NCBI GenBank assembly: GCA_023701205.1
Contig: JAMPXJ010000005.1
Location: 1-64,000, forward strand
Length of the DNA stretch: 64,000 nucleotides
Reading direction: 5' to 3'
Origin: Oligoflexia bacterium
GTDB lineage: Bacteria > Bdellovibrionota > UBA1018
The first letter of the stretch is position 1, and every line of letters begins with the position of its first letter. The notes under the pieces were generated by a model. The model saw only the letters and a program-made list of their open reading frames with translations, ran no database searches and was not told the origin of the DNA. This document shows positions 1-64,000 of the stretch, piece after piece. The position numbers and the translations under genes were made by a program.

Positions 1-567
1 ACCTGGGGGATCATCGGGATCTCGCTCGGCGGGATGGTAGCCATGGATTGGTGCCGCGAGCACCCCTCGGATTTTTCGCGCCTGATCCTGATCAACGCCA
101 GCGCCGGTAATCTCAGCTTTCCGTTCGAGCGAATCCGCCCGCTCATGGTGACCCGGGGAATCCCGTCGCTTTTCTCTGCGGATCCTCTCGCGCGGGAAAC
201 GAGGATCCTCAGGATGACCACCCGCCTGAAACAGGCCGAGATCGCTACGTTGGCACTCGATTGGGCGAAGCTGGCCCAAGCTCGCCCGATCCGAACCCGG
301 ACCGTGATTTCCCAGCTCCTTGCGGCGGCACTCTTTCGCGCCCCCCGTGCCTTCACGATCCCCGTGCTCATCGCTTCCTCCGCGGCGGATCGATTCACCT
401 CTCCCCGATGCTCGCAAAGCCTCGCGCATCGATTCGGCGCCTCGCTCGTCACGCATCCCCAAGCGGGACACGACTTGCCCTTGGACGATCCCGACTGGCT
501 GAGTCAGCAAGTCCGCCAATGGTGCGACCTATCTCCTGCTGCCCATCATAATCAAACCGATTCCTGA
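1..567 (+). CDS. alpha/beta hydrolase, 5'-truncated by window edge
   Basis: The reading frame is open from base 1, so the N-terminus lies outside the window. The visible part starts with a nucleophile elbow (GISLGG, serine codon at about base 25), the classic G-x-S-x-G of alpha/beta hydrolases, followed by an aliphatic strand (LILIN). Near the C-terminus are a likely catalytic Asp (AADRF) and His (AGHDLPLDDP) in the right order, so the triad looks intact. There is no signal peptide in what can be seen. Substrate cannot be told; a carboxylesterase or hydrolase of the BioH/lactonase type is plausible. Confidence 0.85.
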   Translation, partial: TWGIIGISLGGMVAMDWCREHPSDFSRLILINASAGNLSFPFERIRPLMVTRGIPSLFSADPLARETRILRMTTRLKQAEIATLALDWAKLAQARPIRTRTVISQLLAAALFRAPRAFTIPVLIASSAADRFTSPRCSQSLAHRFGASLVTHPQAGHDLPLDDPDWLSQQVRQWCDLSPAAHHNQTDS

Positions 568-646
568 AAATCGGGGCGACTCCCCAGTGCTAAAAGCCTT
601 GCGAGCGACGCAATCAGGCGTCGTTGATTTTCAAAGGAGTACCGCA

Positions 647-1027
647 ATGAAAGCACTTATCCCTGTTTTGTTTCTCTTCTCCGCGGCGGGAGTTCTGGCA
701 AATACCCCGGAGACCGCTTTTCGCAAGGACTCCGCGGTACCGGATGAGCTGAAGATCTTGATCCTCGAGGAGCTCCGGTCCAGGTGCCCGGACGGAATCT
801 CGTACGGCGGACTTGCCGAGCTCCAGACGGCGGTGCGGCAGGACAGGGTCGATCAGGGCGTTATCGACTCCTATTACGTGACGTCGTTCGCGTCGCGATA
901 TGCCGTCGACGGCGTGAGCCCGAAGCAGGCGATCATCGTCGTCCACTCCGCCGCGTACGCCCACTCGCCTTTGATCCTCGAAGTGAGCCGGATCATCAGC
1001 GAGGCATGCAAACTCATCTCCCGCTGA
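647..1027 (+). CDS. small secreted protein of unknown function
   Basis: A 126-residue protein with a clear Sec signal peptide (basic start, hydrophobic LIPVLFLFSAAGV core, cleavage near LAN-TPE). The ATG at 647 is chosen over an upstream in-frame start at 587 because AAAGGAG at 633-639 is ideally spaced and the signal peptide begins there. Two cysteines are present in the mature part, one in RCPDG and one near the C-terminus, and could form a disulfide. The 3' end overlaps the converging DegP gene by 14 bases. I do not recognise the family. Confidence 0.75.
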   Translation: MKALIPVLFLFSAAGVLANTPETAFRKDSAVPDELKILILEELRSRCPDGISYGGLAELQTAVRQDRVDQGVIDSYYVTSFASRYAVDGVSPKQAIIVVHSAAYAHSPLILEVSRIISEACKLISR

Positions 1028-2522
1028 GATCGAGGATCACCACCGCATAGACATCCGAGAAGCCCCGGGTTCCGCCCTTCTTCACGCGAAGCAGATGGCT
1101 CTTGCCGGGTTTGGCGAGCTCGAAGAACTGGCGCACACTCGCGACCGGCTTGCGGTCGACCTCGAGGATCAGATCGCCCGGAGAGAGCCCGGCCTCGGTA
1201 GCGGGGCCTGAGGGCGCAACCGCGGAGACGGCGACCCCCGTGTGCCCCCGGGAGGTCTTCACCTCTTCGAGCTCCGCGCCGATGTCGAGTTGCTCTTCGG
1301 ACGAGCCTTCCCCATTGCGAGTCGGCCTGGCCTCCCCGTTTGGGCGCTTGCCGGCTTTCACGGAGAGCCGCTTTTCCTTGCCGTCGCGCAGCAGCTCGAA
1401 CCTCGCGGTCTCTCCGACGGGTATCGCCGTGACCGCCCCGATCAATGTCGAGGAGGAATGAACCGCGACGCCATTCACCTTGACGATGATGTCGTAGGGG
1501 CGGATCCCCGCGCGATCGGCAGGCCCGTCCGGCTCGACGCTCGTGACGAAAGGCGCGCGCAGCTCGCGATCGACTCCGAGCTTCTCGGCGAGCTCCGGAT
1601 TGAGTTCGCCGATGACGGCGCCGATGTAGCCGCGCTCGACGGAGCCCTTGCTGCGAAGCTGGGGCAGGATGCGCTTGACGGTACTGATGGGGATCGCAAA
1701 GCCGATGCCCTGCGCCCGGGCGTCGATCGCGTTGTTGATGCCGATGACTTCGCCGCGAAGATTGATCAACGGGCCCCCGGAGTTGCCCGGGTTGATCGGC
1801 GCGTCCGTCTGCAGGTAGTTCGATAGGCCCGCGCCCAGGCCCGGTACGGTCCTCTCCTTGGCCGAGATGATCCCATGGGTGACCGAGTGGCCCTGACCAA
1901 AGGGATTCCCCACGGCCACGACATACTCCCCGACCTCGAGCGCCTCGGAATCGCCCAGGACGAGCGGAACCAGATCCTTCTTGCCTTTGACCCGGATCAG
2001 CGCCACATCGAGCTCGGCATCGCGCCCGACGACCTCGCCGTCGACCGGCTTCTCGTTGGCATTCTCGGTGAACGTGATCTTGATCTCATCGGCGTCGGCG
2101 ACCACGTGGTTATTGGTCAGGATCAGTCCCGACGCGTCCACCACGAATCCCGTGCCGAGCGAGGTCGCGCGCGGTACCGGCTGATCCTGGCGCGGTCCCC
2201 GGCGATTGCCGAAATCCTCGAAGAAGCGCCTGAAAAAGTCATGAGGATCTCCCTGCCCATGACGGTTTCGTACGAGCTTCGCCGTGGAGATATTGACCAC
2301 CGAAGGGACCACCTTTTTTGCCAGCGCGACGAAGATGTTGGGATCCCCCGTAACCGGGGGGGCCAGTGGCGCCGTGGCAGCGGTGACCAGCGGGGCCGCA
2401 CGCGGTGGCGCCTCATCTGCCGTTGCAGCCGCGGTCTGCGCCGGCGAGCACCCCGGAAGCGCACTGGAAAGCGCGAAGACGAAAATCACACTGATTCCAC
2501 CGGAAAAAATCGTCTTTTTCAT
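1014..2522 (-). CDS. DegP/HtrA-family serine protease, lipoprotein
   Basis: A 502-residue Do/HtrA-type periplasmic protease for misfolded envelope proteins. The signal sequence ends in a lipobox (ALPGC, Cys25), so it is probably lipid-anchored, unlike soluble E. coli DegP. The trypsin-fold domain shows His139 (LTNNHVV), Asp172 (AELDVAL) and Ser248 (PGNSGGPL), so the triad is intact. Two PDZ domains follow, the first starting near YIGAVIGEL and the second near HTGVAVSAV. It lies 57 bases downstream of a hybrid histidine kinase on the same strand and may be co-transcribed. The gene name is left open because DegP, DegQ and DegS cannot be separated here. Confidence 0.93.
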   Translation of the reverse strand: MKKTIFSGGISVIFVFALSSALPGCSPAQTAAATADEAPPRAAPLVTAATAPLAPPVTGDPNIFVALAKKVVPSVVNISTAKLVRNRHGQGDPHDFFRRFFEDFGNRRGPRQDQPVPRATSLGTGFVVDASGLILTNNHVVADADEIKITFTENANEKPVDGEVVGRDAELDVALIRVKGKKDLVPLVLGDSEALEVGEYVVAVGNPFGQGHSVTHGIISAKERTVPGLGAGLSNYLQTDAPINPGNSGGPLINLRGEVIGINNAIDARAQGIGFAIPISTVKRILPQLRSKGSVERGYIGAVIGELNPELAEKLGVDRELRAPFVTSVEPDGPADRAGIRPYDIIVKVNGVAVHSSSTLIGAVTAIPVGETARFELLRDGKEKRLSVKAGKRPNGEARPTRNGEGSSEEQLDIGAELEEVKTSRGHTGVAVSAVAPSGPATEAGLSPGDLILEVDRKPVASVRQFFELAKPGKSHLLRVKKGGTRGFSDVYAVVILDLSGR

Positions 2523-2579
2523 GGAATCCAGGCTAACTGGAGTGGATGAATCCGGAATTAAAACGGGATTAAAATTTCT

Positions 2580-4283
2580 TTAGCGCCGGGAAAGCCGAAC
2601 CAAGGAGGCCAAAAGCGCTTGGGAATCCACGGGCTTCTCCAGGTGCAGGTCGAAGCCTGCGCCCAGGATGCGCTGCTTCTCCTCGGTTCCGCCGAAAGCC
2701 GTGAGCGCGATCGCCGGCAGCTTCCTTGAGGCCCCGGACTCCGAGGAACGCAGTTTGCGGATCAGCGAATACCCGTCCTCCCCGGGCATGGCGATGTCGC
2801 TCACCAGCAGATCAGGCGCGAAGATCTCCAGCTGCGCGAGCGCCTCGGCAACCGAGCCCACCGCGGCGACCGCCGCTCCGGCTCCGCTCAAGAGCGCCTG
2901 CAAGGCGTTTCTCGACTGGGCATCGTCCTCGACCAGGAGAACGCGCGCGCCTTGCAGCGCCGTGTGCATGCAGGGCCCCTCACCCGAAAACGGAGCCGGA
3001 TCGCGCGGCAGCGCACGATCCGCCGGCAGCCGCACCTCGAAGCAGGCCCCTCTGCCCGGGCCCTCGCTCCGGGCCGTCACCGTTCCCCCGTGAAGCTCGG
3101 TCAGGCTCCTGACGATGGCCAGACCTAGCCCCAGGCCGCCGTGGCTGCGCACGCTTGACCCATCCGCCTGAATGAAAGGCTCGAAGATGCGTTCGAGCAG
3201 CTCCGGTTCGATTCCCTGCCCCGTATCCGCGACCGTGAGACGCAGCTCCCCGGCGAGCTCCGTGACCGTGAGCGAGACCGTTCCGCCGTCGGGCGAAAAC
3301 TTGATCGCGTTGGAAAGAAGATTCGTGACGATCTGCTTGAAACGCACGGGATCGAGCAGGATCGCAAACGGCGCGGAAGGAAACGAGGCGTTGAGGCTCA
3401 ACCCTTTTTGCTTGAGCGGAGTCTCGAGCGCTTCCAGGGACTCGGAGACCAGCTCCACGACATCGGCCTCCTGGAGCTCGAGCCGCAGCTTGCCCGAGAT
3501 CATCCGCGAGACGTCGAGCAGATCGTTGATGATCCGGCCCTGCGTGCGGGCGCATTTGTCGATCGTCTCGGCGGCATGCCGGGCCTGGGCCTCGTCGAGC
3601 CGCCCCGCTTTGAGCAGCTGGCTCCAGGTCTGGATCGCCGTGAGCGGCGTGCGCAGCTCATGCGAGAGCGTGGCCAGAAAGACATCCTTCGCCCGGCTTG
3701 CCCGACGTGCCGCAGCCTCGCTCCGCGCCAACTCGCCGAAGGTGCGCACGAGCTTCCGCTGGAATAGGAAGAACGTATAGCCCAGGAAAAGCAGGATGCC
3801 CACGTAGCTCGCGAAGTTCAGGATCTCGATCTGGCGAGGATCCAGCGGGATCACGCGGTAGGCGAACCAGACCCGCTTCAGGTAAAGGCTCAGCGGAAAA
3901 AACAGCAGACACACCCCGACCCAGGCCAGGGTTCCCGCGACGCCATAAATATAAGCCGCCGCCACCGCGACCGACAGTCCCCAGTAGATCAGCGGCGAGT
4001 CCTGTGCGCCCAGATGCACGACCACATTGAGCAGGCCCACATAGACCAGGACGAGAAAGCTCGTCGCGAGCCACTTCTCCATCCCGACCTTGCGGTAGAG
4101 GAGCCAGTTGGCGATGCACATCGCGCCGAAAAAGCAGTTCGAAAAGAACATGTAGGGGCTGCCGACGAGGAACAGGTAAAGGAGCCCGAAAATGAAGAAG
4201 CAGGCCGAACCGTAAAGGTGCACCCCGCCGAAAAGGAAGATCGGCGTCGGCTGAACAGCGGCGCCTCCACGTTGCTGATTCAT
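2580..4283 (-). CDS. membrane hybrid sensor histidine kinase (HisKA-HATPase-REC)
   Basis: A 567-residue two-component hybrid kinase. About six hydrophobic segments fill residues 20-175, forming a membrane sensor without an obvious periplasmic loop domain. The HisKA H-box has His208 (LSHELRTPL). The HATPase domain shows the N-box (NLLSNAIKFS), G1 (DTGQGIEPE) and G2 (GGLGLGLAI). A C-terminal receiver domain has the acidic pair (VEDD), phospho-acceptor Asp496 (LVSDIAMPG) and Lys550 (LEKPV). There is no DNA-binding output, so the signal probably passes to another protein not in the window. The DegP-like gene follows on the same strand. Confidence 0.93.
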   Translation of the reverse strand: MNQQRGGAAVQPTPIFLFGGVHLYGSACFFIFGLLYLFLVGSPYMFFSNCFFGAMCIANWLLYRKVGMEKWLATSFLVLVYVGLLNVVVHLGAQDSPLIYWGLSVAVAAAYIYGVAGTLAWVGVCLLFFPLSLYLKRVWFAYRVIPLDPRQIEILNFASYVGILLFLGYTFFLFQRKLVRTFGELARSEAAARRASRAKDVFLATLSHELRTPLTAIQTWSQLLKAGRLDEAQARHAAETIDKCARTQGRIINDLLDVSRMISGKLRLELQEADVVELVSESLEALETPLKQKGLSLNASFPSAPFAILLDPVRFKQIVTNLLSNAIKFSPDGGTVSLTVTELAGELRLTVADTGQGIEPELLERIFEPFIQADGSSVRSHGGLGLGLAIVRSLTELHGGTVTARSEGPGRGACFEVRLPADRALPRDPAPFSGEGPCMHTALQGARVLLVEDDAQSRNALQALLSGAGAAVAAVGSVAEALAQLEIFAPDLLVSDIAMPGEDGYSLIRKLRSSESGASRKLPAIALTAFGGTEEKQRILGAGFDLHLEKPVDSQALLASLVRLSRR

Positions 4284-4379
4284 AACCTCAATTTAACCGC
4301 CCGATGCATTACTGGATAGAGCCGTTTCGAGTCACGCTGCGTCATTCAGCTGCACCCCGGACCTGCCGATAAGCTGGCG

Positions 4380-6041
4380 ATGAGCTTCAAGCGCCTCCTT
4401 CTCGCCATAGGGTTCCCGATCTCGGTTTTCGGGGCCGAGTCAGGGCCCTATAACGAGGTTTTCGACGCGACCGGCGCCCCTCGGCCCGGCTATTCGCAGA
4501 TCCTTCCCCATTACGAGAAGCTTTCCGCGGAGGATAAAAAGCGCTTCGCCCGAGACACGCTCAAGGACTTCCGCGGCGACAACGCGCTCGATCCTCTGCC
4601 GCGCATCCTGACCGAAAGCGAACTCGCCCTCCTGCGAAGAGGCGTAGAGCAGCGCGGAACCGCGATCCGGCTTTTTCTTCAGGACTATTTCGCGGGAAAC
4701 CGTTCGACCGTGGAGACGCTCATTCCCCGAATCGTGCTCGATCGCATCGTCGATCGCAGTCAGGACGCCGCCTGGGTCGGTCAGGTGGATCCGGCGCGCA
4801 TCGCGTTCCCTTATGGCCCTGACATCATTCGCGATCCCCAGGGTGCCTGGCGCGTGATCGAGGACAATCCCGGCTTCATCGGCGGGCCCGGTGACCTGAT
4901 CCATGCCCGCGAAACCCTGATGCGCAGGATGCCCGCATACCGGCAGGCTCTCCAGCCGGTGAATGAGCCCGAGCAGTTTTACCGCGAACTCGTCGAAAGG
5001 TACCGCGAGCTGACCAATCCCCCGGACGGACGCATCGTGCTTTACTCGACGCCCCCTTATCCGGATCGCGAAGACCGCCGGATCAAGCGGATCTTCTCGG
5101 AGCTCGACGTCGACATCGTCGGGCCTTCGACCCAAAAGCGCCTCATCGTGGATCAAGCCGGTGTCTGGGTCCGCGACGGCGCGGGCACCCGGCGCGCGGG
5201 CTTCGTGATTCTCAACGGGGAACATGCCTTTGTGGACCCCTCTCATCCCGCCGCCTACGAGCGCACCCTCGTCGAGGAAGCGCGCTCTCATCTATCTGAA
5301 GAAGGCCAATCCGCACGCGCAAAAGCCGCACTGAGCCGGGCGCTGGCGGTCGACCCGGCAACCGGCAAAAGAAATCCCGAAGCGATCCGCCAGGCACTGC
5401 GGCTTTCGGAGGTTTCCAACAGCCTCCCGTATTACAAGAAGGTCGCCGCCAAGGGCCTCAACGCAGCCATCCTGAGCGGGAAGGTCGCCACGAACTACTC
5501 GCCCGGGCTGGATTTCATCGGGGACAAGGAATTCTACGTATACGTGGACAGCCTCGTGCGCCATTACCTGAAAGACGAGCCGATCCTACGCAATATTCCG
5601 ACCCAGCGTTTCGGTATCCCGGATTCCACCGGGAAGATCCTCGCCGACCAGGCGCTTCTGGAAAAGGTTTTTGCCGATCCCAAGCGGTACGTCATCAAGG
5701 CCGTGGACGGACGGGGCGGCGACGCCGTTTGGGTCGGCGCCAAGATTCCGGCCGAGAAATTCGAGTCCGCCAAACCGCTCATCCTGGCGGAGCCCGAGCG
5801 GTTCATCGTTCAGGAGTACACCCCGCTCTCAATCGCCGGCGACAAGATCGTCGACCTCAGGATGATCTCGGCCGTCGACTCCCGCGGCGTCATCGTCTCG
5901 AAAACCCCTTGGGCGCGCGCGCTGCCGCTCGATGGAGACGGCAAGGTCAACCTGAGCTCCTCTGGCCGCGAGATGACAGTGCTCATCGTGCAGGACCCCG
6001 AAACAGGGTGTCCGAGCCTCTTCTCCGGAATCTCCCGCTGA
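4380..6041 (+). CDS. circularly permuted ATP-grasp protein with N-terminal export signal
   Basis: A 553-residue protein resembling the circularly permuted type-2 ATP-grasp family (DUF404/DUF407), which ligates a carboxylate to an amine or similar nucleophile using ATP. The family-like start (PYNEVFDATG) comes directly after about 20 residues that look like a Sec signal (MSFKRLL, then LAIGFPISVFGA). The phosphate-binding stretch VIEDNPGFIGGPGD resembles the family's EDN motif, and a basic ATP-binding stretch (RYVIKAVDGRGGD) follows later. It heads a plus-strand operon with an outer-membrane barrel and a CotH lipoprotein. Export of an ATP-dependent ligase would be odd. The usual partners (alpha-E domain, transglutaminase) are absent. 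Confidence 0.8.
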   Translation: MSFKRLLLAIGFPISVFGAESGPYNEVFDATGAPRPGYSQILPHYEKLSAEDKKRFARDTLKDFRGDNALDPLPRILTESELALLRRGVEQRGTAIRLFLQDYFAGNRSTVETLIPRIVLDRIVDRSQDAAWVGQVDPARIAFPYGPDIIRDPQGAWRVIEDNPGFIGGPGDLIHARETLMRRMPAYRQALQPVNEPEQFYRELVERYRELTNPPDGRIVLYSTPPYPDREDRRIKRIFSELDVDIVGPSTQKRLIVDQAGVWVRDGAGTRRAGFVILNGEHAFVDPSHPAAYERTLVEEARSHLSEEGQSARAKAALSRALAVDPATGKRNPEAIRQALRLSEVSNSLPYYKKVAAKGLNAAILSGKVATNYSPGLDFIGDKEFYVYVDSLVRHYLKDEPILRNIPTQRFGIPDSTGKILADQALLEKVFADPKRYVIKAVDGRGGDAVWVGAKIPAEKFESAKPLILAEPERFIVQEYTPLSIAGDKIVDLRMISAVDSRGVIVSKTPWARALPLDGDGKVNLSSSGREMTVLIVQDPETGCPSLFSGISR

Positions 6042-6077
6042 AAGCGGCCGGGCACGCGGCTTGAAACCTGCCGGACG

Positions 6078-7055
6078 ATGACTCGCCCGTTTTCGTGCGT
6101 CCTGCTGCTGCTGTTGCCAATGCTCTGGCCTTCGCTCCTGTGCGCCAAATCCGACTTCAAGCTGAGCGGACGCGTGGCGTTTCAGCTCGAGTCGCGTGAG
6201 CGCTTCGAGCGCGCGGACCTCGACCAGGAAGCGGTGCTCGAGCTCGAAACGCGACGCCACGACGGACTCAAGGCCGGCGTCGACGCCCGGCTCACCAGTG
6301 ACTCCGGAAGTCTGGAACTCCGCGAGATCTACCTGGAGAGCGAAAGCGACTCCGGGGACTCCCTTCTCATCGGGCGCAACCGCAAACGCTTCGGGCTCGA
6401 CTGGGAGTACCCGCTCGAGGAGCGGATCGGGCTCGAGCGGGGGATCGTCAACGAGCTGCTCTCCCGCCTTTCGTATGCGGGGCGCGACACGACGATCCGT
6501 TTCCGCCCGGGGACCGATGACGACTCCGCTTTCGCCCACGATCTCTCGTTCCATACCGCCAACGGTCTCAATGCGGCGATTCTCTACGGCGCGAAATGGC
6601 GCCTGGCCAGCGGCGCGGTGCTGGCCAGCACGACGCTCGGCCAGCTCAACCGCGTGGAGAAGCGCTCGCTGCTTTCCGCCGCGCAGTCGTTCGCCTTCTC
6701 CAGCCGCGCGACTCCGCTGCGCTTCGACGCGGAAATCCTCATCGGCGAGGACCACCTCGAGACGGCCTACCTCGAGCTCGCGGGCCGGCCCCGGACCGTG
6801 CGCTTTTCCGCGTTGCAGGCCATGACGGCGCTGCGCCGCGGCCGCTTCGAGCCATTTGCGAGGACCGCGGGCGTGCTGCACGACCTTTCCCGCCCCGCGA
6901 ACCTCTCGCTGGAGCTGGCCGGCGGAGCGCGGTTCTACTTCCAGGAGCGCTTCACGCTGGGGGCCCAGCTGCAGGCGCGCCATCTCCGCTACGCCGCGGA
7001 TGCTCCCGTCGCGACGGAAGCCGAGGCGCTGACCTCCCTGAGGTACTTCTTCTGA
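6078..7055 (+). CDS. outer-membrane beta-barrel protein
   Basis: A 325-residue protein with a signal peptide (core VLLLLLPMLWPSLL, cleavage near LCAK-SDF). The mature part is a series of short amphipathic strands rich in alternating charged and hydrophobic residues, with aromatic ends. It terminates in RYFF, the C-terminal phenylalanine typical of barrels recognised by the BAM machinery. About 12-16 strands would fit. It starts 36 bases after the ATP-grasp gene and its stop overlaps the start of the CotH gene by one base (TGATG). It could be a porin or anchor for the surface system encoded here; the family is not recognised. Confidence 0.75.
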   Translation: MTRPFSCVLLLLLPMLWPSLLCAKSDFKLSGRVAFQLESRERFERADLDQEAVLELETRRHDGLKAGVDARLTSDSGSLELREIYLESESDSGDSLLIGRNRKRFGLDWEYPLEERIGLERGIVNELLSRLSYAGRDTTIRFRPGTDDDSAFAHDLSFHTANGLNAAILYGAKWRLASGAVLASTTLGQLNRVEKRSLLSAAQSFAFSSRATPLRFDAEILIGEDHLETAYLELAGRPRTVRFSALQAMTALRRGRFEPFARTAGVLHDLSRPANLSLELAGGARFYFQERFTLGAQLQARHLRYAADAPVATEAEALTSLRYFF

Positions 7056-8161
7056 TGGGGAGCGGAGGCCGGGCGATCCTTTGGCTCCTGCTCTTCGCGA
7101 CGGGCTGCGCCGGCGGGCCCGGTCCGCTCACCGATGGGCTCAAGACGGCGGAATTCAGGCTCTCGGAAGACAGCGCCGCGGGGCTCCTCATGGGCGGAAA
7201 GGAGAAGGAGTTCATCGCGGCGAGCCTGTGGCTCGAGGGCACTCGCATTCCCGGGCAGCTTTCGCTCGCGGGCCAGCACAGCCTCGATCACCCGAAAAAA
7301 AGCCTGCAGTTCGAAGCCACCGGGGAGACTCCGCTGGGCTTCCGCTCCATGAAGCTATCGGCGCAGGTGCGCGACCATTCCTTCCTGCGTTCGCTCCTCG
7401 GCGAGCGGATCTATGCCGCCACCGGCCTGAGCACGCCCCGGATCGAGCCCGTCGTCGTCTACCTCAATCGGCAACACCAGGGGCTTTACCTGCTGATCGA
7501 GCGCGTGACGCCCGAATTCTACCTTTCGCGCGGCGGCCGGATCGATCGGCTCTACAAGAGCAGGCTCCTGCGCTCGACGTTCACCGAGACGATGATCGCG
7601 GACCCGCGCTCCGGCGTCGAGGCGGTGCGAAGCCCGTTCAACGAAAAGGAGATCCGGCGCCTTGCCCTCTGGGCCAACTCGGCGCCCTCGCCAGAGTCCC
7701 TGGCGGCTCTGGAGGCGGGCCTGGAGCTGGAATCCATGCTGCGCTACTTCGGCGCCACGACCTTCCTCTGGAACTGCGACGGGCTGGACAACAATCTCCG
7801 GATCGCGCACACGCCGGCGTCGGGCAAGCTCTCGTTCACGCCCTGGGACTGGGACATGTCCTACAGCCCGCTTTGCGGCTTCGAGGCGCTGCTCGCGAAA
7901 AACCGCCTCCTCGCCAAGCTCCTCGAATACCCGGCGCTCCGGCTCCAGTTCAAGCAGATCCTCTCCCGGCTCTCGGGGGAGTTCCCCTTGGAACGCGTCG
8001 AGGCGCTTCTCGAGGCTGACTTTCACCGGATCCAGGGGGCCTACGCGCGGGATCGCACGCTGGGCGGCGGCGGAAGGGATGCCTCGCGCGAGAAAGAGGA
8101 GCTTAAGCGCCTGCACCGGGGCTGGCGCGAACAGCTCGATGCCTTTTTGGGCGCCTCGTGA
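7055..8161 (+). CDS. CotH-like protein kinase, lipoprotein
   Basis: A 368-residue CotH-family atypical kinase; Bacillus CotH phosphorylates spore-coat proteins outside the cytoplasm. A lipobox (FATGC, Cys18) implies envelope anchoring. Family motifs in order: PKKSLQF (residues 80-86), VYLNRQHQGLYLLIE (135-149, the usual N-x-x-x-x-G-x-Y-x-x-x-E), DNN (245-247) and PWDWD (263-267, metal-binding). The start is the ATG at 7055, translationally coupled to the barrel gene and preceded by GAGGT; a frame extension back to 6596 is rejected because it runs antisense-like through the barrel gene. The 3' end overlaps the opposing phosphodiesterase gene by 59 bases. Confidence 0.88.
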   Translation: MGSGGRAILWLLLFATGCAGGPGPLTDGLKTAEFRLSEDSAAGLLMGGKEKEFIAASLWLEGTRIPGQLSLAGQHSLDHPKKSLQFEATGETPLGFRSMKLSAQVRDHSFLRSLLGERIYAATGLSTPRIEPVVVYLNRQHQGLYLLIERVTPEFYLSRGGRIDRLYKSRLLRSTFTETMIADPRSGVEAVRSPFNEKEIRRLALWANSAPSPESLAALEAGLELESMLRYFGATTFLWNCDGLDNNLRIAHTPASGKLSFTPWDWDMSYSPLCGFEALLAKNRLLAKLLEYPALRLQFKQILSRLSGEFPLERVEALLEADFHRIQGAYARDRTLGGGGRDASREKEELKRLHRGWREQLDAFLGAS

Positions 8162-9086
8162 TGAGCCGAGGCTCAGGCACGGGCTCGCGCGCGAGAACGC
8201 TGCTTCCGTCCCACTCCGGCACGGGATCGAGCTCCAGGAGATCGGCGATGGTCGCCGCCGTGTCATACTGAAGCACCGGAACCCCGAGAAGCGATCCATT
8301 GGGAACCTCCGCTCCCACCGCGATCCAGGGAATGGCGCAGTCCGCCTCCGAATCGCCGCCATGAGTGCGCCCCTCCCCCCCGTGATCCGCCGTCGCGATG
8401 ACGGTCGTGCTCTCGAGCAGCCCCTCGTCCTTGAGGCTGTTCAGGATGAAGCCCATCGCCTGATCGTCTTCCGCGATCGCCTCGAGCTGATCCTCGCTCA
8501 ACCAGCCGTTCCCATGCCCTTCGCTGTCGGGATGGCGGAAATGCACCATCATCAGCTGCGGCCGCACCTCGCGGAAGACCCGCACGGCATCTTTGGCCAC
8601 GGCATAAGGCGAGCCCTCCTGGAGCACGAAGCGGTCGAGCGACCCGGGACGATCCAGGTGCCGGAACTTCTCCTTCCCGGCGACCAGCGCGGTGACCAGC
8701 CCCTTGCGCCTGGCGAGCTCGAAAACCGTCGGAACGGTGATCGTGCCGAGCTGAGGCTCGTAGCTGTTCCAGGAGATCCCATGCTTGGCGGGACTCACGC
8801 CGGAGACCATGGAGGCGTGGTTCACCAACGTGATCGACGGCAGCACGGATCTCGCGCGCGTCCAGACGCCGGTGTCCTGCAGCGACCGCAGGTGGACCGC
8901 CCCCGCGCGCTCGATCGCGTCGGGCCGGAGCCCATCGAAGCTGAAGAGCAAGACCCGGCTCGTCTCCGGCTGGAACCGCAGCTCGGAGCTGTAAACCACC
9001 GGGCTCTTCGGAACGCCGCCACAGCCGCAAAGCAGGAGAGTCAGACCGAGCGCGGACCACGACACCAACGAACTTCCGATGTGCAT
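8103..9086 (-). CDS. type I phosphodiesterase/nucleotide pyrophosphatase-like lipoprotein
   Basis: A 327-residue member of the alkaline-phosphatase superfamily, closest to type I phosphodiesterases/NPPs, which cleave phosphodiester or pyrophosphate bonds with two zinc ions. A lipobox (LLCGC, Cys22) places it in the envelope. Metal and catalytic motifs visible: FSFDGLRPD (Asp51), the likely nucleophile Thr86 (SITLVNH), HPDSEGHG, and ATADHGG with a later THGG. It is the last gene of the VTC-DUF4956 operon and runs 59 bases into the opposing CotH gene. In context it may remove phosphate groups added or polymerised by the CotH and VTC proteins; that is inference. Confidence 0.87.
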   Translation of the reverse strand: MHIGSSLVSWSALGLTLLLCGCGGVPKSPVVYSSELRFQPETSRVLLFSFDGLRPDAIERAGAVHLRSLQDTGVWTRARSVLPSITLVNHASMVSGVSPAKHGISWNSYEPQLGTITVPTVFELARRKGLVTALVAGKEKFRHLDRPGSLDRFVLQEGSPYAVAKDAVRVFREVRPQLMMVHFRHPDSEGHGNGWLSEDQLEAIAEDDQAMGFILNSLKDEGLLESTTVIATADHGGEGRTHGGDSEADCAIPWIAVGAEVPNGSLLGVPVLQYDTAATIADLLELDPVPEWDGSSVLAREPVPEPRLITRRPKRHRAVRASPGAGA

Positions 9087-9143
9087 CAGGATCCAGTGTG
9101 AAGGAAAACGCTTCCCGAACGCAAACGCGAAAGACAGGCGCGC

Positions 9144-9635
9144 TCAGGCCGCCCGGCGCCCTTCGCCAGCCCGGAGCTCGCGTCGCCGGATCCGCGCGTC
9201 GATCCCGAGCACGGCGAAGAGGAGAATCCCGAACAGCAGCGCCACGGCCCAGGCGATGTCCACGCGCGAAAGCCCGCAGGCCATCCCGGTGATCACCGCG
9301 TACAGGAGCGCGATCCCCAGGAACTTTCCGACCATCTTCACGCGAAAGCGGATGAGCGCGATCGCGGCCCCGACGGCGAAGGCCCGCGCGAGGTTGTCGT
9401 TCACGAGAATCATGACCGACGCCATCCCCACGCAAACGAAGAGGACGGAAGCCGAGGCCAGGAGCGGGCTCGACCCGCGTGCGATCGCACCCGCCGTCCG
9501 GCGGCTCACGCGCCACTCGAGCGCGAGCAGGTAGAAGCCGATCGCCGAGGCGTGGAGCAGAAGCGCGAAGCTCCGGAGCAGCGGAAGCTCCTGGCCGCCG
9601 CTCGCCGCCGTGAGCTGCCCCAGCCAGCCGCTCAT
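9144..9635 (-). CDS. DUF4956-family membrane protein
   Basis: A 163-residue protein with about four transmembrane segments and the family signature around LARAFAVGAAIALIRFR, matching DUF4956. Members of this family are commonly found beside VTC-domain proteins, as here. Its start overlaps the stop of the VTC gene (ATGA at 9632-9635), so translation is coupled and a physical partnership is likely. It may act as the membrane channel or anchor for the polymerase-like domain, as VTC membrane segments do in yeast, where the polymer passes through the membrane. That role is inferred, not shown by sequence. Confidence 0.85.
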   Translation of the reverse strand: MSGWLGQLTAASGGQELPLLRSFALLLHASAIGFYLLALEWRVSRRTAGAIARGSSPLLASASVLFVCVGMASVMILVNDNLARAFAVGAAIALIRFRVKMVGKFLGIALLYAVITGMACGLSRVDIAWAVALLFGILLFAVLGIDARIRRRELRAGEGRRAA

Positions 9636-10447
9636 TCGCTCAACGCTCCCGCCACGGCATAACAGTACTTCGAAAAACGCACGTTCTCGCCCGCCTTTCC
9701 GACGAGGAAATCCCGAAGCCAGAGCGGCACCTCGCGCCCATGTTTCACCTCGCAGATCAATAACGGGGCGCTCTGGAAGCGCCTTCTCATCGATTGCGCC
9801 TGCGGGAACCGCGCGCTTGCGCGAAGTTCGACCGAAACCTCGTCTGAAAGCGGCGCGACCAGCTCGGAGCTCAGCTGATCATCCACCGTGACGCGCACGC
9901 CCTCCTTTTCGAAGGCATGCCGGCGGTAGACGATCCGCATCCGGGGGCGCAGCGCGTGTTCCGCGATCGCGGCATTCACGAGCGCCACGCGCTGGAGAAG
10001 CACCTTCTTCCTCAGCACCGCGTTCCTTCGCCGCAGCAGGAAGCCGGGTTCGATAGGCCGCCCGGCGAAAAGTCCCCGCAAGTCCCCTTCATCCACGTGA
10101 AAGCGCGTCTTGTCGGAGATCTTCCCCTCCTTCGCCTTGAGCTCGATCAGGGCGCCTGATTGCGCCCACACCCCATCCGGAGCATAACGCCGGGTGCGCA
10201 CCTTGAAGCGGCGGAGCGGGGAATCAAAATGCTGCCTGAACAGCTCCAGGCGGTCGGAGTCGAAATAGACGGACTCGATCAGATTGAAGCGCGTGCCTTC
10301 CCTCGCGTAATTCGGCGCAAGCCGCGCCCGCAGAAAAGCGAGCAGCTCTTCGCGAAGCTCCGCGGCGACGAAATACTTGTCCTCGAAGCGGCGAAGCAGC
10401 CCCGTGTCCACGGGCCGCGCGCTCGCGCCAGAGATCGAAGCGGCCAC
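9632..10447 (-). CDS. VTC-domain polyphosphate-polymerase-like protein
   Basis: A 271-residue protein that is almost entirely a VTC (CYTH-superfamily tunnel fold) domain. Visible family motifs are EDKYF near residue 22, SVYFDSD, RRFKVRTRRY, LIELKAKEG, RIVYRRHAF, VTVDDQL, CEVKHG and FSKYCYAV. These supply the basic phosphate-binding residues and the acidic metal ligands of the tunnel. In yeast Vtc4 the fold makes polyphosphate from ATP. No signal peptide or membrane segment is present, so it is cytoplasmic and probably docks on the DUF4956 protein encoded next. Bacterial substrates of this family are not settled, so polyphosphate synthesis is a likely but unproven role. Confidence 0.88.
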   Translation of the reverse strand: MAASISGASARPVDTGLLRRFEDKYFVAAELREELLAFLRARLAPNYAREGTRFNLIESVYFDSDRLELFRQHFDSPLRRFKVRTRRYAPDGVWAQSGALIELKAKEGKISDKTRFHVDEGDLRGLFAGRPIEPGFLLRRRNAVLRKKVLLQRVALVNAAIAEHALRPRMRIVYRRHAFEKEGVRVTVDDQLSSELVAPLSDEVSVELRASARFPQAQSMRRRFQSAPLLICEVKHGREVPLWLRDFLVGKAGENVRFSKYCYAVAGALSE

Positions 10448-10502
10448 GACAGGCCTCCCGACCGACAGGCGAGCAAGGCTCGTACCGTCTAGCGGGCGGG
10501 AA

Positions 10503-10528
10503 TGTCGGGCGTCGGGCCCGTTCCGACA
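10503..10528 (-). terminator. possible stem-loop between DUF411 and VTC genes
   Basis: TGTCGG (10503-10508) and CCGACA (10523-10528) can pair around a GC-rich loop. It lies 56 bases beyond the DUF411 stop and upstream of the VTC start on the same strand, where a transcript boundary is expected. There is no T-run, so this is only weak support for a terminator. Confidence 0.3.
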
Positions 10529-10583
10529 GATCCGTGCTCAAGCCGCACGCTGCCGGCAGTCGCCCGTTCAAACGAGCTCAAAA

Positions 10584-11084
10584 TCAGCGGGGATGAGGTT
10601 CCTTTCCGCCTTTTCCGAACTCGAGGAATACCGCGGTCTTGCCTTGCTTGTCGAAGCTCACCACATCATAGGGATCCATCCCATCGCCCTGCTCCATGCC
10701 GGGTGACCCGATGGGCATCCCCGGGACCGAAATCCCCGCGATCTCGGGTCGCTCGGAGAGCAGCTTCTGGATGGCTTTGACCGGAACGTGCCCTTCGACG
10801 ACATAGCCATCGATCAGGGCGGTATGGCAGGAGCCCAGCTCCCGCGCCACCCCGTGCGCGGCCTTGATCGCGGCGAGATCCTCGACCTTTTCAGACTCCA
10901 CGCGGAATCCCGATTCCATCAGATGCTCCTCCCACTTGGAGCAGCAGCCGCAGTTCGGGCTCTTGTAGACCTTGACGATGCCTGCCTGCGCCGGGCCCGT
11001 CGCATACCAGACCGCGCCGCCGACGAGCGCGATCACGGCCACGCCCAAGCCGATGAGTTTTTGTTTCATAGTATCCAACTTCAT
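10584..11084 (-). CDS. DUF411-family exported metal-binding-like protein
   Basis: A 166-residue protein with an N-terminal signal or anchor (LIGLGVAVIALVGGAVWY) followed by a DUF411 domain. The hallmark is KVYKSPNCGCCSKW, a thioredoxin-like cysteine cluster often linked to copper handling, then SCHTALIDGY and EGHVP. The start is uncertain: ATG at 11084 or 11069 (MKQKL) both give the signal peptide, and a longer frame back to 11627 is rejected because it crosses the opposing lipoprotein gene. It stands alone on its strand, downstream of a short spacer. Confidence 0.85.
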   Translation of the reverse strand: MKLDTMKQKLIGLGVAVIALVGGAVWYATGPAQAGIVKVYKSPNCGCCSKWEEHLMESGFRVESEKVEDLAAIKAAHGVARELGSCHTALIDGYVVEGHVPVKAIQKLLSERPEIAGISVPGMPIGSPGMEQGDGMDPYDVVSFDKQGKTAVFLEFGKGGKEPHPR

Positions 11085-11358
11085 ATCCAACCCGGTCCGT
11101 GCGGGCAACTGCCGCTTCAGGCTCCATGGCGGAATTCCACCTGCCAGCCTGAGCGCGGAAGCCCCGCGGGACATCCCGAGCGGCCGATGAGACTTTCCGC
11201 CACGTCGCGAGCGCGAGCCCGACGGCTTCCTCTTTTTTCTACATCTCCAATTTACACTTCCATTCGTCTTCGGAAATTGGTTAGTGTGCCCACGGTCCGG
11301 CGCGAGGATCGCCCGGCACCTGGACAGACCGAATAGAAACATACACGGAGGTTCCCTG

Positions 11359-12234
11359 ATGAAATTTCCCTTCAACCGTCGCTCCACATTGAGTCTCGCG
11401 GGCCTGCTGGCGCTGGTGGCCGCATCCGGCTGCAACGGCGGCACCTCCGCCGTGGCGTCCTCCTCGATACCCACCACGACCGGAACTCCGTCGACTCCGG
11501 CTCCCGTGGAAGCGCCGGCTCCGGCCCAGCGCACGTACGCCGTGGACGCCGCCATTTTCGCCCTCAGCGGGCTTTCGGACCTGGACGCGGCCTCCGTGGC
11601 CGCGATCCTCGAGGGGAGCGGCCGCACCTACGAGCTGATCTCTTCGGCGGAGCTCAACAACATGACCCTCGATGAGCTCGCACGCTTCGGCATGATCATC
11701 GTGCCCGGAGGTTATGGCGGACAGGCCAGTCGCAGCCTCACGCCCGAAGCTCGCGAGAAAGTCCGGCTGGCTGTCGTCGAGCGGGGCGTCGGGTACGTCG
11801 GCTTCTGCGCGGGCGCGTTCGTTGCCGTGGGACCCACCCCTCCGGCGGGCGGGGCTCCCGAATACGGGTTTTCGATCATCCCGGCTCCGAAGCTTCTCGA
11901 CTATTTCTATCCCTTCAAGGACGGTAACGACGATACGGCCGCCAGCCTGCCCATCAAGCTCGCCGACGGCACCGAACGAAGCCTGATGTTCTGGGGCGGC
12001 CCGGCGCTGCCGGAGATCTCGGGCGGCGTGATCGCGCGATACGACGACGGCACCCCGGCCATGATCCAGACCCGCAGCGGCGCGGGGTTCATCACCCTCA
12101 CCGGTCCTCATCCCGAAGGCCCCAGCGAGTGGAAGGCCGTTGCGGGGATCACCGATCCGGATGGAGACGACTTCGACATCGCTTCGAAGCTCTTCGAGTC
12201 CACCCTGACGCAAAAACCCCTGCAGGCCTACTAG
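11359..12234 (+). CDS. BPL_N-like amidotransferase-fold lipoprotein
   Basis: A 291-residue lipoprotein: lipobox AASGC (Cys25), a Ser/Thr/Pro-rich linker to about residue 55, then a class-I glutamine-amidotransferase-like domain of the BPL_N type. Seen are a strand-turn MIIVPGGYGG and the nucleophile elbow GFCAGA with Cys150. The usual downstream catalytic His/Glu may be in TGPHPEG. The function of such exported domains is unknown; acting on an amide or ester in the envelope would fit. An excellent ribosome site (ACGGAGGT at 11345-11352) fixes the start at 11359. A strong hairpin follows at its end. Confidence 0.78.
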   Translation: MKFPFNRRSTLSLAGLLALVAASGCNGGTSAVASSSIPTTTGTPSTPAPVEAPAPAQRTYAVDAAIFALSGLSDLDAASVAAILEGSGRTYELISSAELNNMTLDELARFGMIIVPGGYGGQASRSLTPEAREKVRLAVVERGVGYVGFCAGAFVAVGPTPPAGGAPEYGFSIIPAPKLLDYFYPFKDGNDDTAASLPIKLADGTERSLMFWGGPALPEISGGVIARYDDGTPAMIQTRSGAGFITLTGPHPEGPSEWKAVAGITDPDGDDFDIASKLFESTLTQKPLQAY

Positions 12235-12272
12235 CCCATCCAGGCACGGTGGGCCCGCCGCCGAGCAGGCCT

Positions 12273-12305
12273 CCGGCCGGTCACTGCAGCTTGCAGACCG
12301 GCCGG
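12273..12305. terminator. strong hairpin between converging genes
   Basis: CCGGCCGGT (12273-12281) pairs with ACCGGCCGG (12297-12305), and CTGCA (12284-12288) with TGCAG (12292-12296), giving a long, very stable stem with a 3-base loop. It sits where the plus-strand lipoprotein and the minus-strand nuclease-like gene converge, and the right arm includes the end of the latter. No T-run follows on either side, so it may be a bidirectional or Rho-assisted end. Confidence 0.5.
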
Positions 12306-12997
12306 CGTTGCTCGGTCCCGCGGCAGAGCTTCTGTCTGGCGAAGCCCAGGAAGCGCGAGAGCTGCGCCCGCGCATGCGTCCCTTGCCTGATTCCGAGCTT
12401 GGACTCCCCGATCGCCACGACCTTGCAGTCCGAGCGCCGCGCAACGATGATATCGAGCTCTCCGATGACGGACGTCCGGGGGAAATCCCCGTACTCCACG
12501 CCACCAGTCAGGAAATATTGGCTCTCGGGAAAAACCTCCCGCAGCATGTAAAGCGCGAGGGCCTCCAGGACGTCGCCTTCTTTTCCGTAATCGATGCCCA
12601 TCTGCGCGCCGAGCTGCTGCAAAAGCGCATGAAGCTCGCGAAGGCGCGGATTGGCGCGAATCTCCTCCATGACCTGGGGGGAGCCCGCCGTTTCGGGCGA
12701 CAACGCGATCCACAGAAGGTTGGCCTCCTGCCGGCCCAGCGGGAACTCATGCGTGAAGCGCCCCTTGCGGGACCCCTCGAGCCCGACGAGGACGATCCGG
12801 CTGGTCTCGCTGAAATCCTGGATCTCGAACTGGCGGCAGTTCGCGGGAACCGATGGGTCGAAACGGGTATTGACCAGGTACTGCGGCTCCGTAGCGCTCG
12901 CGCCGGCGCTCTTGCTCGCCAGCCCCGTCGCGGTCAGACCGGTGATCAGGAACAGTACCCCACAGAGCTGCCCTCGGCAGCCAAAATGATGCCTCAT
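12281..12997 (-). CDS. exported protein with PD-(D/E)XK nuclease-like motif
   Basis: A 238-residue protein with a signal peptide (LCGVLFLITGLTATGLAS). The C-terminal third carries a spaced acidic-lysine pattern: GELDIIV (Asp182) and AIGESKLG (Glu198, Lys200), preceded by a helix starting KEGDVLEALALYML. This is the arrangement of PD-(D/E)XK phosphodiesterases such as Holliday-junction-resolvase-like and restriction-type nucleases. No other domain is recognised. The start at 12997 is favoured by AGGGGGAAG upstream and by the signal peptide; a longer frame to 13078 adds an unlikely leader. It follows the LysR gene on the same strand. An exported nuclease is plausible but not proven. Confidence 0.65.
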   Translation of the reverse strand: MRHHFGCRGQLCGVLFLITGLTATGLASKSAGASATEPQYLVNTRFDPSVPANCRQFEIQDFSETSRIVLVGLEGSRKGRFTHEFPLGRQEANLLWIALSPETAGSPQVMEEIRANPRLRELHALLQQLGAQMGIDYGKEGDVLEALALYMLREVFPESQYFLTGGVEYGDFPRTSVIGELDIIVARRSDCKVVAIGESKLGIRQGTHARAQLSRFLGFARQKLCRGTEQRRPVCKLQ

Positions 12998-13084
12998 CCC
13001 ACTTCCCCCTCTGTTTGAAGCTCTCCTAAAGCACGGAGCCGGGGAAGGCAAGATTTTTCCTGGGAGCTTCCCGTTCAAAACGGA

Positions 13085-14023
13085 TTATGGGTTCCGTTCC
13101 TGCGAAAAGAAACAATTCAGCTCCTGAACCGCGGCGGAACGCTCCCCCGCGATCGGCCACAAGGCGTAAAGCGACTCCTGGAGCCTCTCGGAAGGTTCGG
13201 GGCGCCGGAGCAGCCGCAAAGAGCGAAGCTGCGCCTCGGGCAGCGCCTCGATCAACGCCTCCTGGGCCATGACCGCTATGCCCAGGCCTCGAAGGCACAT
13301 CTCCAGGATCAGCCCCGGATAATCGGAACTCGAGATCGAGCAGGGCGCCAGCCCATGACGGGCCAGGTAGTTTTCGACCTGGCTCTGCGAGCCGGCCTCT
13401 CCGCACAGGAGCAAGGGCAGTGACTCCAGGAGCGGCTCGAGCCGGGCTGTTTCGGACTTGGCGAGCCTGGAGCTGACGTAGAAGCCCAGCGTGGCCGTGC
13501 TGATGAGCCGGCCGCGCAGGTCCTTGCGCTCGGGCATCCGATTGGAGAAACCGAAATCATAGCGCGACTCCGCCAGGCCCCGCTCGAGCTCGGCGTGATC
13601 CGCGTGTTCCAGCCGGATTTTCCCGCTGCGGTTGATCTCGACGAAACGGTGGATCAGCTTGTAAGCGAGCGGCAACCCGCAGCCGGGCACGAGCCCGATG
13701 GCCACCGGGTAATAGCCCAGCGGCAACGGCGAGACGACATCCAGCATGCGCAAGCCCGCCTCGAACATCTGCTTGGCCTGCTGAAAAAGCTTGGCCCCCT
13801 GCTCGGTGAGCTCCAGCTTGCGATGATGTCGATGGAATAGCCGGACCTTCAGATCCCGCTCAAGCTGCGCGATATGCTCGCTCAAGGTCGAGGCGCTCAG
13901 CGAGAGCTTCTGGCCGGCGCTTTTGAGCGATCCCTGCGAGGCGACCTCGCAGAAATAGAAAACCTGGTTCCAATTGATCTCTTTGCCGGTGAGCGTGCGA
14001 CCGGTGGTTTGGGACTTCTTCAT
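13085..14023 (-). CDS. LysR-family transcriptional regulator
   Basis: A 312-residue LysR-type regulator. The N-terminal winged helix-turn-helix is clear (NWNQVFYFCEVASQGSLKSA, then LSASTLSEHIAQLERDLKVRLFHR), with the NhaR-like F/Y-rich start seen in some members. The effector-binding domain occupies residues 100-300. It begins 9 bases after the trehalose-phosphatase stop, so the two are probably co-transcribed. The target and ligand cannot be told; no divergent gene, the usual LysR target, is adjacent. Confidence 0.9.
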   Translation of the reverse strand: MKKSQTTGRTLTGKEINWNQVFYFCEVASQGSLKSAGQKLSLSASTLSEHIAQLERDLKVRLFHRHHRKLELTEQGAKLFQQAKQMFEAGLRMLDVVSPLPLGYYPVAIGLVPGCGLPLAYKLIHRFVEINRSGKIRLEHADHAELERGLAESRYDFGFSNRMPERKDLRGRLISTATLGFYVSSRLAKSETARLEPLLESLPLLLCGEAGSQSQVENYLARHGLAPCSISSSDYPGLILEMCLRGLGIAVMAQEALIEALPEAQLRSLRLLRRPEPSERLQESLYALWPIAGERSAAVQELNCFFSQERNP

Positions 14024-14032
14024 TCCGGCGCA

Positions 14033-14812
14033 TCATATTCGGAATGAGTAACGTTGCAAGATGATCCTCAGCGCCTCGCTCACTTCCTGCTGGCTCCGGA
14101 GAAAAAGCGACGCGCGCGAAAAAGGGGCTGCCTCTACCCGGACACCGATGACCCGACCGTCCGCGAGCGCGAACACGTCCTCGTCCGTTACATCGTCACC
14201 GATGAAAAATGCCTTCCGGGCCCCGAACCGCTCCATCACGCGCAAGAGAGCGATTCCCTTGTTGATTCTTCGTTCGGGGACCAGGTTGAAAACCCGCTTG
14301 CCGGGGATGATCCTCCCCTCCCCGAGAATCCCTTCGAGACGCTCCCGAAGGACCCGGGCAATCCCATCGGAATCAATTACATCACGATAATGTACGCTCA
14401 GGGTGAGCCCCTTGTCCTCGAGCCAGACCCCCGGCTCCCGGAGATCCGAAAGCAGCGGTTCGAGCTCCCGCAACCAACGCACGCAGGCTGCCCGCAGGCT
14501 GGCGACCGGCGGGCCTCCGGGGATTCCTTCGAGACCGTGATTTCCCACCAGGACATCCACCTCGCAGGGGATCCGGGACCGCAGATCTGCGACACTGCGT
14601 CCGGACAGCACCGCCACGGGCGCCCGGGCGCGCAGCTGCATGAGAAGCCCCTCGGTTTCGGGCGAAAGCCGGGCCTTTTCCGGGGAATCCACGATCGGAA
14701 CCAGGGTTCCGTCATAATCGAACGCGTAAAGGGTCCTGGGAGCGACGAACTCATCCAGGATCCTGAGCCCCCGATCCGAGAGCAAATGCGTCAAATCGCC
14801 TGAAGCCTCCAC
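14033..14812 (-). CDS. otsB: trehalose-6-phosphate phosphatase
   Basis: A 259-residue HAD-superfamily phosphatase matching OtsB in length and motifs: DYDGTL near residue 32 (nucleophile and acid Asp), LSGRS, GNHGLEG, the substrate loop EDKGLTLSVHYR, the Lys in RRINKGIAL and IGDDVTDEDVF (metal ligands). It removes phosphate from trehalose-6-phosphate, the second step of OtsAB trehalose synthesis. No OtsA synthase lies in the window. It sits between ahcY and a LysR gene on the same strand. Confidence 0.9.
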   Translation of the reverse strand: MEASGDLTHLLSDRGLRILDEFVAPRTLYAFDYDGTLVPIVDSPEKARLSPETEGLLMQLRARAPVAVLSGRSVADLRSRIPCEVDVLVGNHGLEGIPGGPPVASLRAACVRWLRELEPLLSDLREPGVWLEDKGLTLSVHYRDVIDSDGIARVLRERLEGILGEGRIIPGKRVFNLVPERRINKGIALLRVMERFGARKAFFIGDDVTDEDVFALADGRVIGVRVEAAPFSRASLFLRSQQEVSEALRIILQRYSFRI

Positions 14813-14859
14813 CAGGCAATAGCCTGCAACCCACGTGCAGCACGCGATGCGATACAGTC

Positions 14860-14913
14860 GGCGATCGACGATCGCCAGAACGCCCGCCGGGCCGCGGTGG
14901 ACGCACGGCGTTC
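14860..14913 (-). terminator. possible stem-loops after ahcY
   Basis: Between the ahcY stop and the otsB start there are two inverted repeats: AACGCC/GGCGTT pairing over about 14880-14913, and GGCGATCG (14860-14867) with CGATCGCC (14869-14876). No T-run follows. They may weaken or end transcription after ahcY. Confidence 0.3.
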
Positions 14914-14915
14914 AT

Positions 14916-16328
14916 TCAGTAGCGATAGCTGTTTCCCTTGTAGGGACCCTGCACCGGAACGCCGATATACCTGGCCTGCTCCTCGGTAAGGGAGGTCAGC
15001 TGCGCGTTGAGCTTCTTGAGCTGAAGCCGCGCCACCTTCTCGTCCAGGTGCTTGGGCAGGGTGTAAACTCCGATCGGATAGCGCTCGGTATGGCAGTACA
15101 GCTCGATCTGCGCGATCGTCTGATTGGCGAAAGACGAAGACATCACATAGCTCGGATGGCCCGTGCCGCAGCCGAGGTTCACGAGCCGCCCCTTCGCCAG
15201 CAGGATGATGCGCTTGTTGTCCGGGAAGATCACGTGATCGACCTGCGGCTTGATCTCCTCCCACTGGTACTTCTCGAGCGAGGCCACGTCGATCTCGTTG
15301 TCGAAATGACCGATGTTGCAGACGATGGCCTGGTCCTTCATGGCCTTCATGTGCTCATGGGTGATCACGTGGTAATTGCCCGTGGCCGTGACGAAGATGT
15401 CGGCCTTGTCCTTGGCGTAGTCCATCGTTACGACACGATAGCCTTCCATCGCGGCTTGCAGCGCGCAGATCGGATCGATCTCGGTCACCCAGACCTGGGC
15501 CGAAAGCGCGCGCAGCGCCTGCGCCGAGCCCTTGCCCACGTCGCCGTAGCCGCAGACCACCGCGATCTTGCCGGCGACCATGACATCGGTCGCCCGCTTG
15601 ATGCCGTCCACGAGCGACTCGCGGCAGCCGTAGAGGTTGTCGAACTTCGACTTGGTGACCGAGTCGTTGACGTTGATCGCGGGCATCTTGAGATCGCCGC
15701 GCTCATGCATCTGGATCAGCCGGTGCACGCCCGTCGTCGTCTCCTCGGTGACCCCTTTGATCTTCGAGAGCCGCTTGGAATACCAGTCGGGATGAACCTT
15801 GAGCTTCTCGCGGATCGCCGCGAAGAGAATCGTCTCCTCTTCGGAACCCGGCTTGGAGAGGACCGAAAGATCCTTCTCGGCCTTGGCGCCCAGGTGCAGC
15901 AGCAGGGTCGCGTCGCCGCCGTCGTCGAGGATCATGTTGGAGTAGCCGCCATCCGGCCACTCGAAGATGCGATGCGTGTATTCCCAGTAGTCCTTGAGCG
16001 TTTCGCCCTTGACCGCGAAAACCGAGACCCCGCTCGCCGCGATGGCCGCGGCCGCGTGGTCCTGCGTGGAGAAGATGTTGCACGAGGCCCACCGGACCTC
16101 GGCGCCCAGCGCCCGCAACGTCTCGATGAGCACCGCGGTCTGGATCGTCATGTGAAGCGAGCCGGTGATCCGCGCGCCTTTGAGCGGCTGCCTGGCGGCA
16201 TACTCCTCGCGGATCGCCATCAGGCCCGGCATCTCGGTCTCGGCGATCCGGATCTCCTTGCGACCCCAGTCGGCAAGCTTGATATCGGCGATGACGTAAT
16301 CTCTGGAATTCGGCGACTGGGCAACCAT
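14916..16328 (-). CDS. ahcY: adenosylhomocysteinase
   Basis: A 470-residue S-adenosylhomocysteine hydrolase, which splits SAH into homocysteine and adenosine and so drives the methylation cycle. Near-full-length match to the bacterial family: [30 protein letters not shown], the NAD-binding [21 protein letters not shown] and the conserved C-terminal PYKGNSYRY tail. The length, about 470, is typical of bacterial forms with the extra insert. It is preceded by an SAH riboswitch on the same strand, so expression should rise when SAH accumulates. Confidence 0.97.
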
Positions 16329-16396
16329 TCTGCTCTCCGCATTTTATGGCCGGAATTCAGCCAAATCAGGCCGGATCCGGCTTTATGAATAGGATG

Positions 16397-16466
16397 ATGA
16401 GCGCCGTTGGGAATTCAGGCCAAGCCTAGGGCAGGCCGGCGGCCCGCCTTGCAGCGCTCCTTGGAT
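16397..16466 (-). promoter_or_regulatory. S-adenosylhomocysteine (SAH) riboswitch
   Basis: On the minus strand upstream of ahcY the RNA reads CCAAGGAGCGCTGCAA, a GC-rich hairpin (GGCGGGCC...GGCCTGCC), CCTAGGCTTGG, then AACGGCGCTCATC. GAGCGC pairs with GCGCTC to form P1. CCAAG (plus bases 16460-16464) pairs with CTTGG (16420-16424) to form the pseudoknot. The sequence pieces GGAGCGCUGC and AACGGCGCUC are the conserved core of the SAH riboswitch, and the position about 70 bases before ahcY is the typical one. It normally turns the gene on when SAH binds. Confidence 0.87.
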
Positions 16467-16474
16467 TGGCTTCC

Positions 16475-16480
16475 AATATA
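16475..16480 (-). promoter_or_regulatory. possible -10 box for the ahcY transcript
   Basis: TATATT on the minus strand lies about 10 bases before the riboswitch, in a locally AT-rich stretch. A TTGAAA at 16495-16500 could be the -35, but the 14-base spacing is short, so only the -10 is offered. Confidence 0.35.
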
Positions 16481-16536
16481 ACAGGCAAAGCAGGTTTCAA
16501 AAGCTTTTTTCCGAAGCGGCGGTTATCCTGGAGGTG

Positions 16537-17361
16537 ATGAAGACCCGTCCCTGGCCCCTCGTTCTCCTCGCGCTTTTCCAAGTTCTCTCGCCGCTCGGAA
16601 CCCTGCTCTTCAATTCCTGGGCTTTGGGCGTTAAACCCGCCTATCTCTGGACGTGGCTGCTCCAGCGGCCCGGCCTGGAGGTCTTCGAGACCCTCGCGCT
16701 CATGCCGCTCGCCGGACTCGCCCTTTACCAGATGAAGAGCTGGGGCTACGCTTTCTTCCTGGCCGCGTTGAGCTGGGGCTTTTTCCGGAACCTGAGCCGC
16801 TGGGATTATGCCAGCCAGTACTTCTCGCTGGGACTCGCGACCGCGCTTTATGCCGTCCAGGCGGCGCTGGCCCTTTACTTCCTGATCCCTTCCGTACGGA
16901 AGGTGTACCTCAATCCGCGCTTGCGCTGGTGGGAAGCCAAGAGGCGATTCGTGTTCGAGCACCCGCTCGAAATACGGCACGAAAACCAGCCTCTGACGGG
17001 TCGCTCCGAGAACATCTCCGAAGGCGGCATCTTCGCCACGCTTCCGGCGCGCCTGGAGAAAGGCACCCGCGTCTCGGTGCGTTTCAGCCTGCTTGGGGTC
17101 GCTTTCGAACGGGAAGCCAAGGTCGTTTACAGCGTCGGGCGCGAGGGCGGGAACTTCGCCCACGGACTGCGCTTCGAGAACGGGCCCGGCACGGCTCGTC
17201 GCTTCCGGCGCTTCATCCGCGGCCTGGAGCTCATCGGGGTCCCCTGTCGCGATCAGGCAGAGCGCCTCCCCTGGCATGTCAGCATCGGGCGCTGGGCCTT
17301 GGGTGTCGCGCGGACGGGCAAGGGTCTCGTGCCCGAGACTCCGTCGTCGCGCAAAAGCTGA
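16537..17361 (+). CDS. membrane protein with PilZ domain
   Basis: A 274-residue protein with four likely transmembrane helices in the first 130 residues, then a PilZ domain: RRFVFEHPLEI (an R-x-x-x-R-like basic start), the conserved NISEGGIFAT, and RVSVRFSLLGV. PilZ domains bind cyclic di-GMP, though the canonical RxxxR here is imperfect (RRFVFE), so binding is uncertain. The initiation codon is ATG at 16537, or GTG at 16534. It is divergent from ahcY. The next operon carries an HD-GYP cyclic-di-GMP phosphodiesterase-like protein. Confidence 0.8.
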   Translation: MKTRPWPLVLLALFQVLSPLGTLLFNSWALGVKPAYLWTWLLQRPGLEVFETLALMPLAGLALYQMKSWGYAFFLAALSWGFFRNLSRWDYASQYFSLGLATALYAVQAALALYFLIPSVRKVYLNPRLRWWEAKRRFVFEHPLEIRHENQPLTGRSENISEGGIFATLPARLEKGTRVSVRFSLLGVAFEREAKVVYSVGREGGNFAHGLRFENGPGTARRFRRFIRGLELIGVPCRDQAERLPWHVSIGRWALGVARTGKGLVPETPSSRKS

Positions 17362-17382
17362 TCCCCGTCAGCGGTCCAAGGC

Positions 17383-17985
17383 CTAATCCGCCCGGGGAAG
17401 TATCCCCTGCACCGCGATCTCCTTGAGCTCCACCGCCTCGCTGCCGCCCGGGGACACGAGGAAAATCTTGAGATACAGCGAGCCCGCGCCCACCTCCGAA
17501 TGGAACGTGCCGATCAACGAGCTCACCTCGGCCGCGGTATTCGCCTGCGAGGGTGTCGGTCCCGCGGGCTGCCACTTCCCTTCCCGCGCGTAAAACCAGG
17601 CCGAGTCGTTGTGCGAGAGCTGATAGAGGATCTTTCCGCGATGATTCGGCCCCACTGACTCCGAAAAAGCGTCCAGTGCCGCGAACGGCGCGCCCGAGAT
17701 GGTGACCAGCACGGCATGACGCGCCCGCGTCCCCGTGCCCTTCAGCCGCGCGAGGCCCCCGCTCGCGACCGCTTCGGCGGGATTGAAAAGATAGCTCTCG
17801 CCGCCGGAGAAGTCCCAGGCATGCTTGAAGGCGCCGGGAGCGCCGGCTCCGCGCAGGAGCGGCTCTTCGGCCCTCTTTGCCGATTCCACGCGCGAAGACG
17901 GGATCGGCAGGACCCCCATCGAGCAGCCGCTCGAGAGGCCCGCGAGCGCCACCAGTGTCAGCCAACCTTCAAATCGCAAGCTCAT
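17383..17985 (-). CDS. lipoprotein of unknown function
   Basis: A 200-residue lipoprotein with lipobox LSSGC near residue 19. The mature part looks like a beta-sandwich (LYLKIFLVS, AVLVTISGAPF) with short FSGGESYLF and YQLSHNDSAW stretches, and could bind a ligand or carbohydrate. The ATG at 17985 is chosen because of the upstream GGAGGG and a 4-base ATGA overlap with the stop of the adenylation/HD-GYP gene; a longer frame to 18225 lies inside that gene. It is the last gene of the minus-strand run that starts at 29429. Confidence 0.75.
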   Translation of the reverse strand: MSLRFEGWLTLVALAGLSSGCSMGVLPIPSSRVESAKRAEEPLLRGAGAPGAFKHAWDFSGGESYLFNPAEAVASGGLARLKGTGTRARHAVLVTISGAPFAALDAFSESVGPNHRGKILYQLSHNDSAWFYAREGKWQPAGPTPSQANTAAEVSSLIGTFHSEVGAGSLYLKIFLVSPGGSEAVELKEIAVQGILPRAD

Positions 17986-20723
17986 GAGCTTCCCTCCTTC
18001 AGGCAGAGTCCGAGGATCCGGACCGCCTTGGCGAGTTTCTGGGGATCGAACTTCGCGCGCTGCTCGCTTTCGAGCCGCCTGAGCGCCTCGCGCTGCCGCG
18101 CCTTCAGCTCGCCCTGCCCTTCGCTCACCAGGTTGTCGAAGACGTTGGCGATCGCCACGATCCGCGCGAGATCGTAAATCGCGCTTCCGCGAAGTCCCTG
18201 AGGATAGCCCGAACCGTCGTGGCACTCGTGATGCTGCTCCACGATCATGATGACCTCCTTGGGCGCATTGCCTTCGGCGAGCGAGCGCGCACCGAGCCGG
18301 GGATGCTCGCGCAGCCGCTCGGCGGGCCAGGCCTCGCCGCCCGTGCCGCCCTCGCGCGCGCCCTCGTCCTCGCGACCGTCGAGCAGCGCCTTGCCGAAGT
18401 CATGCAGCAGCGCGCCGGCCCCCAGGTGCTGGAGGATCAGCTGATGCGAATATCCCATCTGCAGCCCCAGATAGACCGAAAGCATGCTGACGTTGATAGA
18501 GTGATCCACGGTTCCGCCGGCCAGCGACTGGAGCTGGTGCAGCGCCTTGACGGAATAGGGCGCGCTGATCACCTCATCCAGGAGCTTGCGGCTGGCCTCG
18601 AGCGTCTTTGTCACGCGCTCGTCCGCGCGGGGCGACTGGAAAAGCTCGAAGGCATGCTCCCGGATCTTTTTGCGGAAGGTCCCTTCGGGGCTCTGATCGG
18701 CCGGAACATCTCCCCCGCCGCGCTGAAAGCCCGCGGCCCAGGTCCGCATCCGCGCGATATCCGCCTCGCGCACGAAAAGTTGGGAAACCCGCCGGAACTG
18801 CAGGCGGTCATAAGCCACCCGGCTCATCTTCCCGCCCTGCGGGATGTAAACGACGAAACGCCCCTCGAGGTATAGGTAAAGGTTGGCCGGCAGCGTCTCG
18901 TTCGCGACGATGCGGTCCAGATCGAAGGTGAGGAAATGCTCTGTCGCTCTCGCCGCCGGTCTCGGCGAAGCCGCGCGCGGGCCCTCCGCGCCCGCTCCGG
19001 CGTTGCCCGTAGCGGGCGCCGCTGGGGACGCCCCCGGCAGCGGTTCCGCCAGGAGCTGCGCCAGCTCCTCTTCGGGCGATAACCCCGCGGGAGCGGGAGC
19101 TGCCGGAGTTTCGAACGACGGCGCCTCGGAGGAGGCAACGGGAGTAGCTTCGCCCGGGCCGTTCGCGGCGGCCTCGCTGGATGCCGGTATCTCGGTCGGG
19201 GAGATGCCCGAGAACTGCCGGGCCAGCCGCGGCCGGTTCACGCCCGCCAGGGTGCGCGGGATCGAGTCGGCGGCAACTACCGCCAAGGGCACCTCCTCGC
19301 CCGAAAGCAGCTGCCGGAGCTGCTCGAGCACCTCGTGCGGCCGCAGGAGGCGGTTCTCCTCCTTTACGTAGGCGCAGGCGAGAAGCGGCTTCTGCTGGAG
19401 ATCATGAGTGACGAAGCCCGCGCCGTCGAGGCAACCCGGGATTTTCCTGATCGCCGCATCGATCGCCTCGGGCGAGATGAAGCTCCTGCCGCTTTCGAGG
19501 AGCTGCTCGCGGCGACCTTCCAGCCGGACGCGCAGCACGCCTTCCTTGTCCTCGGCCAGCGTCGCGATGTCACCGGTGTACAGCCAGGTGCCGCGCAGGC
19601 GCATCTTCGTGGCCGTTTCGCAGTCCTTTTTCACGGCCCCGCGATAGCCCAGCATGACCGTAGGTCCCGAGACGGCGAGCTGCCCGGTCCTTTCCTGCTT
19701 TCCGGCGATCTCGTCGCCATTGCCGTCCAGTACCTTGTAGCGCAGCCCGGTGAGCGCCCGCGGCCAGGGTCTGGGATGCTGACCGATCTCGGTGAAATCA
19801 TCCAGCGAGAGCGTCCAGACGTTCTCCGTCTGGCCGTAGCACCGGAGTAACGCGATGGAAGTGTCCGCGGCCAGCGTCTCGAGCTCCGGCGAAACGGAAC
19901 TCAGCCCCACCGACAGAGCCTTGACGGATCCTAGACGGGCTCCCGTCTCGCGACAGAAATTCAACAGGCCTCGCGCGCCCTCCGCGCCGATAACCAGGCG
20001 GGTGACCTTCGATTCCCGAAGGAAGGTCGGAAGCTCCTTCAGCTCCGTGCCCGGATCCACCACGCAGGTATTCCCGCTCAGGACGGGGAAAACCATGGCA
20101 TGGACGAACGCAAGAGGATGCGACCAGTTCAGCGGCGTCGAGAAGCGTTCCTTGCCCGTGGCCCGGTAAGCGCCGCGGATGGCCGTGACGGCGGCCTGCA
20201 CCCGCACATGATCGAAGGCCGCCAGGCGCGGCGGCCCCGAGACTCCGGCCGTTCGCAGCAAGAGCACCGGATCGCTGTCCTTGGGTGGCGACTCCGGGAG
20301 CGGGGTGAAGGATTGGTCGTACTCCCCGCCCATCTTCTTCTCGATCTCGATCACCGGGAGATGAAGGCGCTCGGATCGAAGCAGGTCCCGCGCCATCGCC
20401 GTGCGATCCGAGCTGATTGCCAGATGGGTTGCCTCGGACTCCCGAAGCCATCGGCCGATCTCCTCGAAGCCTTGCGTGGGATCGATCGGGATCAGGACCG
20501 ATCGCGAGTTGCTCAGGGCGAAGAAAGTCGCCACCACTGCGGGGCAGTTGCTGGCGAGGACCGCGACGCGCGCGAACTGCCCCAGCTCGTTCTGGTACAG
20601 ATAGCTGAGCTGCGCGACCTTGCGGGTGAACTCGCTGTAGCGCAGGTCCTTGCCCAAGTAATGAAGGACCGGCTGGGCGCCGGCCTTCTGCGCCGTCGTG
20701 GCGAGCTGTTGAGAGAGCAGCAT
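17982..20723 (-). CDS. AMP-binding (adenylation-like) domain fused to HD-GYP domain
   Basis: About 913 residues. Residues 1-490 are an acyl-CoA-synthetase/adenylation fold: a degenerate P-loop (TAGVSGPPRLAAF), CYGQTE, LYTGDIA and GRREQLLESG. The core A10 lysine appears lost (PRTLAGVNRPRL instead of a GK motif). An Ala/Pro-rich linker spans about 500-580. A small domain (LPANLYLYLEGRFVVYIPQGGK) follows, of the kind that precedes HD-GYP in many deltaproteobacterial proteins. The HD-GYP domain has LLHDFGKAL, QHHECHDGSGYP and GL, the metal and GYP signature for hydrolysing cyclic-di-GMP. ATG at 20723 is preferred over TTG at 20732. No signal peptide, so it is cytoplasmic, unlike its operon neighbours. 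Confidence 0.85.
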   Translation of the reverse strand: MLLSQQLATTAQKAGAQPVLHYLGKDLRYSEFTRKVAQLSYLYQNELGQFARVAVLASNCPAVVATFFALSNSRSVLIPIDPTQGFEEIGRWLRESEATHLAISSDRTAMARDLLRSERLHLPVIEIEKKMGGEYDQSFTPLPESPPKDSDPVLLLRTAGVSGPPRLAAFDHVRVQAAVTAIRGAYRATGKERFSTPLNWSHPLAFVHAMVFPVLSGNTCVVDPGTELKELPTFLRESKVTRLVIGAEGARGLLNFCRETGARLGSVKALSVGLSSVSPELETLAADTSIALLRCYGQTENVWTLSLDDFTEIGQHPRPWPRALTGLRYKVLDGNGDEIAGKQERTGQLAVSGPTVMLGYRGAVKKDCETATKMRLRGTWLYTGDIATLAEDKEGVLRVRLEGRREQLLESGRSFISPEAIDAAIRKIPGCLDGAGFVTHDLQQKPLLACAYVKEENRLLRPHEVLEQLRQLLSGEEVPLAVVAADSIPRTLAGVNRPRLARQFSGISPTEIPASSEAAANGPGEATPVASSEAPSFETPAAPAPAGLSPEEELAQLLAEPLPGASPAAPATGNAGAGAEGPRAASPRPAARATEHFLTFDLDRIVANETLPANLYLYLEGRFVVYIPQGGKMSRVAYDRLQFRRVSQLFVREADIARMRTWAAGFQRGGGDVPADQSPEGTFRKKIREHAFELFQSPRADERVTKTLEASRKLLDEVISAPYSVKALHQLQSLAGGTVDHSINVSMLSVYLGLQMGYSHQLILQHLGAGALLHDFGKALLDGREDEGAREGGTGGEAWPAERLREHPRLGARSLAEGNAPKEVIMIVEQHHECHDGSGYPQGLRGSAIYDLARIVAIANVFDNLVSEGQGELKARQREALRRLESEQRAKFDPQKLAKAVRILGLCLKEGSS

Positions 20724-20790
20724 GAAATCCAAGATTAGGGCAGGAACTTCCCATTTCCAAGCCCAAACCCGCCAAAGCGCCGGCCGCTGC

Positions 20791-22389
20791 CTAGCCTCCG
20801 CACTTGATCTGAGGCTGGATCGGGACGGCTCTCTCGAAATCGCCGAAGACGCGTGAAATCCGCTTCAAGCTGATCTGATCGATGCCGATGGCCCCGCTCG
20901 GGGTGATCGCCGCGACCCGGAAGCTCAGCATCAGTACCTGATAGACGCGCTTGGCGCTGTCCTTGCTCTCCCCGGAGACGACCTCCGAGTAATAAGGCGG
21001 CCAGGTCTCCTCGACTCCGACGAGGTTGTTCAGCAGATCCAGCACCGGCTGCGGATCCAGGCTTCCCTCCCCGAGCTCCCGGATCTCCGGCAGGCTCTCA
21101 GGCCCGGCGATCGTGCCCAGGAGGGCCCGCAACGGCTCGAGCTCCCCGGTCCCGGCGTTGCCGAGCGGGATCGTTCCATTGCCGAGCTTGATGAGCAGCT
21201 GCTTGGCCTGGTCAACCAAAACCCGATAGGAAAGCGACGGATCCGAAAATTCGGCCGTGATCCGGTAACGGTCGTTCACGCGCGGCTCATCGCCCCGGAT
21301 CTCCTTGCCGAGCGAAAGCTCGCCGAGGAAGCGCCCCGGAACGATGTTGCCCTGATACCACCAGTCGAGCGGGCGGAAATTCTCGCGTGCCTGGCCTTCC
21401 TCTTTCGCGTCGGTGCCCGCCTTCTTCGCGAGGGTGAACTTGGCCGCGACAGGTACGTAAAAGTCGCAAGGGCTCGCGCAAAGCCCCTCGCGGCAGCGCG
21501 CGGGACAGTTGTTATTGACCAGGAAAGGCACCCTGAGGAAATAAGAGGGAGCCCCCGGGCGCTGGCGCTTGAGCAGGGTCACCTTTCCGAGGCTCACCTG
21601 TGCGCCATACTGCGTCGGCCAGTTCGAGGTCTCGCGCCCGAAATAGGTGGAGACGGGAAGGAGCCTCGAGTCCGGCTGCAGGCTCACGCGGGCGTCGACG
21701 AAGCCCAGGACGGCGTATTCGGGGCTTCCCGGCGTCAGGTTCGAGGTGCGGTAAAAACCCAGGCTCGTCTTCACGTCCATGGGCTCGAGGTCTCCCCAGG
21801 TCTGGAGATTTTCCCGGTTCAGGCAGGCGGGATTGAGCGCGTAACGGACCGTGAAATCGCTGCCCGGAGCGATGCGGAACACGCATTGAGGACCCCGCGC
21901 GCGGACCTTGCCCGGCCCAAGCGGCGTGATCTCGCAGTTGAGCTGCACGGCCGTGTCGATCTCGCCCCGGGAGTCGGCCACCTCGAGCTCCAGGCAGTGA
22001 TTGAGAAAGCGGACTTCCTTGCGATAATGCTCCTCGATGCCCACCTCGGCGGGGCGGGATACCTCGAAGGGACTCTGGTCGAGATAGCAGGAGTCCTGGG
22101 GCAGCTCGCCTTCGACGGTGGACAGCCCTCGCATGCTCAGATCCAGGAAAACCGGCGCCGTCGTAAGAACCAAGTACTCGCCCACGTTCTTCCGGCAGTT
22201 GGTGACCTGGAACTCCTTCCTGCGGCCCGAAACGGATTGCTTGCCGCTCTCATAGGATCCCGCGATGCCGAGTTCCCAGTTTCCGAGCTTGTTGCAGCCC
22301 CAGGCATCCTCCGCCGGCGAGATGAGCCCCAGCCCCAGCACGAGCGCCCAGACAAGGCTTGCGAATCGACCCGGGCACGAAATCCTCAT
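20791..22389 (-). CDS. secreted cysteine-containing protein, unknown
   Basis: A 532-residue protein with a signal peptide (LVWALVLGLGLISPAEDAWG). About ten cysteines lie in the N-terminal two thirds (for example NCRKN, SCYLD, NHCLEL, NNNCPARCREGLCASPCDFY), suggesting disulfides in the periplasm or outside. The rest is mostly predicted beta, with a C-terminal helix-rich part. No family is recognised. Its start overlaps the upstream gene stop (ATGA at 22386-22389). It is the last of seven secreted-protein genes in a row; the adenylation/HD-GYP gene begins about 60 bases later on the same strand. Confidence 0.8.
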   Translation of the reverse strand: MRISCPGRFASLVWALVLGLGLISPAEDAWGCNKLGNWELGIAGSYESGKQSVSGRRKEFQVTNCRKNVGEYLVLTTAPVFLDLSMRGLSTVEGELPQDSCYLDQSPFEVSRPAEVGIEEHYRKEVRFLNHCLELEVADSRGEIDTAVQLNCEITPLGPGKVRARGPQCVFRIAPGSDFTVRYALNPACLNRENLQTWGDLEPMDVKTSLGFYRTSNLTPGSPEYAVLGFVDARVSLQPDSRLLPVSTYFGRETSNWPTQYGAQVSLGKVTLLKRQRPGAPSYFLRVPFLVNNNCPARCREGLCASPCDFYVPVAAKFTLAKKAGTDAKEEGQARENFRPLDWWYQGNIVPGRFLGELSLGKEIRGDEPRVNDRYRITAEFSDPSLSYRVLVDQAKQLLIKLGNGTIPLGNAGTGELEPLRALLGTIAGPESLPEIRELGEGSLDPQPVLDLLNNLVGVEETWPPYYSEVVSGESKDSAKRVYQVLMLSFRVAAITPSGAIGIDQISLKRISRVFGDFERAVPIQPQIKCGG

Positions 22390-23009
22390 GATCCCACCTC
22401 CACGCTCAGGCGGGGCTCCAGCTCGACCACGTGATCATGCGGCCGCCGCACGGTAGTCCCGGTTTCCTGAAAGCTGAAACGGATCGCGCAGCGAAGCGCG
22501 CTCTTCCCCTCGAGCGGCACGAGCAGGCTCGGGGCGTTTTTCGCGTGCATCGCGGGCTCCGGCACCCCGAGCACCTCGCTCACGCAGCGAATGCTCCAGC
22601 TCACCCGCGTGAGCTCCGGCGGCGTCTGCGGCGGTACGAGAAGCCTCGCCTCATACGCGGCTGTGTCCCCCGGATCGCGCCGCCACGTGTAGCAGAGCTC
22701 CAGGAAATACTCCGACGCCAGGACCTCCGAGCCCAGTTCCAGCTCCACCTCGCTCAAGGCGTTCGGAGCGGCCCAGCGGTCATAAGGCTCGGTCGCGGTT
22801 TCCGAAGCGGAACGCAGCACGGGCGTCGCCACGAGGACCTCCCGGCGCCGGGCGCGCGTGAAGGAGATGCGGTCCACTCCGAGCTGGTTGGAAATGTCAG
22901 GATTGCGGATGCCCAGATCGCAGAGATTCAGCTCCTCGACATAATCCGCCTGCGCGGAGCTCGCGCCCAGCCAGCCTGCCAGAAGGAATGCGATCAGCCC
23001 TGGTCTCAT
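22386..23009 (-). CDS. secreted protein, paralogue of the adjacent 23014-23946 gene
   Basis: A 207-residue protein with a signal peptide (LIAFLLAGWLGASSAQA). Its C-terminal half resembles the upstream neighbour: YFLELCYTW matches YFVTFCFKP, CAIRFSFQET matches CRIRFHFIET, and both then carry RPH. Conserved cysteines suggest a shared disulfide-stabilised beta domain. A GGAGGG ribosome site precedes the ATG at 23009; the gap to the upstream gene is 4 bases and the downstream junction is an ATGA overlap. Function unknown. Confidence 0.8.
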   Translation of the reverse strand: MRPGLIAFLLAGWLGASSAQADYVEELNLCDLGIRNPDISNQLGVDRISFTRARRREVLVATPVLRSASETATEPYDRWAAPNALSEVELELGSEVLASEYFLELCYTWRRDPGDTAAYEARLLVPPQTPPELTRVSWSIRCVSEVLGVPEPAMHAKNAPSLLVPLEGKSALRCAIRFSFQETGTTVRRPHDHVVELEPRLSVEVGS

Positions 23010-23013
23010 GCGA

Positions 23014-23946
23014 TCACCCTCCGAGCCGCCCCACCGTCGCGTCCAAGTCGATCTGGATGTCCGAGGAGGACATCACATGCGGCCTGAGCGCTCCCGAGGT
23101 CTCGATGAAATGAAAGCGGATCCGGCACTCGTCGGGAAGCTCCCCGGTCTCGAGCGGGCTTCCGCTCACGAGCGACGGACCGTCACCGATGAGTATCCCG
23201 CCCGAGGGCGCGAGCTCCACCGTGGTCGCCCCTCCGAAAGGCGCCAACAGGGCGTTGATCTCGGTCACGCCTCCCGGCGTGTAGTACTGCACGATCCGGC
23301 CCTGGTTCTTGACGCATTTCACCTCGATCATCGCCTTGAGCCCCGAGTCGGTGGCGTAGTTCGAAGCGCTCCCGGTGACCACCGAGTGCGTCACGCGCGC
23401 GCTCGCGAACTTCAGTTCGGACTGGACCGGATCCTCCGGATTGGCCACGAGCGACGGCTTGAAGCAGAAGGTGACGAAATAGGCCGCATCATAGGTATCC
23501 GAAGCGAGATTGATCTCGAAACGATCGTCACCCGACGCGCCCCTCCCGACCACGAAATCATACATCGTCGCCTCGGGCAGCAGCTGATTATAGCTGGGAT
23601 AAGCCCTTCCGCCGCCGAGCAAGGAGGAAAGCGCCCCGAAGTCGGGGTCCGCGAAGCCCGAGTCCCTCGCCCCTCCGACGGCCACGCCCTGCCCGGCCGC
23701 GGCTCGTGGATTATGTTCCGAAGCGACCCAGTAGCCCCGCACGTAATCCACACCTCGGGCCTGGGACCTCGGATTGAGCGCCACGCCCGCGTTGCACGGA
23801 TAAACGTAGTTGGAGGAGTTCCGCACCCTCACCTTCACGCTGCTTGAAAGCTCCGCGCGGGCCAAGGGGGCCGCGCCCAGAATGCCGAATGCCAGGCCCA
23901 GTGCCACGCCTCTCTTCACGAACTTCTTCGTCACGAGCTTTTTCAT
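23014..23946 (-). CDS. secreted protein of the 20791-29429 operon
   Basis: A 310-residue protein with a long basic n-region and signal peptide (VALGLAFGILGAAPLARA). The mature protein has a Gly-rich middle and a C-terminal beta domain shared with the downstream gene (CRIRFHFIET...RPH). The N-terminal part (RNSSNYVYPCN) is unrecognised. It could be a subunit of a surface structure. The start at 23946 has GAGGTG upstream and an ATGA overlap with the protease gene. Confidence 0.8.
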   Translation of the reverse strand: MKKLVTKKFVKRGVALGLAFGILGAAPLARAELSSSVKVRVRNSSNYVYPCNAGVALNPRSQARGVDYVRGYWVASEHNPRAAAGQGVAVGGARDSGFADPDFGALSSLLGGGRAYPSYNQLLPEATMYDFVVGRGASGDDRFEINLASDTYDAAYFVTFCFKPSLVANPEDPVQSELKFASARVTHSVVTGSASNYATDSGLKAMIEVKCVKNQGRIVQYYTPGGVTEINALLAPFGGATTVELAPSGGILIGDGPSLVSGSPLETGELPDECRIRFHFIETSGALRPHVMSSSDIQIDLDATVGRLGG

Positions 23947-25052
23947 GGGGAAAGCACCTCTTTCAGATAGGACATCGGAATCGCGTAGTTCTCATCCACC
24001 TGGACCAGCTTGGCCGCGCAGCCCTCGCTCGCGTAAAAGCGGTTCATCAGCAGGCTCGCATGCATGCCCACGATGCGCCCATCCGTGAGCGCGAGCGCGG
24101 CGCCCGAGCTTCCGGGCAACCCCTCGAGCGAATGCTTGAACGCCGAGAGGAAGCCCAGTTTCCGCTCGTTCTCGAATGCGCGGGTCCCCAGGAACCGACC
24201 CGCGTACCAGCGCCGCCTGATCAGCCGCGAATCCGCTTCATCGCGATCTCTTGCGCCATCCTTCTTGTATGCCGCGCCGTAGGCGACCATGCGCAGCTCG
24301 AACGCTTCGAGCGGGAGCGCGCCTCCCTCAGGCTCGCCCTTGGCGTCCGCCCGTAGCTGCGCCCCGCGCGGCTCGAGCCTGGGCGCTTTCGGCTCGGTTG
24401 CCGTCACGAGCTCGGTCGGACTCAGCCCGTGGGCGGGCGGGAGCCCGATCCGAAAGAGCGCCAGATCGAGCTTTTTGTCGAAGAAGTCGAGCGAACGTAC
24501 CGGGCTTTTCCAGGGCTGCGGCCCATCGGCAACCACGCGGCTCGTGCCGGTATCGATTCCGATGTCGTGAAGCGCGTAAAGCGCTTCACAGGGATAGCTC
24601 ACGCCGTCGCGCGCGCGATCGCGCACGAGGTCGGCAGGAATCCGGCAAAAGCGCTCCACCACGTGGAACGCGGTGAGAATGACGGCCGAGCCTGCGTCGG
24701 GCACCCCGGCCGTGAAGCCCGTCCCGATCCCGACCCCGTCCGCGGTAGCGCCGAAAACGAGAAGCGTGTTGGCCGCGAGCGGCTCCGCGGCTTCCGGCAG
24801 CGGCGTCGGCTCCTCCCGTCCCCACCTGTCGAATATCGAGGCGAAAGATGCCCGCCACGAGCCCTCCGTTTCCTGCTGCCCGGCGAGAAAGTCGTCAAGG
24901 TCCTGCAGTATGGCCGCGCCATCGAGGCTCGCCTCGAAATGCAGTTCCACGAGCCGGCGCTCGACCGGGCGGCGCCCGTGGCCCCCGAACGTAAGGGGGA
25001 CCATGACGGCCGCAAAAGCCAGCGCGCGCAGCGCGAGTTTCCACTCGTTCAT
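23943..25052 (-). CDS. secreted trypsin-like serine protease
   Basis: A 369-residue protein with a short signal peptide (LALRALAFAAVMVPLTF). The trypsin-fold triad is visible: His in ILTAFHVVERFC, Asp in KKLDLALFRI and Ser in LPGSSGAAL, followed by GRIVGMHAS, with the order and spacing of V8/trypsin-like enzymes. GSSGA replaces the common GNSGG. Substrate unknown; being fourth in an operon of secreted cysteine-rich proteins, it may process its neighbours. The start at 25052 is fixed by a GGGGGAA ribosome site and ATGA overlap; a longer frame to 25268 runs inside the previous gene. Confidence 0.83.
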   Translation of the reverse strand: MNEWKLALRALAFAAVMVPLTFGGHGRRPVERRLVELHFEASLDGAAILQDLDDFLAGQQETEGSWRASFASIFDRWGREEPTPLPEAAEPLAANTLLVFGATADGVGIGTGFTAGVPDAGSAVILTAFHVVERFCRIPADLVRDRARDGVSYPCEALYALHDIGIDTGTSRVVADGPQPWKSPVRSLDFFDKKLDLALFRIGLPPAHGLSPTELVTATEPKAPRLEPRGAQLRADAKGEPEGGALPLEAFELRMVAYGAAYKKDGARDRDEADSRLIRRRWYAGRFLGTRAFENERKLGFLSAFKHSLEGLPGSSGAALALTDGRIVGMHASLLMNRFYASEGCAAKLVQVDENYAIPMSYLKEVLSP

Positions 25053-26302
25053 GGTTCCCCCTTCCCGCCGGGACAGCGCTCCCCATCCCTGATCAGCGGA
25101 TGGAAATAGCCATTGAGTCCCGAGCGGCAAAAAACGCGTTCCACCGAATCTCCGGTCCCGAGGACGACGGGCTCCGCCCCGTCGCCGCAAAGCTTCCGCA
25201 TCTCCCGCGCGATCGACTCGCGATAGGCCGGCGATACGAGGAAGCCGCGGTAATCCTGCGCGCTCCACTCTCCGTCCGGCCGGAACACTCCTCGGAACTC
25301 GGCTAGGATCCGGTCGATCACGCTGAAATCGTCGTAAGCCCCCTCTTCAGGATCGCTGTCATAGCGCTGCGCGAGCGAACGGGAGGTGAAGGCGAAGCTC
25401 CGCTCCGAGCCCAGATAGCGCAGGAGCAGGTCCACCGAGAAAGCCTCGCGATCGCACGCGCGCCAGCGCGCGCTCCCGAAGCGCAGCACGCCGCGCGCGT
25501 TCCGTTCGCCATCGACCGGCAGCGAGCAGGACAGACCCGACTCGCAAAGCACCTGGCAGACGGGCCGCGACTCCGCGTCGCAGCGCAGGTACTGGAACTC
25601 GTGAAATTCCGAAAACGCCACGACCTCGTAATCGAAGGCGAGGCGCTCCGAGCGCGCCCGCGCCGCCGCGAAAGCGGCGTCGATCCGGTCCTGCTGACGC
25701 GCGGCCCGAAAGATCCCGTCCTGAAGCTCCACGCTTTTTTTCACGCAGTCATCGGTGAGGCCGGCCAGCGGATAGAGCTCCCGGCCACAGGCGACCAGCG
25801 GAATGGACTGCACGGCGCGCGTTGCCCGATCCACGACCGCAAGCGCGACGGCATCGCCGCTTCCGGCCGGGCACAGGCTCCGGAAACGCGCCTCGAGGGA
25901 CGCGTCCTTGAGGCTCAGGGGATTGTATGGAGACGAAGGCGACAGGGGAATCAGCTCCAGCGCGCGGAACAGCTCGGGCACGAGCTCGGGAACAAGGCGC
26001 TGTTCATGGCAGGCGGAAACTCCCGTGCCCGCGTTCTGGTAGAAATTCGCCATCTCGGGCGAGCGTGCGCCGACGCAGTCCAGGCAAGGGCCGACCGGCC
26101 GCAGGCACTCCCGCCCGCCCTGGCACGTAGCCAGGCATTCCTGCTCCGTCGCGCACGAAAGCCCGATCGCCGGATTCAGATCGCCGCGTAGGAAAAAACC
26201 GAGGTAAGCATCTCTCCCTTCCGCCAGCGCTCCCGGCGCGCGCGCGAAGCAGAGCAGCACCGATGCCGCGACGAGGAGCGCGCGAGCATTCCGGTTGCTC
26301 AT
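25049..26302 (-). CDS. secreted cysteine-rich protein, unknown
   Basis: A 417-residue protein with a signal peptide (LLVAASVLLCFARAPGALA). Cysteine-rich near the N-terminus (SCATEQECLATCQGGRECL, GPCLDCVG) and again mid-protein (CDAESRPVCQVLCESGLSC), so two disulfide-rich patches frame an alpha-helical part. Similar cysteine spacing in the two patches (C-x-x-x-C, QxC) suggests duplication, which is a weak inference. No family recognised. The ATG at 26302 has GGGAGG upstream and overlaps the stop of the 843-residue gene. Confidence 0.8.
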   Translation of the reverse strand: MSNRNARALLVAASVLLCFARAPGALAEGRDAYLGFFLRGDLNPAIGLSCATEQECLATCQGGRECLRPVGPCLDCVGARSPEMANFYQNAGTGVSACHEQRLVPELVPELFRALELIPLSPSSPYNPLSLKDASLEARFRSLCPAGSGDAVALAVVDRATRAVQSIPLVACGRELYPLAGLTDDCVKKSVELQDGIFRAARQQDRIDAAFAAARARSERLAFDYEVVAFSEFHEFQYLRCDAESRPVCQVLCESGLSCSLPVDGERNARGVLRFGSARWRACDREAFSVDLLLRYLGSERSFAFTSRSLAQRYDSDPEEGAYDDFSVIDRILAEFRGVFRPDGEWSAQDYRGFLVSPAYRESIAREMRKLCGDGAEPVVLGTGDSVERVFCRSGLNGYFHPLIRDGERCPGGKGEP

Positions 26303-28830
26303 GGCTGGCCTCCCGATTTCTTCCCGCAGGAAAGGCCGAACCTGGCCCGATCGTGACAGCGCCGTTTCCAGCTCCCTTTCTCCTGCTCGAAGCTCTTGGA
26401 GATCTGATCGATATTGAGCGTCTCGATGGCGGGAATATTGGCCGAATCGCTGAGGTTCGCCGCGAGCCGCAGCACGCCCTGGAAAATCCCCACCCCGAAC
26501 GCCACGGCGTGCCCCACGGGAGTCATGGCGCAGAACTTCGAGACAACACTCCGCACCCCGAAGGAGCAGCGAAAGCACTTGTCCGAAGTCTTCTCGTCGA
26601 TCTCCGTCGGCTCGGGCCTTCCGGGCACCAGCACCTTCACGTTGTAGGTGGTGTGATCCTCGCCGTAGCACGCCCCCACCGTGAAATCCCCGTAAAAGAC
26701 CGAGGGAGCGGGCACGCCATCGAGCAGCGCATTGCTCACCGTCACGCCGCACGAGACCCCCGAGAGGAACTGCAGGTCGAAGCCCATTTGATACCGCGCG
26801 GGCTCCTTTTTCGTGAGGATGTCATAGGCGACCTCGTGATTGCGGTAAACCTCGCGATAGGCGACGGGCTTGTCGACTTCGGGCTGCAGCATCGCGTATT
26901 GGAAAGCGCCGCAACCTGCGCCGTAAAGCGCCGCCGAGCCCAGGTCCGCCACGAAGAGCTTCCAGGCCTGCCGCTTCTTGAGCCAGGGATCATAGAGCTT
27001 GCAGGCGGTCTGGCCCGAGTAGGTATTGAGCAGGTCCGGGCTGTTGATCGCCTCCCCGAGCGGCAGGAACGCCCGCGCGTAGCGACGCACCGAGATCACC
27101 GAAACCAGGCTTTGCAGCACCGTGCGCGCGCACTCGAGCGGCGTGCGACAGATCGCCACCTGCTCCTGCGCCCCGTTCGAAAGCTTGCGCGTGGCCAGGA
27201 GGTAGCGCTTCTCGAGGTTCCGGGGACAGACGGGATGCTCCGGATTCTTCGAGCAAAGCCCCTCATAGGAAGAACGCTCCGCCGGGTGCAGGAGATAGAA
27301 CGCCCAGGGATGGAGCGCCTTGTGAAGATCCGCCACGGAGCTCGCCAGCTGACCGCGCGCCTCGAGCGTCTTGCAGAACGACTGCATCCTCCCCGCCACG
27401 TGCTGGTAGAACCCGATGTGGTCCCCCAGCCGACGGGAGGAATCGGCCAGGAGGACGCTCTTGAGCTCCTCGGCGTCCCTGAGGGTCTGGATCTCCCGAT
27501 CGATGTCCTCGAAAAGCTGGTTCTTGGACAGCGTGTATTCCATGCACGCCAGGTAAGCCTCATTGAGATCCAGAGCCGGGTCATCGACCAGCGCCTCGAT
27601 GTCGCGCCCCAGGGCGGAAGGCTCCAGAAGATGCGAGATCACCTGGAGCTTGGCGAGGCCCGCGTTGAGCTTGGTGATCATCTCCAGGCGCAGCGCCGCG
27701 AGCTTCTCCTTGAAGTCGCGGTACCAGGCGTCCGCGCTGTCGGCTTCGAGCAGGCCGACGACGTCGTTGTTCACCTCCTGGAAGCGCCCGTCGAAAAGGA
27801 TATCGATCGGTTTCGGCGGCACTTCGCGGATCGCCGCGTGCGTCTGCCCCAGGTACTTCGCCGCGCGCAGCGCATCGGCCGAAAGTCCCGTCGAGTCGCA
27901 GCGAGGCAGCTCCACGGAGCGGCAGCCGTTGGGAACCAGCAGGGCCGAGTCCTCGAAAGCGATCGAGGCGAAGACCGGCCGCAAATCTCCGAACTCCCGC
28001 TGATACTCCGGAGCGTGGCGCCAGCCCCAGGACAGGAAAAGCTTGAACGTATGCCAGAACCGGAAGCCCACCGCGTCCCACTGCTCGTCGGACGCGAGAT
28101 CCGCCACGTCGAGCTGAACCGTCGTGAAGCGCGCGTCGGCGTCATCGTCGGGCGAAAAGCAGCTGTCCAGATGCTCCTCGGGCTTGAACGAATCGAAGGC
28201 GATCGAGTCCACGGTGGACTGATCGGGCTTCTGCGTCGCCAACGGCTTGTGAAACGCAGAGAACTTCCGCACGACATGACAGCCGATCGAAGCGTTCTCG
28301 CTCAGGCGCTTCGGGAAGAAGTCGCTCTCGCTGAAGCCCAGCGCGGCCCAGTCCGGCCGCGGCAGGTGCGCCCGCGCCCAAAGCTCCCCGAGCCAGTCGT
28401 TCATCGCCCGACAGGAGAGCAGTTCGTTCTCGCGCAGGCAGCTCTCCACGGCAGTGCGATACCCTTCGGGAAAAGCTGCATCCACCGGCAGCAGCGGAAG
28501 GCGGCCCTCCAAGAGCGACTCCAGGATGTCCACCGACAACTGCGCGCTCCAGAGCCGGAAGCGCGTGACCGACTTCTGCGCCCAGCGCTTCGGCTCCTCG
28601 AGCGGCCGGACCTTCTGCATCGCCGCTCCGCGAGCGAAGCCCGCCTTGCCCGCATTGAATCCGTCGAGCATCAGGAAGACCGAGCGCGCGGGCCTGCGCG
28701 AAAGCTCGGCGCAGGCCGCGCGGTTGGAGAACTCCAACGGAGCCATGTTGAAATCGATCGCGCGGGCCCGGGCCGCGAAGGCGGCGTTCAAGGCCCCGAG
28801 AATCGACAACCATGCGAAGGCGGATTTCAT
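26299..28830 (-). CDS. large secreted protein, unknown
   Basis: An 843-residue protein with a signal peptide (FAWLSILGALNAAFAARARA) and many scattered cysteines (SCLRENELLSC, TPLECA, DKCFRCSFG, AMTPVGH region). Mostly predicted helical in the middle (about 350-560), with a short hydrophobic stretch near HAVAFGVGIFQGVL that could touch a membrane. No known domain or catalytic motif is seen. It is the largest protein of the secretome operon and a candidate scaffold. The opposite strand holds an equally long open frame, which I reject because it is Arg/His-rich and lacks start signals. Confidence 0.8.
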   Translation of the reverse strand: MKSAFAWLSILGALNAAFAARARAIDFNMAPLEFSNRAACAELSRRPARSVFLMLDGFNAGKAGFARGAAMQKVRPLEEPKRWAQKSVTRFRLWSAQLSVDILESLLEGRLPLLPVDAAFPEGYRTAVESCLRENELLSCRAMNDWLGELWARAHLPRPDWAALGFSESDFFPKRLSENASIGCHVVRKFSAFHKPLATQKPDQSTVDSIAFDSFKPEEHLDSCFSPDDDADARFTTVQLDVADLASDEQWDAVGFRFWHTFKLFLSWGWRHAPEYQREFGDLRPVFASIAFEDSALLVPNGCRSVELPRCDSTGLSADALRAAKYLGQTHAAIREVPPKPIDILFDGRFQEVNNDVVGLLEADSADAWYRDFKEKLAALRLEMITKLNAGLAKLQVISHLLEPSALGRDIEALVDDPALDLNEAYLACMEYTLSKNQLFEDIDREIQTLRDAEELKSVLLADSSRRLGDHIGFYQHVAGRMQSFCKTLEARGQLASSVADLHKALHPWAFYLLHPAERSSYEGLCSKNPEHPVCPRNLEKRYLLATRKLSNGAQEQVAICRTPLECARTVLQSLVSVISVRRYARAFLPLGEAINSPDLLNTYSGQTACKLYDPWLKKRQAWKLFVADLGSAALYGAGCGAFQYAMLQPEVDKPVAYREVYRNHEVAYDILTKKEPARYQMGFDLQFLSGVSCGVTVSNALLDGVPAPSVFYGDFTVGACYGEDHTTYNVKVLVPGRPEPTEIDEKTSDKCFRCSFGVRSVVSKFCAMTPVGHAVAFGVGIFQGVLRLAANLSDSANIPAIETLNIDQISKSFEQEKGSWKRRCHDRARFGLSCGKKSGGQP

Positions 28831-28850
28831 GGGATGGTTCGCCGCGCGAA

Positions 28851-29429
28851 TCAGCTGCAGGTGGCGCCCTTCACCAGATTCATCACCGTCGTGTAAAACA
28901 GGATCATCGTCTGCTCCGCGGGCGTGAAAGCCGGGAACGTAGGATCCTCGCCCGGCTTCGCGTTCACAAGCGCGGTCATGTAGGTGGTGACGGCTTCGTA
29001 GACCGACTTGTCGACGTTCACCGTTTTCGTGCAGTTGGTCTTCTCCCAGGTGAGCTGGATGCCGTAGCCGGGCTCATTGAGATTGTAGTTGGGATTGTTG
29101 TAAGGATCCCCGCCCCCGTAATAGACGTTGTAGGAGGAGCTGTTGCCGTTGTTCATGCGGTTATTCGTCCCGACGAAAGTGGAGACCGTGAACTTCGTGG
29201 AGTTCAGCGAGACCGAGAAGATCTTGCAGAGCGAACCTTCGCACGCGAGATTCGCCTTGTCCTTGAGGAACTGATCCTTGGTCAGCTCGGGCAGTCCTCC
29301 GCCCGGCGTGGAGTCGCCGTAGTCATCGCCCTCGGCGCGGACAACACCGGCGAGCAATAGAGCGCCGAGCGCGCACGCGCCCAGCAACACCGCAACCTTC
29401 CGTTGAGTGCCCGGAATACTGAAAGCCAT
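28851..29429 (-). CDS. secreted protein, first gene of operon
   Basis: A 192-residue protein with signal peptide (VAVLLGACALGALLLAGVVRA). The mature part is rich in Asn, Gly and Tyr (YNVYYGGGDPYNNPNYN) with four or so cysteines, the composition of surface-exposed or fibre-like subunits. AAGGGGG precedes the ATG at 29429. It leads seven secreted-protein genes running to 20791; the next starts 20 bases later. Its function is unknown. Confidence 0.78.
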   Translation of the reverse strand: MAFSIPGTQRKVAVLLGACALGALLLAGVVRAEGDDYGDSTPGGGLPELTKDQFLKDKANLACEGSLCKIFSVSLNSTKFTVSTFVGTNNRMNNGNSSSYNVYYGGGDPYNNPNYNLNEPGYGIQLTWEKTNCTKTVNVDKSVYEAVTTYMTALVNAKPGEDPTFPAFTPAEQTMILFYTTVMNLVKGATCS

Positions 29430-29482
29430 AAAAATACCCCCTTGAGTTCGCAGCGCTTGGCCACTGATTTGGTGCGCGGCGC

Positions 29483-29511
29483 AAGTTAGTACAACGCGGC
29501 AGCTTTGTCAG
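29483..29511 (-). promoter_or_regulatory. candidate promoter of the secretome operon
   Basis: On the minus strand CTGACA (29506-29511) and TAACTT (29483-29488) are 17 bases apart, a sigma-70-like pair. It would give a leader of roughly 48 bases before the ATG at 29429. The rest of the gap to 29588 holds no gene. Confidence 0.33.
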
Positions 29512-29588
29512 TAGGTTTTTGCGCGATTTTCAAGGGAAATTCCGCCAAAAAATGGGGCAAAATAGCTCACGCGCTCAGCCGGATGGTA

Positions 29589-30089
29589 TCAGGGATTGCC
29601 CGCGGCCTGGGGATAGTCCGCGCGAAGCAGGAACGGACTCGTCGATGCGTGGATGTCGTGACAGCTCACGCAGTCCTTTCCCGCGATGCTTCCCTGGCTG
29701 TTGATACGAAGACAGACGGAGGCGCGCGAGCCGCTTCCGAAGGCCGGAGGTTGGGCCGGACCCGCAAGCCCCTTGCCGGAGTCGATGGGGGAATGCCCGC
29801 CCCTATCGGAACCGTCCTTGGGTCGGTGGCATTGCAGGCAGAGACGGTTGGCGGGATTCGCGCGGATCGCGGCCTTCTCCTCGGCGCTCAACACGAGGGC
29901 GCCCGGGCTCGCCTCGGCCGGAAACTTCCGCAGCGATCGCAGATGACTCAGATGGCAGACCGCACAGGTCTTGCCGCCGGACCACGCTTCGCGCGAGAAA
30001 TCATGTTTGCCGCCGGCAAAGTCGCCGAAGGCCGCGCCCGAAGCCAGAGTCAGCAAGAGCGATAGACCGCCTTGGATGCCGATTCTCAT
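29589..30089 (-). CDS. triheme c-type cytochrome
   Basis: A 166-residue exported protein (signal LSLLLTLASGAAFG) with three CXXCH haem sites (CAVCH, CLQCH, CVSCH). The start is either ATG 30089, with GAGG 6 bases before it, or GTG 30099-30101 overlapping the upstream stop; ATG is preferred. It shares the start of the mature protein (HDFS...SWSGG...C) with the tetraheme protein encoded next to it, so it is a related, shorter form of a doubled-CXXCH cytochrome. It should carry electrons in the periplasm. Confidence 0.87.
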   Translation of the reverse strand: MRIGIQGGLSLLLTLASGAAFGDFAGGKHDFSREAWSGGKTCAVCHLSHLRSLRKFPAEASPGALVLSAEEKAAIRANPANRLCLQCHRPKDGSDRGGHSPIDSGKGLAGPAQPPAFGSGSRASVCLRINSQGSIAGKDCVSCHDIHASTSPFLLRADYPQAAGNP

Positions 30090-30097
30090 CTCCCGCC

Positions 30098-30712
30098 TCA
30101 CAGGTTATGACAGCTCTGACAGAGCCGCCCATTGTCATCGGGGATCCTGAAAAGCTCCGAGTTTCCGAAGCGATTGTGCACCTCATGACAGGAGCTGCAC
30201 TGAACCTTCCCCGCGCTGAGCAGATCCCGCGCGACCGTCCCTCCCAGCTCGGTCAGGGAAGTGTCCGGATCGCGCAACCGCGGATCGGATGCCGCGAGCG
30301 AACTATCGTAAACGAAGGATATCGGATGATGATCGCGCAGGTCCGTCCCCAGCGATCCTCCCGACCACTGCGATCCCGGCCTGCCGCTGAACGCATCCGT
30401 CGCGATCGTCCCGTCGTGGCACCCCAGGCAGAGCTTCGAGCTGCCGTCAGGCTGGCCGACGATGGCGCTCATCGTATCGCTGCTGTAGGGGGTGTAGACC
30501 TGATTGGAAAGGGCGTGGTTCCAGAGCGGCCGCAGCGCGGGTGACACCGGGACATGGGGCGAATGGCAGACGATGCAGACCTGGCCCCCGCTCCAGGACT
30601 GCGCGCTGAAATCGTGAGGGGAGCCGGCGATCCCGGCGACAGCGGGGCCTTCGAGCGCGAGCCCGAGAAACGCGAAAAGACCCACAAAGAGCGGAAGAGC
30701 CCCATAATGCAT
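30098..30712 (-). CDS. tetraheme c-type cytochrome (doubled CXXCH family)
   Basis: A 204-residue exported cytochrome with four CXXCH motifs (CIVCH, CLGCH, CSSCH, CQSCH). It is a clear paralogue of the 31922-32536 protein: both have WNHALS, YxxYxSDTM, VGQPDG and SKLCLGCHDGT. The stop of this gene overlaps the possible GTG start of the triheme gene. Upstream lies a strong terminator, so its own transcript may start in the gap 30713-30749 or come from read-through. Confidence 0.9.
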   Translation of the reverse strand: MHYGALPLFVGLFAFLGLALEGPAVAGIAGSPHDFSAQSWSGGQVCIVCHSPHVPVSPALRPLWNHALSNQVYTPYSSDTMSAIVGQPDGSSKLCLGCHDGTIATDAFSGRPGSQWSGGSLGTDLRDHHPISFVYDSSLAASDPRLRDPDTSLTELGGTVARDLLSAGKVQCSSCHEVHNRFGNSELFRIPDDNGRLCQSCHNL

Positions 30713-30749
30713 GGCGTGTCACTACCCGTTTCGGCGCGTTTTGTAAAAA

Positions 30750-30785
30750 GGCGATGCGGTGACCCAGAGGGTCTACCGCATCGCC
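30750..30785 (-). terminator. rho-independent terminator after the NHL gene
   Basis: GGCGATGCGGT (30750-30760) pairs with ACCGCATCGCC (30775-30785) and GACCC (30761-30765) with GGGTC (30769-30773), around an AGA loop with one bulged base. On the minus strand the stem is followed by TTTTTAC. It lies 43 bases past the stop of the NHL gene. Confidence 0.85.
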
Positions 30786-30828
30786 GTACGGTTCCATCCC
30801 GATCAGGAGCCCGATCAGGACGAATCCC

Positions 30829-31881
30829 TTACTTCTGCTTGAGCATCCCGTAGACGTTCACGGCATTGCTGCCGCTGAGGTTGGACACGAGGATCAGATA
30901 CTCGATCTGATGCCCGGGAGCCACGTCTTTGGCGAAGTACTTCACGTGATCATAGTCGACCACGACCTTCGCGGGCATGTTCAGGCCGCCAGGGATGTTG
31001 CCGACCTTGCCGAACGGCATGAGCAGCTTGTCTTCCCTGTTGAAGACCTGCACGTTCTCGAACGCGGCGTCCACCGCGAAGAGCCGGCTCTCGCGGTCCA
31101 ACGCCACGCCTTTCGGGCGCGTGAAGGTGCCGATCACGTCACCGACCTGGCCGACGTTCCGGAGGAACTTGCCGGTCTCCGAGAAGACGGCGATGCGGCC
31201 GTTCAGCGTGTCGGCGGCGTAGATATTGCCTTCGACGTCCGCGGCCAGGTTCGTGGCCTTGAACAGCTCGCCAGCCGCGCTGCCCGCGTTGCCGATGCGG
31301 AAGAGCTCCGCCCCGGTCGACGGGTCGAGGGCCAGGATCTGGGAGCTGATGAGGTCCGCCACGTACAGTCGACCTTTGGACAGGAGCACGTCCGAGGGCT
31401 TCAGCGTGTCGCCTTTTCCGAACATCTTAACGAGGACATCCTTCGAGTCATACACGGCGACCCGATTGAGGCCCACATCCGCCACGTAACGCGTGCCATC
31501 GGCGGCGATCGCGATATTGACCGGCTGGGACAGCTTGCCCTCGCCGAAGTTCGTCATGAGGTTCTTCTCGAGATCAAGAACGCTGACCAGGCCCCGAAGC
31601 ATGTCGCAGACGTAGAGCTTGCCGCCCGACATGGCCATGCCATAGGGTTTGACCAGCGGATTGGTCTCCTCCGGATTCACCGGCGTGAAGCCGGGGAAGC
31701 GGTCCCCGTAAGGATTCGCCGGAAGCAGGGAGTTGGAGCCGGTGAACGTCTTCAGGAACTGGATCCTGGGGGCGTCCGGCTGCTCCGGATAGAAAACAGG
31801 GGCTTTGGTTTGCGCGGCCGAAGCCGTGATCGCAAACAAGGCCGCAACCACTATACCTGTCGCTCTGAAGTATTTCGTCAT
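30829..31881 (-). CDS. exported NHL-repeat beta-propeller protein
   Basis: A 350-residue protein with a signal peptide (VVAALFAITASAAQ) and about six NHL-type blades, each with the pattern P-x-x-(I/V)-A-(I/V)...(L/Y)-Y-V-A-D, for example KPYGMAMSGGKLYVCD, QPVNIAIAADGTRYVAD and KATNLAADVEGNIYAAD. The C-terminal stretch (VVVDYDHVKYFAKDV) is a final blade or tail. NHL propellers next to multihaem cytochromes are known from metal-reducing deltaproteobacteria, where they may scaffold extracellular electron transfer. The upstream cytochrome begins at 32536; only 40 bases separate them. Confidence 0.87.
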   Translation of the reverse strand: MTKYFRATGIVVAALFAITASAAQTKAPVFYPEQPDAPRIQFLKTFTGSNSLLPANPYGDRFPGFTPVNPEETNPLVKPYGMAMSGGKLYVCDMLRGLVSVLDLEKNLMTNFGEGKLSQPVNIAIAADGTRYVADVGLNRVAVYDSKDVLVKMFGKGDTLKPSDVLLSKGRLYVADLISSQILALDPSTGAELFRIGNAGSAAGELFKATNLAADVEGNIYAADTLNGRIAVFSETGKFLRNVGQVGDVIGTFTRPKGVALDRESRLFAVDAAFENVQVFNREDKLLMPFGKVGNIPGGLNMPAKVVVDYDHVKYFAKDVAPGHQIEYLILVSNLSGSNAVNVYGMLKQK

Positions 31882-31921
31882 TTTCGTATTCTCCGTACTG
31901 AATGGTTATCCGACTTGCCGT

Positions 31922-32536
31922 TTACTTGTTGTGGCAAGTCATGCACAGCGCGCTGCCGGCATTGTGGATCCGCAAGAGCTTCTCGTTGCCGTAGCGCCCG
32001 TGGACGTCATGGCAGGAGGTGCACTGGACTTTCCCGAAATGCAGCATATCCTGATCGATCGTGCCGCCATGCTCGGTAGTGTGGGTCGCGGGATCCCACA
32101 GCGTGCCGTCGGCCGTGGCCAGCGCCGAGTCGTAGGTGAACGAGATCGGGTGCGAGCCGCTGCGGTCAAGGCGCACCGTCTTGAACGTCGTGCCCACGTA
32201 CCGGCCGAACGAGTCGAGCGCGACGGTGCCGTCATGACAGCCCAGGCAGAGCTTGGACGTGCCGTCAGGCTGGCCCACGACCGCGTTCATCGTGTCCGAG
32301 GTATACAGCGTATAGGTCGCCGTTGACAGTGCGTGGTTCCACAACGGCGCATCCGCCTTCACGGCCTTGTTGCCGCCGTGCGGAGTATGGCAGGGAAGAC
32401 AGATCTCGCCCATCGCCCAGCCTGTGGTCGAGAAGTTGTGCTTGGTCTCCGTGATCCCCGCATGCGCATTTCCTATCAACACTAACGCGATGAGAGCTCC
32501 CAGACAGCCGCTCATCTTCTTTGGATTTGTGTTCAT
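31922..32536 (-). CDS. tetraheme c-type cytochrome (doubled CXXCH family)
   Basis: A 204-residue exported protein with four CXXCH motifs (CLPCH, CLGCH, CTSCH, CMTCH) and the same length as its paralogue at 30098-30712. The signal peptide is LIALVLIGNAHA. GGGGGT precedes the ATG at 32536. The long 5' gap (32537-33084) separates it from the divergent solenoid gene and probably holds both promoters. Together with the NHL gene it forms a transcription unit ending at the hairpin at 30750. Confidence 0.9.
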   Translation of the reverse strand: MNTNPKKMSGCLGALIALVLIGNAHAGITETKHNFSTTGWAMGEICLPCHTPHGGNKAVKADAPLWNHALSTATYTLYTSDTMNAVVGQPDGTSKLCLGCHDGTVALDSFGRYVGTTFKTVRLDRSGSHPISFTYDSALATADGTLWDPATHTTEHGGTIDQDMLHFGKVQCTSCHDVHGRYGNEKLLRIHNAGSALCMTCHNK

Positions 32537-32733
32537 TCCGAACCCCCAAAATGCCGTGACGTCCGAGCCATTCCGCGCACGAAATCCGTCACACGTTGAG
32601 AAGACTCTTCACTAAGTCCCGATGCGAACGGATATACGCCCGCTCGCCACTCGTCACAAGCAACAGCTGAATATGGCTGCGGAACGCTCCGACTCGTTAT
32701 TCCTATGGGAATTCCCACCCGCGCGCGGGGGAC

Positions 32734-32777
32734 GGACGCTCCGTCTCACGATGCCCCACGCATGAGACGGAGCGTCC
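32734..32777. repeat. 15-base perfect inverted repeat in a 548-base intergenic stretch
   Basis: GGACGCTCCGTCTCA (32734-32748) is perfectly complementary to bases 32763-32777, with a 14-base loop. No T-run follows. The stretch 32537-33084 between divergent cytochrome and solenoid genes holds no gene; it also has a small hairpin GGGACG/CGTCCC at 32895-32909 and the promoter listed at 33025. The repeat may be a protein-binding site or part of a small RNA; nothing more can be told. Confidence 0.6.
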
Positions 32778-33024
32778 CATACGGAGGACACCGTTCCGGC
32801 TCCATCCCCCCCGGCCTGCCTCCCGGCCATTTCACCTCGCGCGAGGACAAAGTATCCCAAACTCCCTCGATCGGACGGAGTTCGAGATGAACTTGGGACG
32901 CTTCGTCCCGCGCCTCTCGCTTCCCGCGCGAATCCACCCACTCATTCGATAATGTCCCGCATTTTTCGAGAAAAACGCCCAATTTTGGAGTACAAGCACT
33001 CGCGGCACACAGGCACTGAGAAGA

Positions 33025-33053
33025 TTGACAAGCCTGCTGCCCTGCATTAAATC
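33025..33053 (+). promoter_or_regulatory. sigma-70-type promoter for the solenoid/cytochrome unit
   Basis: TTGACA (33025-33030), a perfect -35 consensus, and TAAATC (33048-33053) are 17 bases apart. The start would be near 33060, about 25 bases before the ATG at 33085, with GGAG at 33075-33078. Confidence 0.6.
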
Positions 33054-33084
33054 GACCTGCGAAAGCTTCCATCCGGAGTAAACG

Positions 33085-35523
33085 ATGCCTTCCCGCGAGT
33101 CCCTTCCGCGAAATCTCCCTCTCCTCCTGCTGATGGCCGCGCTAACGCAATTTCCGCAACTCATTTTCACAAAAGTGGCGATTGCGGCCGAAACAGGCTC
33201 TTTTTTTCCCGACAACGATCTGCCTCCGCCCGAAGCGCCAGCCGATCGCGCATATCGCGCACTCACCACTCGCTTCACCGATCCCGCGGAAATCCTCGCT
33301 TCCCGCGAGTTGACGGGGACCTTGCGCGCGCTTCGCTCGATCGCGACGCTCACGCCCGAGTACCATCGCGACCTGCTTCGGCTCCTCGAGGACGCCCGCT
33401 CCGTGGACAGCGCCCATTTGCTCCTGCTGCTCGATGCCTGCTACTTTCCCCACGCCACGCTGGCGCGAATCGATACGCTCCTTGAAAGCCTGGCACCGTG
33501 CGCGCAATCCGCCTGCCAACACCGCGTAGCGCGCCTCCGCGAGAATCGCGCGCTCGCGGCCGAGTACGGGGCGTTCACGCGCGCGCTACTGCTCCTGGGG
33601 CTTCCGAAACTGGAAGATCCTTCACTCGATAGCGCGCGTGCGCTCCTTGAGCGCCTCTTTCCGGCTTCGGAGCCTGACAGCTCGGATGACGTCTTCTCGC
33701 TCGCGCTCGGCGCGATTCCAGCGATCGACTCGCCGGACCGCCTCGCCTTCGCGCGACTGAGCGCGGAAAAGGGTGCTTGGGGCAGGATGGCCACGCTCAG
33801 CCGCGAATGGTTCGAGCACGACTCCGACCGAAGCGCCCGTTCGTTTCTCGCGTTCGCGCAGGAGCTGCCGCAATCGCGCGCGCGGGACCTCCTGATTCTC
33901 GACGTCGCACGCCGGATCGACCGCCTCTCGCGCGCCGATGCCCGCGCCATGCTTTCGCTTGCGTCGGAGGATCCCTCGGCGATCGCCGCCGTCACCCTGG
34001 GCAAGGTCGGCCCGCTCGACGGTGCGGCAATCGCCTCGATCGCCGCCGGAATTCGCGATTCCGAAGGACGCGACTCCGTCCTTTTCGCGGCGCTGCCCTT
34101 CCTGACCGCACCGGGTCCCGCGGACGCGCGTGCGCTTCTGAGCCAGGCAGCCGGCGGCCGAGCGGCCCTCGCGAGCCGGCTTTTCAGCGCGCTATCCGCC
34201 CTCAGCGCCGAGGAGCTCGTGCTCATCGCTCACGGAATAATGGAAGGACCCGATCGCGAGGACATCCTGCTTCAGGGCCTTCCTTACCTTACCGCGCTCA
34301 CTTCTTCGGGCGCGCGCACCATCCTGGGCGCGACCCGAGGAGCTGCACTGGAGGCCGCGCGCTTCCTGCTCCCACGCCTGCCCGAGCTCACCGCCTCCCA
34401 GCTCGCGGAGCTCGCCTCGGCCATGGGTTACGGGCCGGACCGCGATCGGGTGCTCACCCTGGGTCTCGGGCACCTCATCCGGGTGGACCTCGCCGGAACC
34501 CAGGCGATGCTCCGGCAGGCCTATCGTTCGCACGCCGAGCTCGCGTCCGCCCTTTTCCCGCGCCTTGCGGCACTCAGCGCCCAGGAGCTGGCGACTCTCG
34601 CGAAGCTCGCGCCGGAAAGCGCGACCCGCGAGCAGCTCCTCCTGAATGGCGCGGCCCACGTCACCTCCTTCTCGCGCGAAGGGGTGCTCGCCGTGATCAC
34701 CGCGGCGAGCGAGCGGCGCGCGACCGTCGCGGCCGCCATCCTGGCACGGATGCCCGGACTCGATGCGGAAACCCTCGCCGCCGCCGCCGAAACCGCGCCC
34801 AACGGCGAGATGCGCGACACGATCATCGGCGATGGGATCGGCCTGCTGACATCCGTCACGCCCGAAGGGGTAGCTCTCCTCGTGGAGAAGTCCATGCAGC
34901 ACAAGACGATCGTCGCGCTCACGCTGCTCCCCAGGATTCCGGGCTTCCGCGGCCGGCACCTCGCGCTCACGCTGAAGGCCTGCGGCTCGGGGATGATCCG
35001 CGATCAGATCCTCGCGGGTGCTCTGCCCCTGCTTCCGCCGCTCAGCGGCGAGGAGGCGAAGACCCTCGCCGCGTTCGCGTATGAGAACAAGGCAGCGGTT
35101 GCGATCCAGCTCCTCCAGAAGGTGGAACGCGTCGACGCGCAGGTCGTCGCCGACGTCGCGCGCGCCTCGCCCAACCCCCGCACGCGCGACGCGATCATCA
35201 CCGGCGGCCTGGAATTCCTCACCTCGCTCGATACGGCCGGCCTGGTGGCGCTCATCAAGGCCGCCGATCGCGTTGCCGAGAAGCTCGCCACCGACGGCTT
35301 CCGCAAGGTGAAGGACCTCAAGGCCGAAGACGTGATCGAAATCTGCCGCCAATTTCCGGATCTGGATGCCCGCGACCGCCTCCTCGTGCTATCAGTGGAG
35401 TTCGTCGCGGAGATCGACGAGGCCGCTATCACCCTCCTCGCGGTCAACGCCACCGACCGCAACGTGAAGAAGGAAATCGTCCGCAAAGGCATGGCCCGCA
35501 TGGACGAGGCTGAAGATGAATGA
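33085..35523 (+). CDS. exported alpha-solenoid protein with 62-residue repeats
   Basis: An 812-residue protein with a signal peptide or anchor (LPLLLLMAALTQFPQLIF). From residue 266 to the C-terminus it consists of eight consecutive units of exactly 62 residues plus a partial ninth of 51. Each begins with a form of RD-x-(I/L)-(I/L), continues with two helices (for example ALFPRLAALSAQELATLAKLA) and ends with a short loop. An earlier, less regular unit (about 200-265) precedes them, and the N-terminal 200 residues are helical but not clearly periodic. This is HEAT-like in style but not a family I can name. It is the first gene of the operon with the NrfJ-like and decaheme proteins, so it may scaffold the cytochrome assembly. 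Confidence 0.85.
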   Translation: MPSRESLPRNLPLLLLMAALTQFPQLIFTKVAIAAETGSFFPDNDLPPPEAPADRAYRALTTRFTDPAEILASRELTGTLRALRSIATLTPEYHRDLLRLLEDARSVDSAHLLLLLDACYFPHATLARIDTLLESLAPCAQSACQHRVARLRENRALAAEYGAFTRALLLLGLPKLEDPSLDSARALLERLFPASEPDSSDDVFSLALGAIPAIDSPDRLAFARLSAEKGAWGRMATLSREWFEHDSDRSARSFLAFAQELPQSRARDLLILDVARRIDRLSRADARAMLSLASEDPSAIAAVTLGKVGPLDGAAIASIAAGIRDSEGRDSVLFAALPFLTAPGPADARALLSQAAGGRAALASRLFSALSALSAEELVLIAHGIMEGPDREDILLQGLPYLTALTSSGARTILGATRGAALEAARFLLPRLPELTASQLAELASAMGYGPDRDRVLTLGLGHLIRVDLAGTQAMLRQAYRSHAELASALFPRLAALSAQELATLAKLAPESATREQLLLNGAAHVTSFSREGVLAVITAASERRATVAAAILARMPGLDAETLAAAAETAPNGEMRDTIIGDGIGLLTSVTPEGVALLVEKSMQHKTIVALTLLPRIPGFRGRHLALTLKACGSGMIRDQILAGALPLLPPLSGEEAKTLAAFAYENKAAVAIQLLQKVERVDAQVVADVARASPNPRTRDAIITGGLEFLTSLDTAGLVALIKAADRVAEKLATDGFRKVKDLKAEDVIEICRQFPDLDARDRLLVLSVEFVAEIDEAAITLLAVNATDRNVKKEIVRKGMARMDEAEDE
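33880..35520 (+). repeat. tandem 62-residue (186-base) coding repeats
   Basis: Units start at residues 266, 328, 390, 452, 514, 576, 638, 700 and 762. There is no insertion or deletion between units over eight periods. The sequences are diverged, so the DNA repeat is visible only at protein level; conserved positions are the leading R-D/D-R pair, the leucine/isoleucine at +4 and +5, and the L-x-x-L near +10 to +13. Confidence 0.8.
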
Positions 35524-35572
35524 GGGAAGAAACCTGAGAACACCCCTGAGAAACCAAAGGAGAGAGAAGCAA

Positions 35573-36310
35573 ATGAAACGAAGCATGATCCTGACCCTGG
35601 CTGTCCTGCTGTCTTCGGCGCTCGCCGGCGTGCCCGCATGGGCCTATGGAACCGGCGCGGCCGCTCCCGCGGCGAAAGCCTCCCTTTACAAGGGCACCGT
35701 CCTGGAGACCGTCTCCGCCGCCCGTTATACTTACATCAAGGTGAAAACCCCTCAGTTCACCCGCTGGCTCGCCACGAGCGAGGTCAAGGTCAACGTCGGG
35801 CAGCAGATCGAGTTCACCGAGGGCTTCCTCATGAAGGATTTCGAGAGCAAGGCGCTCAAGCGCAAGTTCCCCGAAGTCTACTTTATCTCCGGCCTCGGCC
35901 CGCAAGCTCCGGCCAGCGTTCCCGCCGGCGGCTCCGGCGGTTCGGACCCCCACGCCGCGCAAACCGCGAAGAAGCCCGCGATCACGGTCACGCCGGGCTC
36001 GATCGAGAAGGCGCCCGGCGGCTACACCGTCGCGGAAGTCCTCGCCAAGAAAACCACGCTCAAGGACCAGAAGATCTCGGTTCGCGGCAAGGTGATCAAG
36101 GTCAACCGCAACATCATGGGCCGCAACTGGATCCACATCGAGGACGGGACCGCGCAAGGCGAGATCCGCGAACTCCTGCTCACCTCCAGCGAAGCCGCCA
36201 ATGAAGGCGATGTCGTGCTCTTCACCGGCAAGGTGGGAATCGACCGCGACTTCGGCGCGGGCTACAAGTACGCGGTGCTCCTCGAGGAAGCCAAGATCGG
36301 AAGGAAGTAA
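35573..36310 (+). CDS. exported NrfJ-like OB-fold protein
   Basis: A 245-residue protein with a signal peptide (LAVLLSSALAGVPAWA). Two OB-like regions are seen: an N-terminal one (KGTVLETVSAARYTYIKVKT...KVNVGQQIEF) and a C-terminal one (KISVRGKVIKVNRNIMGRNWIHIEDG). This pattern resembles NrfJ-type proteins next to cytochrome genes in Wolinella and Geobacter-like bacteria. They may assist cytochrome maturation or bind a redox partner, but their role is unclear. Start at 35573 rather than 35516 because the signal peptide begins there and AAAGGAG precedes it. Confidence 0.8.
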   Translation: MKRSMILTLAVLLSSALAGVPAWAYGTGAAAPAAKASLYKGTVLETVSAARYTYIKVKTPQFTRWLATSEVKVNVGQQIEFTEGFLMKDFESKALKRKFPEVYFISGLGPQAPASVPAGGSGGSDPHAAQTAKKPAITVTPGSIEKAPGGYTVAEVLAKKTTLKDQKISVRGKVIKVNRNIMGRNWIHIEDGTAQGEIRELLLTSSEAANEGDVVLFTGKVGIDRDFGAGYKYAVLLEEAKIGRK

Positions 36311-36312
36311 TC

Positions 36313-37179
36313 ATGCGCACGACGTGGCGGCTCGAATTTCTCGCAGGCGGCGCGCTTCTGCTCGCCGCGACGGCAGGCGCGGCTCCGAGCTCGCATCCGC
36401 CGTTTGCCTCGAAGAAATGCAAGAGCTGCCACGTCCTCGCGCCCGACAAGACCCCGATCCCGGATCAATTCATCGCCGAACAGCCCGATCTCTGCTACAA
36501 CTGCCACGATCGTGTCGACGAGAACCCGATCGTGCACAAGGCTGTCAAGAACGGTGACTGCACCGATTGCCATATGGGCCACGAGAGCCCCAATCGGGCG
36601 CTTCTGCAGGACAAGATCAAGCCGCTTTGCAGCCAGTGCCACAAGGCTCACTCCGGCAAGCAGCCGTTCGGGCATTCGGCGCTCGACATGCGCAATTCCT
36701 GCGTGCACTGCCACTTCCCCCATTCTTCCGAGAAGAAGAAGCTGATGAAGGACAAGCCAGCCGCGCTCTGCGTGACCTGCCATACGGACTTCAGTCGGAA
36801 GATAGACGAGCCCGGGATGAACATCCATTCGGCCATGGAGAGCGGCTGCCAGAGTTGCCACAACGCCCATGGAGCCAAGAACGACAAGCTTCTCATCCAG
36901 GGACTGAACGACCTGTGCTTCAAATGCCATGAGCAGGAGGACTACACGGATCATCCGCGCGCGGGCCACCCGATCGGCGGGCGCCCCGACCCGGTGCACC
37001 CGGAGCGTCCGATGAGCTGCATCTCCTGCCACAAGCCGCACTATTCGAAGAACGCGAACCTCTTCCGTTACAATTTCAGGCAGGGGGAAACCCCTTATGA
37101 CGGGACGATCTGCTCGGTCTGCCACTGGCAGACGATCCTGCCGCCGCCGGGGCCGCCCAAGCCGAACTGGAACGATTAG
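36313..37179 (+). CDS. decaheme c-type cytochrome
   Basis: A 288-residue exported cytochrome (signal LAGGALLLAATAGAA) with ten CXXCH motifs: CKSCH, CYNCH, CTDCH, CSQCH, CVHCH, CVTCH, CQSCH, CFKCH, CISCH and CSVCH. Haem density, one per 29 residues, and the paired spacing are those of doubled-CXXCH cytochromes, comparable in size to MtrA/DmsE periplasmic decahaems but without clear MtrA identity. It starts 2 bases after the NrfJ-like stop. It may move electrons across the periplasm to or from the outer membrane. No outer-membrane porin (MtrB-like) is encoded next to it. Confidence 0.93.
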   Translation: MRTTWRLEFLAGGALLLAATAGAAPSSHPPFASKKCKSCHVLAPDKTPIPDQFIAEQPDLCYNCHDRVDENPIVHKAVKNGDCTDCHMGHESPNRALLQDKIKPLCSQCHKAHSGKQPFGHSALDMRNSCVHCHFPHSSEKKKLMKDKPAALCVTCHTDFSRKIDEPGMNIHSAMESGCQSCHNAHGAKNDKLLIQGLNDLCFKCHEQEDYTDHPRAGHPIGGRPDPVHPERPMSCISCHKPHYSKNANLFRYNFRQGETPYDGTICSVCHWQTILPPPGPPKPNWND

Positions 37180-37382
37180 CGCCGTTCGCGAGGAGACGGA
37201 TTTTTCTTTAAGGGGACACCGAGACCCAGTGCCAGTATTTGCCGCGCGCCGTCTATCCGCAAATTCAGCGTCAACCCACGGTCAGCGCATTTCCGAACGA
37301 ATGCTCTGCGAATTTCCGCGATCCGCAAGCATCTGTAAGGCAACCGCTCTTATGAGGAAGAGTCTTTCGAGGAGAACAAACT

Positions 37383-37709
37383 ATGCGTAAGTCGATTTTT
37401 TTACCGATGGGCGCGTTTCTTTGTGCGGCACTCGCGGCTCAGGCATCGGATATTCGCGACAAGGCCGTTTTGAATTCTCCGATGGTGAAAGCGATTCAAA
37501 AGGGTCTCAGGGCTGAGCAAGGCCTTACCTGTTCCGTCACTCGCGACGAATCCGGCGAGCGGATGATTCAGTATTTCATCGAGGAAGGACTCAGCAAGTT
37601 CTCGGTATTACTCTTGTGCGACAATGGCCAATCGGCCCTCGTCCGCGGTGTCATCGGCGACGGAGGACAGACTCGGGTCGAGGAGTTCCGAATGGTCTGG
37701 GCGCAGTAG
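37383..37709 (+). CDS. small secreted protein, unknown
   Basis: A 108-residue protein with signal peptide (FLPMGAFLCAALAAQAS). Two cysteines remain in the mature part (LTCSVT and LLCDNG), probably disulfide-bonded. Strand-rich pattern (SVLLLC, ALVRGVIG) suggests a small beta fold. GAGGAG is well placed before the ATG. The 203 bases upstream hold no gene. Family unrecognised. Confidence 0.75.
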   Translation: MRKSIFLPMGAFLCAALAAQASDIRDKAVLNSPMVKAIQKGLRAEQGLTCSVTRDESGERMIQYFIEEGLSKFSVLLLCDNGQSALVRGVIGDGGQTRVEEFRMVWAQ

Positions 37710-37745
37710 GGAAGGTCGCCGTCTCGGGTGGCCACCTATCTCAAC

Positions 37746-40700
37746 CTATTGACTGAGGAGCTGAAACAGGCGTACGCATCTGTCCCGCGCGGAGGAGATG
37801 GCATTTTTGAGCCCCCCACCCAGCACCTCACGGGCCTCGGAGAGAAAGACCTTGGAGAGCTCGAGATCCAGATGCTCCCGGAGAGCCAGCCCGAAGCGCA
37901 CCGAACCGAGCTCTTCCTGGTTTCCGAGCAGTTTGGCCAGGCCTGAAATCGCGGCGCGGGGATTTTCCTTCAGGGGGAGACTGAGGACCGTGCCCGACTT
38001 GGCCAGTGCCTCTTGGAGAGAGGAGCGCAGGACGTATAGCCTTTCAAGTGGCTTCTTCCAGCTGGGCAGATCCTTTCTCGTGAAGATTCTTTCGAGAATC
38101 CCTTCCAGCCTCTCGGGAGTGACTCTCCCGGAATCGACCTGTTCCAGGCCGAAAATCCGCCCCAAAAGCGGTGCCAATCGGCGAGCGCTCTCTTTGTCCG
38201 GACGGACCTGAAGCAAGGTGGCGACGAATTCGCGGACCGCCTCCTTCTCGCCAGGCTCCGAGAGCGGCCGGATCTGAGCATAGTCGATGCGAACCATCCT
38301 CCGCCGTCCCCGATCGTAGAGCCAGTTTCCCCGATGGCCGTCCGGATCGAAAATCCCTCGACTGAAGAGCGCTTCGAGCTCGGAGTTCACGATCGTCCGA
38401 GCCACCTGTCGACGCTCGCGGGCGGTGAGCTCCTTGAAGGGGGTGGCCTCGACATATTCATAGACCGAGACCTTCGACTGGAATTCCTCTGGAACCAGCT
38501 TCTGTATGGATCGGACCGGCTGTGCCACCTCGACCGTCAGGTCCGCCTGGTTTCGCGGCACTCGTCCGTACGCTTCCTGAGCCAAGGGCGCCTGCCGGCG
38601 TTCGATGCTCTGGTCGAGATCCAATCCACCCCCGCGCAGCGGACCGATCGCCGTCGCAAGCGCTTCCTCGGCGGCACTCGCCAGCTTAAGCTCCTCCCTC
38701 ACTCCGCTCTCTTTGAGCTTCCTCACGGCTTTGGCGAGGATCTCATGCTCATTCGCGGCCCGTCCCTCCACGAAATCGCGTTGGATCCGGACCACCACCT
38801 GCTTTGGCTTCCGCGTTTCGGGATCTCGGATCTCGGCCTGCACCACGTAATTCACGGTGCCGGAGCCCACCAGCTCATTGACTGCCCGGACATCGATCAA
38901 CTCACGGCCGAAAATCTTCTGGAGATCTTCGTAAATCTTGGCCCGATTGGGAGGCGCCGCTGAATCCAGAAGCCCATCAAGCTCCTTTGCCAAACTCGGA
39001 GCGACAAGGCCGCTGGACCGCAGGAACTGACCGATCCGGATGCCTAGGGGCCCCATGCCCTCAAGGATCTTGGATAGGGGCGCGCCATCCAGGTAGCCGG
39101 CTCCAGTGACACTCGCGAGCATGTGACTGTAAACGAGGCGCCGTTGCTCGGCCGGGACCGATTCGAGATAGGTCTCGAGTATCCGCCGAAAGAGCGGATC
39201 CTGATACCGATCGCCCAGGATGGTCTTGAGAATCTCCCGCGCACTGTCCGGATCGGCAAGCAGGCCCTTGGCCTCGTCCAAAAGAGGCTGAAGGGCGAGC
39301 GAGCGCGCCAGGGCCCCCGCGCTTTGGAAGTGCTTCCGGGTCGCGGCCAGGTATCCCCTCCCGTCCCTGCCCGCGATGCTCTCGAAGCGATCCAGCAGCT
39401 CGCGTGAAGGCTCATCCGTCACCCCGAGCCAATATTGGATCAGACTCCATCGCTCGTCCTGGGAATTCAGGCGGTTGATCAGGGTCCGGTATGCATCAGC
39501 GGCAATGATCTGCGGATAGTTGAACCACTTCTGAGGATCGATGCGGAGCTTTGCGAGAAATTCGCTTTCCGCCCGCGTCGCAAGAATCCTCCGCTCGATC
39601 TCATCGAGAAGCTGGTCCCGAACCTCGCCTTTGGCCGGAAACTGTTTTTGCACCAGCTCGGAGATCTCCCGGGTCTTGTTTCGAATTTGCTGGGTGGGCA
39701 GACCCGTTCTCCCGAGCGAGCTCAGGTCGGTGGCCTCGAGCTGGTAGCGCGCGAGCCGGAGCTGGTTCTCGCTGAAGGAAAGACTGCGGACCAGGCGAGG
39801 ATCCCGAAGCAGCTCCGAGGGAAGCTCGCCTTTTTTGGCCTCATCCAGGAGCGACGTGATCAGCGAATCCCAATGGTGAGCGGTATAGCGACTGACGCCT
39901 TCGCCCTCGCTGGTAACCAGAAATCGCCGAAGGAGCTCGACCCTATCGGAGATCGGAATGGTCTTGAGCTGCCCGCCCGCAAAGCGTTCCCGCGAGAGCA
40001 TGATGAAGTCCGATAGGATCTGGGACTGGTCCACCTTCGCATAATCGCGGAGCCCCTTCCGAGAGGCATGCCGGTTCTGCGCATCCCAGAGATCAAAAAG
40101 CGCGCGGAGCTGCGCGGCGGGAGACCTGAATTCCGCCGTGAAAGACTCGTAGAGATCTGGAGTGATGTTGGCGGAATAGCTCTTCGTCGGGTAGAGCTCC
40201 CCCAAAGTCGAAACGAGCTCGAGTGCGCCCGAAGGCGCGCGGCCACCGCGCATCTCCCGCCGCTGAGCGGAACGGACCCAGGACAGCCCCTCCTCCCGAG
40301 GAACACGCAAGAAGGTTTCCCTCAGGAGCTCGGAGTCCTTCGGAACGGCGTGCTGCCTCTCGCGAAGCCGGTCGAGGATCCAGCGATTTTCGTCAGGCGG
40401 CAATTCCAGCTTGAATCCGAATGGCATTTGCAGATGCAGCGACGCATTCAAGGCCACCTCCCTGGAAACGCTGATCCCTGGAAGGCTCCTGAGCTTCTGA
40501 TACGAGAAAGTCGAATAGAACTTGTTTTCGGAAGCCGGAAGGCGGGCCAGCCTCTCGACGCGCTCCTGGATCGCCGACGGCGGCAGATCGTCGAAAACCG
40601 CGGCCCATTCCAGCTCGCGAAGCAGCTTCTGCGCGTCCGTCCTCGCTCCCGAGAGCCAGTGTTCGCGGAGATCCCGGTCCGCGCCCCTCAGCTCCACTCC

Positions 40701-42269
40701 CAGCGCTTTCAATGTCCGGTAGTCTTCCACTCTTTCGGACAAGCTGGCTTCAGAGGCCCCGGAGATCGCTTCGAGCCAGCCGGCGCGGAGGTTCGATGCC
40801 ACCTCGGAAGAATCAAGAAGCTCCTGCAGCGTGGCGCGGGCGCCCAACCCGGACCCGTCGAGAGCCTCGATGATCGCCCGGATCCGGAATTCCCCTCGAC
40901 TCGGATCACTCAACAGGGATCGGGCGAAGTCCGTGAAGGGCCCTCGGATCGCTGCTTTCTCGGCCTCGCCTGTCAGACTCAGCGAGCTCATCAGAGACAA
41001 AAGCCCCCTTTGCAGCCGAATCCGATCCCGCGATTCCACGATGGCCTCGGGAAAGACCTTCTCGCTAAATTCCCGCAAACGCCGAGCGCGTTCTGTCGGA
41101 GCAAGTCCCCGAAATGCCTCTTGGAGGAGGTCCCAGACCGCGCCGTCCCGTCCCCAACCTCCAATCCGGGGCTGACCGATGGCTGCGCGGACAAATCTCT
41201 CCGCAAAACCCGCCGGAGCTTCGCTGCCGGGAGTTTTTCGAAACTCCCGATAAATCGCGGCGCGCAGCGAGACGGGATGATCATCCTGCTTCAGCAACTC
41301 AAAGAGTCCTCGGTTGACTTGATCCGCGAGCCGCGACTTCGCCTTTTGGAGGGCAGCGCCCTCCTGTAGGTCTCCGAAGATCCTGCCCGGCCCTTCCATC
41401 GCCAACTCGAGCTCTTCCGGCTTCCAGACCGGCCGGGTGAGCGCGACGACATCCTTTCTCACCTGGTCCTCGAAGCGGCTGAACTGCCTCCAGCGCTCCT
41501 TCATGAAATTCGGATCGTCGAAAAGCGATTTCAGCCGCGAGTTGACGAGAGCTCTTTTTCGCTCGTGATCAGGAGGAAGGGGCTTGCCGAGATTTCGGCT
41601 CTCATGGGTCAGGAGGACCTCGATCGAGTCCTGCCGCACGTCGCTGGAGACATGAGTCTCACTGACGCGGCCGCCATCGAGCTTTCGCAGCTTGTTCATG
41701 GCCGAGTACGCGGCTCGCGGATTGTAGCCCTGGCGGAGCATCCGATTCAGAGTGCTTTTGGCGTCCACTTCCAGCTCGACGACACGCTCGGTGAGAAGCG
41801 AGGTCGAGACCTTTTGCAGATCCGAGGTCAGATGCTCGAGCTCATGTCCCAGGACGAACGCGAGTTCATCGTCTGACTCAACCAGCTTCAACAGGCCGAG
41901 CGTGACGATCACGGCGCGCTTACCGAAGGGAGTCGCCATCACCGCGGCGTTTGGAGTCAAATCATCGATCAGTAACAACGGCAGGGCTTCGGGACCGTCT
42001 TTCGGAAGCCGGATCCGTTCAAGCATCGCCTGAAGTTTCTGTTGAGCGTCGATCAGCCGGGAGTCCGTCGCGCTCCCTGGACGCGCATCAATGACGGACC
42101 AGTGGTTCCTGGTCAGCTCACTCTGGATCTCGGCCGGGAGTTCCCCCAGCGGCGCCGAGGCCAAGCGACCGTCCAAGCGGCCGGCCGCCGCTTCGGACAA
42201 AGGCAGGCTCAGGGAAATCAGCAAGCCAAGCAGAGGGTTCGCGATTGCGGGCAAGCGGGCTAAGTCCAC
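37746..42269 (-). CDS. exported M48 metallopeptidase fused to UbiB/ABC1 kinase-like domain
   Basis: A 1507-residue protein beginning with a GTG codon and an export signal (PLLGLLISLSLPLSEAAA). Residues 95-230 hold an M48 peptidase site: GHELEHL (His142, Glu143, His146) and ELEVD with Glu165 as third zinc ligand. A long helical, repeat-like middle (about 250-1050) has no recognised domain. Residues about 1060-1335 resemble the UbiB/ADCK (ABC1) atypical kinase: GIRIGQF where K-x-G-Q is expected, GSGTVNYVV as the loop, VVVRIQRD where VAVKVQ is expected, FDPDGHRGNW (1307-1316, the D-x-H-x-x-N site) and RIDYAQI (metal Asp 1329). Both invariant lysines are arginine. It is not clear whether the domain is active or a pseudokinase. 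Confidence 0.8.
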   Translation of the reverse strand: MDLARLPAIANPLLGLLISLSLPLSEAAAGRLDGRLASAPLGELPAEIQSELTRNHWSVIDARPGSATDSRLIDAQQKLQAMLERIRLPKDGPEALPLLLIDDLTPNAAVMATPFGKRAVIVTLGLLKLVESDDELAFVLGHELEHLTSDLQKVSTSLLTERVVELEVDAKSTLNRMLRQGYNPRAAYSAMNKLRKLDGGRVSETHVSSDVRQDSIEVLLTHESRNLGKPLPPDHERKRALVNSRLKSLFDDPNFMKERWRQFSRFEDQVRKDVVALTRPVWKPEELELAMEGPGRIFGDLQEGAALQKAKSRLADQVNRGLFELLKQDDHPVSLRAAIYREFRKTPGSEAPAGFAERFVRAAIGQPRIGGWGRDGAVWDLLQEAFRGLAPTERARRLREFSEKVFPEAIVESRDRIRLQRGLLSLMSSLSLTGEAEKAAIRGPFTDFARSLLSDPSRGEFRIRAIIEALDGSGLGARATLQELLDSSEVASNLRAGWLEAISGASEASLSERVEDYRTLKALGVELRGADRDLREHWLSGARTDAQKLLRELEWAAVFDDLPPSAIQERVERLARLPASENKFYSTFSYQKLRSLPGISVSREVALNASLHLQMPFGFKLELPPDENRWILDRLRERQHAVPKDSELLRETFLRVPREEGLSWVRSAQRREMRGGRAPSGALELVSTLGELYPTKSYSANITPDLYESFTAEFRSPAAQLRALFDLWDAQNRHASRKGLRDYAKVDQSQILSDFIMLSRERFAGGQLKTIPISDRVELLRRFLVTSEGEGVSRYTAHHWDSLITSLLDEAKKGELPSELLRDPRLVRSLSFSENQLRLARYQLEATDLSSLGRTGLPTQQIRNKTREISELVQKQFPAKGEVRDQLLDEIERRILATRAESEFLAKLRIDPQKWFNYPQIIAADAYRTLINRLNSQDERWSLIQYWLGVTDEPSRELLDRFESIAGRDGRGYLAATRKHFQSAGALARSLALQPLLDEAKGLLADPDSAREILKTILGDRYQDPLFRRILETYLESVPAEQRRLVYSHMLASVTGAGYLDGAPLSKILEGMGPLGIRIGQFLRSSGLVAPSLAKELDGLLDSAAPPNRAKIYEDLQKIFGRELIDVRAVNELVGSGTVNYVVQAEIRDPETRKPKQVVVRIQRDFVEGRAANEHEILAKAVRKLKESGVREELKLASAAEEALATAIGPLRGGGLDLDQSIERRQAPLAQEAYGRVPRNQADLTVEVAQPVRSIQKLVPEEFQSKVSVYEYVEATPFKELTARERRQVARTIVNSELEALFSRGIFDPDGHRGNWLYDRGRRRMVRIDYAQIRPLSEPGEKEAVREFVATLLQVRPDKESARRLAPLLGRIFGLEQVDSGRVTPERLEGILERIFTRKDLPSWKKPLERLYVLRSSLQEALAKSGTVLSLPLKENPRAAISGLAKLLGNQEELGSVRFGLALREHLDLELSKVFLSEAREVLGGGLKNAISSARDRCVRLFQLLSQ

Positions 42270-42343
42270 TTAGCTCTTTCGGAATTCCCGGAGTTTCGCT
42301 TGAACGAATCTGCCAAATACCGCCTTGCATCACCCCGTATCAA

Positions 42344-42841
42344 CTACCCTCGGGCATTGAGCCGCTCCACATCCATCTCGGCCGGGAAACCTTTGCCCCG
42401 CCAGCGCATCGTCTGATGACCGCCGTTGCGGATTTTCTCGGAGACGACCTCGGCCTCGATCACGGAGTTGAAGCCTTTTTCGACCGCCTGGAAGGCCAGG
42501 CGCAGGATGGTTTCGTCGCGGTCGCCGCAGTTTTCGACCCGGAGCAGCTCCTTGGAGCGGCGAAGCACGGGAAGAGCGCGCTTCTGCGTTTCGAAGAAGA
42601 AGTAAGTCTCCCGTGCGCGTTCCATCAGCTCCCGATAGATCACGAGCGCCGGCTCCACGTGAAGCGCATAGCATTGCTGACAGTAATCGGTATGTGCCAG
42701 CTCGGGCGGGAGCTTCGCGTAAAACAGAAACGCCTCGGGCCCTCCGGCCTCTCGGCAGGATTTGCAAAGGGCGGCTCCACAGCTTTCGCACTGAAGCGTG
42801 GGCTGGGGTTTGCGGCAGGTCCTGCAAGCTTCCTGATTCAT
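42344..42841 (-). CDS. zinc-ribbon protein
   Basis: A 165-residue cytoplasmic protein. The first 60 residues hold four C-x-x-C pairs (CRTC, CESC, CKSC, CQQC), a B-box-like double zinc ribbon that could bind two zinc ions. The rest is helical (LIYRELMERARETYFFFETQKRAL) with a C-terminal stretch rich in charged residues. A competing frame at 42330-42866 lacks the zinc motifs. The gene is divergent from the GDT1 gene, and both have ribosome sites. Function unknown. Confidence 0.75.
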   Translation of the reverse strand: MNQEACRTCRKPQPTLQCESCGAALCKSCREAGGPEAFLFYAKLPPELAHTDYCQQCYALHVEPALVIYRELMERARETYFFFETQKRALPVLRRSKELLRVENCGDRDETILRLAFQAVEKGFNSVIEAEVVSEKIRNGGHQTMRWRGKGFPAEMDVERLNARG

Positions 42842-42879
42842 GAACTTCCTCCGATATTTTCGCCAACCTGCTGGAATTC

Positions 42880-42931
42880 AGTGGAAATTCCCGCTGCCAT
42901 TCTAGTATTGAGAACCTTTTGGAATTCCACT
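42880..42931. repeat. inverted repeat in the divergent promoter region
   Basis: AGTGGAAATTCC (42880-42891) and GGAATTCCACT (42921-42931) are complementary except for one extra A. The right arm overlaps the spacer and the first base of the -10 box of the promoter at 42908, so it could be an operator; pairing with the left arm would span 29 bases. Confidence 0.4.
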
Positions 42932-42936
42932 ATATT
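42908..42936 (+). promoter_or_regulatory. sigma-70-type promoter for the GDT1-like gene
   Basis: TTGAGA (42908-42913) and TATATT (42931-42936) are exactly 17 bases apart, and the predicted start near 42943 gives a short leader with GGAAAG 6 bases before the ATG at 42960. Confidence 0.65.
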
Positions 42937-42959
42937 GCAGCGCGTCATGGAAAGCAACT

Positions 42960-43526
42960 ATGTTTGAATCCATCCTGAGCTCCTTCACTCTGGTGGCCGT
43001 CAGCGAAATGGGCGACAAGACCCAGCTCCTGGCTTTTTCGCTCGCCACGCGCTTCAAGCAGCCCTGGCCGATCATGGCCGGGATCTTCGTCGCGACCATC
43101 CTCAATCACGCGCTGGCCTCGGCCATGGGGACCTGGATCTCCGTCCACGTCCCCGCAACCACCCTGGCCTACATCCTGGGCGCGACGTTCATCGCCTTCG
43201 GCATCTGGACCCTCAAGCCCGACACCCTGGATGAGGAAGGCAAAAGCCACCGCCTGGGCCCGTTCGTCACCACGACGATCCTTTTTTTCCTAGCCGAGAT
43301 GGGCGACAAGACCCAGCTTGCGACGGTCGCGCTCGGGGCGCGCTATCAGTCCGCCGTCGCGGTCACCTTTGGCACGACCTTGGGCATGATGGTCACCGAT
43401 GGACTCGCCGTCTTCCTGGGCGAGAAGATCGCACAAAAAGTTCAGATGAAGGCGATCCGCTGGGCGGCGGCCAGCCTGTTTTTCATTTTCGGAGGAATCT
43501 CGCTATGGTCCGCATGGGCACGCTGA
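42960..43526 (+). CDS. TMEM165/GDT1-family cation exporter
   Basis: A 188-residue membrane protein with six predicted helices and two copies of the signature E-x-G-D-K-T (SEMGDKTQLLAF and AEMGDKTQLATV), as in TMEM165/Gdt1 (formerly UPF0016). Family members exchange Mn2+ or Ca2+ for protons and protect against manganese excess. No manganese (yybP-ykoY) riboswitch is visible upstream. Its end overlaps the next gene by 22 bases. Confidence 0.92.
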   Translation: MFESILSSFTLVAVSEMGDKTQLLAFSLATRFKQPWPIMAGIFVATILNHALASAMGTWISVHVPATTLAYILGATFIAFGIWTLKPDTLDEEGKSHRLGPFVTTTILFFLAEMGDKTQLATVALGARYQSAVAVTFGTTLGMMVTDGLAVFLGEKIAQKVQMKAIRWAAASLFFIFGGISLWSAWAR

Positions 43527-44842
43527 AACCTACCCTGGCTATCGTCATATCGGCGCTCGTTGGCGCCTCGGCCGCGCTCGCGGCGCAGGCGCGAGAGAAG
43601 CCCACCTTGACCGAGATCGGCCGCTCGGCCCTCCGCTACGTCGAGAGCCATCAGATCGAGAACGCCCCGCCCTACTATCCCGGCGAGTGGCGCACGCAGG
43701 TGACCTCGACGCTCCCTACCCTGCTTGGCGTGGGCCTGCCCGGCAAAGCCTTCGAGGAACCCACGGCCTTCGTCACGGGCTCGATCATGAACCTGCTTGC
43801 CGATCTTTACCTGCGGCATCCTGAGGCGAAGCTCGAGATGATCCCGCCGATGCTCGAGAAGGCGCGCCAAAGCCTCGAGCCCTACCGCGAAAAAGTCGGC
43901 TTCAACTACTACCAGCCCTACACGCTCGAGAACGGAATCCAGGTCCGGCGCACCGCCGAGCTCTTCCTTCTCAAGCCGTGGCTGGGCTTCACCTACATTC
44001 CTGCGGACGCGGACACCACGAGCGTGGCGTCGCTGGCGCTCTTTCATCTGGATCGCGTGCGCGGCGGTCAGGGCGAGCAGCCTCCCGCCGAGGTCCTGGC
44101 GGCCTTCGAGCGCCATTCCGATCGCAACCGCCCGCGGAGCCACGGCTACAACAAGCTTTTCGGCGTCGTGGATTCCGGCGCCTTCCTCACCTGGCTCATG
44201 GACGATGCCGATCCTTCGATGCCGGGGAGCTTCGATAAATCCGAAGCCGGTCCGCGGATCCCGCTCGGGGTGAACGACGTCGACTGCATCGTCAACGGCA
44301 ACGTGCTCAGGCTTCTGAGCGCGACCGGCAACACCGGTAGCACCAGCTACCGCAACTCCTGCGATTATCTGCGTACCGTGGTCCGCAAGAAGCAGTACGC
44401 GAGCTGCGGCCTTTACTATCCGAACGCCTACCTGCTTCCCTATGTCCTCGCGCAGACGCTCGCTGCGGGGGCCGACTGCCTGGAGGACACCCGCGAACAG
44501 GTGATCTCCTTTATCCTGCAGAACCAGGAGACGGATGGCTCCTGGGTCAATCGCGGCATCGGCCGGCTGGATCCGGTCCAATCCACGCTCTGGGCGCTCG
44601 GCGCGCTCCTCAAGCTCGGCAAGCCCGAGGATCCGCGCATTCTCTTCAGCGTGGCCTACGGGATCCACTACCTGAAAACCCAGATGCGCGAGAGCGCCTC
44701 GGGCGAAATCCACTGGGAGGGCGGAGTCTACTTCTCGGCCGTCGCTCAGGTGCGCAACAGCGTGCTGTGGCGCTCCACCGACTACACCACGGCGCTCGCG
44801 GCCACCGTGTTTTTCGATGCGGTCAAAGTTCTCGGCGATTGA
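43505..44842 (+). CDS. exported cyclase-like alpha-toroid protein
   Basis: A 445-residue protein with signal peptide (LAIVISALVGASAALAAQA). A QW-type motif (QNQETDGSW) and helical repeats such as TTSVASLALFHL and VQSTLWALGALLKLG indicate an alpha/alpha-toroid of the prenyltransferase/squalene-oxidase-repeat type. The catalytic DXDD or HPGDEX acid of true terpene cyclases is not obvious (PADADTTS is the nearest), so this may be a binding protein. GGAGGA is well placed before the ATG at 43505, which lies inside the end of the GDT1 gene. Confidence 0.75.
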   Translation: MVRMGTLKPTLAIVISALVGASAALAAQAREKPTLTEIGRSALRYVESHQIENAPPYYPGEWRTQVTSTLPTLLGVGLPGKAFEEPTAFVTGSIMNLLADLYLRHPEAKLEMIPPMLEKARQSLEPYREKVGFNYYQPYTLENGIQVRRTAELFLLKPWLGFTYIPADADTTSVASLALFHLDRVRGGQGEQPPAEVLAAFERHSDRNRPRSHGYNKLFGVVDSGAFLTWLMDDADPSMPGSFDKSEAGPRIPLGVNDVDCIVNGNVLRLLSATGNTGSTSYRNSCDYLRTVVRKKQYASCGLYYPNAYLLPYVLAQTLAAGADCLEDTREQVISFILQNQETDGSWVNRGIGRLDPVQSTLWALGALLKLGKPEDPRILFSVAYGIHYLKTQMRESASGEIHWEGGVYFSAVAQVRNSVLWRSTDYTTALAATVFFDAVKVLGD

Positions 44843-44875
44843 CCTTCGCCCAAGCTGTGGCAAAGTAAGTCCACA

Positions 44876-45862
44876 ATGACAAAAATCCTGCACGTCGGCT
44901 TGGGTCCTTTGGGGCAAAAAACCGTGAAATTCGCGCTCGAGCGCGGCTTCAAGATCGTCGCGGCGGTCGATCCCGCGCCCGACAAGGTGGGAAAGGACCT
45001 GGGCGAGCTCTGCGGCCTGAAGAAACTCGGCGTGAAGATCCGGCCCACCGTGGCCGCCGCGCTCAAAGGCAAGAAGGCCGACGTGGCGGTCGTGACGACC
45101 GTTTCGGGCTTGCGCAAGCTCCTGCCGCAGGTCGAGGAGCTCGCAAAGAAGAAGCTCCCGATCGTTTCGACGTGTGAAGAGCTTTCCTTCCCCTGGCGCA
45201 CGCAGCCCGCACTCGCGCGCAAGATCGACGCGATCTGCAAGAAGCGCAAGATCGCGCTCCTGGGCACGGGCGTGAACCCGGGCTACCTCATGGATTATCT
45301 GCCGACGGCGCTCACGGCGATCGCCCAGCGCGTGGATGCGATCAAGGTCTCGCGCATCCAGGACGCCACGGTTCGCCGCGTGCCCTTCCAGCAGAAGATC
45401 GGCGCGGGGCTTACGGTGGAGGAATTCCGCCAGAAGGAAAAAGAGGGCACGCTCCGCCACGTCGGGCTGCCGGAATCCGTTGACCTCATCGCCGCGCGCA
45501 TGGGCTGGAAGCTCACGCGCAAGTCCGAGTCGCTCGATCCCGTGCTCGCCGATCGCGAAATCACCTCTGGCTTCAAGCCGATCCACCCCGGCATGGCCTG
45601 CGGCGTGGAGCAGATCGGCCGCGGCTTCGTGGGCGACAAGGAAGTGATCACGCTGCACTTCCGCGCCGCCGTGGGCGAGCCCAAGGCTTACGACACGGTC
45701 GAGGTCGTGGGGGAGCCCAGCTTCCGTTCCACGATCGAAGGCGGCATCAATGGCGACATCGCCACCTGCGCGATCACGCTCAACGCGATCGCCTCGATTC
45801 TCGAAGCCAAGCCGGGCCTTCGCACGATGTCTGACGTGATGCCCGTGGCCTACTCCAAATAG
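44876..45862 (+). CDS. dihydrodipicolinate-reductase-like/2,4-diaminopentanoate-dehydrogenase-like NAD(P)-binding protein
   Basis: A 328-residue Rossmann-fold protein: VGLGPLGQK (dinucleotide site) and AVDPAP at the second strand, then TGVNPGYLMDYLP, a stretch seen in 2,4-diaminopentanoate-dehydrogenase-like proteins. These reduce or oxidise amino-acid-like imines. There are no DapB catalytic motifs, so it is not a lysine-pathway DapB. It follows the toroid gene by 33 bases and precedes gsk by 92. Exact substrate unknown. Confidence 0.78.
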   Translation: MTKILHVGLGPLGQKTVKFALERGFKIVAAVDPAPDKVGKDLGELCGLKKLGVKIRPTVAAALKGKKADVAVVTTVSGLRKLLPQVEELAKKKLPIVSTCEELSFPWRTQPALARKIDAICKKRKIALLGTGVNPGYLMDYLPTALTAIAQRVDAIKVSRIQDATVRRVPFQQKIGAGLTVEEFRQKEKEGTLRHVGLPESVDLIAARMGWKLTRKSESLDPVLADREITSGFKPIHPGMACGVEQIGRGFVGDKEVITLHFRAAVGEPKAYDTVEVVGEPSFRSTIEGGINGDIATCAITLNAIASILEAKPGLRTMSDVMPVAYSK

Positions 45863-45954
45863 GGCAAGCCGCAGGGATAATTGAAATTTTCCCGAGTCGT
45901 GATCAAAAGCCGATTGACGCACTGCGCCTCACGAGATAAGGACAACTCACTCCT

Positions 45955-47253
45955 ATGAAATTCCCGGGCAAGCGCAAGAGCAAGCATTACTTCCCCGTCA
46001 CCGAAAAAGGCCGGATCGCCTTCGGCTCCGACGCCGAGAAATCCCACCCCGTTTACGTCGTCGGCATCGACCAGCTCCTGGTCGACGTCGAGGCGCGCGT
46101 GGAGGAATCCTTCCTGAGCGAGCTTGGGATTCCCAAGGGCGAGTCCATCCTGCTCGACGACAAGCGCGTGGACGAGATCTACCGCAAGCTCAAGGCCGAA
46201 GGCCGGGTCGCCGGGGAGTTCGCCGGCGGCGCGATCGGCAACACAGTCCACAATTATTCAGTGCTTGCCGACGACCAAAGCTATCTGCTGGGCACCATCA
46301 CCCACCAGATCACGGTCGGGGATTACGCGTTTCATTACATCCGCAACACCAGCTCGCGCGTGGACCTGAGCCACCTGCATCCGTGCGCAGGTCCCATGGG
46401 CCGCGCCATCTGTTTTGTCACGCCCGACGGCGAGCGAAGCTTCGGCATCGGCCGCGGGATCATGGATGACCTCCCGGCGCACGCCATCCCCGAATCTCTC
46501 ATCGCCGGCGCCTCGGCCCTCGTGCTCACGGCGTTCTTGCTGCGCAACGCGGACGCGCCGATCTGCCAGGCTGCGCTCAAGGCCATCGAATACGCGCGCC
46601 GTCACGGAGTTCCCGTCGTCCTCGCGCTCGGCACCGAGTCGCTCGTGCGCGAAAGACGCGAGTTCCTGCGCGAGCTGATCCGCTCCTCCGTCAGCATCCT
46701 GGCCGGAAATTTCCAGGAGCTCGGCGAGCTCACCGGCCAGTCCGATCCGCTCCTGGCGGGCCAGGAGGCGCTCGACCTCGCGGATCTCGTGCTCATGACC
46801 CATGACCAGCACGGGCTTTATCTTTGCGGCCACGTCGACGAGGAGCTCGCGCGCGAAACGAAAGACCAGATCCATTCCAAGTCGATCGCCGAGTACAACC
46901 GCTTCGAGTACTCGCGCGCGATGCTGCGCGCGGAATGCGCCCGCCCCCGCAAGATCTACACGCACATGAATCCGTATCTGGGCGGACCCAGCCGCATCCA
47001 GAACACCAACGGCGCGGGCGACTCCGCGCTCTCGGCGCTTTTGCATGACCTCGCGGCCAACTTCCACCATCGGCGCGCCTCGCCGACCTCCCCCAAGCAC
47101 AAGGCGGAGTTCCTCACCTACTCCTCGATCCACCAGGTCTGCAAGTACGCCAACCGGGTGAGCTACGAGGTGCTTCGGCGCAACTCGCCGCGGCTCACGC
47201 AGGGATTGCCGGAGCGTGAGGATAGCCTTGAGGAATCTTACTGGGCGCAGTAG
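45955..47253 (+). CDS. gsk: guanosine-inosine kinase
   Basis: A 432-residue PfkB/ribokinase-family kinase that phosphorylates guanosine and inosine in purine salvage. The anion-hole and catalytic motif NTNGAGDSAL is clear. The start MKFPGKRKSKHYFPV and the tail SPRLTQGLPEREDSLEESYW match E. coli Gsk closely, as do GGAIGNTVHNYSVLADD and YTHMNPYLGG. Length is the same as E. coli (434). An AAGGAC precedes the start. Such high similarity to enterobacterial Gsk is notable in this genomic setting and may reflect either strong conservation or transfer. Confidence 0.95.
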   Translation: MKFPGKRKSKHYFPVTEKGRIAFGSDAEKSHPVYVVGIDQLLVDVEARVEESFLSELGIPKGESILLDDKRVDEIYRKLKAEGRVAGEFAGGAIGNTVHNYSVLADDQSYLLGTITHQITVGDYAFHYIRNTSSRVDLSHLHPCAGPMGRAICFVTPDGERSFGIGRGIMDDLPAHAIPESLIAGASALVLTAFLLRNADAPICQAALKAIEYARRHGVPVVLALGTESLVRERREFLRELIRSSVSILAGNFQELGELTGQSDPLLAGQEALDLADLVLMTHDQHGLYLCGHVDEELARETKDQIHSKSIAEYNRFEYSRAMLRAECARPRKIYTHMNPYLGGPSRIQNTNGAGDSALSALLHDLAANFHHRRASPTSPKHKAEFLTYSSIHQVCKYANRVSYEVLRRNSPRLTQGLPEREDSLEESYWAQ

Positions 47254-47261
47254 CAAATGCG

Positions 47262-47678
47262 TCAAAGCGAGGGGTTTCGGATCCTCCGCCGAAGCCAGCC
47301 GATGCAGAAAAACAGGAAGATTGATCCCAGGAAATAGCTGTAAACAGTAAGATTCCAAAACCCCCTTTCTTTAAAACTCGAGTAGAGAATGACGATCCCG
47401 AAGTTCAGGATGGGACTCAGCGTGCAAAGCTGAAGAAACAAGATGAGCCCGCTGGCGAGCTGCCTACCGGTAGAAGGCCGCGCTGCTTTAGGGCCGGCTT
47501 TCTGATCGACCTGCCGAGAACCCCAGGCGAACAACCCCAGCCCCAGAAAGGCAGCGAGAACAACCAGAGTCCAAACGCTTGGATCCCTCTCGGCGGCGGA
47601 TCCCCAGATCGCTCCGAGAATCATGAAACATGCAAGAATGACAAGAATCGAGCCGGTGATTTTGAGAGTCTTACCCAT
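47262..47678 (-). CDS. small membrane protein, unknown
   Basis: A 138-residue protein with four likely transmembrane helices (ILVILACFMILGAIWG, SVWTLVVLAAFLGLGLFAW, GLILFLQLCTLSPILNFGIVIL, YFLGSIFLFFCIGWL) and basic loops. No family is recognised. It converges with gsk with a gap of 8 bases. The coding DNA is visibly less GC-rich than its neighbours. Confidence 0.65.
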   Translation of the reverse strand: MGKTLKITGSILVILACFMILGAIWGSAAERDPSVWTLVVLAAFLGLGLFAWGSRQVDQKAGPKAARPSTGRQLASGLILFLQLCTLSPILNFGIVILYSSFKERGFWNLTVYSYFLGSIFLFFCIGWLRRRIRNPSL

Positions 47679-47762
47679 GCCTTATTTTAGCAGGAATCAG
47701 CGCCTGGCGACGAGTAAGAATGCCGGCGCCCGCGGGCTCTGCGTGGAGTCCACAGCCTTCGT

Positions 47763-47780
47763 GTTTCCAGCGCTGGAAAC
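47763..47780. repeat. 18-base perfect palindrome; part of a recurrent element
   Basis: GTTTCCAGCGCTGGAAAC reads identically on both strands. Its 16-base core recurs at 52537-52552 and, with one change, near 49040. It lies in the 374-base gap 47679-48052, which otherwise holds no convincing gene. Confidence 0.6.
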
Positions 47781-48052
47781 AGATCAGCCCGAAACCAACT
47801 TTAACTCTCATCGCGCTTGACACGTTTTTTCCGAGCATTTTGAAGATCCCAGCGTATTCTTCCCGCTCTTCTCATGACCTCCCTTGAGGCAACCCTTGCT
47901 TTCAGGCGAAGCGATCGCTGACAAGCTCATCCCGGCACCGCAGTACTGCATTTGAATGCCATGGCGAGCTTTATAGGCGCAAAATTCTTCGCGAAAAATT
48001 GCGTGATACTGATTCCTCTCGCTTTCAATCAAACAAAGGAGAAGGAAACCCC

Positions 48053-49099
48053 ATGAGAAATCGCGAAATCGTCCTGTCCGAGCTCAAGTCCGCCGTGCAG
48101 CAGGAGCGCGAGTGCGCGCTTCGGGTCTTGCACCTGCTTCAGGAAGTGGAGGCCGATCGGCATTATCTCGAGCTGGGCTATCCGTCGCTATTTGAGTTCG
48201 CCACGCGAGAACTCGGCTATAGCTTCGGCGCCGCGATGAGAAGAATTCAAGCCATGCGCCTCATGAAAGCCATGCCCGAAATCGAGGAAAAACTCCAGGA
48301 AGGCGCCCTTTCACTCTGCGTAGCCTCGAAGACCCAGAGCTTCTTTCGCCAGGAGGATCAAAAACGCAAAGAGGAAGGCCAGCCCAGGATGAGCTCCGCG
48401 GCTCGGCGCGAGATCGTTCAATCCATGCTCGGGGCCTCGACCCGCGAATGCGAGCAAAAGCTAGCGGAGATCTCGCCGGAATCCACACTGCCGCGAGAGA
48501 GAACTCGCCCACTCGGGGGCGGAAAAGTCCTGATTCAATTCCTGGCCGATGAGGAACTCCTGGCAAAGCTCGATAAACTGAAAGGCCTCACGGCACATCA
48601 GAATTTCGACGGCCGCTATGACCGGCTGATCGAGCTTTTGGCGGATCTGGCGCTGAAGAAACTCGAGCCGAACCAAAGACCGGAGCAGGCCAGGGCCCCG
48701 GAGAACGTTCAAAATGCTAACAACTCAATTCAGCCCTCAGCCTCCTCATCGCAAACGCCAACACCGTCCAGCGCTCCGGCTCGCCCACGCACGCGCTACA
48801 TCCCGTCGTCGATCAAACGAGCCGTTCACCTGAGGGACCGAGGCCAGTGCTCTTTCATCGACCGCACCAGCGGGCGCCGCTGCGGCAGCCGTCATGCGCT
48901 CCAGTTCGATCATTTCCCGATTCCGTTCTCCCGTGGCGGAAAAAGCATCCCCGAGAACCTCACTCTGAGATGCGCGGCTCATAATCGTTACCTGGCGGAG
49001 AAGATGGGGCTCTGGCCTTACCCCAGGACTGAAGCCCCGCTTCTCGCACTTTCAGCGCTGGAAACGCAAAGTGCGGACGCAGTCAACAGCCTGCGGTAG
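48053..49099 (+). CDS. HNH endonuclease (DUF222-like)
   Basis: A 348-residue protein. The N-terminal 200 residues are helical (ELKSAVQQERECALRVLHLL, SFGAAMRRIQAMRLMKAM), as in the DUF222-type domain preceding HNH modules. A Pro/Ser/Gln-rich linker follows, then HNH: LRDRGQCSF, RCGSRHALQFDHFPIPFSRGG and NLTLRCAAHNRYLAEKMG. The His, Asn and His metal and catalytic positions are present. Start at 48053 with AAAGGAG. Multicopy HNH genes of this type occur in Bdellovibrio-like genomes; a fragment of its 3' end is duplicated at 52500. Confidence 0.88.
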   Translation: MRNREIVLSELKSAVQQERECALRVLHLLQEVEADRHYLELGYPSLFEFATRELGYSFGAAMRRIQAMRLMKAMPEIEEKLQEGALSLCVASKTQSFFRQEDQKRKEEGQPRMSSAARREIVQSMLGASTRECEQKLAEISPESTLPRERTRPLGGGKVLIQFLADEELLAKLDKLKGLTAHQNFDGRYDRLIELLADLALKKLEPNQRPEQARAPENVQNANNSIQPSASSSQTPTPSSAPARPRTRYIPSSIKRAVHLRDRGQCSFIDRTSGRRCGSRHALQFDHFPIPFSRGGKSIPENLTLRCAAHNRYLAEKMGLWPYPRTEAPLLALSALETQSADAVNSLR

Positions 49100-49211
49100 G
49101 CGCCGCCGGCGCCGAAGTAGGCCTCGCCCCAGAGCTTGGCACCGCGAACGCGCCGAACTTCACGCGGCGGGTAACTTTCCATCGAGCACCTGGCCGGGAC
49201 GCTCCTGGCTC

Positions 49212-50558
49212 TCACTTCCCGCAATAGTCCTTGGCTTTCAGCACGAGCGGATGGACGGGTACGCGCATAATGAAGCTGCAGACTTCCTGAACCGCGCGCG
49301 TCGGATCTTCCCCAGGGGTGATGAGCGCGTCGAATTCCGTGACGGCTTTTTGAGAGTAACCGAAGACCGCGACATCCAGGAAGGCCTGCTCGGGGGTGAG
49401 CTGTGGCCAGAGCTTTTCGGCGAATCTGGCGGCGAGCTCTGCCCTTTGCGCCGGGTTCAGCAGTGAGTCGGTAGATTTCGGAATGAGAGTCGAGGCCAGG
49501 CCAGACCTGGCGACGATTTCCGCCTGCTCGGGGTCACGGACAACGGCTTCAACCTCTCCCCTCAAGAGAGCTCGATAGGTGTCCCAGCTTGCCGCGCGTT
49601 TCTTCTGGGCTTCCACGTGCTGCGGAAAGCCGGAGGGTGCATCCAGTAACGGTCTTTGGTAATTGTCGGCTTTGGCGAGCGAGAGAACACGCAAGAGCGT
49701 CACTCCGGGGTCTGCGTAGGGCGTCTTTGCCTTATCCATCAGCAACTCGAAACTCAGGGTACCGAGCTTGAAGTAATTCGGCGCCCCTTGCGCTTCGGCC
49801 AGAAGGTAGATGGCCTCATGCATCCGCATTGAAGCCTCGTTGAGAATCCCATAACGGCCGGGCATCGTGGCTCGAAGCTTTTGGTAGAGGTCGGCGTCAT
49901 ACTCGAACCGGACCGATTTGAGTCTTCCCTGCTCAAACTGATTGATCCGCCGGATGATCTGCACCGGAGCGCATTTTCGCTCATCCATCTTCTCGATCGG
50001 CTCCTCTCTGCCGTTCTTTGCCAGCGCCGTAACCGCGGGATTATCCGGAATCAGAGGCAGCGAACCCGCGTTCGTCCACTCGGCCCGGTCCACGAGGTCG
50101 TGCGCTTCCTTCAAGCGCTTTGCAAAAATCGGGTGCCCGGGCGCGAGGTTCTCCGCGATCACGCGACGGACGTAATCGCGAGGGGCTTCTCCGTCTTTCG
50201 GCGCCGCCAGCCAGTCCCGGGCGCTCGCGGCGAAGTCGAGCGACCAGACTCGCTTGATCCTGTCGCGAAGCTCCGGTCTCAATTTCCCGGACTTGGGATC
50301 CAGAGCGCGAATGGCCTCATTCTCGGTATCGAAGCAAGCCAGGCCCATTCCACCGCGACCGGTGGAGGTGCCATCCTCGTCGGCGACAAGCAGCTTTTCC
50401 TGGAGCGCTTTCCACTGTTCGTAAACTCCCACAGGCAGCACTTCGTCGGGGACCCGCCGTGCGGGATCGCATTCCGCTCTCGCGGACTCAGGCAGACCGG
50501 CAACAAGGAGTGCCACCAGAACCGAAAAGTGCGGAAGGAGAGCTGAAAGCTTGCGCAT
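49212..50558 (-). CDS. secreted protein with HExxY-like motif, unknown
   Basis: A 448-residue protein with signal peptide (LSALLPHFSVLVALLVAGLPESARA). The middle has ASMRMHEAIYLLAE, a helix with His-Glu that could bind a metal, although no second metal pair is seen. Several cysteines (ECDP, LACFD, KCAPVQ, EVCSF, DYCGK) may be disulfide-bonded. It begins 2 bases after the TIGR02147 regulator stop, so it is its probable target and co-transcribed partner. TTG at 50576 is an alternative start; ATG 50558 gives a better signal peptide. Confidence 0.75.
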   Translation of the reverse strand: MRKLSALLPHFSVLVALLVAGLPESARAECDPARRVPDEVLPVGVYEQWKALQEKLLVADEDGTSTGRGGMGLACFDTENEAIRALDPKSGKLRPELRDRIKRVWSLDFAASARDWLAAPKDGEAPRDYVRRVIAENLAPGHPIFAKRLKEAHDLVDRAEWTNAGSLPLIPDNPAVTALAKNGREEPIEKMDERKCAPVQIIRRINQFEQGRLKSVRFEYDADLYQKLRATMPGRYGILNEASMRMHEAIYLLAEAQGAPNYFKLGTLSFELLMDKAKTPYADPGVTLLRVLSLAKADNYQRPLLDAPSGFPQHVEAQKKRAASWDTYRALLRGEVEAVVRDPEQAEIVARSGLASTLIPKSTDSLLNPAQRAELAARFAEKLWPQLTPEQAFLDVAVFGYSQKAVTEFDALITPGEDPTRAVQEVCSFIMRVPVHPLVLKAKDYCGK

Positions 50559-50560
50559 TC

Positions 50561-51394
50561 CTAAACGACATCCCAAGGGAAAAGATCGAAATTCATCTGA
50601 AAGACCTTCTTCGAGGGCGCCGCACGGATCGCGGCTTCCGCCACTTTCAGGAATTTCAGGAATTCCGCGTGAATGAAATTCCGCGCCTCCTCGTCGCCTG
50701 AAAACGAAAGCGAGAGCAGGAAACGCTGCTCCGCCGGGAGTTTCCTGACGTGCTCGATGACCTGCAGGCGGAACAGGACTTCGGAAGGAAGGCAGACGGG
50801 AGAATCCTTCGCGAGCTGGATATTGTTCACCACCGGCAGGTAGGCTTTCGGCTCCTTCTGGAGCCTGACGATCTCGAGGCGGATCAGCAGCTTCAGGATG
50901 CGCTGAAGTTCCGCCTCTTTCAGGCCCAGTCGCTCGCGAAGCAATTCAGGATTTTTTTGATACTCCGGAATCGAGAGATAGGTATGGACTAGCGGCGCCA
51001 ACGGATCCAGATAGTACTCGAGATAACGGTCTCTCCCCTCCTGATTCACGCTGCGCGCGCGCAGGTACTTGCGCGTGCTCAGGTGTTCCGACTGCGCAAG
51101 CGTGATTCTGGCCTTGAGTTCTTTCTTCCTCAGCGGATGACTGCTGCGCTGATATTCCAGGAGGAGCAGCAGATAATCACGCTCCTGCCCGTCCAGGCCC
51201 AGGAACCGGCAGGCCGCATACATCTGGTCGGAGTTGAAATCGGCGCGACCGTTGAGAACCTTGGAGACGTAGGTTTTCTCGAGTCGGATCGCCTTGGACA
51301 GCTGGACGAAGCTGAGCCCGGGATCGCTTTTCTTCCTCTCTGCTACGATTTCCGTGAGCGCCGTACGGTAGTCCAGGTGGCTATAAATATTCAT
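50561..51394 (-). CDS. TIGR02147-family DNA-binding regulator
   Basis: A 277-residue protein of the TIGR02147 type, with a helix-turn-helix at the start (LSFVQLSKAIRLEKTYVSKVLNG) and a conserved DYR-like opening (NIYSHLDYRTALTEIV). This family is common in Bdellovibrio-like and Fibrobacter genomes and often lies beside a secreted protein gene, as here. The ATG at 51394 is favoured by the family start; a longer frame to 51487 is possible. The region upstream of 51394 probably holds its promoter and that of the divergent 51505 gene. Confidence 0.85.
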   Translation of the reverse strand: MNIYSHLDYRTALTEIVAERKKSDPGLSFVQLSKAIRLEKTYVSKVLNGRADFNSDQMYAACRFLGLDGQERDYLLLLLEYQRSSHPLRKKELKARITLAQSEHLSTRKYLRARSVNQEGRDRYLEYYLDPLAPLVHTYLSIPEYQKNPELLRERLGLKEAELQRILKLLIRLEIVRLQKEPKAYLPVVNNIQLAKDSPVCLPSEVLFRLQVIEHVRKLPAEQRFLLSLSFSGDEEARNFIHAEFLKFLKVAEAAIRAAPSKKVFQMNFDLFPWDVV

Positions 51395-51504
51395 CTTTAT
51401 CCATGGTAGTTGCTTTTTGGGCAATTTCACATGCGTGAGTGAGTTTAAATTCATCGTCACTTGACGTCCCGCGTTATATTTTCGCATCAGGAGGCTACTT
51501 CAAA

Positions 51505-52050
51505 ATGAAGATGCGAAGGTCGATGTTGTTGTTGTGTGGAATGGCGCTGATATCAGCCACGGTTTTAGGAGGAACTCCAGACCAGGATCCGGGCGTGGAA
51601 CAGCTCCGAGGCAAGCTCAATCAGGGGAGGACGCCCCAGGAGGCGAGTCTCCGGCTCGGGGACAAGTGGAAGTGCCTGTGGCTCGGAGCGATGCCAGATG
51701 ACTTCGCCACCGGGTACGAGGTGATTTCCTTTTCCCGCTTCGACGGGTTCGTCACGATCACCGCCTGGGAAATCGATGGAAACAGCAGAAAGCCGGAGAA
51801 CGTCCAGCCTTTCGGACCTCTGGCTTACACCTCCTCCGGACTGGTCGGTCACGGCAGCGGGAATTTCAAAAATCAAGTCTACCTGATCCGGCTCAGCCGG
51901 GGCGAGGATCTGATCATTGAGAGCTCGGTGCCGAAGGACGTGACGAACCAATACAAGCTTGTTGCTTCGGTCCACTCTCCGGCTCGAGGCGCGTGGGTCT
52001 ATGCCATCTGTCCCAAGGATCAGCTTCTTCCGAACCAGCAGTCAAATTAA
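51505..52050 (+). CDS. secreted protein, unknown
   Basis: A 181-residue protein with signal peptide (MLLLCGMALISATVLGG). Beta-rich (FVTITAWEIDG, NQVYLIRLSRGEDLIIESS). One Cys pair is not obvious. AGGAGG at 51488-51493 fixes the start at 51505. It is followed 11 bases later by the CGPQC-repeat gene, so the two are an operon divergent from the TIGR02147 regulator, which may control it. Function unknown. Confidence 0.75.
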   Translation: MKMRRSMLLLCGMALISATVLGGTPDQDPGVEQLRGKLNQGRTPQEASLRLGDKWKCLWLGAMPDDFATGYEVISFSRFDGFVTITAWEIDGNSRKPENVQPFGPLAYTSSGLVGHGSGNFKNQVYLIRLSRGEDLIIESSVPKDVTNQYKLVASVHSPARGAWVYAICPKDQLLPNQQSN

Positions 52051-52061
52051 GGAGTACGAAG

Positions 52062-52394
52062 ATGAAAACACTTTTTGTTTTTTGTGCGATTTTTCTCAGT
52101 CATTCCGGCTTCGCCATGGACGACACCGCCTGCGCCACGCCGCAAGGGAGGCAAGCGCTCGCGAGAGAGTACTCGGGCCCGGTCCCAAGCTGTGGGCCCC
52201 AGTGCAGCTTGGACTTCATTCTTGCGTCAGTTTGCGACGGGGAGCGGGTTCGCCCGAGTTGTTACACGGAGCCCGGCCGGAACTTGATCATTCGCGACTA
52301 TGTCGAAAGCGGGAAGCCCGTCCCGGCCTGCGGTCCTCAATGCGCCCACGAGTTCATCCTGTCGCTCGCGTGCGCTGAGTTCCTTGCCCTTTGA
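52062..52394 (+). CDS. small secreted protein with two CGPQC repeats
   Basis: A 110-residue protein with signal peptide (FVFCAIFLSHSGFA). The mature 90 residues are two homologous units, about 24-58 and 67-104: Y-x(3)-G-x-P-V-P-S/A-C-G-P-Q-C-x(9)-C in each (C44, C48, C58 and C90, C94, C104), with an earlier Cys before each (24 and 67). These fit four disulfide pairs in a duplicated mini-domain. AAGGAG precedes the ATG. Such short Cys-rich secreted proteins could be inhibitors, toxins or binding proteins; no family is recognised. Confidence 0.75.
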   Translation: MKTLFVFCAIFLSHSGFAMDDTACATPQGRQALAREYSGPVPSCGPQCSLDFILASVCDGERVRPSCYTEPGRNLIIRDYVESGKPVPACGPQCAHEFILSLACAEFLAL

Positions 52395-52420
52395 TGGGCA
52401 TTATTTAAGTCGGGAAATTC

Positions 52421-52456
52421 CGCAGAGCCAAGGGCAGAGGTCGTTGGCTCTGCGGT
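52421..52456 (+). terminator. strong hairpin after the small secreted-protein operon
   Basis: CCGCAGAGCCAA (52421-52432) pairs perfectly with TTGGCTCTGCGG (52445-52456) around a 12-base loop, 26 bases past the stop. A moderately T-rich stretch (TGTTAGTT) follows. Confidence 0.65.
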
Positions 52457-52499
52457 GTTAGTTACCCATTCAGTTTCAGTTGCAGTTTGAGTTCTGGCT

Positions 52500-52567
52500 C
52501 AGGCCTTACCCCAGAACTGAGTACTCGCTCCTCGCATTTCCAGCGCTGGAAACGCAAAGAGCAGACG
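52500..52567 (+). pseudogene. fragment of the HNH endonuclease 3' end
   Basis: The DNA from 52500 matches bases 49012-49078 of the HNH gene at about 80 percent by eye. In the corresponding frame it reads RPYPRTEYSLLAFPALETQRAD against WPYPRTEAPLLALSALETQSAD. It includes the palindrome at 52537-52552. Nothing else of the HNH gene is present. It is a leftover 3' end of a second HNH copy or a recombination scar. Confidence 0.7.
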
Positions 52568-52670
52568 GGCAGCGAGGACTGGATGAATTCCACCTGGGGA
52601 CAAGCTCAAGCAGGCGCGATTCGTGGACAGATTCCGAGCCGGGCGATTACTTGGCGATCGGCACTGAGCC

Positions 52671-54512
52671 TCAGTGAGCGCCGCCCAGAGCGTAGTGGAT
52701 GCACCTTCCCGCCGGAGCAAGTAGCGAGGCCGCGGCGTACTCCTGCGGGAGCGGATTTCCCTCCCCGCGCTTGCGCAGGATCTGCTCGCCGAACTGCGTT
52801 GCGCCCGGCGTGAATTCCGCATGGAGGCGTTGATAGGCAGCATAGAAATCGGGAGCAAGCCGATTGGCGGCTTGATACGGGCGGAGGGCGTCGTACCTCC
52901 CGTCGCTAAAGCGCTCCTCGATTGCCTCGTGGCGGTCCTGACCATCCGGATGGTCCGCCATGAGCCGGGCCACCGCTGAGTCGGTTACGCCGAAGTACCG
53001 GCTCACGTAGCTCGAGAACTCGCCCCAGCCGCGATGGATCTGTGACTGGTCGGCGCCCGCCGCGAGCGCGGTTTCATGTCCAAGCCGGTCGGCCTGCCAT
53101 TCGGCTCCGCGCGAGTGGGCCATCAGGGCCGCGAGCGGGGCGAAGAACAAGACTTTCATCCCGGCATTGGCAGCGGCGCTGGTGATCAAGGAGCTGGCCA
53201 TGGCCTGAGGATACCAGGTGAGGAACGTGACGTCGCCGAGAAGCCCCAACCCGCCGCCCAGGCTCGTCACCGCGGCGGCCGTGCTGACCGCGATCCCGAT
53301 GCCATTGGCGGTATAGTTGAGGGCATTGACATAGGGCATGCGCTTTGTTGTGTGTCTTGCGGCCACGTGGCCGATCTCATGGCCAAGCACGAGAAGCACG
53401 CTGTCCAGATCCGAGAGAATGCCGAGCAGCCCCGCCGTGATGAAGATGTCGCCTCCGGGATATGCCCAGGCGTTGGGTTGCCAGGTCGCGGCGATTCGGC
53501 ACTTGGGCCAGACGTCAGCAGGAAGCTCGTAGACCTGAGCCAGGTAGTCGCAGGCGGACTGGATCAGCGCGCTGGCATCGGGATCGTTGACGATCGTGGC
53601 GCTCCCGACCTCCTTGGCGAGATCCGTGCGCCATTTGGCTTCGGGAGGCAGGTTTTCGCGCAGGTTCCGCAGAGCCCCCGTGAGCTCTTTTGAGAGGTGC
53701 GCTCGATCGATCCGGGCCCGGAGCTCCGGCGAGCGGTAATCGGGCGCCAGCTCAAATCTCTGATTGTAGACTGTCAGCGGCGCGCCCGTGGAGGCGAGCG
53801 CGGACTCGGCGGCGTTGGCTGCCAGGGCTTGGCGGATGTAAGGCGTGAAGAGGGCGGTCTTCGCGATCAGCTCTTCAGCTTTGTCGCCCGTGACCGCGAG
53901 ATCGAGGCCGTGGAAGACCTGATTGACGGAGTTCCCGAGGTTCAGGCCTCTTTCGCCTCCTGCGTGAATCGTGGTTCCGCCGAGCTGGATCGAGGAGCCG
54001 ATGACGAACTCTTCGCCGAGATTGAGTGTCTCGCCTCCACCGAAGGTGAAGCTGATTCCGACTGTCGTCGAACGGACGTTGGTCACGCGGATATCGTCGC
54101 GGATTCCATACAAGGTTCCTTTGTGAAAATAGGGAACCAGACGTTTGCCATCCTCGAGGCGGATGGTCCTGATCTGGGAGGACGCCTGTCTGATCTCGTC
54201 GGAGGATCCGAGGTATTTTGCGGGTACCGTCACACCGACGAATTTCTTCGAGAGCCACTGGCTCTTAAACATCGGGAAGAGGGGGGCGACGCGCATGGGG
54301 GAATCGGGGCCCTGTGCGGCGAGGGGAAAGTCTTTTGGAAGAATAAATCCGCTGCTGTCGATGAGAAAGGCGGGAAGCAGCCCATCGAGTTCCCTCTCAC
54401 CCAGGGTTTCGAGCGTCGCGCCTTGGGTGGCTGCTGGCGCAGCGACGAAGCCGAGCACGAGCACCAAGAGGAGGGAAGGAAATGACCGGGGGACCGCGGA
54501 TGGGTACTTCAT
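52671..54512 (-). CDS. exported M48-family metallopeptidase
   Basis: A 613-residue protein with signal peptide (LLLVLVLGFVAAPAATQGA). The N-terminal half is beta-rich (GGETLNLGEEFVIGSSIQLGG). The M48 domain follows with GHEIGHVAARH as the zinc-binding HExxH and GAEWQADRLG carrying the third ligand. Hydrophobic stretches near AVSTAAAVTSLGGGLGLLG may touch the membrane. Similar in kind to periplasmic BepA/LoiP-type peptidases, but larger. The upstream gap 54513-54789 is AT-rich and has no gene. It may help envelope protein quality control. Confidence 0.88.
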   Translation of the reverse strand: MKYPSAVPRSFPSLLLVLVLGFVAAPAATQGATLETLGERELDGLLPAFLIDSSGFILPKDFPLAAQGPDSPMRVAPLFPMFKSQWLSKKFVGVTVPAKYLGSSDEIRQASSQIRTIRLEDGKRLVPYFHKGTLYGIRDDIRVTNVRSTTVGISFTFGGGETLNLGEEFVIGSSIQLGGTTIHAGGERGLNLGNSVNQVFHGLDLAVTGDKAEELIAKTALFTPYIRQALAANAAESALASTGAPLTVYNQRFELAPDYRSPELRARIDRAHLSKELTGALRNLRENLPPEAKWRTDLAKEVGSATIVNDPDASALIQSACDYLAQVYELPADVWPKCRIAATWQPNAWAYPGGDIFITAGLLGILSDLDSVLLVLGHEIGHVAARHTTKRMPYVNALNYTANGIGIAVSTAAAVTSLGGGLGLLGDVTFLTWYPQAMASSLITSAAANAGMKVLFFAPLAALMAHSRGAEWQADRLGHETALAAGADQSQIHRGWGEFSSYVSRYFGVTDSAVARLMADHPDGQDRHEAIEERFSDGRYDALRPYQAANRLAPDFYAAYQRLHAEFTPGATQFGEQILRKRGEGNPLPQEYAAASLLAPAGRCIHYALGGAH

Positions 54513-54789
54513 ACGGGGTGCGGTTTTACATTAGTTGACCGCATCAGTCAATCATATAAAAAAGCCCTTTATTATGTAGTTTTAACGCCAACTTGGTCCC
54601 ATGCCATTGTCAAACTGCGGGCCACTTCATGGCTGTATCAATACCAACTCCTTGATCAAACCCTACTCGCGAAGAGACGATAGAGCCGACGCTGCTGTCG
54701 GAACTCTGCTTCTTCCTGGCTGACGCGGAGGAGAGCCAGGGAGCGATGCATTGTCTCAGTTCAGCACACGGGGTGCCGCGTGGTTAGGA
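54513..54789. other. AT-rich intergenic gap
   Basis: The stretch lies between the end of the S1-repeat gene (minus strand) and the start of the M48 gene (also minus strand). It includes an AT-rich block around 54553-54585 (CATATAAAAAAG, TTTATTATG), likely the M48 promoter region. No open frame of note is seen. Confidence 0.6.
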
Positions 54790-56280
54790 CTACTTCCCCT
54801 TCTTCTCCAACGCCCGCTTGAGCTTGTCGCCAAGAGTCCCGAACGAGCCCGTGCTCTTCTCGGAGTAATTCTTCCAATCCTCGCTGCCCGGATCCTTCGG
54901 GACATCGAGCGAGATGCGGCGCTCCTCGCGCCGGATCTCGGCGACCTGCACGGTGGCGGTGTCGCCGACCTTGAGCTTCTCGAACGGGAACTCCGGATGC
55001 TCGGCGGCCTTGGATTTCGGCAGCAGGCCCGTGATGCCCTCTTCAAGCTTCACGAAGATCCCGTAAGGCTCCTTGCGCTCGACCCGGCCCGAGAAGATCG
55101 CGCCGACGGGGAACTTCTGCGCGACCAGGGCCCAGGGATCCGAGCCCGCGTCCTTGAGCGAGAGCGAGATGCGGCGGGTTTCGGGATTCACTTCCTTCAC
55201 CATGACGGTGATCCGCTCGCCTTCCTTCACGAGCTCATCCGAGCGCACGACGCGCTTGGTGTAGCTCATCTCCGAAAGCGGGATCAGCCCTTCGACTCCG
55301 GGCACGAGCTCCACGAACGCGCCGAACTTCATGCAGCGGGTGACCTTGCCGTCGAGCACCTGGCCGGGGGCGATCTGCAATGGAAGACTATCCCAGGGCT
55401 GCGCTCCCGCCTGCTTGAGCGAAAGCGAGATCTTGAGCTTGCCTTCCTTGTTCTCGATCTTGAGGATCTTGAAGCTGAGCTCCTGACCGACACTGACTGC
55501 CTCGTGCGGGGTCGCCACGCGCGACCAGCTCAGCTCGGAGATATGCGCCAGGCCCTGGATGCCCGGGGCGACCTCGACGAAAGCGCCGAAGGCTTCGAGC
55601 CGCATCACCTTGCCCGGGACGATGTCGCCCTCGTGCTTCTCCTCGAGGAACGAGCCCTGCGAAAGCCCGCGCTGCTCCTCCAGGAGCTTGCGGCGCGAGA
55701 CGACGATGTTGCGCCCGCCTTCGCTGAACTGCGTGATGAGGAACTCGAGCTTCTGGCCCACGAACTCCTCACCCGTCTCGGTGCGGGAGAGATCGAGCTG
55801 GCTGATCGGGCAGAAGGCGAGCTTGCCGCGGATGTTCACGCGCACGCCGCCCTTGCAGACCTCGGCGACGCGGCCCTCGATCGGGAGCATCATGTCGAAC
55901 GCGTCCTCGAGGTCCTCGGCAATGTTCTTGGCCGTGGGCTTGGGCGAGAGTCGGATCTCCGAGCCACGGACCTGAGTCACGTAAAGATCGAGCTGGTCGC
56001 CGACCTTGTGCGGGAAATTTCCTTCGGCATCGAGCAGGTCGCGTCGCGCGACGATGCCATCGTGCATCGTGCCGGTCGAGACGAAAACCTCCTCCTTGCC
56101 CGCGACGAGGATCTCGCCCCGGATCTTGTCGCCCGGGGAGAGCTTCTTGGTCGGAGTCTTGAAAGAGGCCTCGAGCATCCGGGCGAACTCGGAGTCACGC
56201 TTTTTGGAAGCGCCCTCCAGTTCTTCGGAGTCCTGGGATTCGTCTTTGAAAGAGTCAGCATCGTCGTGGTGAGTCGTCAT
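54790..56280 (-). CDS. S1-repeat RNA-binding protein (ribosomal protein S1-like)
   Basis: A 496-residue protein with five S1/OB domains in series, starting near GDKIRGEIL, IEGRVAEVC, VPGKVMRLEAFGAFVEV, LDGKVTRCMKFGAFVEL and FSGRVERKEPYGIFVKL. The later three show the classic GAFVEL-x-G-x-x-GL-x-P-x-S pattern. The acidic N-terminus and Lys-rich tail flank them. E. coli S1 has six domains, so this could be the S1 orthologue with one fewer or a paralogue. ATG at 56280 with AAGGA upstream; an upstream start to 56382 overlaps the divergent gene and is rejected. Confidence 0.85.
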   Translation of the reverse strand: MTTHHDDADSFKDESQDSEELEGASKKRDSEFARMLEASFKTPTKKLSPGDKIRGEILVAGKEEVFVSTGTMHDGIVARRDLLDAEGNFPHKVGDQLDLYVTQVRGSEIRLSPKPTAKNIAEDLEDAFDMMLPIEGRVAEVCKGGVRVNIRGKLAFCPISQLDLSRTETGEEFVGQKLEFLITQFSEGGRNIVVSRRKLLEEQRGLSQGSFLEEKHEGDIVPGKVMRLEAFGAFVEVAPGIQGLAHISELSWSRVATPHEAVSVGQELSFKILKIENKEGKLKISLSLKQAGAQPWDSLPLQIAPGQVLDGKVTRCMKFGAFVELVPGVEGLIPLSEMSYTKRVVRSDELVKEGERITVMVKEVNPETRRISLSLKDAGSDPWALVAQKFPVGAIFSGRVERKEPYGIFVKLEEGITGLLPKSKAAEHPEFPFEKLKVGDTATVQVAEIRREERRISLDVPKDPGSEDWKNYSEKSTGSFGTLGDKLKRALEKKGK

Positions 56281-56329
56281 CGATCCTTTTTCGCTCGACT
56301 GCCGGCGTTTCATCAAGGAAAAAGCCACC

Positions 56330-57358
56330 ATGAGCCCCAGCCCGATCGAGAACACCATCCCCAACGAACGACTCGTGATCACCCGAAGTGGCGGCCCCGG
56401 GGTTTTGCGCCTGATTCAAGAGGAGCTGCCGCCGCCCGGGCCCCGGGAGGTCCGGGTGCGGGTCCTGGTCTCCGGCGTGGCTTTTGGCGATGTGCTCAAG
56501 CGCGAAGGCCTTCTGCCCGGGATGCCCCCCTTCCCTTACACGCCTGGCTACGATCTCGTGGGCGAGATCGAGAGTGTGGGCCACAGTGTCTCCGACTGGC
56601 AACCCGGCCGGCGGGTCGCAGCCTTCGTGGGCAATGGTGCGAATGCGCGCTATGTCAATGTTCCGGCGCGACTCCTGCTCCCCGTGCCCCAAGCCGTCAG
56701 TGACGAAGAAGCGCTCTGCCTGGTTCTCAACTATGTCACTGCCTTTCAACTTCTTCGGCGCGTCGCACGCCTCAAGGCGGGCGCTCGGATCCTCGTTCAC
56801 GGCGGGGCGGGCGGCGCCGGGAGCGCGCTTCTGGATCTTGCGCGGCATTTCGGGATCACGGCGCTTGCCACGGCCTCGGCCCGAAAGCTCGAAACAGTCC
56901 GCGAGCTCGGAGCCACGGCGATCGATTACCGCAATGAGGATTTCGTCGCACGGGCCCGCGCGCTTGATCCCGAAGGACTGGATGCGGTTTTTGATCCCAT
57001 TGGAGGAGCGCATCTGGTCAGCTCCTGGCGCTGCCTGGGACGCCGGGGGATGCTTGTTGTCTTCGGCGCCTCGGCCTCACTCCGCGGTGGCCGCAAAGAG
57101 CTGCTCAAGACCCTGGCCCGGATCGCCCGCTTCAAGCTGACGCCCGGCTTGCGTTGCTGCCGGTTCTACGGGATCGGAATGCGGCCTCACAGCTCCCCGG
57201 CGCTGATTCGCAGGGATCTGGCGCTTTTGCTCCAGCTTGCGGCTCAAGGAAAGCTTCACCCGCGGGTCGGCGCGCGCCTTCCGCTATCGCGAGCGATCGA
57301 GGCTCATGAGATGATGAACGCCTCGCCGGTCGCGGGGAAGATCATCCTGGTGCCCTGA
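56330..57358 (+). CDS. zinc-independent medium-chain oxidoreductase (quinone-oxidoreductase-like)
   Basis: A 342-residue MDR-family enzyme. The N-terminal GroES-like catalytic domain (FGDVLKREG, GYDLVGEIESVG) and NADPH-binding motif HGGAGGAGSALLDLA are those of NADPH:quinone oxidoreductases (QOR). The zinc-binding cysteines of alcohol dehydrogenases are absent. It probably reduces quinones or enones with NADPH. AAGGAAAAA precedes the ATG; divergent from the S1-like gene, 49 bases apart. Confidence 0.9.
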   Translation: MSPSPIENTIPNERLVITRSGGPGVLRLIQEELPPPGPREVRVRVLVSGVAFGDVLKREGLLPGMPPFPYTPGYDLVGEIESVGHSVSDWQPGRRVAAFVGNGANARYVNVPARLLLPVPQAVSDEEALCLVLNYVTAFQLLRRVARLKAGARILVHGGAGGAGSALLDLARHFGITALATASARKLETVRELGATAIDYRNEDFVARARALDPEGLDAVFDPIGGAHLVSSWRCLGRRGMLVVFGASASLRGGRKELLKTLARIARFKLTPGLRCCRFYGIGMRPHSSPALIRRDLALLLQLAAQGKLHPRVGARLPLSRAIEAHEMMNASPVAGKIILVP

Positions 57359-57385
57359 GCACCCGGGAAATGAGCATGTGTCGCT

Positions 57386-58087
57386 TCAGGGCGTCCAGGT
57401 CGACCCCGGGTAAGTCGCGCAGGCCGAGGCCGCCGTGGTCGAGTTATAGGGAGTTCCACCGTCGGAATAGTAGAAATAGACGAGCTCGAGATTCGTGGCG
57501 TTGGGTACGCTACACTTGCCGAGAAGGTTGGCACTCGGACAGGCCGTGACATTCGTACCTCCTCCGGAGGTGCAGGCGCTTTCTACGCTCGAGGTCCATG
57601 AGCCGCCCGTGTAGCTTACGCATTGACTGCCCGCGGTCCTCTGATCGCACCGTTGGTAAGAGCTGGTGGTGCCATCCCCTCCCCCGCCGCCGCCGTCGGT
57701 TGAAAGCCCTAATGAGGCGCATGCGCTCTGAGCCGTGCTGGAATTATACGGTGCGCCGCCAGAGCTGAAAAAACCGTACAGATGATACTGCCCGTCGAGA
57801 GTCCCTGTGCAAGACCAGATCAATCCGGAGGAGGGACAAAGAGTGAGGCTCAGGCCAGCGGCGATCTGAGTTCCGGCCGAGCCGCAGGTTGCCAGGGCTC
57901 GAGATTGATCCGTCGTGATGAAGCAGACGCTTTGGCCGACGCTAGCATCGCAAAGATAGTAGGTGCTTGTGCTCCCGCCCGTGGGCGAAGGGGCCGGCTC
58001 CTCGCTGCCTCCGAGACAGCTTCCGAGCGATAGGGAGCTTAGGACGATAAAAAGCGTTGGTACCGCTCGAATTATGGCCTGGCGCAT
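57386..58087 (-). CDS. cysteine-rich lipoprotein with two tandem repeats
   Basis: A 233-residue lipoprotein (lipobox LGSC near residue 24). The mature part is two homologous units of about 85 residues (about 43-128 and 143-228): each has an opening C-D, T-x-C-P-S (TLCPSSGL and TACPSANL), then GxxYNS-TAxSACA (GAPYNSSTAQSAC and GTPYNSTTAASAC). A Gly-rich linker joins them. Four or five cysteines per unit, in equal spacing, suggest disulfides. The family is unknown. Confidence 0.8.
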   Translation of the reverse strand: MRQAIIRAVPTLFIVLSSLSLGSCLGGSEEPAPSPTGGSTSTYYLCDASVGQSVCFITTDQSRALATCGSAGTQIAAGLSLTLCPSSGLIWSCTGTLDGQYHLYGFFSSGGAPYNSSTAQSACASLGLSTDGGGGGGDGTTSSYQRCDQRTAGSQCVSYTGGSWTSSVESACTSGGGTNVTACPSANLLGKCSVPNATNLELVYFYYSDGGTPYNSTTAASACATYPGSTWTP

Positions 58088-58162
58088 ATTTCAGATCATT
58101 CTGAAGGTGCATCAGCCCGCGGTCAAGCCTTGTTTCGCGGACTCGCCTCTCGCCCCCGGGGC

Positions 58163-58378
58163 TCACCAGCCCGGGGCATCGCTCGCGGGGAAGGATTCCC
58201 GTGAGGCCTCATCCACCCGATCAAGCTTCGTCAAAGGGGCTAAAGGAGATTCGCCAAGCGAAACTTCCGATTCACTTCGAGATTCGAGCGACTTTTTTCT
58301 TCGCCAGGATCTGTAAACCGGTCGAAGGAACCAGGCCGCTCCGGCCGCTGCCAAAAAAACTGCTCGCGCGCGCTTCAT
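58163..58378 (-). CDS. small single-pass membrane protein with SFPASD tail
   Basis: A 71-residue protein with one hydrophobic segment (AVFLAAAGAAWFL), then basic residues and a C-terminal DEASRESFPASDAPGW. This tail is a recurrent ending of otherwise unrelated small bacterial proteins, which supports the reading frame. It lies 27 bases after the M28 peptidase on the same strand and is likely co-transcribed. Function unknown. Confidence 0.6.
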   Translation of the reverse strand: MKRARAVFLAAAGAAWFLRPVYRSWRRKKSLESRSESEVSLGESPLAPLTKLDRVDEASRESFPASDAPGW

Positions 58379-58405
58379 TCTCGAAATCGGTGCAACACGC
58401 GTTCC

Positions 58406-60193
58406 TCAGGAGTCCCGGCTGCGCAGCTCCACCCGGGCACGGAGCCGCGCGCCGAAACGGCTCCAGCGCACCTCGATCTCATCGCCCGGCCGGTAGAATC
58501 GCAGGGCAAAAACCAGGTCCCCGAGATTTCGAATCTCGATTTCGCCCAAGCCCGTGAGCAGATCCCCTTTGGCAAGCCCCACCTGCTCGGCGGGAGAGCC
58601 TGCGCGCACGCCCGAAAGCCGCACGCCCGATTCCGTCCCCTGCTCGAATTCCGGAATACTGCCGAAATAGGCACCATAGCCACGTCCCTGCCCGGGAGGC
58701 GGCTGCTGGTCCTGCCCTGAGGGATCAAAGACCGGCGCAAGCGGCCGCGCATCAAGCGCCTGCCAGGTCGCAAAAACGAAATCCTCGATCCGCATCAAGC
58801 CGCTCCAGTTGATCTTCTCGGCCGTATCGCTCGGCCGATGGTAATCCGGATGCGCCCCCGTCGTGAAAAAAAGCGCCGGAACCTGCAGCTGAAGGAACGA
58901 GGAGTGATCCGAGCCGCCGAAGCCCTGATCGGCGGTGCGCAGGTCAAAGCCAAAGCTCCGGTTCAGCTCGAGAAGGAGCGGCTTGAACTCCCTGGCCGAG
59001 GATGCCGAAAGAACGCTCAGCCGGTATTCCTGCATCCTGCCGACCATATCCAGATTGAACATCCACGCCAGCTTCGCGCCCGGGGGCAGCGGAAGCTGCT
59101 CAGTCCAGTGCTTCGAGCCTAGAAGGCCGATCTCCTCGGCAGTGAAGAAGGCCACGAGCACTGGCCGGCGATTGGTGCCTTGCGCCCGGATACGCCGGGC
59201 GAGATCCATCACCGCTTGCACGCCCGAAGCATTATCGTCCGCACCGAAATGGATCCTGCCGCTTCCCGCCGGATCCATCGAGGAGTCGCCGCCGTACCCG
59301 AGATGATCGTAGTGCGACCCGAGCACCACGTACTCGTTGGCGAGCGCGGGGTCATTCCCCGGCACCAGCGCGGTCACGTTATGGACCTCGCCCACCTGCC
59401 GCCGCAGCTCGACGCTCAGATCCTGCAGGCCTGCCACGCGGAACGAGAGCGGGCGCTGCCCCGAGGCGATCGCCGCCTGCAGCTCGCGCACGGAACGCCC
59501 GAGCACGCGCTCGGCGAACTCGATCCGGGCCTGCCCCGCCAGGATCGAAAGCGTCGCCCCGCCGCCCTGCCGGGGCTGGAAAACGAGCGCGGGCTCATCC
59601 TCGCCTCGCAGCGAGAGCGCGTCGCGCACCAGGACGATCCCCGCGGCCCCGTGCAGCTCGGCGTTTCGGACTTTATACATCAAGGACGAATAATGAAAGT
59701 GCGCGGGGTCGCGAAAGACCGAGCCCGCGTTCCCGATCGAAGGATCGCCCTGCACCGCGATCACGATCCTGCCGCGCGCGTCGACCCCCTCATAATCGTC
59801 GTAGACGAGCTCCTCGCCCCCTGCTCCCTTGCCGCGGAAGCTGATCCCATAGCCCACGAAAAGCGCTTCGGCGGCCGTGAGCGCGCCGGAACGCGAGAAC
59901 GCGAGCGGAATGAAATCCACGGGCGACGATCCGGCAAAGCCGTTCTCCGGGCCAAGCTCGCTGCCGGTGAAAACCTGGAAGCCGCGGGTGAAACCCTTTT
60001 CAAAGCCCGGCAGAAAACCCGCGCCTTCGAGCTCCGCCACCAGCGCGTCGCGCGCGCGCGCGAGGCCCGCCGTGCCCACGCCGCGTCCCTCGAACTCGGG
60101 CGAAGCCAGCCGCTCCAGGAGCGAGACGGAAGTCTCCGCGACCGCGGTCGCGCTTCCCAAAGCCAAAATTGCCCAAACCACCATCCGTTGCAT
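58406..60193 (-). CDS. exported M28 aminopeptidase with PA-like and PDZ domains
   Basis: A 595-residue protein with signal peptide (VVWAILALGSATAVAE). An N-terminal part with a PA-like insert (RGRIVIAVQGDP, GAAGIVLVRDA) leads to the M28 zinc peptidase core: GSHYDHLG (His), GADDNASG (bridging Asp), FTAEEIGLLGS (Glu), NLDMVGR (Asp) and GAHPDYHRPSD (His). A PDZ domain (VRLSGVRAGSPAEQVGLAKGDLL) forms the C-terminus, a combination seen in bacterial leucyl-type aminopeptidases. It starts 3 bases after the ABC-F stop and thus belongs to its operon. Confidence 0.9.
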   Translation of the reverse strand: MQRMVVWAILALGSATAVAETSVSLLERLASPEFEGRGVGTAGLARARDALVAELEGAGFLPGFEKGFTRGFQVFTGSELGPENGFAGSSPVDFIPLAFSRSGALTAAEALFVGYGISFRGKGAGGEELVYDDYEGVDARGRIVIAVQGDPSIGNAGSVFRDPAHFHYSSLMYKVRNAELHGAAGIVLVRDALSLRGEDEPALVFQPRQGGGATLSILAGQARIEFAERVLGRSVRELQAAIASGQRPLSFRVAGLQDLSVELRRQVGEVHNVTALVPGNDPALANEYVVLGSHYDHLGYGGDSSMDPAGSGRIHFGADDNASGVQAVMDLARRIRAQGTNRRPVLVAFFTAEEIGLLGSKHWTEQLPLPPGAKLAWMFNLDMVGRMQEYRLSVLSASSAREFKPLLLELNRSFGFDLRTADQGFGGSDHSSFLQLQVPALFFTTGAHPDYHRPSDTAEKINWSGLMRIEDFVFATWQALDARPLAPVFDPSGQDQQPPPGQGRGYGAYFGSIPEFEQGTESGVRLSGVRAGSPAEQVGLAKGDLLTGLGEIEIRNLGDLVFALRFYRPGDEIEVRWSRFGARLRARVELRSRDS

Positions 60194-60196
60194 GCG

Positions 60197-62071
60197 CTAC
60201 CCCTCCAGTTCCGCCCAGCGCGCGTACAGGCGATCCACTTCGGCATGCGCCGCCGACAGCTCCCGCGAGAGCTCCGCCAGCCTCACCGCGTCGGTGGCGA
60301 CCTCAGGCCGCGCGCTCTCCGCCTCGAGCGCGGCCACGCGGGCTTCGGCTTTCTGAATATTGCCTTCCATCATGTCCAGGTCGCGCTGGTCCTTGTAGCT
60401 CAGCTTGCGCTTGACCGCCGGAGTGCGCTGCTCCCGCGCGGCGGTCGGGGCCGTGTGCTCGTCCGCGGGACGCGAGGACTCACGCTGGGCGACCGGCGCG
60501 GCCACGGCTGTCGTCCGCGGCCGCGCCGCAAGTCGCGCGCGCAGCCGCTCCTGGCGCTCGTGCCAGTCTTCCCACTGCGCGAGCCCCGTGAAAGCCACGA
60601 TCTCGGGCTTTCCGTCCTCGGCTTGGCCGAAGGCCAGGATCTTGCGCGCGACCTGATCCAGGAAATAGCGGTCGTGAGTAACGAGAAAAACGGCGCCACC
60701 GAACTCGGCCAGCACTTCCTCCAGGACATCCAGTGTCGCCACGTCGAGATCGTTCGTCGGCTCGTCGAGCACCAGGAGATTCGCCTCCTGGAGCATCAGC
60801 CTCGCAAGCAGCAGTCTGCTCTGCTCGCCCCCGGAGAGCTTGCCCACTGCCATGCCCATCTGCTCATAGGTGAAAAGAAACCGGGTCAGATAGCTTTTGA
60901 CATGGATCCGCGCGCCGCGGAACTCCACCGTATCCCCAAGCGGGCAGACCGTGCGCATCGCCGTGAGCTCCGGATCGAGGCTCTCGCGATTCTGCTCGAA
61001 GTAAGCCACTTTCAGATGCTCCGAGCGCATGACCGTCCCGGTATCCGGCGTTTCCTCGCCCAGAAGCATCCTCAGCAGCGTCGACTTGCCGCAGCCGTTG
61101 GGCCCGAGCAGCCCGATCCGGCTCCCGGCCGTGACCAGCAGATCGAGCCGGGGAATGATCGTGCGACCGCCGTACGCCTTGGAGATGCCCTGCGCCTCGA
61201 TGAGCTTGCGGGGATTCTTCTCCGCCGCCTGGAAATCCAGGCGCGCCGTCGCGGCCTGGTTGCGATAGGCCAGCTCCTCGACCGACTGCTTGAGCTCTTC
61301 GGCGCGCTGGATCCGCGCCTGCTGCTTGGTCGTGCGCGCCTTCGCGCCCTGGCGCAGCCATTCCGTCTCGCGCCGGAGCGTGTTGCGGAGGCGTTCCTCC
61401 TGCTTTTCCTGAGCGGCCAGGCGGTCCTGCTTCGTCTCGAGAAAATCGGCGTAATCGCCCGCCACGCTCAGAAGCCCCCCGGGGTTGCGGCGATCGAGCT
61501 CGAGGATCCGGTTGGAAACCCGCTGCAGAAAAAGCCGGTCATGCGTGATCGTGACCGTGGCGAAAGCCGCGCGCGCGATCAGCTCCTCGAGCCACAGGAT
61601 GCTCTCGATATCGAGGTGGTTGGTGGGCTCGTCGAGCAAGAGCAGATCCGGCCGGCGCAAAAGCTCCCGCGCGAGCGCCACGCGCTTGCGCCAGCCGCCG
61701 GAAAGTCGGTCCACCGGGGCCTCGCCGTCGTCGAGCGAAAGATGGGAAAGGATCTCATACGCCCGCGCGATCTCCTCGCCATCGTGGGGATCGCGCGCGC
61801 CCTCGAGCACCGAGCTCAGGACCGTCCCGCCCGATGAAAAGCGCGGCACCTGTTCGAGAAAGCCCACGCGCAGCCCCCGCTGGAACGAAAGGGTGCCCGA
61901 GTCGGGGCTGATCTGGCCCGCGAGGATTCGAAGCAAGGTGGACTTGCCGGCGCCATTGGGCCCGATCAGGCCGATTCGCTCCTGGGATTCCACCGAAAAG
62001 GAGATCCCGTCGAAGAGCGGGCGGGCCGCGAAGGCCTTCGAAAGCTGGTGCGCGTTGACGAGGATGGACAC
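60197..62071 (-). CDS. uup: ABC-F ATPase (Uup-like)
   Basis: A 624-residue protein with two ABC ATPase modules and no membrane domain, the ABC-F arrangement of ribosome-associated factors. Walker A GPNGAGKST and GPNGCGKST and signature LSGGWRKRVALAR and LSGGEQSRLLLAR are intact. The linker between modules is charged (KARTTKQQARIQRAEELK). The C-terminal KRKLSYKDQRDLDMM plus coiled coil is the Uup C-terminal domain, which separates it from EttA. Uup is linked to ribosome assembly and recombination phenotypes in E. coli. Confidence 0.88.
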   Translation of the reverse strand: MSILVNAHQLSKAFAARPLFDGISFSVESQERIGLIGPNGAGKSTLLRILAGQISPDSGTLSFQRGLRVGFLEQVPRFSSGGTVLSSVLEGARDPHDGEEIARAYEILSHLSLDDGEAPVDRLSGGWRKRVALARELLRRPDLLLLDEPTNHLDIESILWLEELIARAAFATVTITHDRLFLQRVSNRILELDRRNPGGLLSVAGDYADFLETKQDRLAAQEKQEERLRNTLRRETEWLRQGAKARTTKQQARIQRAEELKQSVEELAYRNQAATARLDFQAAEKNPRKLIEAQGISKAYGGRTIIPRLDLLVTAGSRIGLLGPNGCGKSTLLRMLLGEETPDTGTVMRSEHLKVAYFEQNRESLDPELTAMRTVCPLGDTVEFRGARIHVKSYLTRFLFTYEQMGMAVGKLSGGEQSRLLLARLMLQEANLLVLDEPTNDLDVATLDVLEEVLAEFGGAVFLVTHDRYFLDQVARKILAFGQAEDGKPEIVAFTGLAQWEDWHERQERLRARLAARPRTTAVAAPVAQRESSRPADEHTAPTAAREQRTPAVKRKLSYKDQRDLDMMEGNIQKAEARVAALEAESARPEVATDAVRLAELSRELSAAHAEVDRLYARWAELEG

Positions 62072-62290
62072 GCCGGAACCTTAGCACAACGAAAAGGCCG
62101 AGGCGCTCCAAATTGCGCCCCCGGGGTCCAGCCCTTGAAAAATGTCGAAGCTTTTGACAGCTGAAAAATCCTTGAGCTTCCGGGGAACGCGGGCGGGACG
62201 CCAGCTCAAATATAGACCGAGCCCAACGGGCCTCCACCGGCAGGCAAATTGCTTCTTAGACTGCAGGGGAAGCATTCAGGGGGACTAAAT

Positions 62291-62485
62291 ATGGAAAAAA
62301 TGATGTATGAGCTGCGCCCGCACTTTTATCTGCTGGCCGCGTTTTACGCGCTGGTGATTTCCCGCACCTCGCCGATCATGGTACTTTCGGGCCTCATGCT
62401 TCTAGGCTGCGGCCTGTGGGTACTCCGCGCCCGCTCCGACTACCGCCGCCGCCGCAAGCTTCGTCGCCTGCAGGGCCGTCAGTAG
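62291..62485 (+). CDS. small membrane protein, unknown
   Basis: A 64-residue protein with two hydrophobic segments (FYLLAAFYALVI and PIMVLSGLMLLGCGLWVL) and an Arg-rich C-terminus (DYRRRRKLRRLQGRQ), suggesting a short hairpin membrane protein. AGGGGGA precedes ATG 62291, which is preferred to an upstream start at 62249. Divergent from the ABC-F gene. Confidence 0.65.
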   Translation: MEKMMYELRPHFYLLAAFYALVISRTSPIMVLSGLMLLGCGLWVLRARSDYRRRRKLRRLQGRQ

Positions 62486-62510
62486 CTTTCTCGCGCGCTG
62501 AAGCTTCTTT

Positions 62511-62522
62511 GGTCAGCTGACC
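62511..62522. repeat. 12-base palindrome
   Basis: GGTCAGCTGACC is a perfect palindrome between two small plus-strand genes. A partial copy (CCGGCTGATCAAGG on the minus strand) follows. It could be a regulator site. Confidence 0.3.
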
Positions 62523-62645
62523 GGGCCTTGATCAGCCGGACCGCCTCCGGCGGGGGAAACCTGTCGATAACTCGAGGGAAAGCCCGCCCCATCCCTGGCA
62601 TGGAACTGGAAACACCTTTTCCCGCGGAAGTCCGCGGGAGCCCTC

Positions 62646-63158
62646 ATGAGCCGATTCCAAACTTTACTTACCCTTGTCGTCCTCAGCGGCGTGGCCGCGC
62701 CGCTGATGCCGGCGAACGCCTCGGAGAGTTCGTTTGATGAGCTGAAACGCGCGGTTTCAGCCTCGCTGGCGCCCGAAACGTTCACCGAAGGCGCACTCGC
62801 GTTCGGCGAGCCCGAAGCGCTCGCCGAGGAAACCTCCTGCCGCAGCGATTGGCGCACGCTCGAGCTCCCTTTTCGCCAGTTCAAGCAAGGAGTCGTTGGC
62901 ATCGGCCCTGGGGCGCGCGCGCGCGCCATCTTGCGCCGCTGCCTCGAGCCCAGCCATTACTGCCTGACCCTCACGACTTCGGATGAGCTTCCCTCGCTGG
63001 ACGAGTGGTTCCGATCGACGCAGCCCCGCGACCTCTCCTTGACCCTCGGGAAAGCGACTTTCTTCCTCCCCAACGCCGAGCCCTCGCACATCACGCGTTA
63101 CGACCGGGGCCCGTCGAAGACCTACGAGATCCGGCTGCGCTCGGCCCTGACCCGCTGA
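62646..63158 (+). CDS. secreted protein, unknown
   Basis: A 170-residue protein with signal peptide (LLTLVVLSGVAAPLMPANA). A repeated pattern of short strands (CLTLTTSDELP, DLSLTLGKATFFLP) and Cys at three places (SCRSDW, RRCLEP, YCLTL). Family unknown. It is followed by a hairpin shared with the opposing cytochrome-like gene. Confidence 0.75.
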   Translation: MSRFQTLLTLVVLSGVAAPLMPANASESSFDELKRAVSASLAPETFTEGALAFGEPEALAEETSCRSDWRTLELPFRQFKQGVVGIGPGARARAILRRCLEPSHYCLTLTTSDELPSLDEWFRSTQPRDLSLTLGKATFFLPNAEPSHITRYDRGPSKTYEIRLRSALTR

Positions 63159-63174
63159 GCTCCAGAAACAAAAA

Positions 63175-63208
63175 CCGCGTGGCCCCGCTCGAAGCGGGAC
63201 GCACGCGG
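63175..63208 (-). terminator. rho-independent terminator for the 63235-63525 gene
   Basis: CCGCGTG (63175-63181) pairs with CACGCGG (63202-63208) and CCCGCT with AGCGGG inside. On the minus strand it is followed by TTTTTGTTT. It lies 27 bases past the stop of the monohaem protein gene and may also help end the plus-strand gene at 63158. Confidence 0.85.
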
Positions 63209-63234
63209 CGCTTGGACCAACTTGAAATTCCGAA

Positions 63235-63525
63235 TCAGACGCTGTTCTTGTCGCCGGGGAACGTGCCGTTGTTGATCTCGTCGAGGTTGCTCACGCCGTC
63301 ACCGTCGGAATCGAGGGCCTCGATGGCCTTGAAGTCCTGGGCGGCGTTCTGGAACTCGATGCCGTAGACGTTGAGCTTAGGTTTCTTCTCGTGGCAGATC
63401 TTGCAGCCGGAGAGCTCGGAGTTGGGATAAGCGGCCGAGAAGGCATCGCCCAGGTCCGCCGTGGCGAAAGCCGAACCGCTCATCATGCCGAACATCACCA
63501 AACCGAAAGCCAAGTGCTTTTTCAT
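63235..63525 (-). CDS. monohaem CXXCH protein with calcium-binding-like repeat
   Basis: A 96-residue exported protein (signal LVMFGMMSGSAFA). It contains a single CKICH haem motif and, near the C-terminus, DSDGDGVSNLDEI, a calcium-binding-type loop as in thrombospondin type 3 and EF-hand-like repeats. Short cytochrome-like proteins of this layout occur in Geobacter-like bacteria. AGGGGATC precedes the ATG at 63525. Confidence 0.78.
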   Translation of the reverse strand: MKKHLAFGLVMFGMMSGSAFATADLGDAFSAAYPNSELSGCKICHEKKPKLNVYGIEFQNAAQDFKAIEALDSDGDGVSNLDEINNGTFPGDKNSV

Positions 63526-63861
63526 AGGATCCCCTTTTGTTCGCCTCTTCTGGACTTACCGCTCGCGGGACCTGCGCGTCCCGCGGCGTCGAAGATGCGT
63601 GTTGAATATGACGCCCGAGCTTTACCACGAGCGACCGGCGCGGACAAATGCTTCTGCTAAATTTTATGCGTTTTTTCCTAGAAAAAGAGCACTTTTTTGA
63701 AATCCCACACCCCAAGAGAGACGCGGACAATTTGCCCCACGCGTGACAAGTTTGCACGAATGACGACCGGTTGCCGCGCTCGCGCGCCAAGCGGCGTCCC
63801 AATGCTCGAATCGGCGGGACAAAAAAACCCAGGTCCACCCGGGCGGTAAGCAACCAAGAAG
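63526..63861. other. intergenic stretch with no gene seen
   Basis: This stretch lies between the divergent start of the monohaem gene and the promoter of the last gene. It includes an AT-rich block (63654-63702) that probably carries the minus-strand promoter. No convincing open frame is present. Confidence 0.55.
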
Positions 63862-63890
63862 TTGACTCATTGCGTCATTCATGTTAACAA
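63862..63890 (+). promoter_or_regulatory. candidate promoter of the final partial gene
   Basis: TTGACT (63862-63867) and TAACAA (63885-63890) are 17 bases apart. The predicted start would be at or just before the ATG at 63898, so the transcript may be leaderless, consistent with the lack of a ribosome site. Confidence 0.4.
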
Positions 63891-63897
63891 ACCTCTC

Positions 63898-64000
63898 ATG
63901 CGACGAGGCCTTTTCGTTTCCGCACTCCTCCCGCTGCTGATGACCGCAGGCCTGGCTGCCGCGACGGCGGCGGCGCGCACCGATCCAGGATCCCTCACGT
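63898..64000 (+). CDS. N-terminus of an exported protein, truncated by window edge
   Basis: Only the first 34 codons are present. They encode a signal peptide (MRRGLFVSALLPLLMTAGLAA, cleavage near ARTDP). No ribosome site is seen upstream. The function cannot be judged. Confidence 0.6.
   Translation, partial: MRRGLFVSALLPLLMTAGLAAATAAARTDPGSLT

What the first reader, a model, noticed from the sequence alone, without database searches (positions are those of the whole stretch)
37746..42269. Exported fusion of an M48 metallopeptidase and a UbiB/ABC1-like kinase domain
One 1507-residue protein has an N-terminal export signal, an M48 zinc site (GHELEHL, ELEVD) and, after some 800 residues without known domain, a C-terminal ABC1-like fold with FDPDGHRGNW and RIDYAQI. 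ABC1/UbiB proteins normally work in the cytoplasm or mitochondrial matrix on quinone synthesis. I know of no protease-ABC1 fusion that carries a signal peptide. Both invariant lysines (K-x-G-Q and VAVK) are arginine (RIGQ, VVVRIQ), so the kinase may be dead, altered or use something other than ATP.
Basis: partly seen in the sequence, partly recalled or inferred. Interest (0 to 1): 0.85.

Follow-up and report, generated by a model that had tools for sequence, protein, structure and literature searches.

The report
Exported protease–UbiB-kinase-like fusion protein
A 1507-residue bacterial protein with an apparent export signal joins a zinc protease to a kinase-like domain of the UbiB/COQ8 type, and the same arrangement recurs in at least 33 genomes of its phylum and in giant proteins of a distant phylum, so it is a real, apparently undescribed protein family rather than an assembly error.

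Summary
ORF 37746-42269(-) is one 1507-aa frame with a signal-peptide-like start, an M48 domain and an ABC1/UbiB domain, both above Pfam cut-offs. AlphaFold2 plus Foldseek place the C-terminal part with COQ8A and mycobacterial UbiB proteins (E=3e-10), the N-terminal part with M48 peptidases. It is no frameshift or misjoin: at least 33 of 369 genomes of the phylum (Bdellovibrionota) carry long frames of this family, and giant Omnitrophota proteins show M48, 890-1460 aa, ABC1 in the same order. Zinc ligands and kinase metal/catalytic residues (D1310, N1315, D1329) are kept in most members. The beta-3 lysine is Arg in this clade and often lost elsewhere, where a WNK-position lysine commonly appears; the KxGQ lysine is Arg mainly here. 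New: 29 of 33 intact members have a cysteine within the last 21 residues (1.1 expected); here it is the only cysteine. Best reading: an envelope protease tethered through a helical arm to an altered UbiB-type head that binds a ligand. Activity, location and role are untested. A new architecture of known domains.

The parts
37746..42269 (-). whole gene, 1507 aa, GTG start
42183..42269 (-). signal-peptide-like segment, residues 1-29 (AAA|G end)
   Evidence: sequence and hydropathy; family members likewise start with a hydrophobic segment; no predictor run
41565..42092 (-). M48 metallopeptidase domain, residues ~60-235
   Evidence: Pfam PF01435, AF2 pLDDT mostly 75-93, Foldseek 3c37 E=3.4e-4, BepA, HtpX
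41832..41846 (-). HELEH zinc motif, residues 142-146
   Evidence: H142, E143, H146 kept in 32-33 of 41 rows
41763..41777 (-). ELEVD, residues 165-169, third zinc ligand E165
   Evidence: E165 31/41, D169 38/41
41634..41654 (-). HVSSDVR, residues 206-212: the M48 HPx4R active-site plug (BepA H246..R252), with P changed to V
   Evidence: H206 31/41, R212 38/41; PMC7950410
39963..41564 (-). long helical region, residues ~236-769, no family match
   Evidence: low confidence, all helix
39090..39962 (-). pre-kinase helical region, residues ~770-1060, shared with Omnitrophota proteins and absent from ordinary UbiB
   Evidence: profile comparison E=8.6e-8; UbiB frames match the C-terminal profile only from about column 78 on
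37950..39092 (-). ABC1/UbiB kinase-like domain, residues ~1060-1440
   Evidence: Pfam PF03109, AF2 pLDDT 87.4 pTM 0.85, Foldseek COQ8A 3.4e-10
39027..39038 (-). RIGQ, residues 1078-1081 (KxGQ with K changed to R)
   Evidence: K in 32 of 41 rows
38850..38867 (-). GSGTVN loop, residues 1135-1140 (in place of the UbiB Ala-rich loop)
38787..38798 (-). VVVR, residues 1158-1161 (VAIK with K changed to R)
38322..38351 (-). FDPDGHRGNW, residues 1307-1316, catalytic D1310 and metal-binding N1315
   Evidence: D1310 35/41, H1312 36/41, N1315 31/41
38277..38285 (-). DYA (DFG equivalent), residues 1329-1331
   Evidence: D1329 38 of 38 rows with a letter
37776..37778 (-). C1498, only cysteine of the protein, 10 residues from the C-terminus
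   Evidence: 29 of 33 intact members have Cys in the last 21 residues, 1.1 expected

Best explanation
A cell-envelope (probably periplasmic) two-headed protein. Shown by sequence and model: an export-signal-like N-terminus, an M48 zinc peptidase domain with its full active site, a long all-helical arm, and a UbiB/COQ8-type kinase fold that keeps the catalytic and metal-binding residues but has lost the usual beta-3 lysine, ending in a conserved lone cysteine. Inferred: after Sec export the M48 domain cleaves envelope or incoming proteins held by the helical arm, much as BepA uses its TPR repeats. The UbiB-type head binds a ligand (nucleotide, quinone or other lipid head group) with a divalent metal and gates or positions the protease, rather than acting as an ordinary ATP-driven protein kinase. 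The C-terminal cysteine anchors the protein or pairs it with a partner by a disulfide.
For: M48 and ABC1 in one frame; fold matches to COQ8A/MSMEG_1954/Rv3197 and to M48 3c37/BepA. Active-site residues of both domains conserved over 41 divergent rows. Hydrophobic start and no further membrane segment in this protein. C-terminal cysteine 29/33 against 1.1 expected, not seen in neighbouring exported proteins (9 of 73, 9.7 expected). BepA precedent for an exported M48 with helical repeats (PMC7950410). The own genome also has an ordinary 571-aa UbiB-type frame, so quinone synthesis is covered elsewhere.
Against: Location rests on hydropathy only. Protease activity and ligand binding are untested. 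About 8 of 41 rows lack HExxH and some lack kinase residues, so neither activity is essential to every member. The middle model is low-confidence (pLDDT mostly below 50), so 'solenoid' and substrate-holding are guesses. No conserved neighbour points to a pathway. The cysteine could have another role.
Confidence: 0.4

Rival explanations
1. A secreted weapon or tool for cell-cell interaction: the protein leaves the cell and works on or in another cell (prey, host), where ATP is available, with protease and kinase-like head as two effector activities.
For: The two phyla in which it was found include predators and host-dependent bacteria, and Omnitrophota giant proteins have been proposed to act in predation (PMC10066038); large size, patchy and fast-evolving distribution, no operon partners; most Omnitrophota members keep the VAIK lysine and HADxHxGN, as if ATP were used.
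Confidence: 0.25
2. An exported but catalytically competent UbiB-type ATPase or small-molecule kinase acting on quinones or isoprenoid lipids at the outer face of the membrane, with the protease as a regulator.
For: Catalytic D, N and DFG D kept in most rows; 13 rows without the VAIK lysine have a lysine in the nucleotide loop at the WNK position (WNK precedent in PMC4718504); A-to-G in the nucleotide loop raised ATP use in ADCK3 (PMC4718504) and this family has GS[GA]S; Cqd1 is a UbiB protein on the p-side (PMC8346625).
Against: No ATP is expected in the periplasm; this protein has Arg at VAIK, Arg at KxGQ and Asn at the WNK position, so it lacks all the candidate lysines; the link between loop lysine and VAIK loss follows clades (Fisher p=0.09, not corrected for relatedness).
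Confidence: 0.2
3. A pure pseudokinase scaffold: the C-terminal fold only binds a partner protein, no ligand or metal.
For: Loss of the VAIK lysine; some members lose catalytic residues too.
Against: D1329 invariant (38 of 38), D1310 and N1315 kept in 31-35 of 41; a pure scaffold would not be expected to keep exactly these.
Confidence: 0.12
4. Artefact: frameshift, misassembly or chance motif matches.
For: None found.
Against: Same order and residues in more than 30 genomes and a second phylum; even codon composition.
Confidence: 0.01

Closest known systems
UbiB/COQ8 (ADCK3) family, PF03109 / TIGR01982
   Same: kinase-like fold, KxGQ-position helix, ExD-position insert, catalytic D-N-D set; Foldseek top ten all UbiB proteins
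   Different: apparently exported, fused behind protease and helical arm, loop GSGT instead of AAAS, VAIK and KxGQ lysines are Arg; far below the UbiB equivalog cut-off (48 of 488 bits); tree puts family and ordinary UbiB on separate well-supported branches
BepA and other exported M48 peptidases (LoiP, 3c37)
   Same: exported M48 with HExxH, Glu ligand and H-x5-R plug; BepA also has a helical repeat domain after the peptidase
   Different: about 1250 further residues, kinase-like C-terminal head, no TPR match, P of HPx4R replaced
Cqd1 (yeast UbiB protein)
   Same: UbiB-type domain on the p-side of an energy-converting membrane (PMC8346625)
   Different: no protease, no bacterial signal peptide, role in CoQ distribution
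Omnitrophota giant ORFs (PMC10066038)
   Same: eight of the giant frames examined here contain M48 then ABC1 in the same order
   Different: 2400-3900 aa and longer, extra N- and C-terminal parts, more canonical kinase motifs; the paper mentions neither UbiB/ABC1 nor metallopeptidase

Membership tests
ABC1/UbiB-like kinase fold (PF03109) | Pfam score over curated cut-off | tested here: met
   26.7 against 22.9 bits
ABC1/UbiB-like kinase fold (PF03109) | UbiB-type two-lobed kinase fold | tested here: met
   pLDDT 87.4, COQ8A E=3.4e-10
ABC1/UbiB-like kinase fold (PF03109) | catalytic D, N and DFG D | tested here: met
   D1310, N1315, D1329
ABC1/UbiB-like kinase fold (PF03109) | KxGQ motif | tested here: not met
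   RIGQ here; K in 32 of 41 family rows
ABC1/UbiB-like kinase fold (PF03109) | Ala-rich AAAS nucleotide loop | tested here: not met
   GSGT here, GS[GA]S in family
ABC1/UbiB-like kinase fold (PF03109) | ExD motif of the N-lobe insert | tested here: inconclusive
   DLD (1217-1219) here, E in over 90% of family rows
ABC1/UbiB-like kinase fold (PF03109) | beta-3 (VAIK) lysine | tested here: not met
   R1161; R in 12 and K in 7 of 41 rows
UbiB orthologue (TIGR01982) | equivalog cut-off 487.55 bits | tested here: not met
   48.4 bits; a separate 571-aa UbiB-type frame exists in the genome
Peptidase M48 (PF01435) | Pfam score over curated cut-off | tested here: met
   33.3 against 20.3 bits
Peptidase M48 (PF01435) | HExxH plus downstream Glu ligand | tested here: met
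   HELEH 142-146, E165
Peptidase M48 (PF01435) | HPx4R active-site plug | tested here: inconclusive
   H206 and R212 in place, P replaced by V
Peptidase M48 (PF01435) | M48 fold | tested here: met
   3c37 E=3.4e-4; BepA 6ait and HtpX 3cqb with weaker E-values
Peptidase M48 (PF01435) | zinc-dependent proteolysis | not testable with these tools
   needs purified protein

The most novel reading that the evidence does not exclude
A bacterial counterpart of the secretory-pathway kinases: an exported UbiB-type enzyme with a rewired lysine, physically coupled to a protease and covalently anchored by a new C-terminal cysteine tag, shared by Bdellovibrionota and Omnitrophota for interaction with other cells.
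Probability: 0.15. Interest if true: 0.9.

Novelty: new variant of a known kind. Interest (0 to 1): 0.68.

Why it matters
It would place a UbiB/COQ8-type kinase fold outside the bacterial cytoplasm and tie it to a protease, opening a route to learn what the poorly understood UbiB fold does when quinone synthesis cannot be its job. The lysine changes in a family that keeps its metal-binding residues are natural variants for testing how these atypical kinases handle nucleotides. The arrangement in two distant phyla that include predators and host-dependent bacteria, and the near-C-terminal cysteine, may point to an undescribed anchoring or interaction device.

Tried and rejected
Frameshift or misassembly: rejected. 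Conserved operon partner: none; all-against-all comparison of flanking genes found only the family itself shared by all 41 loci. Lone N-terminal cysteines in some neighbouring exported proteins looked like possible disulfide partners but are not recurrent homologues. Plasmid-borne copies: none. Phage and defence libraries: only weak matches to two PHROGs of unknown function, and none in PADLOC. Sequence search of solved structures gave only weak M48. The middle region as a known repeat: Foldseek gave only generic helical repeats. MYXO-CTERM-like anchor: rejected because no membrane segment follows the cysteine. A named-genome scan with the 31-row alignment failed for lack of conserved stretches; the 6-row one worked. 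Loop-lysine/VAIK-loss association: p=0.09 and clade-bound, so only suggestive. The last notebook entry says the ExD Glu was lost as L1216; corrected here: the aligned residue is D1217, a conservative change.

Full report
What is there. The frame 37746-42269 on the minus strand is one open frame of 1507 codons beginning with GTG, directly after an in-frame stop. Codon-position GC is even throughout (GC3 0.64-0.77 in 150-codon steps). Pfam finds two domains, both over their cut-offs: M48 at 76-153 and ABC1 at 1156-1350. NCBIfam gives TIGR01982 UbiB over 1061-1352 with E=5e-13 but only 48 of the 488 bits needed for the equivalog, so it is UbiB-like, not a UbiB orthologue. The genome has a separate 571-aa UbiB-type frame and eight other M48 matches.

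A family, not an oddity. A search of 97 relatives, and then of 369 genomes of the phylum with full-length and C-terminal profiles, found long frames (1000-3350 aa) of the same family in at least 33 genomes, some with two to four copies (G041 has two divergently placed neighbours; G115 has four). The list of matches is cut, so 33 is a lower bound. Pfam confirms M48 plus ABC1 over cut-off in one frame in three other proteins and weaker pairs in several more. Record titles of matching contigs name Bdellovibrionota and Bacteriovoracaceae, which identifies the phylum. Flanking genes of the 41 loci share no other gene family.

Second phylum. The same scan hit a 2821-aa protein in a Candidatus Omnitrophota record. 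A search of 193 genomes of that phylum found more, and eight Omnitrophota frames of roughly 2400-3900 aa (some incomplete at a contig end) have M48 followed 890-1460 residues later by ABC1 (M48 i-E 3e-12 to 6e-20, ABC1 i-E 4e-31 to 4e-50). With most of the kinase left out, the region just before it still aligns between the two phyla (222 columns, E=8.6e-8), so the shared C-terminal stretch is about 600 residues, besides the M48 domain. The Omnitrophota paper reports giant ORFs with few annotated domains and mentions neither UbiB/ABC1 nor metallopeptidase (PMC10066038). Three literature searches for such a fusion or for an exported UbiB found none; the library holds open-licence papers only.

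Structure. AlphaFold2 on residues 975-1507 with 31 family rows gave pLDDT 87.4, pTM 0.85; the ten best PDB matches are all UbiB proteins: COQ8A, MSMEG_1954 and Rv3197 (E 3e-10 to 1e-7). Residues 28-980 gave a good M48 part (blocks of 75-93 over most of it) and a low-confidence, all-helical rest; Foldseek matched the M48 part to 3c37, and more weakly to BepA and HtpX.

Active sites. Across 41 rows, H142, E143, H146, E165, D169, H206 and R212 are kept in 31-38: HExxH, Glu ligand and the active-site plug known from BepA (PMC7950410). In the kinase, Q1081 is kept in 36, G1135 39, D1310 35, H1312 36, N1315 31 and D1329 in 38 of 38. The VAIK position is R in 12, K in 7 and otherwise mostly L, Y, S, Q or M; KxGQ has K in 32. 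Nine members of this protein's clade, itself included, have loop Asn and VAIK Arg; 13 others have lost the VAIK lysine but have a lysine in the nucleotide loop, which I place at the position where WNK kinases keep theirs (motif recalled from memory; the WNK beta-2 lysine itself is described in PMC4718504); five have both. That this loop lysine takes over is an inference by analogy. The ExD motif is DLD here and E-x-D in most members, so in this protein KxGQ K-to-R and ExD E-to-D both changed conservatively. Omnitrophota members mostly keep the VAIK lysine and a HADxHxGN-type catalytic loop.

C-terminal cysteine. Members are very poor in cysteine (2.7 on average in the body). Yet 29 of 33 intact C-termini have one in the last 21 residues where 1.1 are expected, often followed by C-x-x-hydrophobic-hydrophobic; neighbouring exported proteins show no such excess (9 of 73, 9.7 expected). 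In this protein C1498 is the only cysteine, so it cannot form an internal disulfide. Its role (disulfide to a partner or dimer, attachment, other) is open.

Tree. In a maximum-likelihood tree of 50 kinase domains, the 36 Bdellovibrionota fusion domains are one side of a branch (99/96), the five ordinary UbiB domains one side of another (100/100), with Omnitrophota domains on the UbiB side. This argues against a recent capture of the local ubiB gene. Long branches make details unsure.

Interpretation. Shown: architecture, predicted folds, conserved residues, distribution, C-terminal cysteine. Inferred: export (hydropathy only), envelope location, protease activity, ligand binding by the UbiB-type head, anchoring by the cysteine. 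Envelope protease with ligand-binding head 0.40; secreted cell-cell tool 0.25; exported active ATPase/kinase 0.20; pure scaffold 0.12.

Noticed in passing
window 37776-37778 and family C-termini: Cysteine within the last 21 residues in 29 of 33 intact members against 1.1 expected, often C-x-x-hydrophobic-hydrophobic: possible new C-terminal tag.
   Followed up: partly
L108:6382-6771 (own genome contig 26): Remnant of a second family copy: only a C-lobe fragment, 69% and 57% identical to the L038 protein of the same genus, in a 214-aa frame.
   Followed up: partly
window 52671-54512 (-): A further M48 peptidase with a signal-like start, 613 aa, about 10 kb from the fusion gene.
   Followed up: no
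window 42344-42841 (-): 165-aa protein with a cysteine-rich, B-box-like N-terminus (weak Pfam matches), about 75 bases upstream on the same strand.
   Followed up: no
window 36313-37179 (+): Multihaem c-type cytochrome with five paired CXXCH stretches, resembling DmsE/GSU2203-family decahaem cytochromes.
   Followed up: no
L100:2-1051 (+): Neighbour of a family member ends in CSKFYSGK, resembling the family member's own end CRQFYKGGLAR: the cysteine tag may occur on other proteins.
   Followed up: no
L035:16075-17340 (-): Exported neighbour with a single cysteine near its mature N-terminus in KCDLGSLLAQV, resembling the C-terminal KCDLSAILSVV of the nearby fusion protein.
   Followed up: no
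L079, L080, L082, L087, L098: Family members without an intact HExxH but with most kinase residues kept, so the two domains decay independently.
   Followed up: partly
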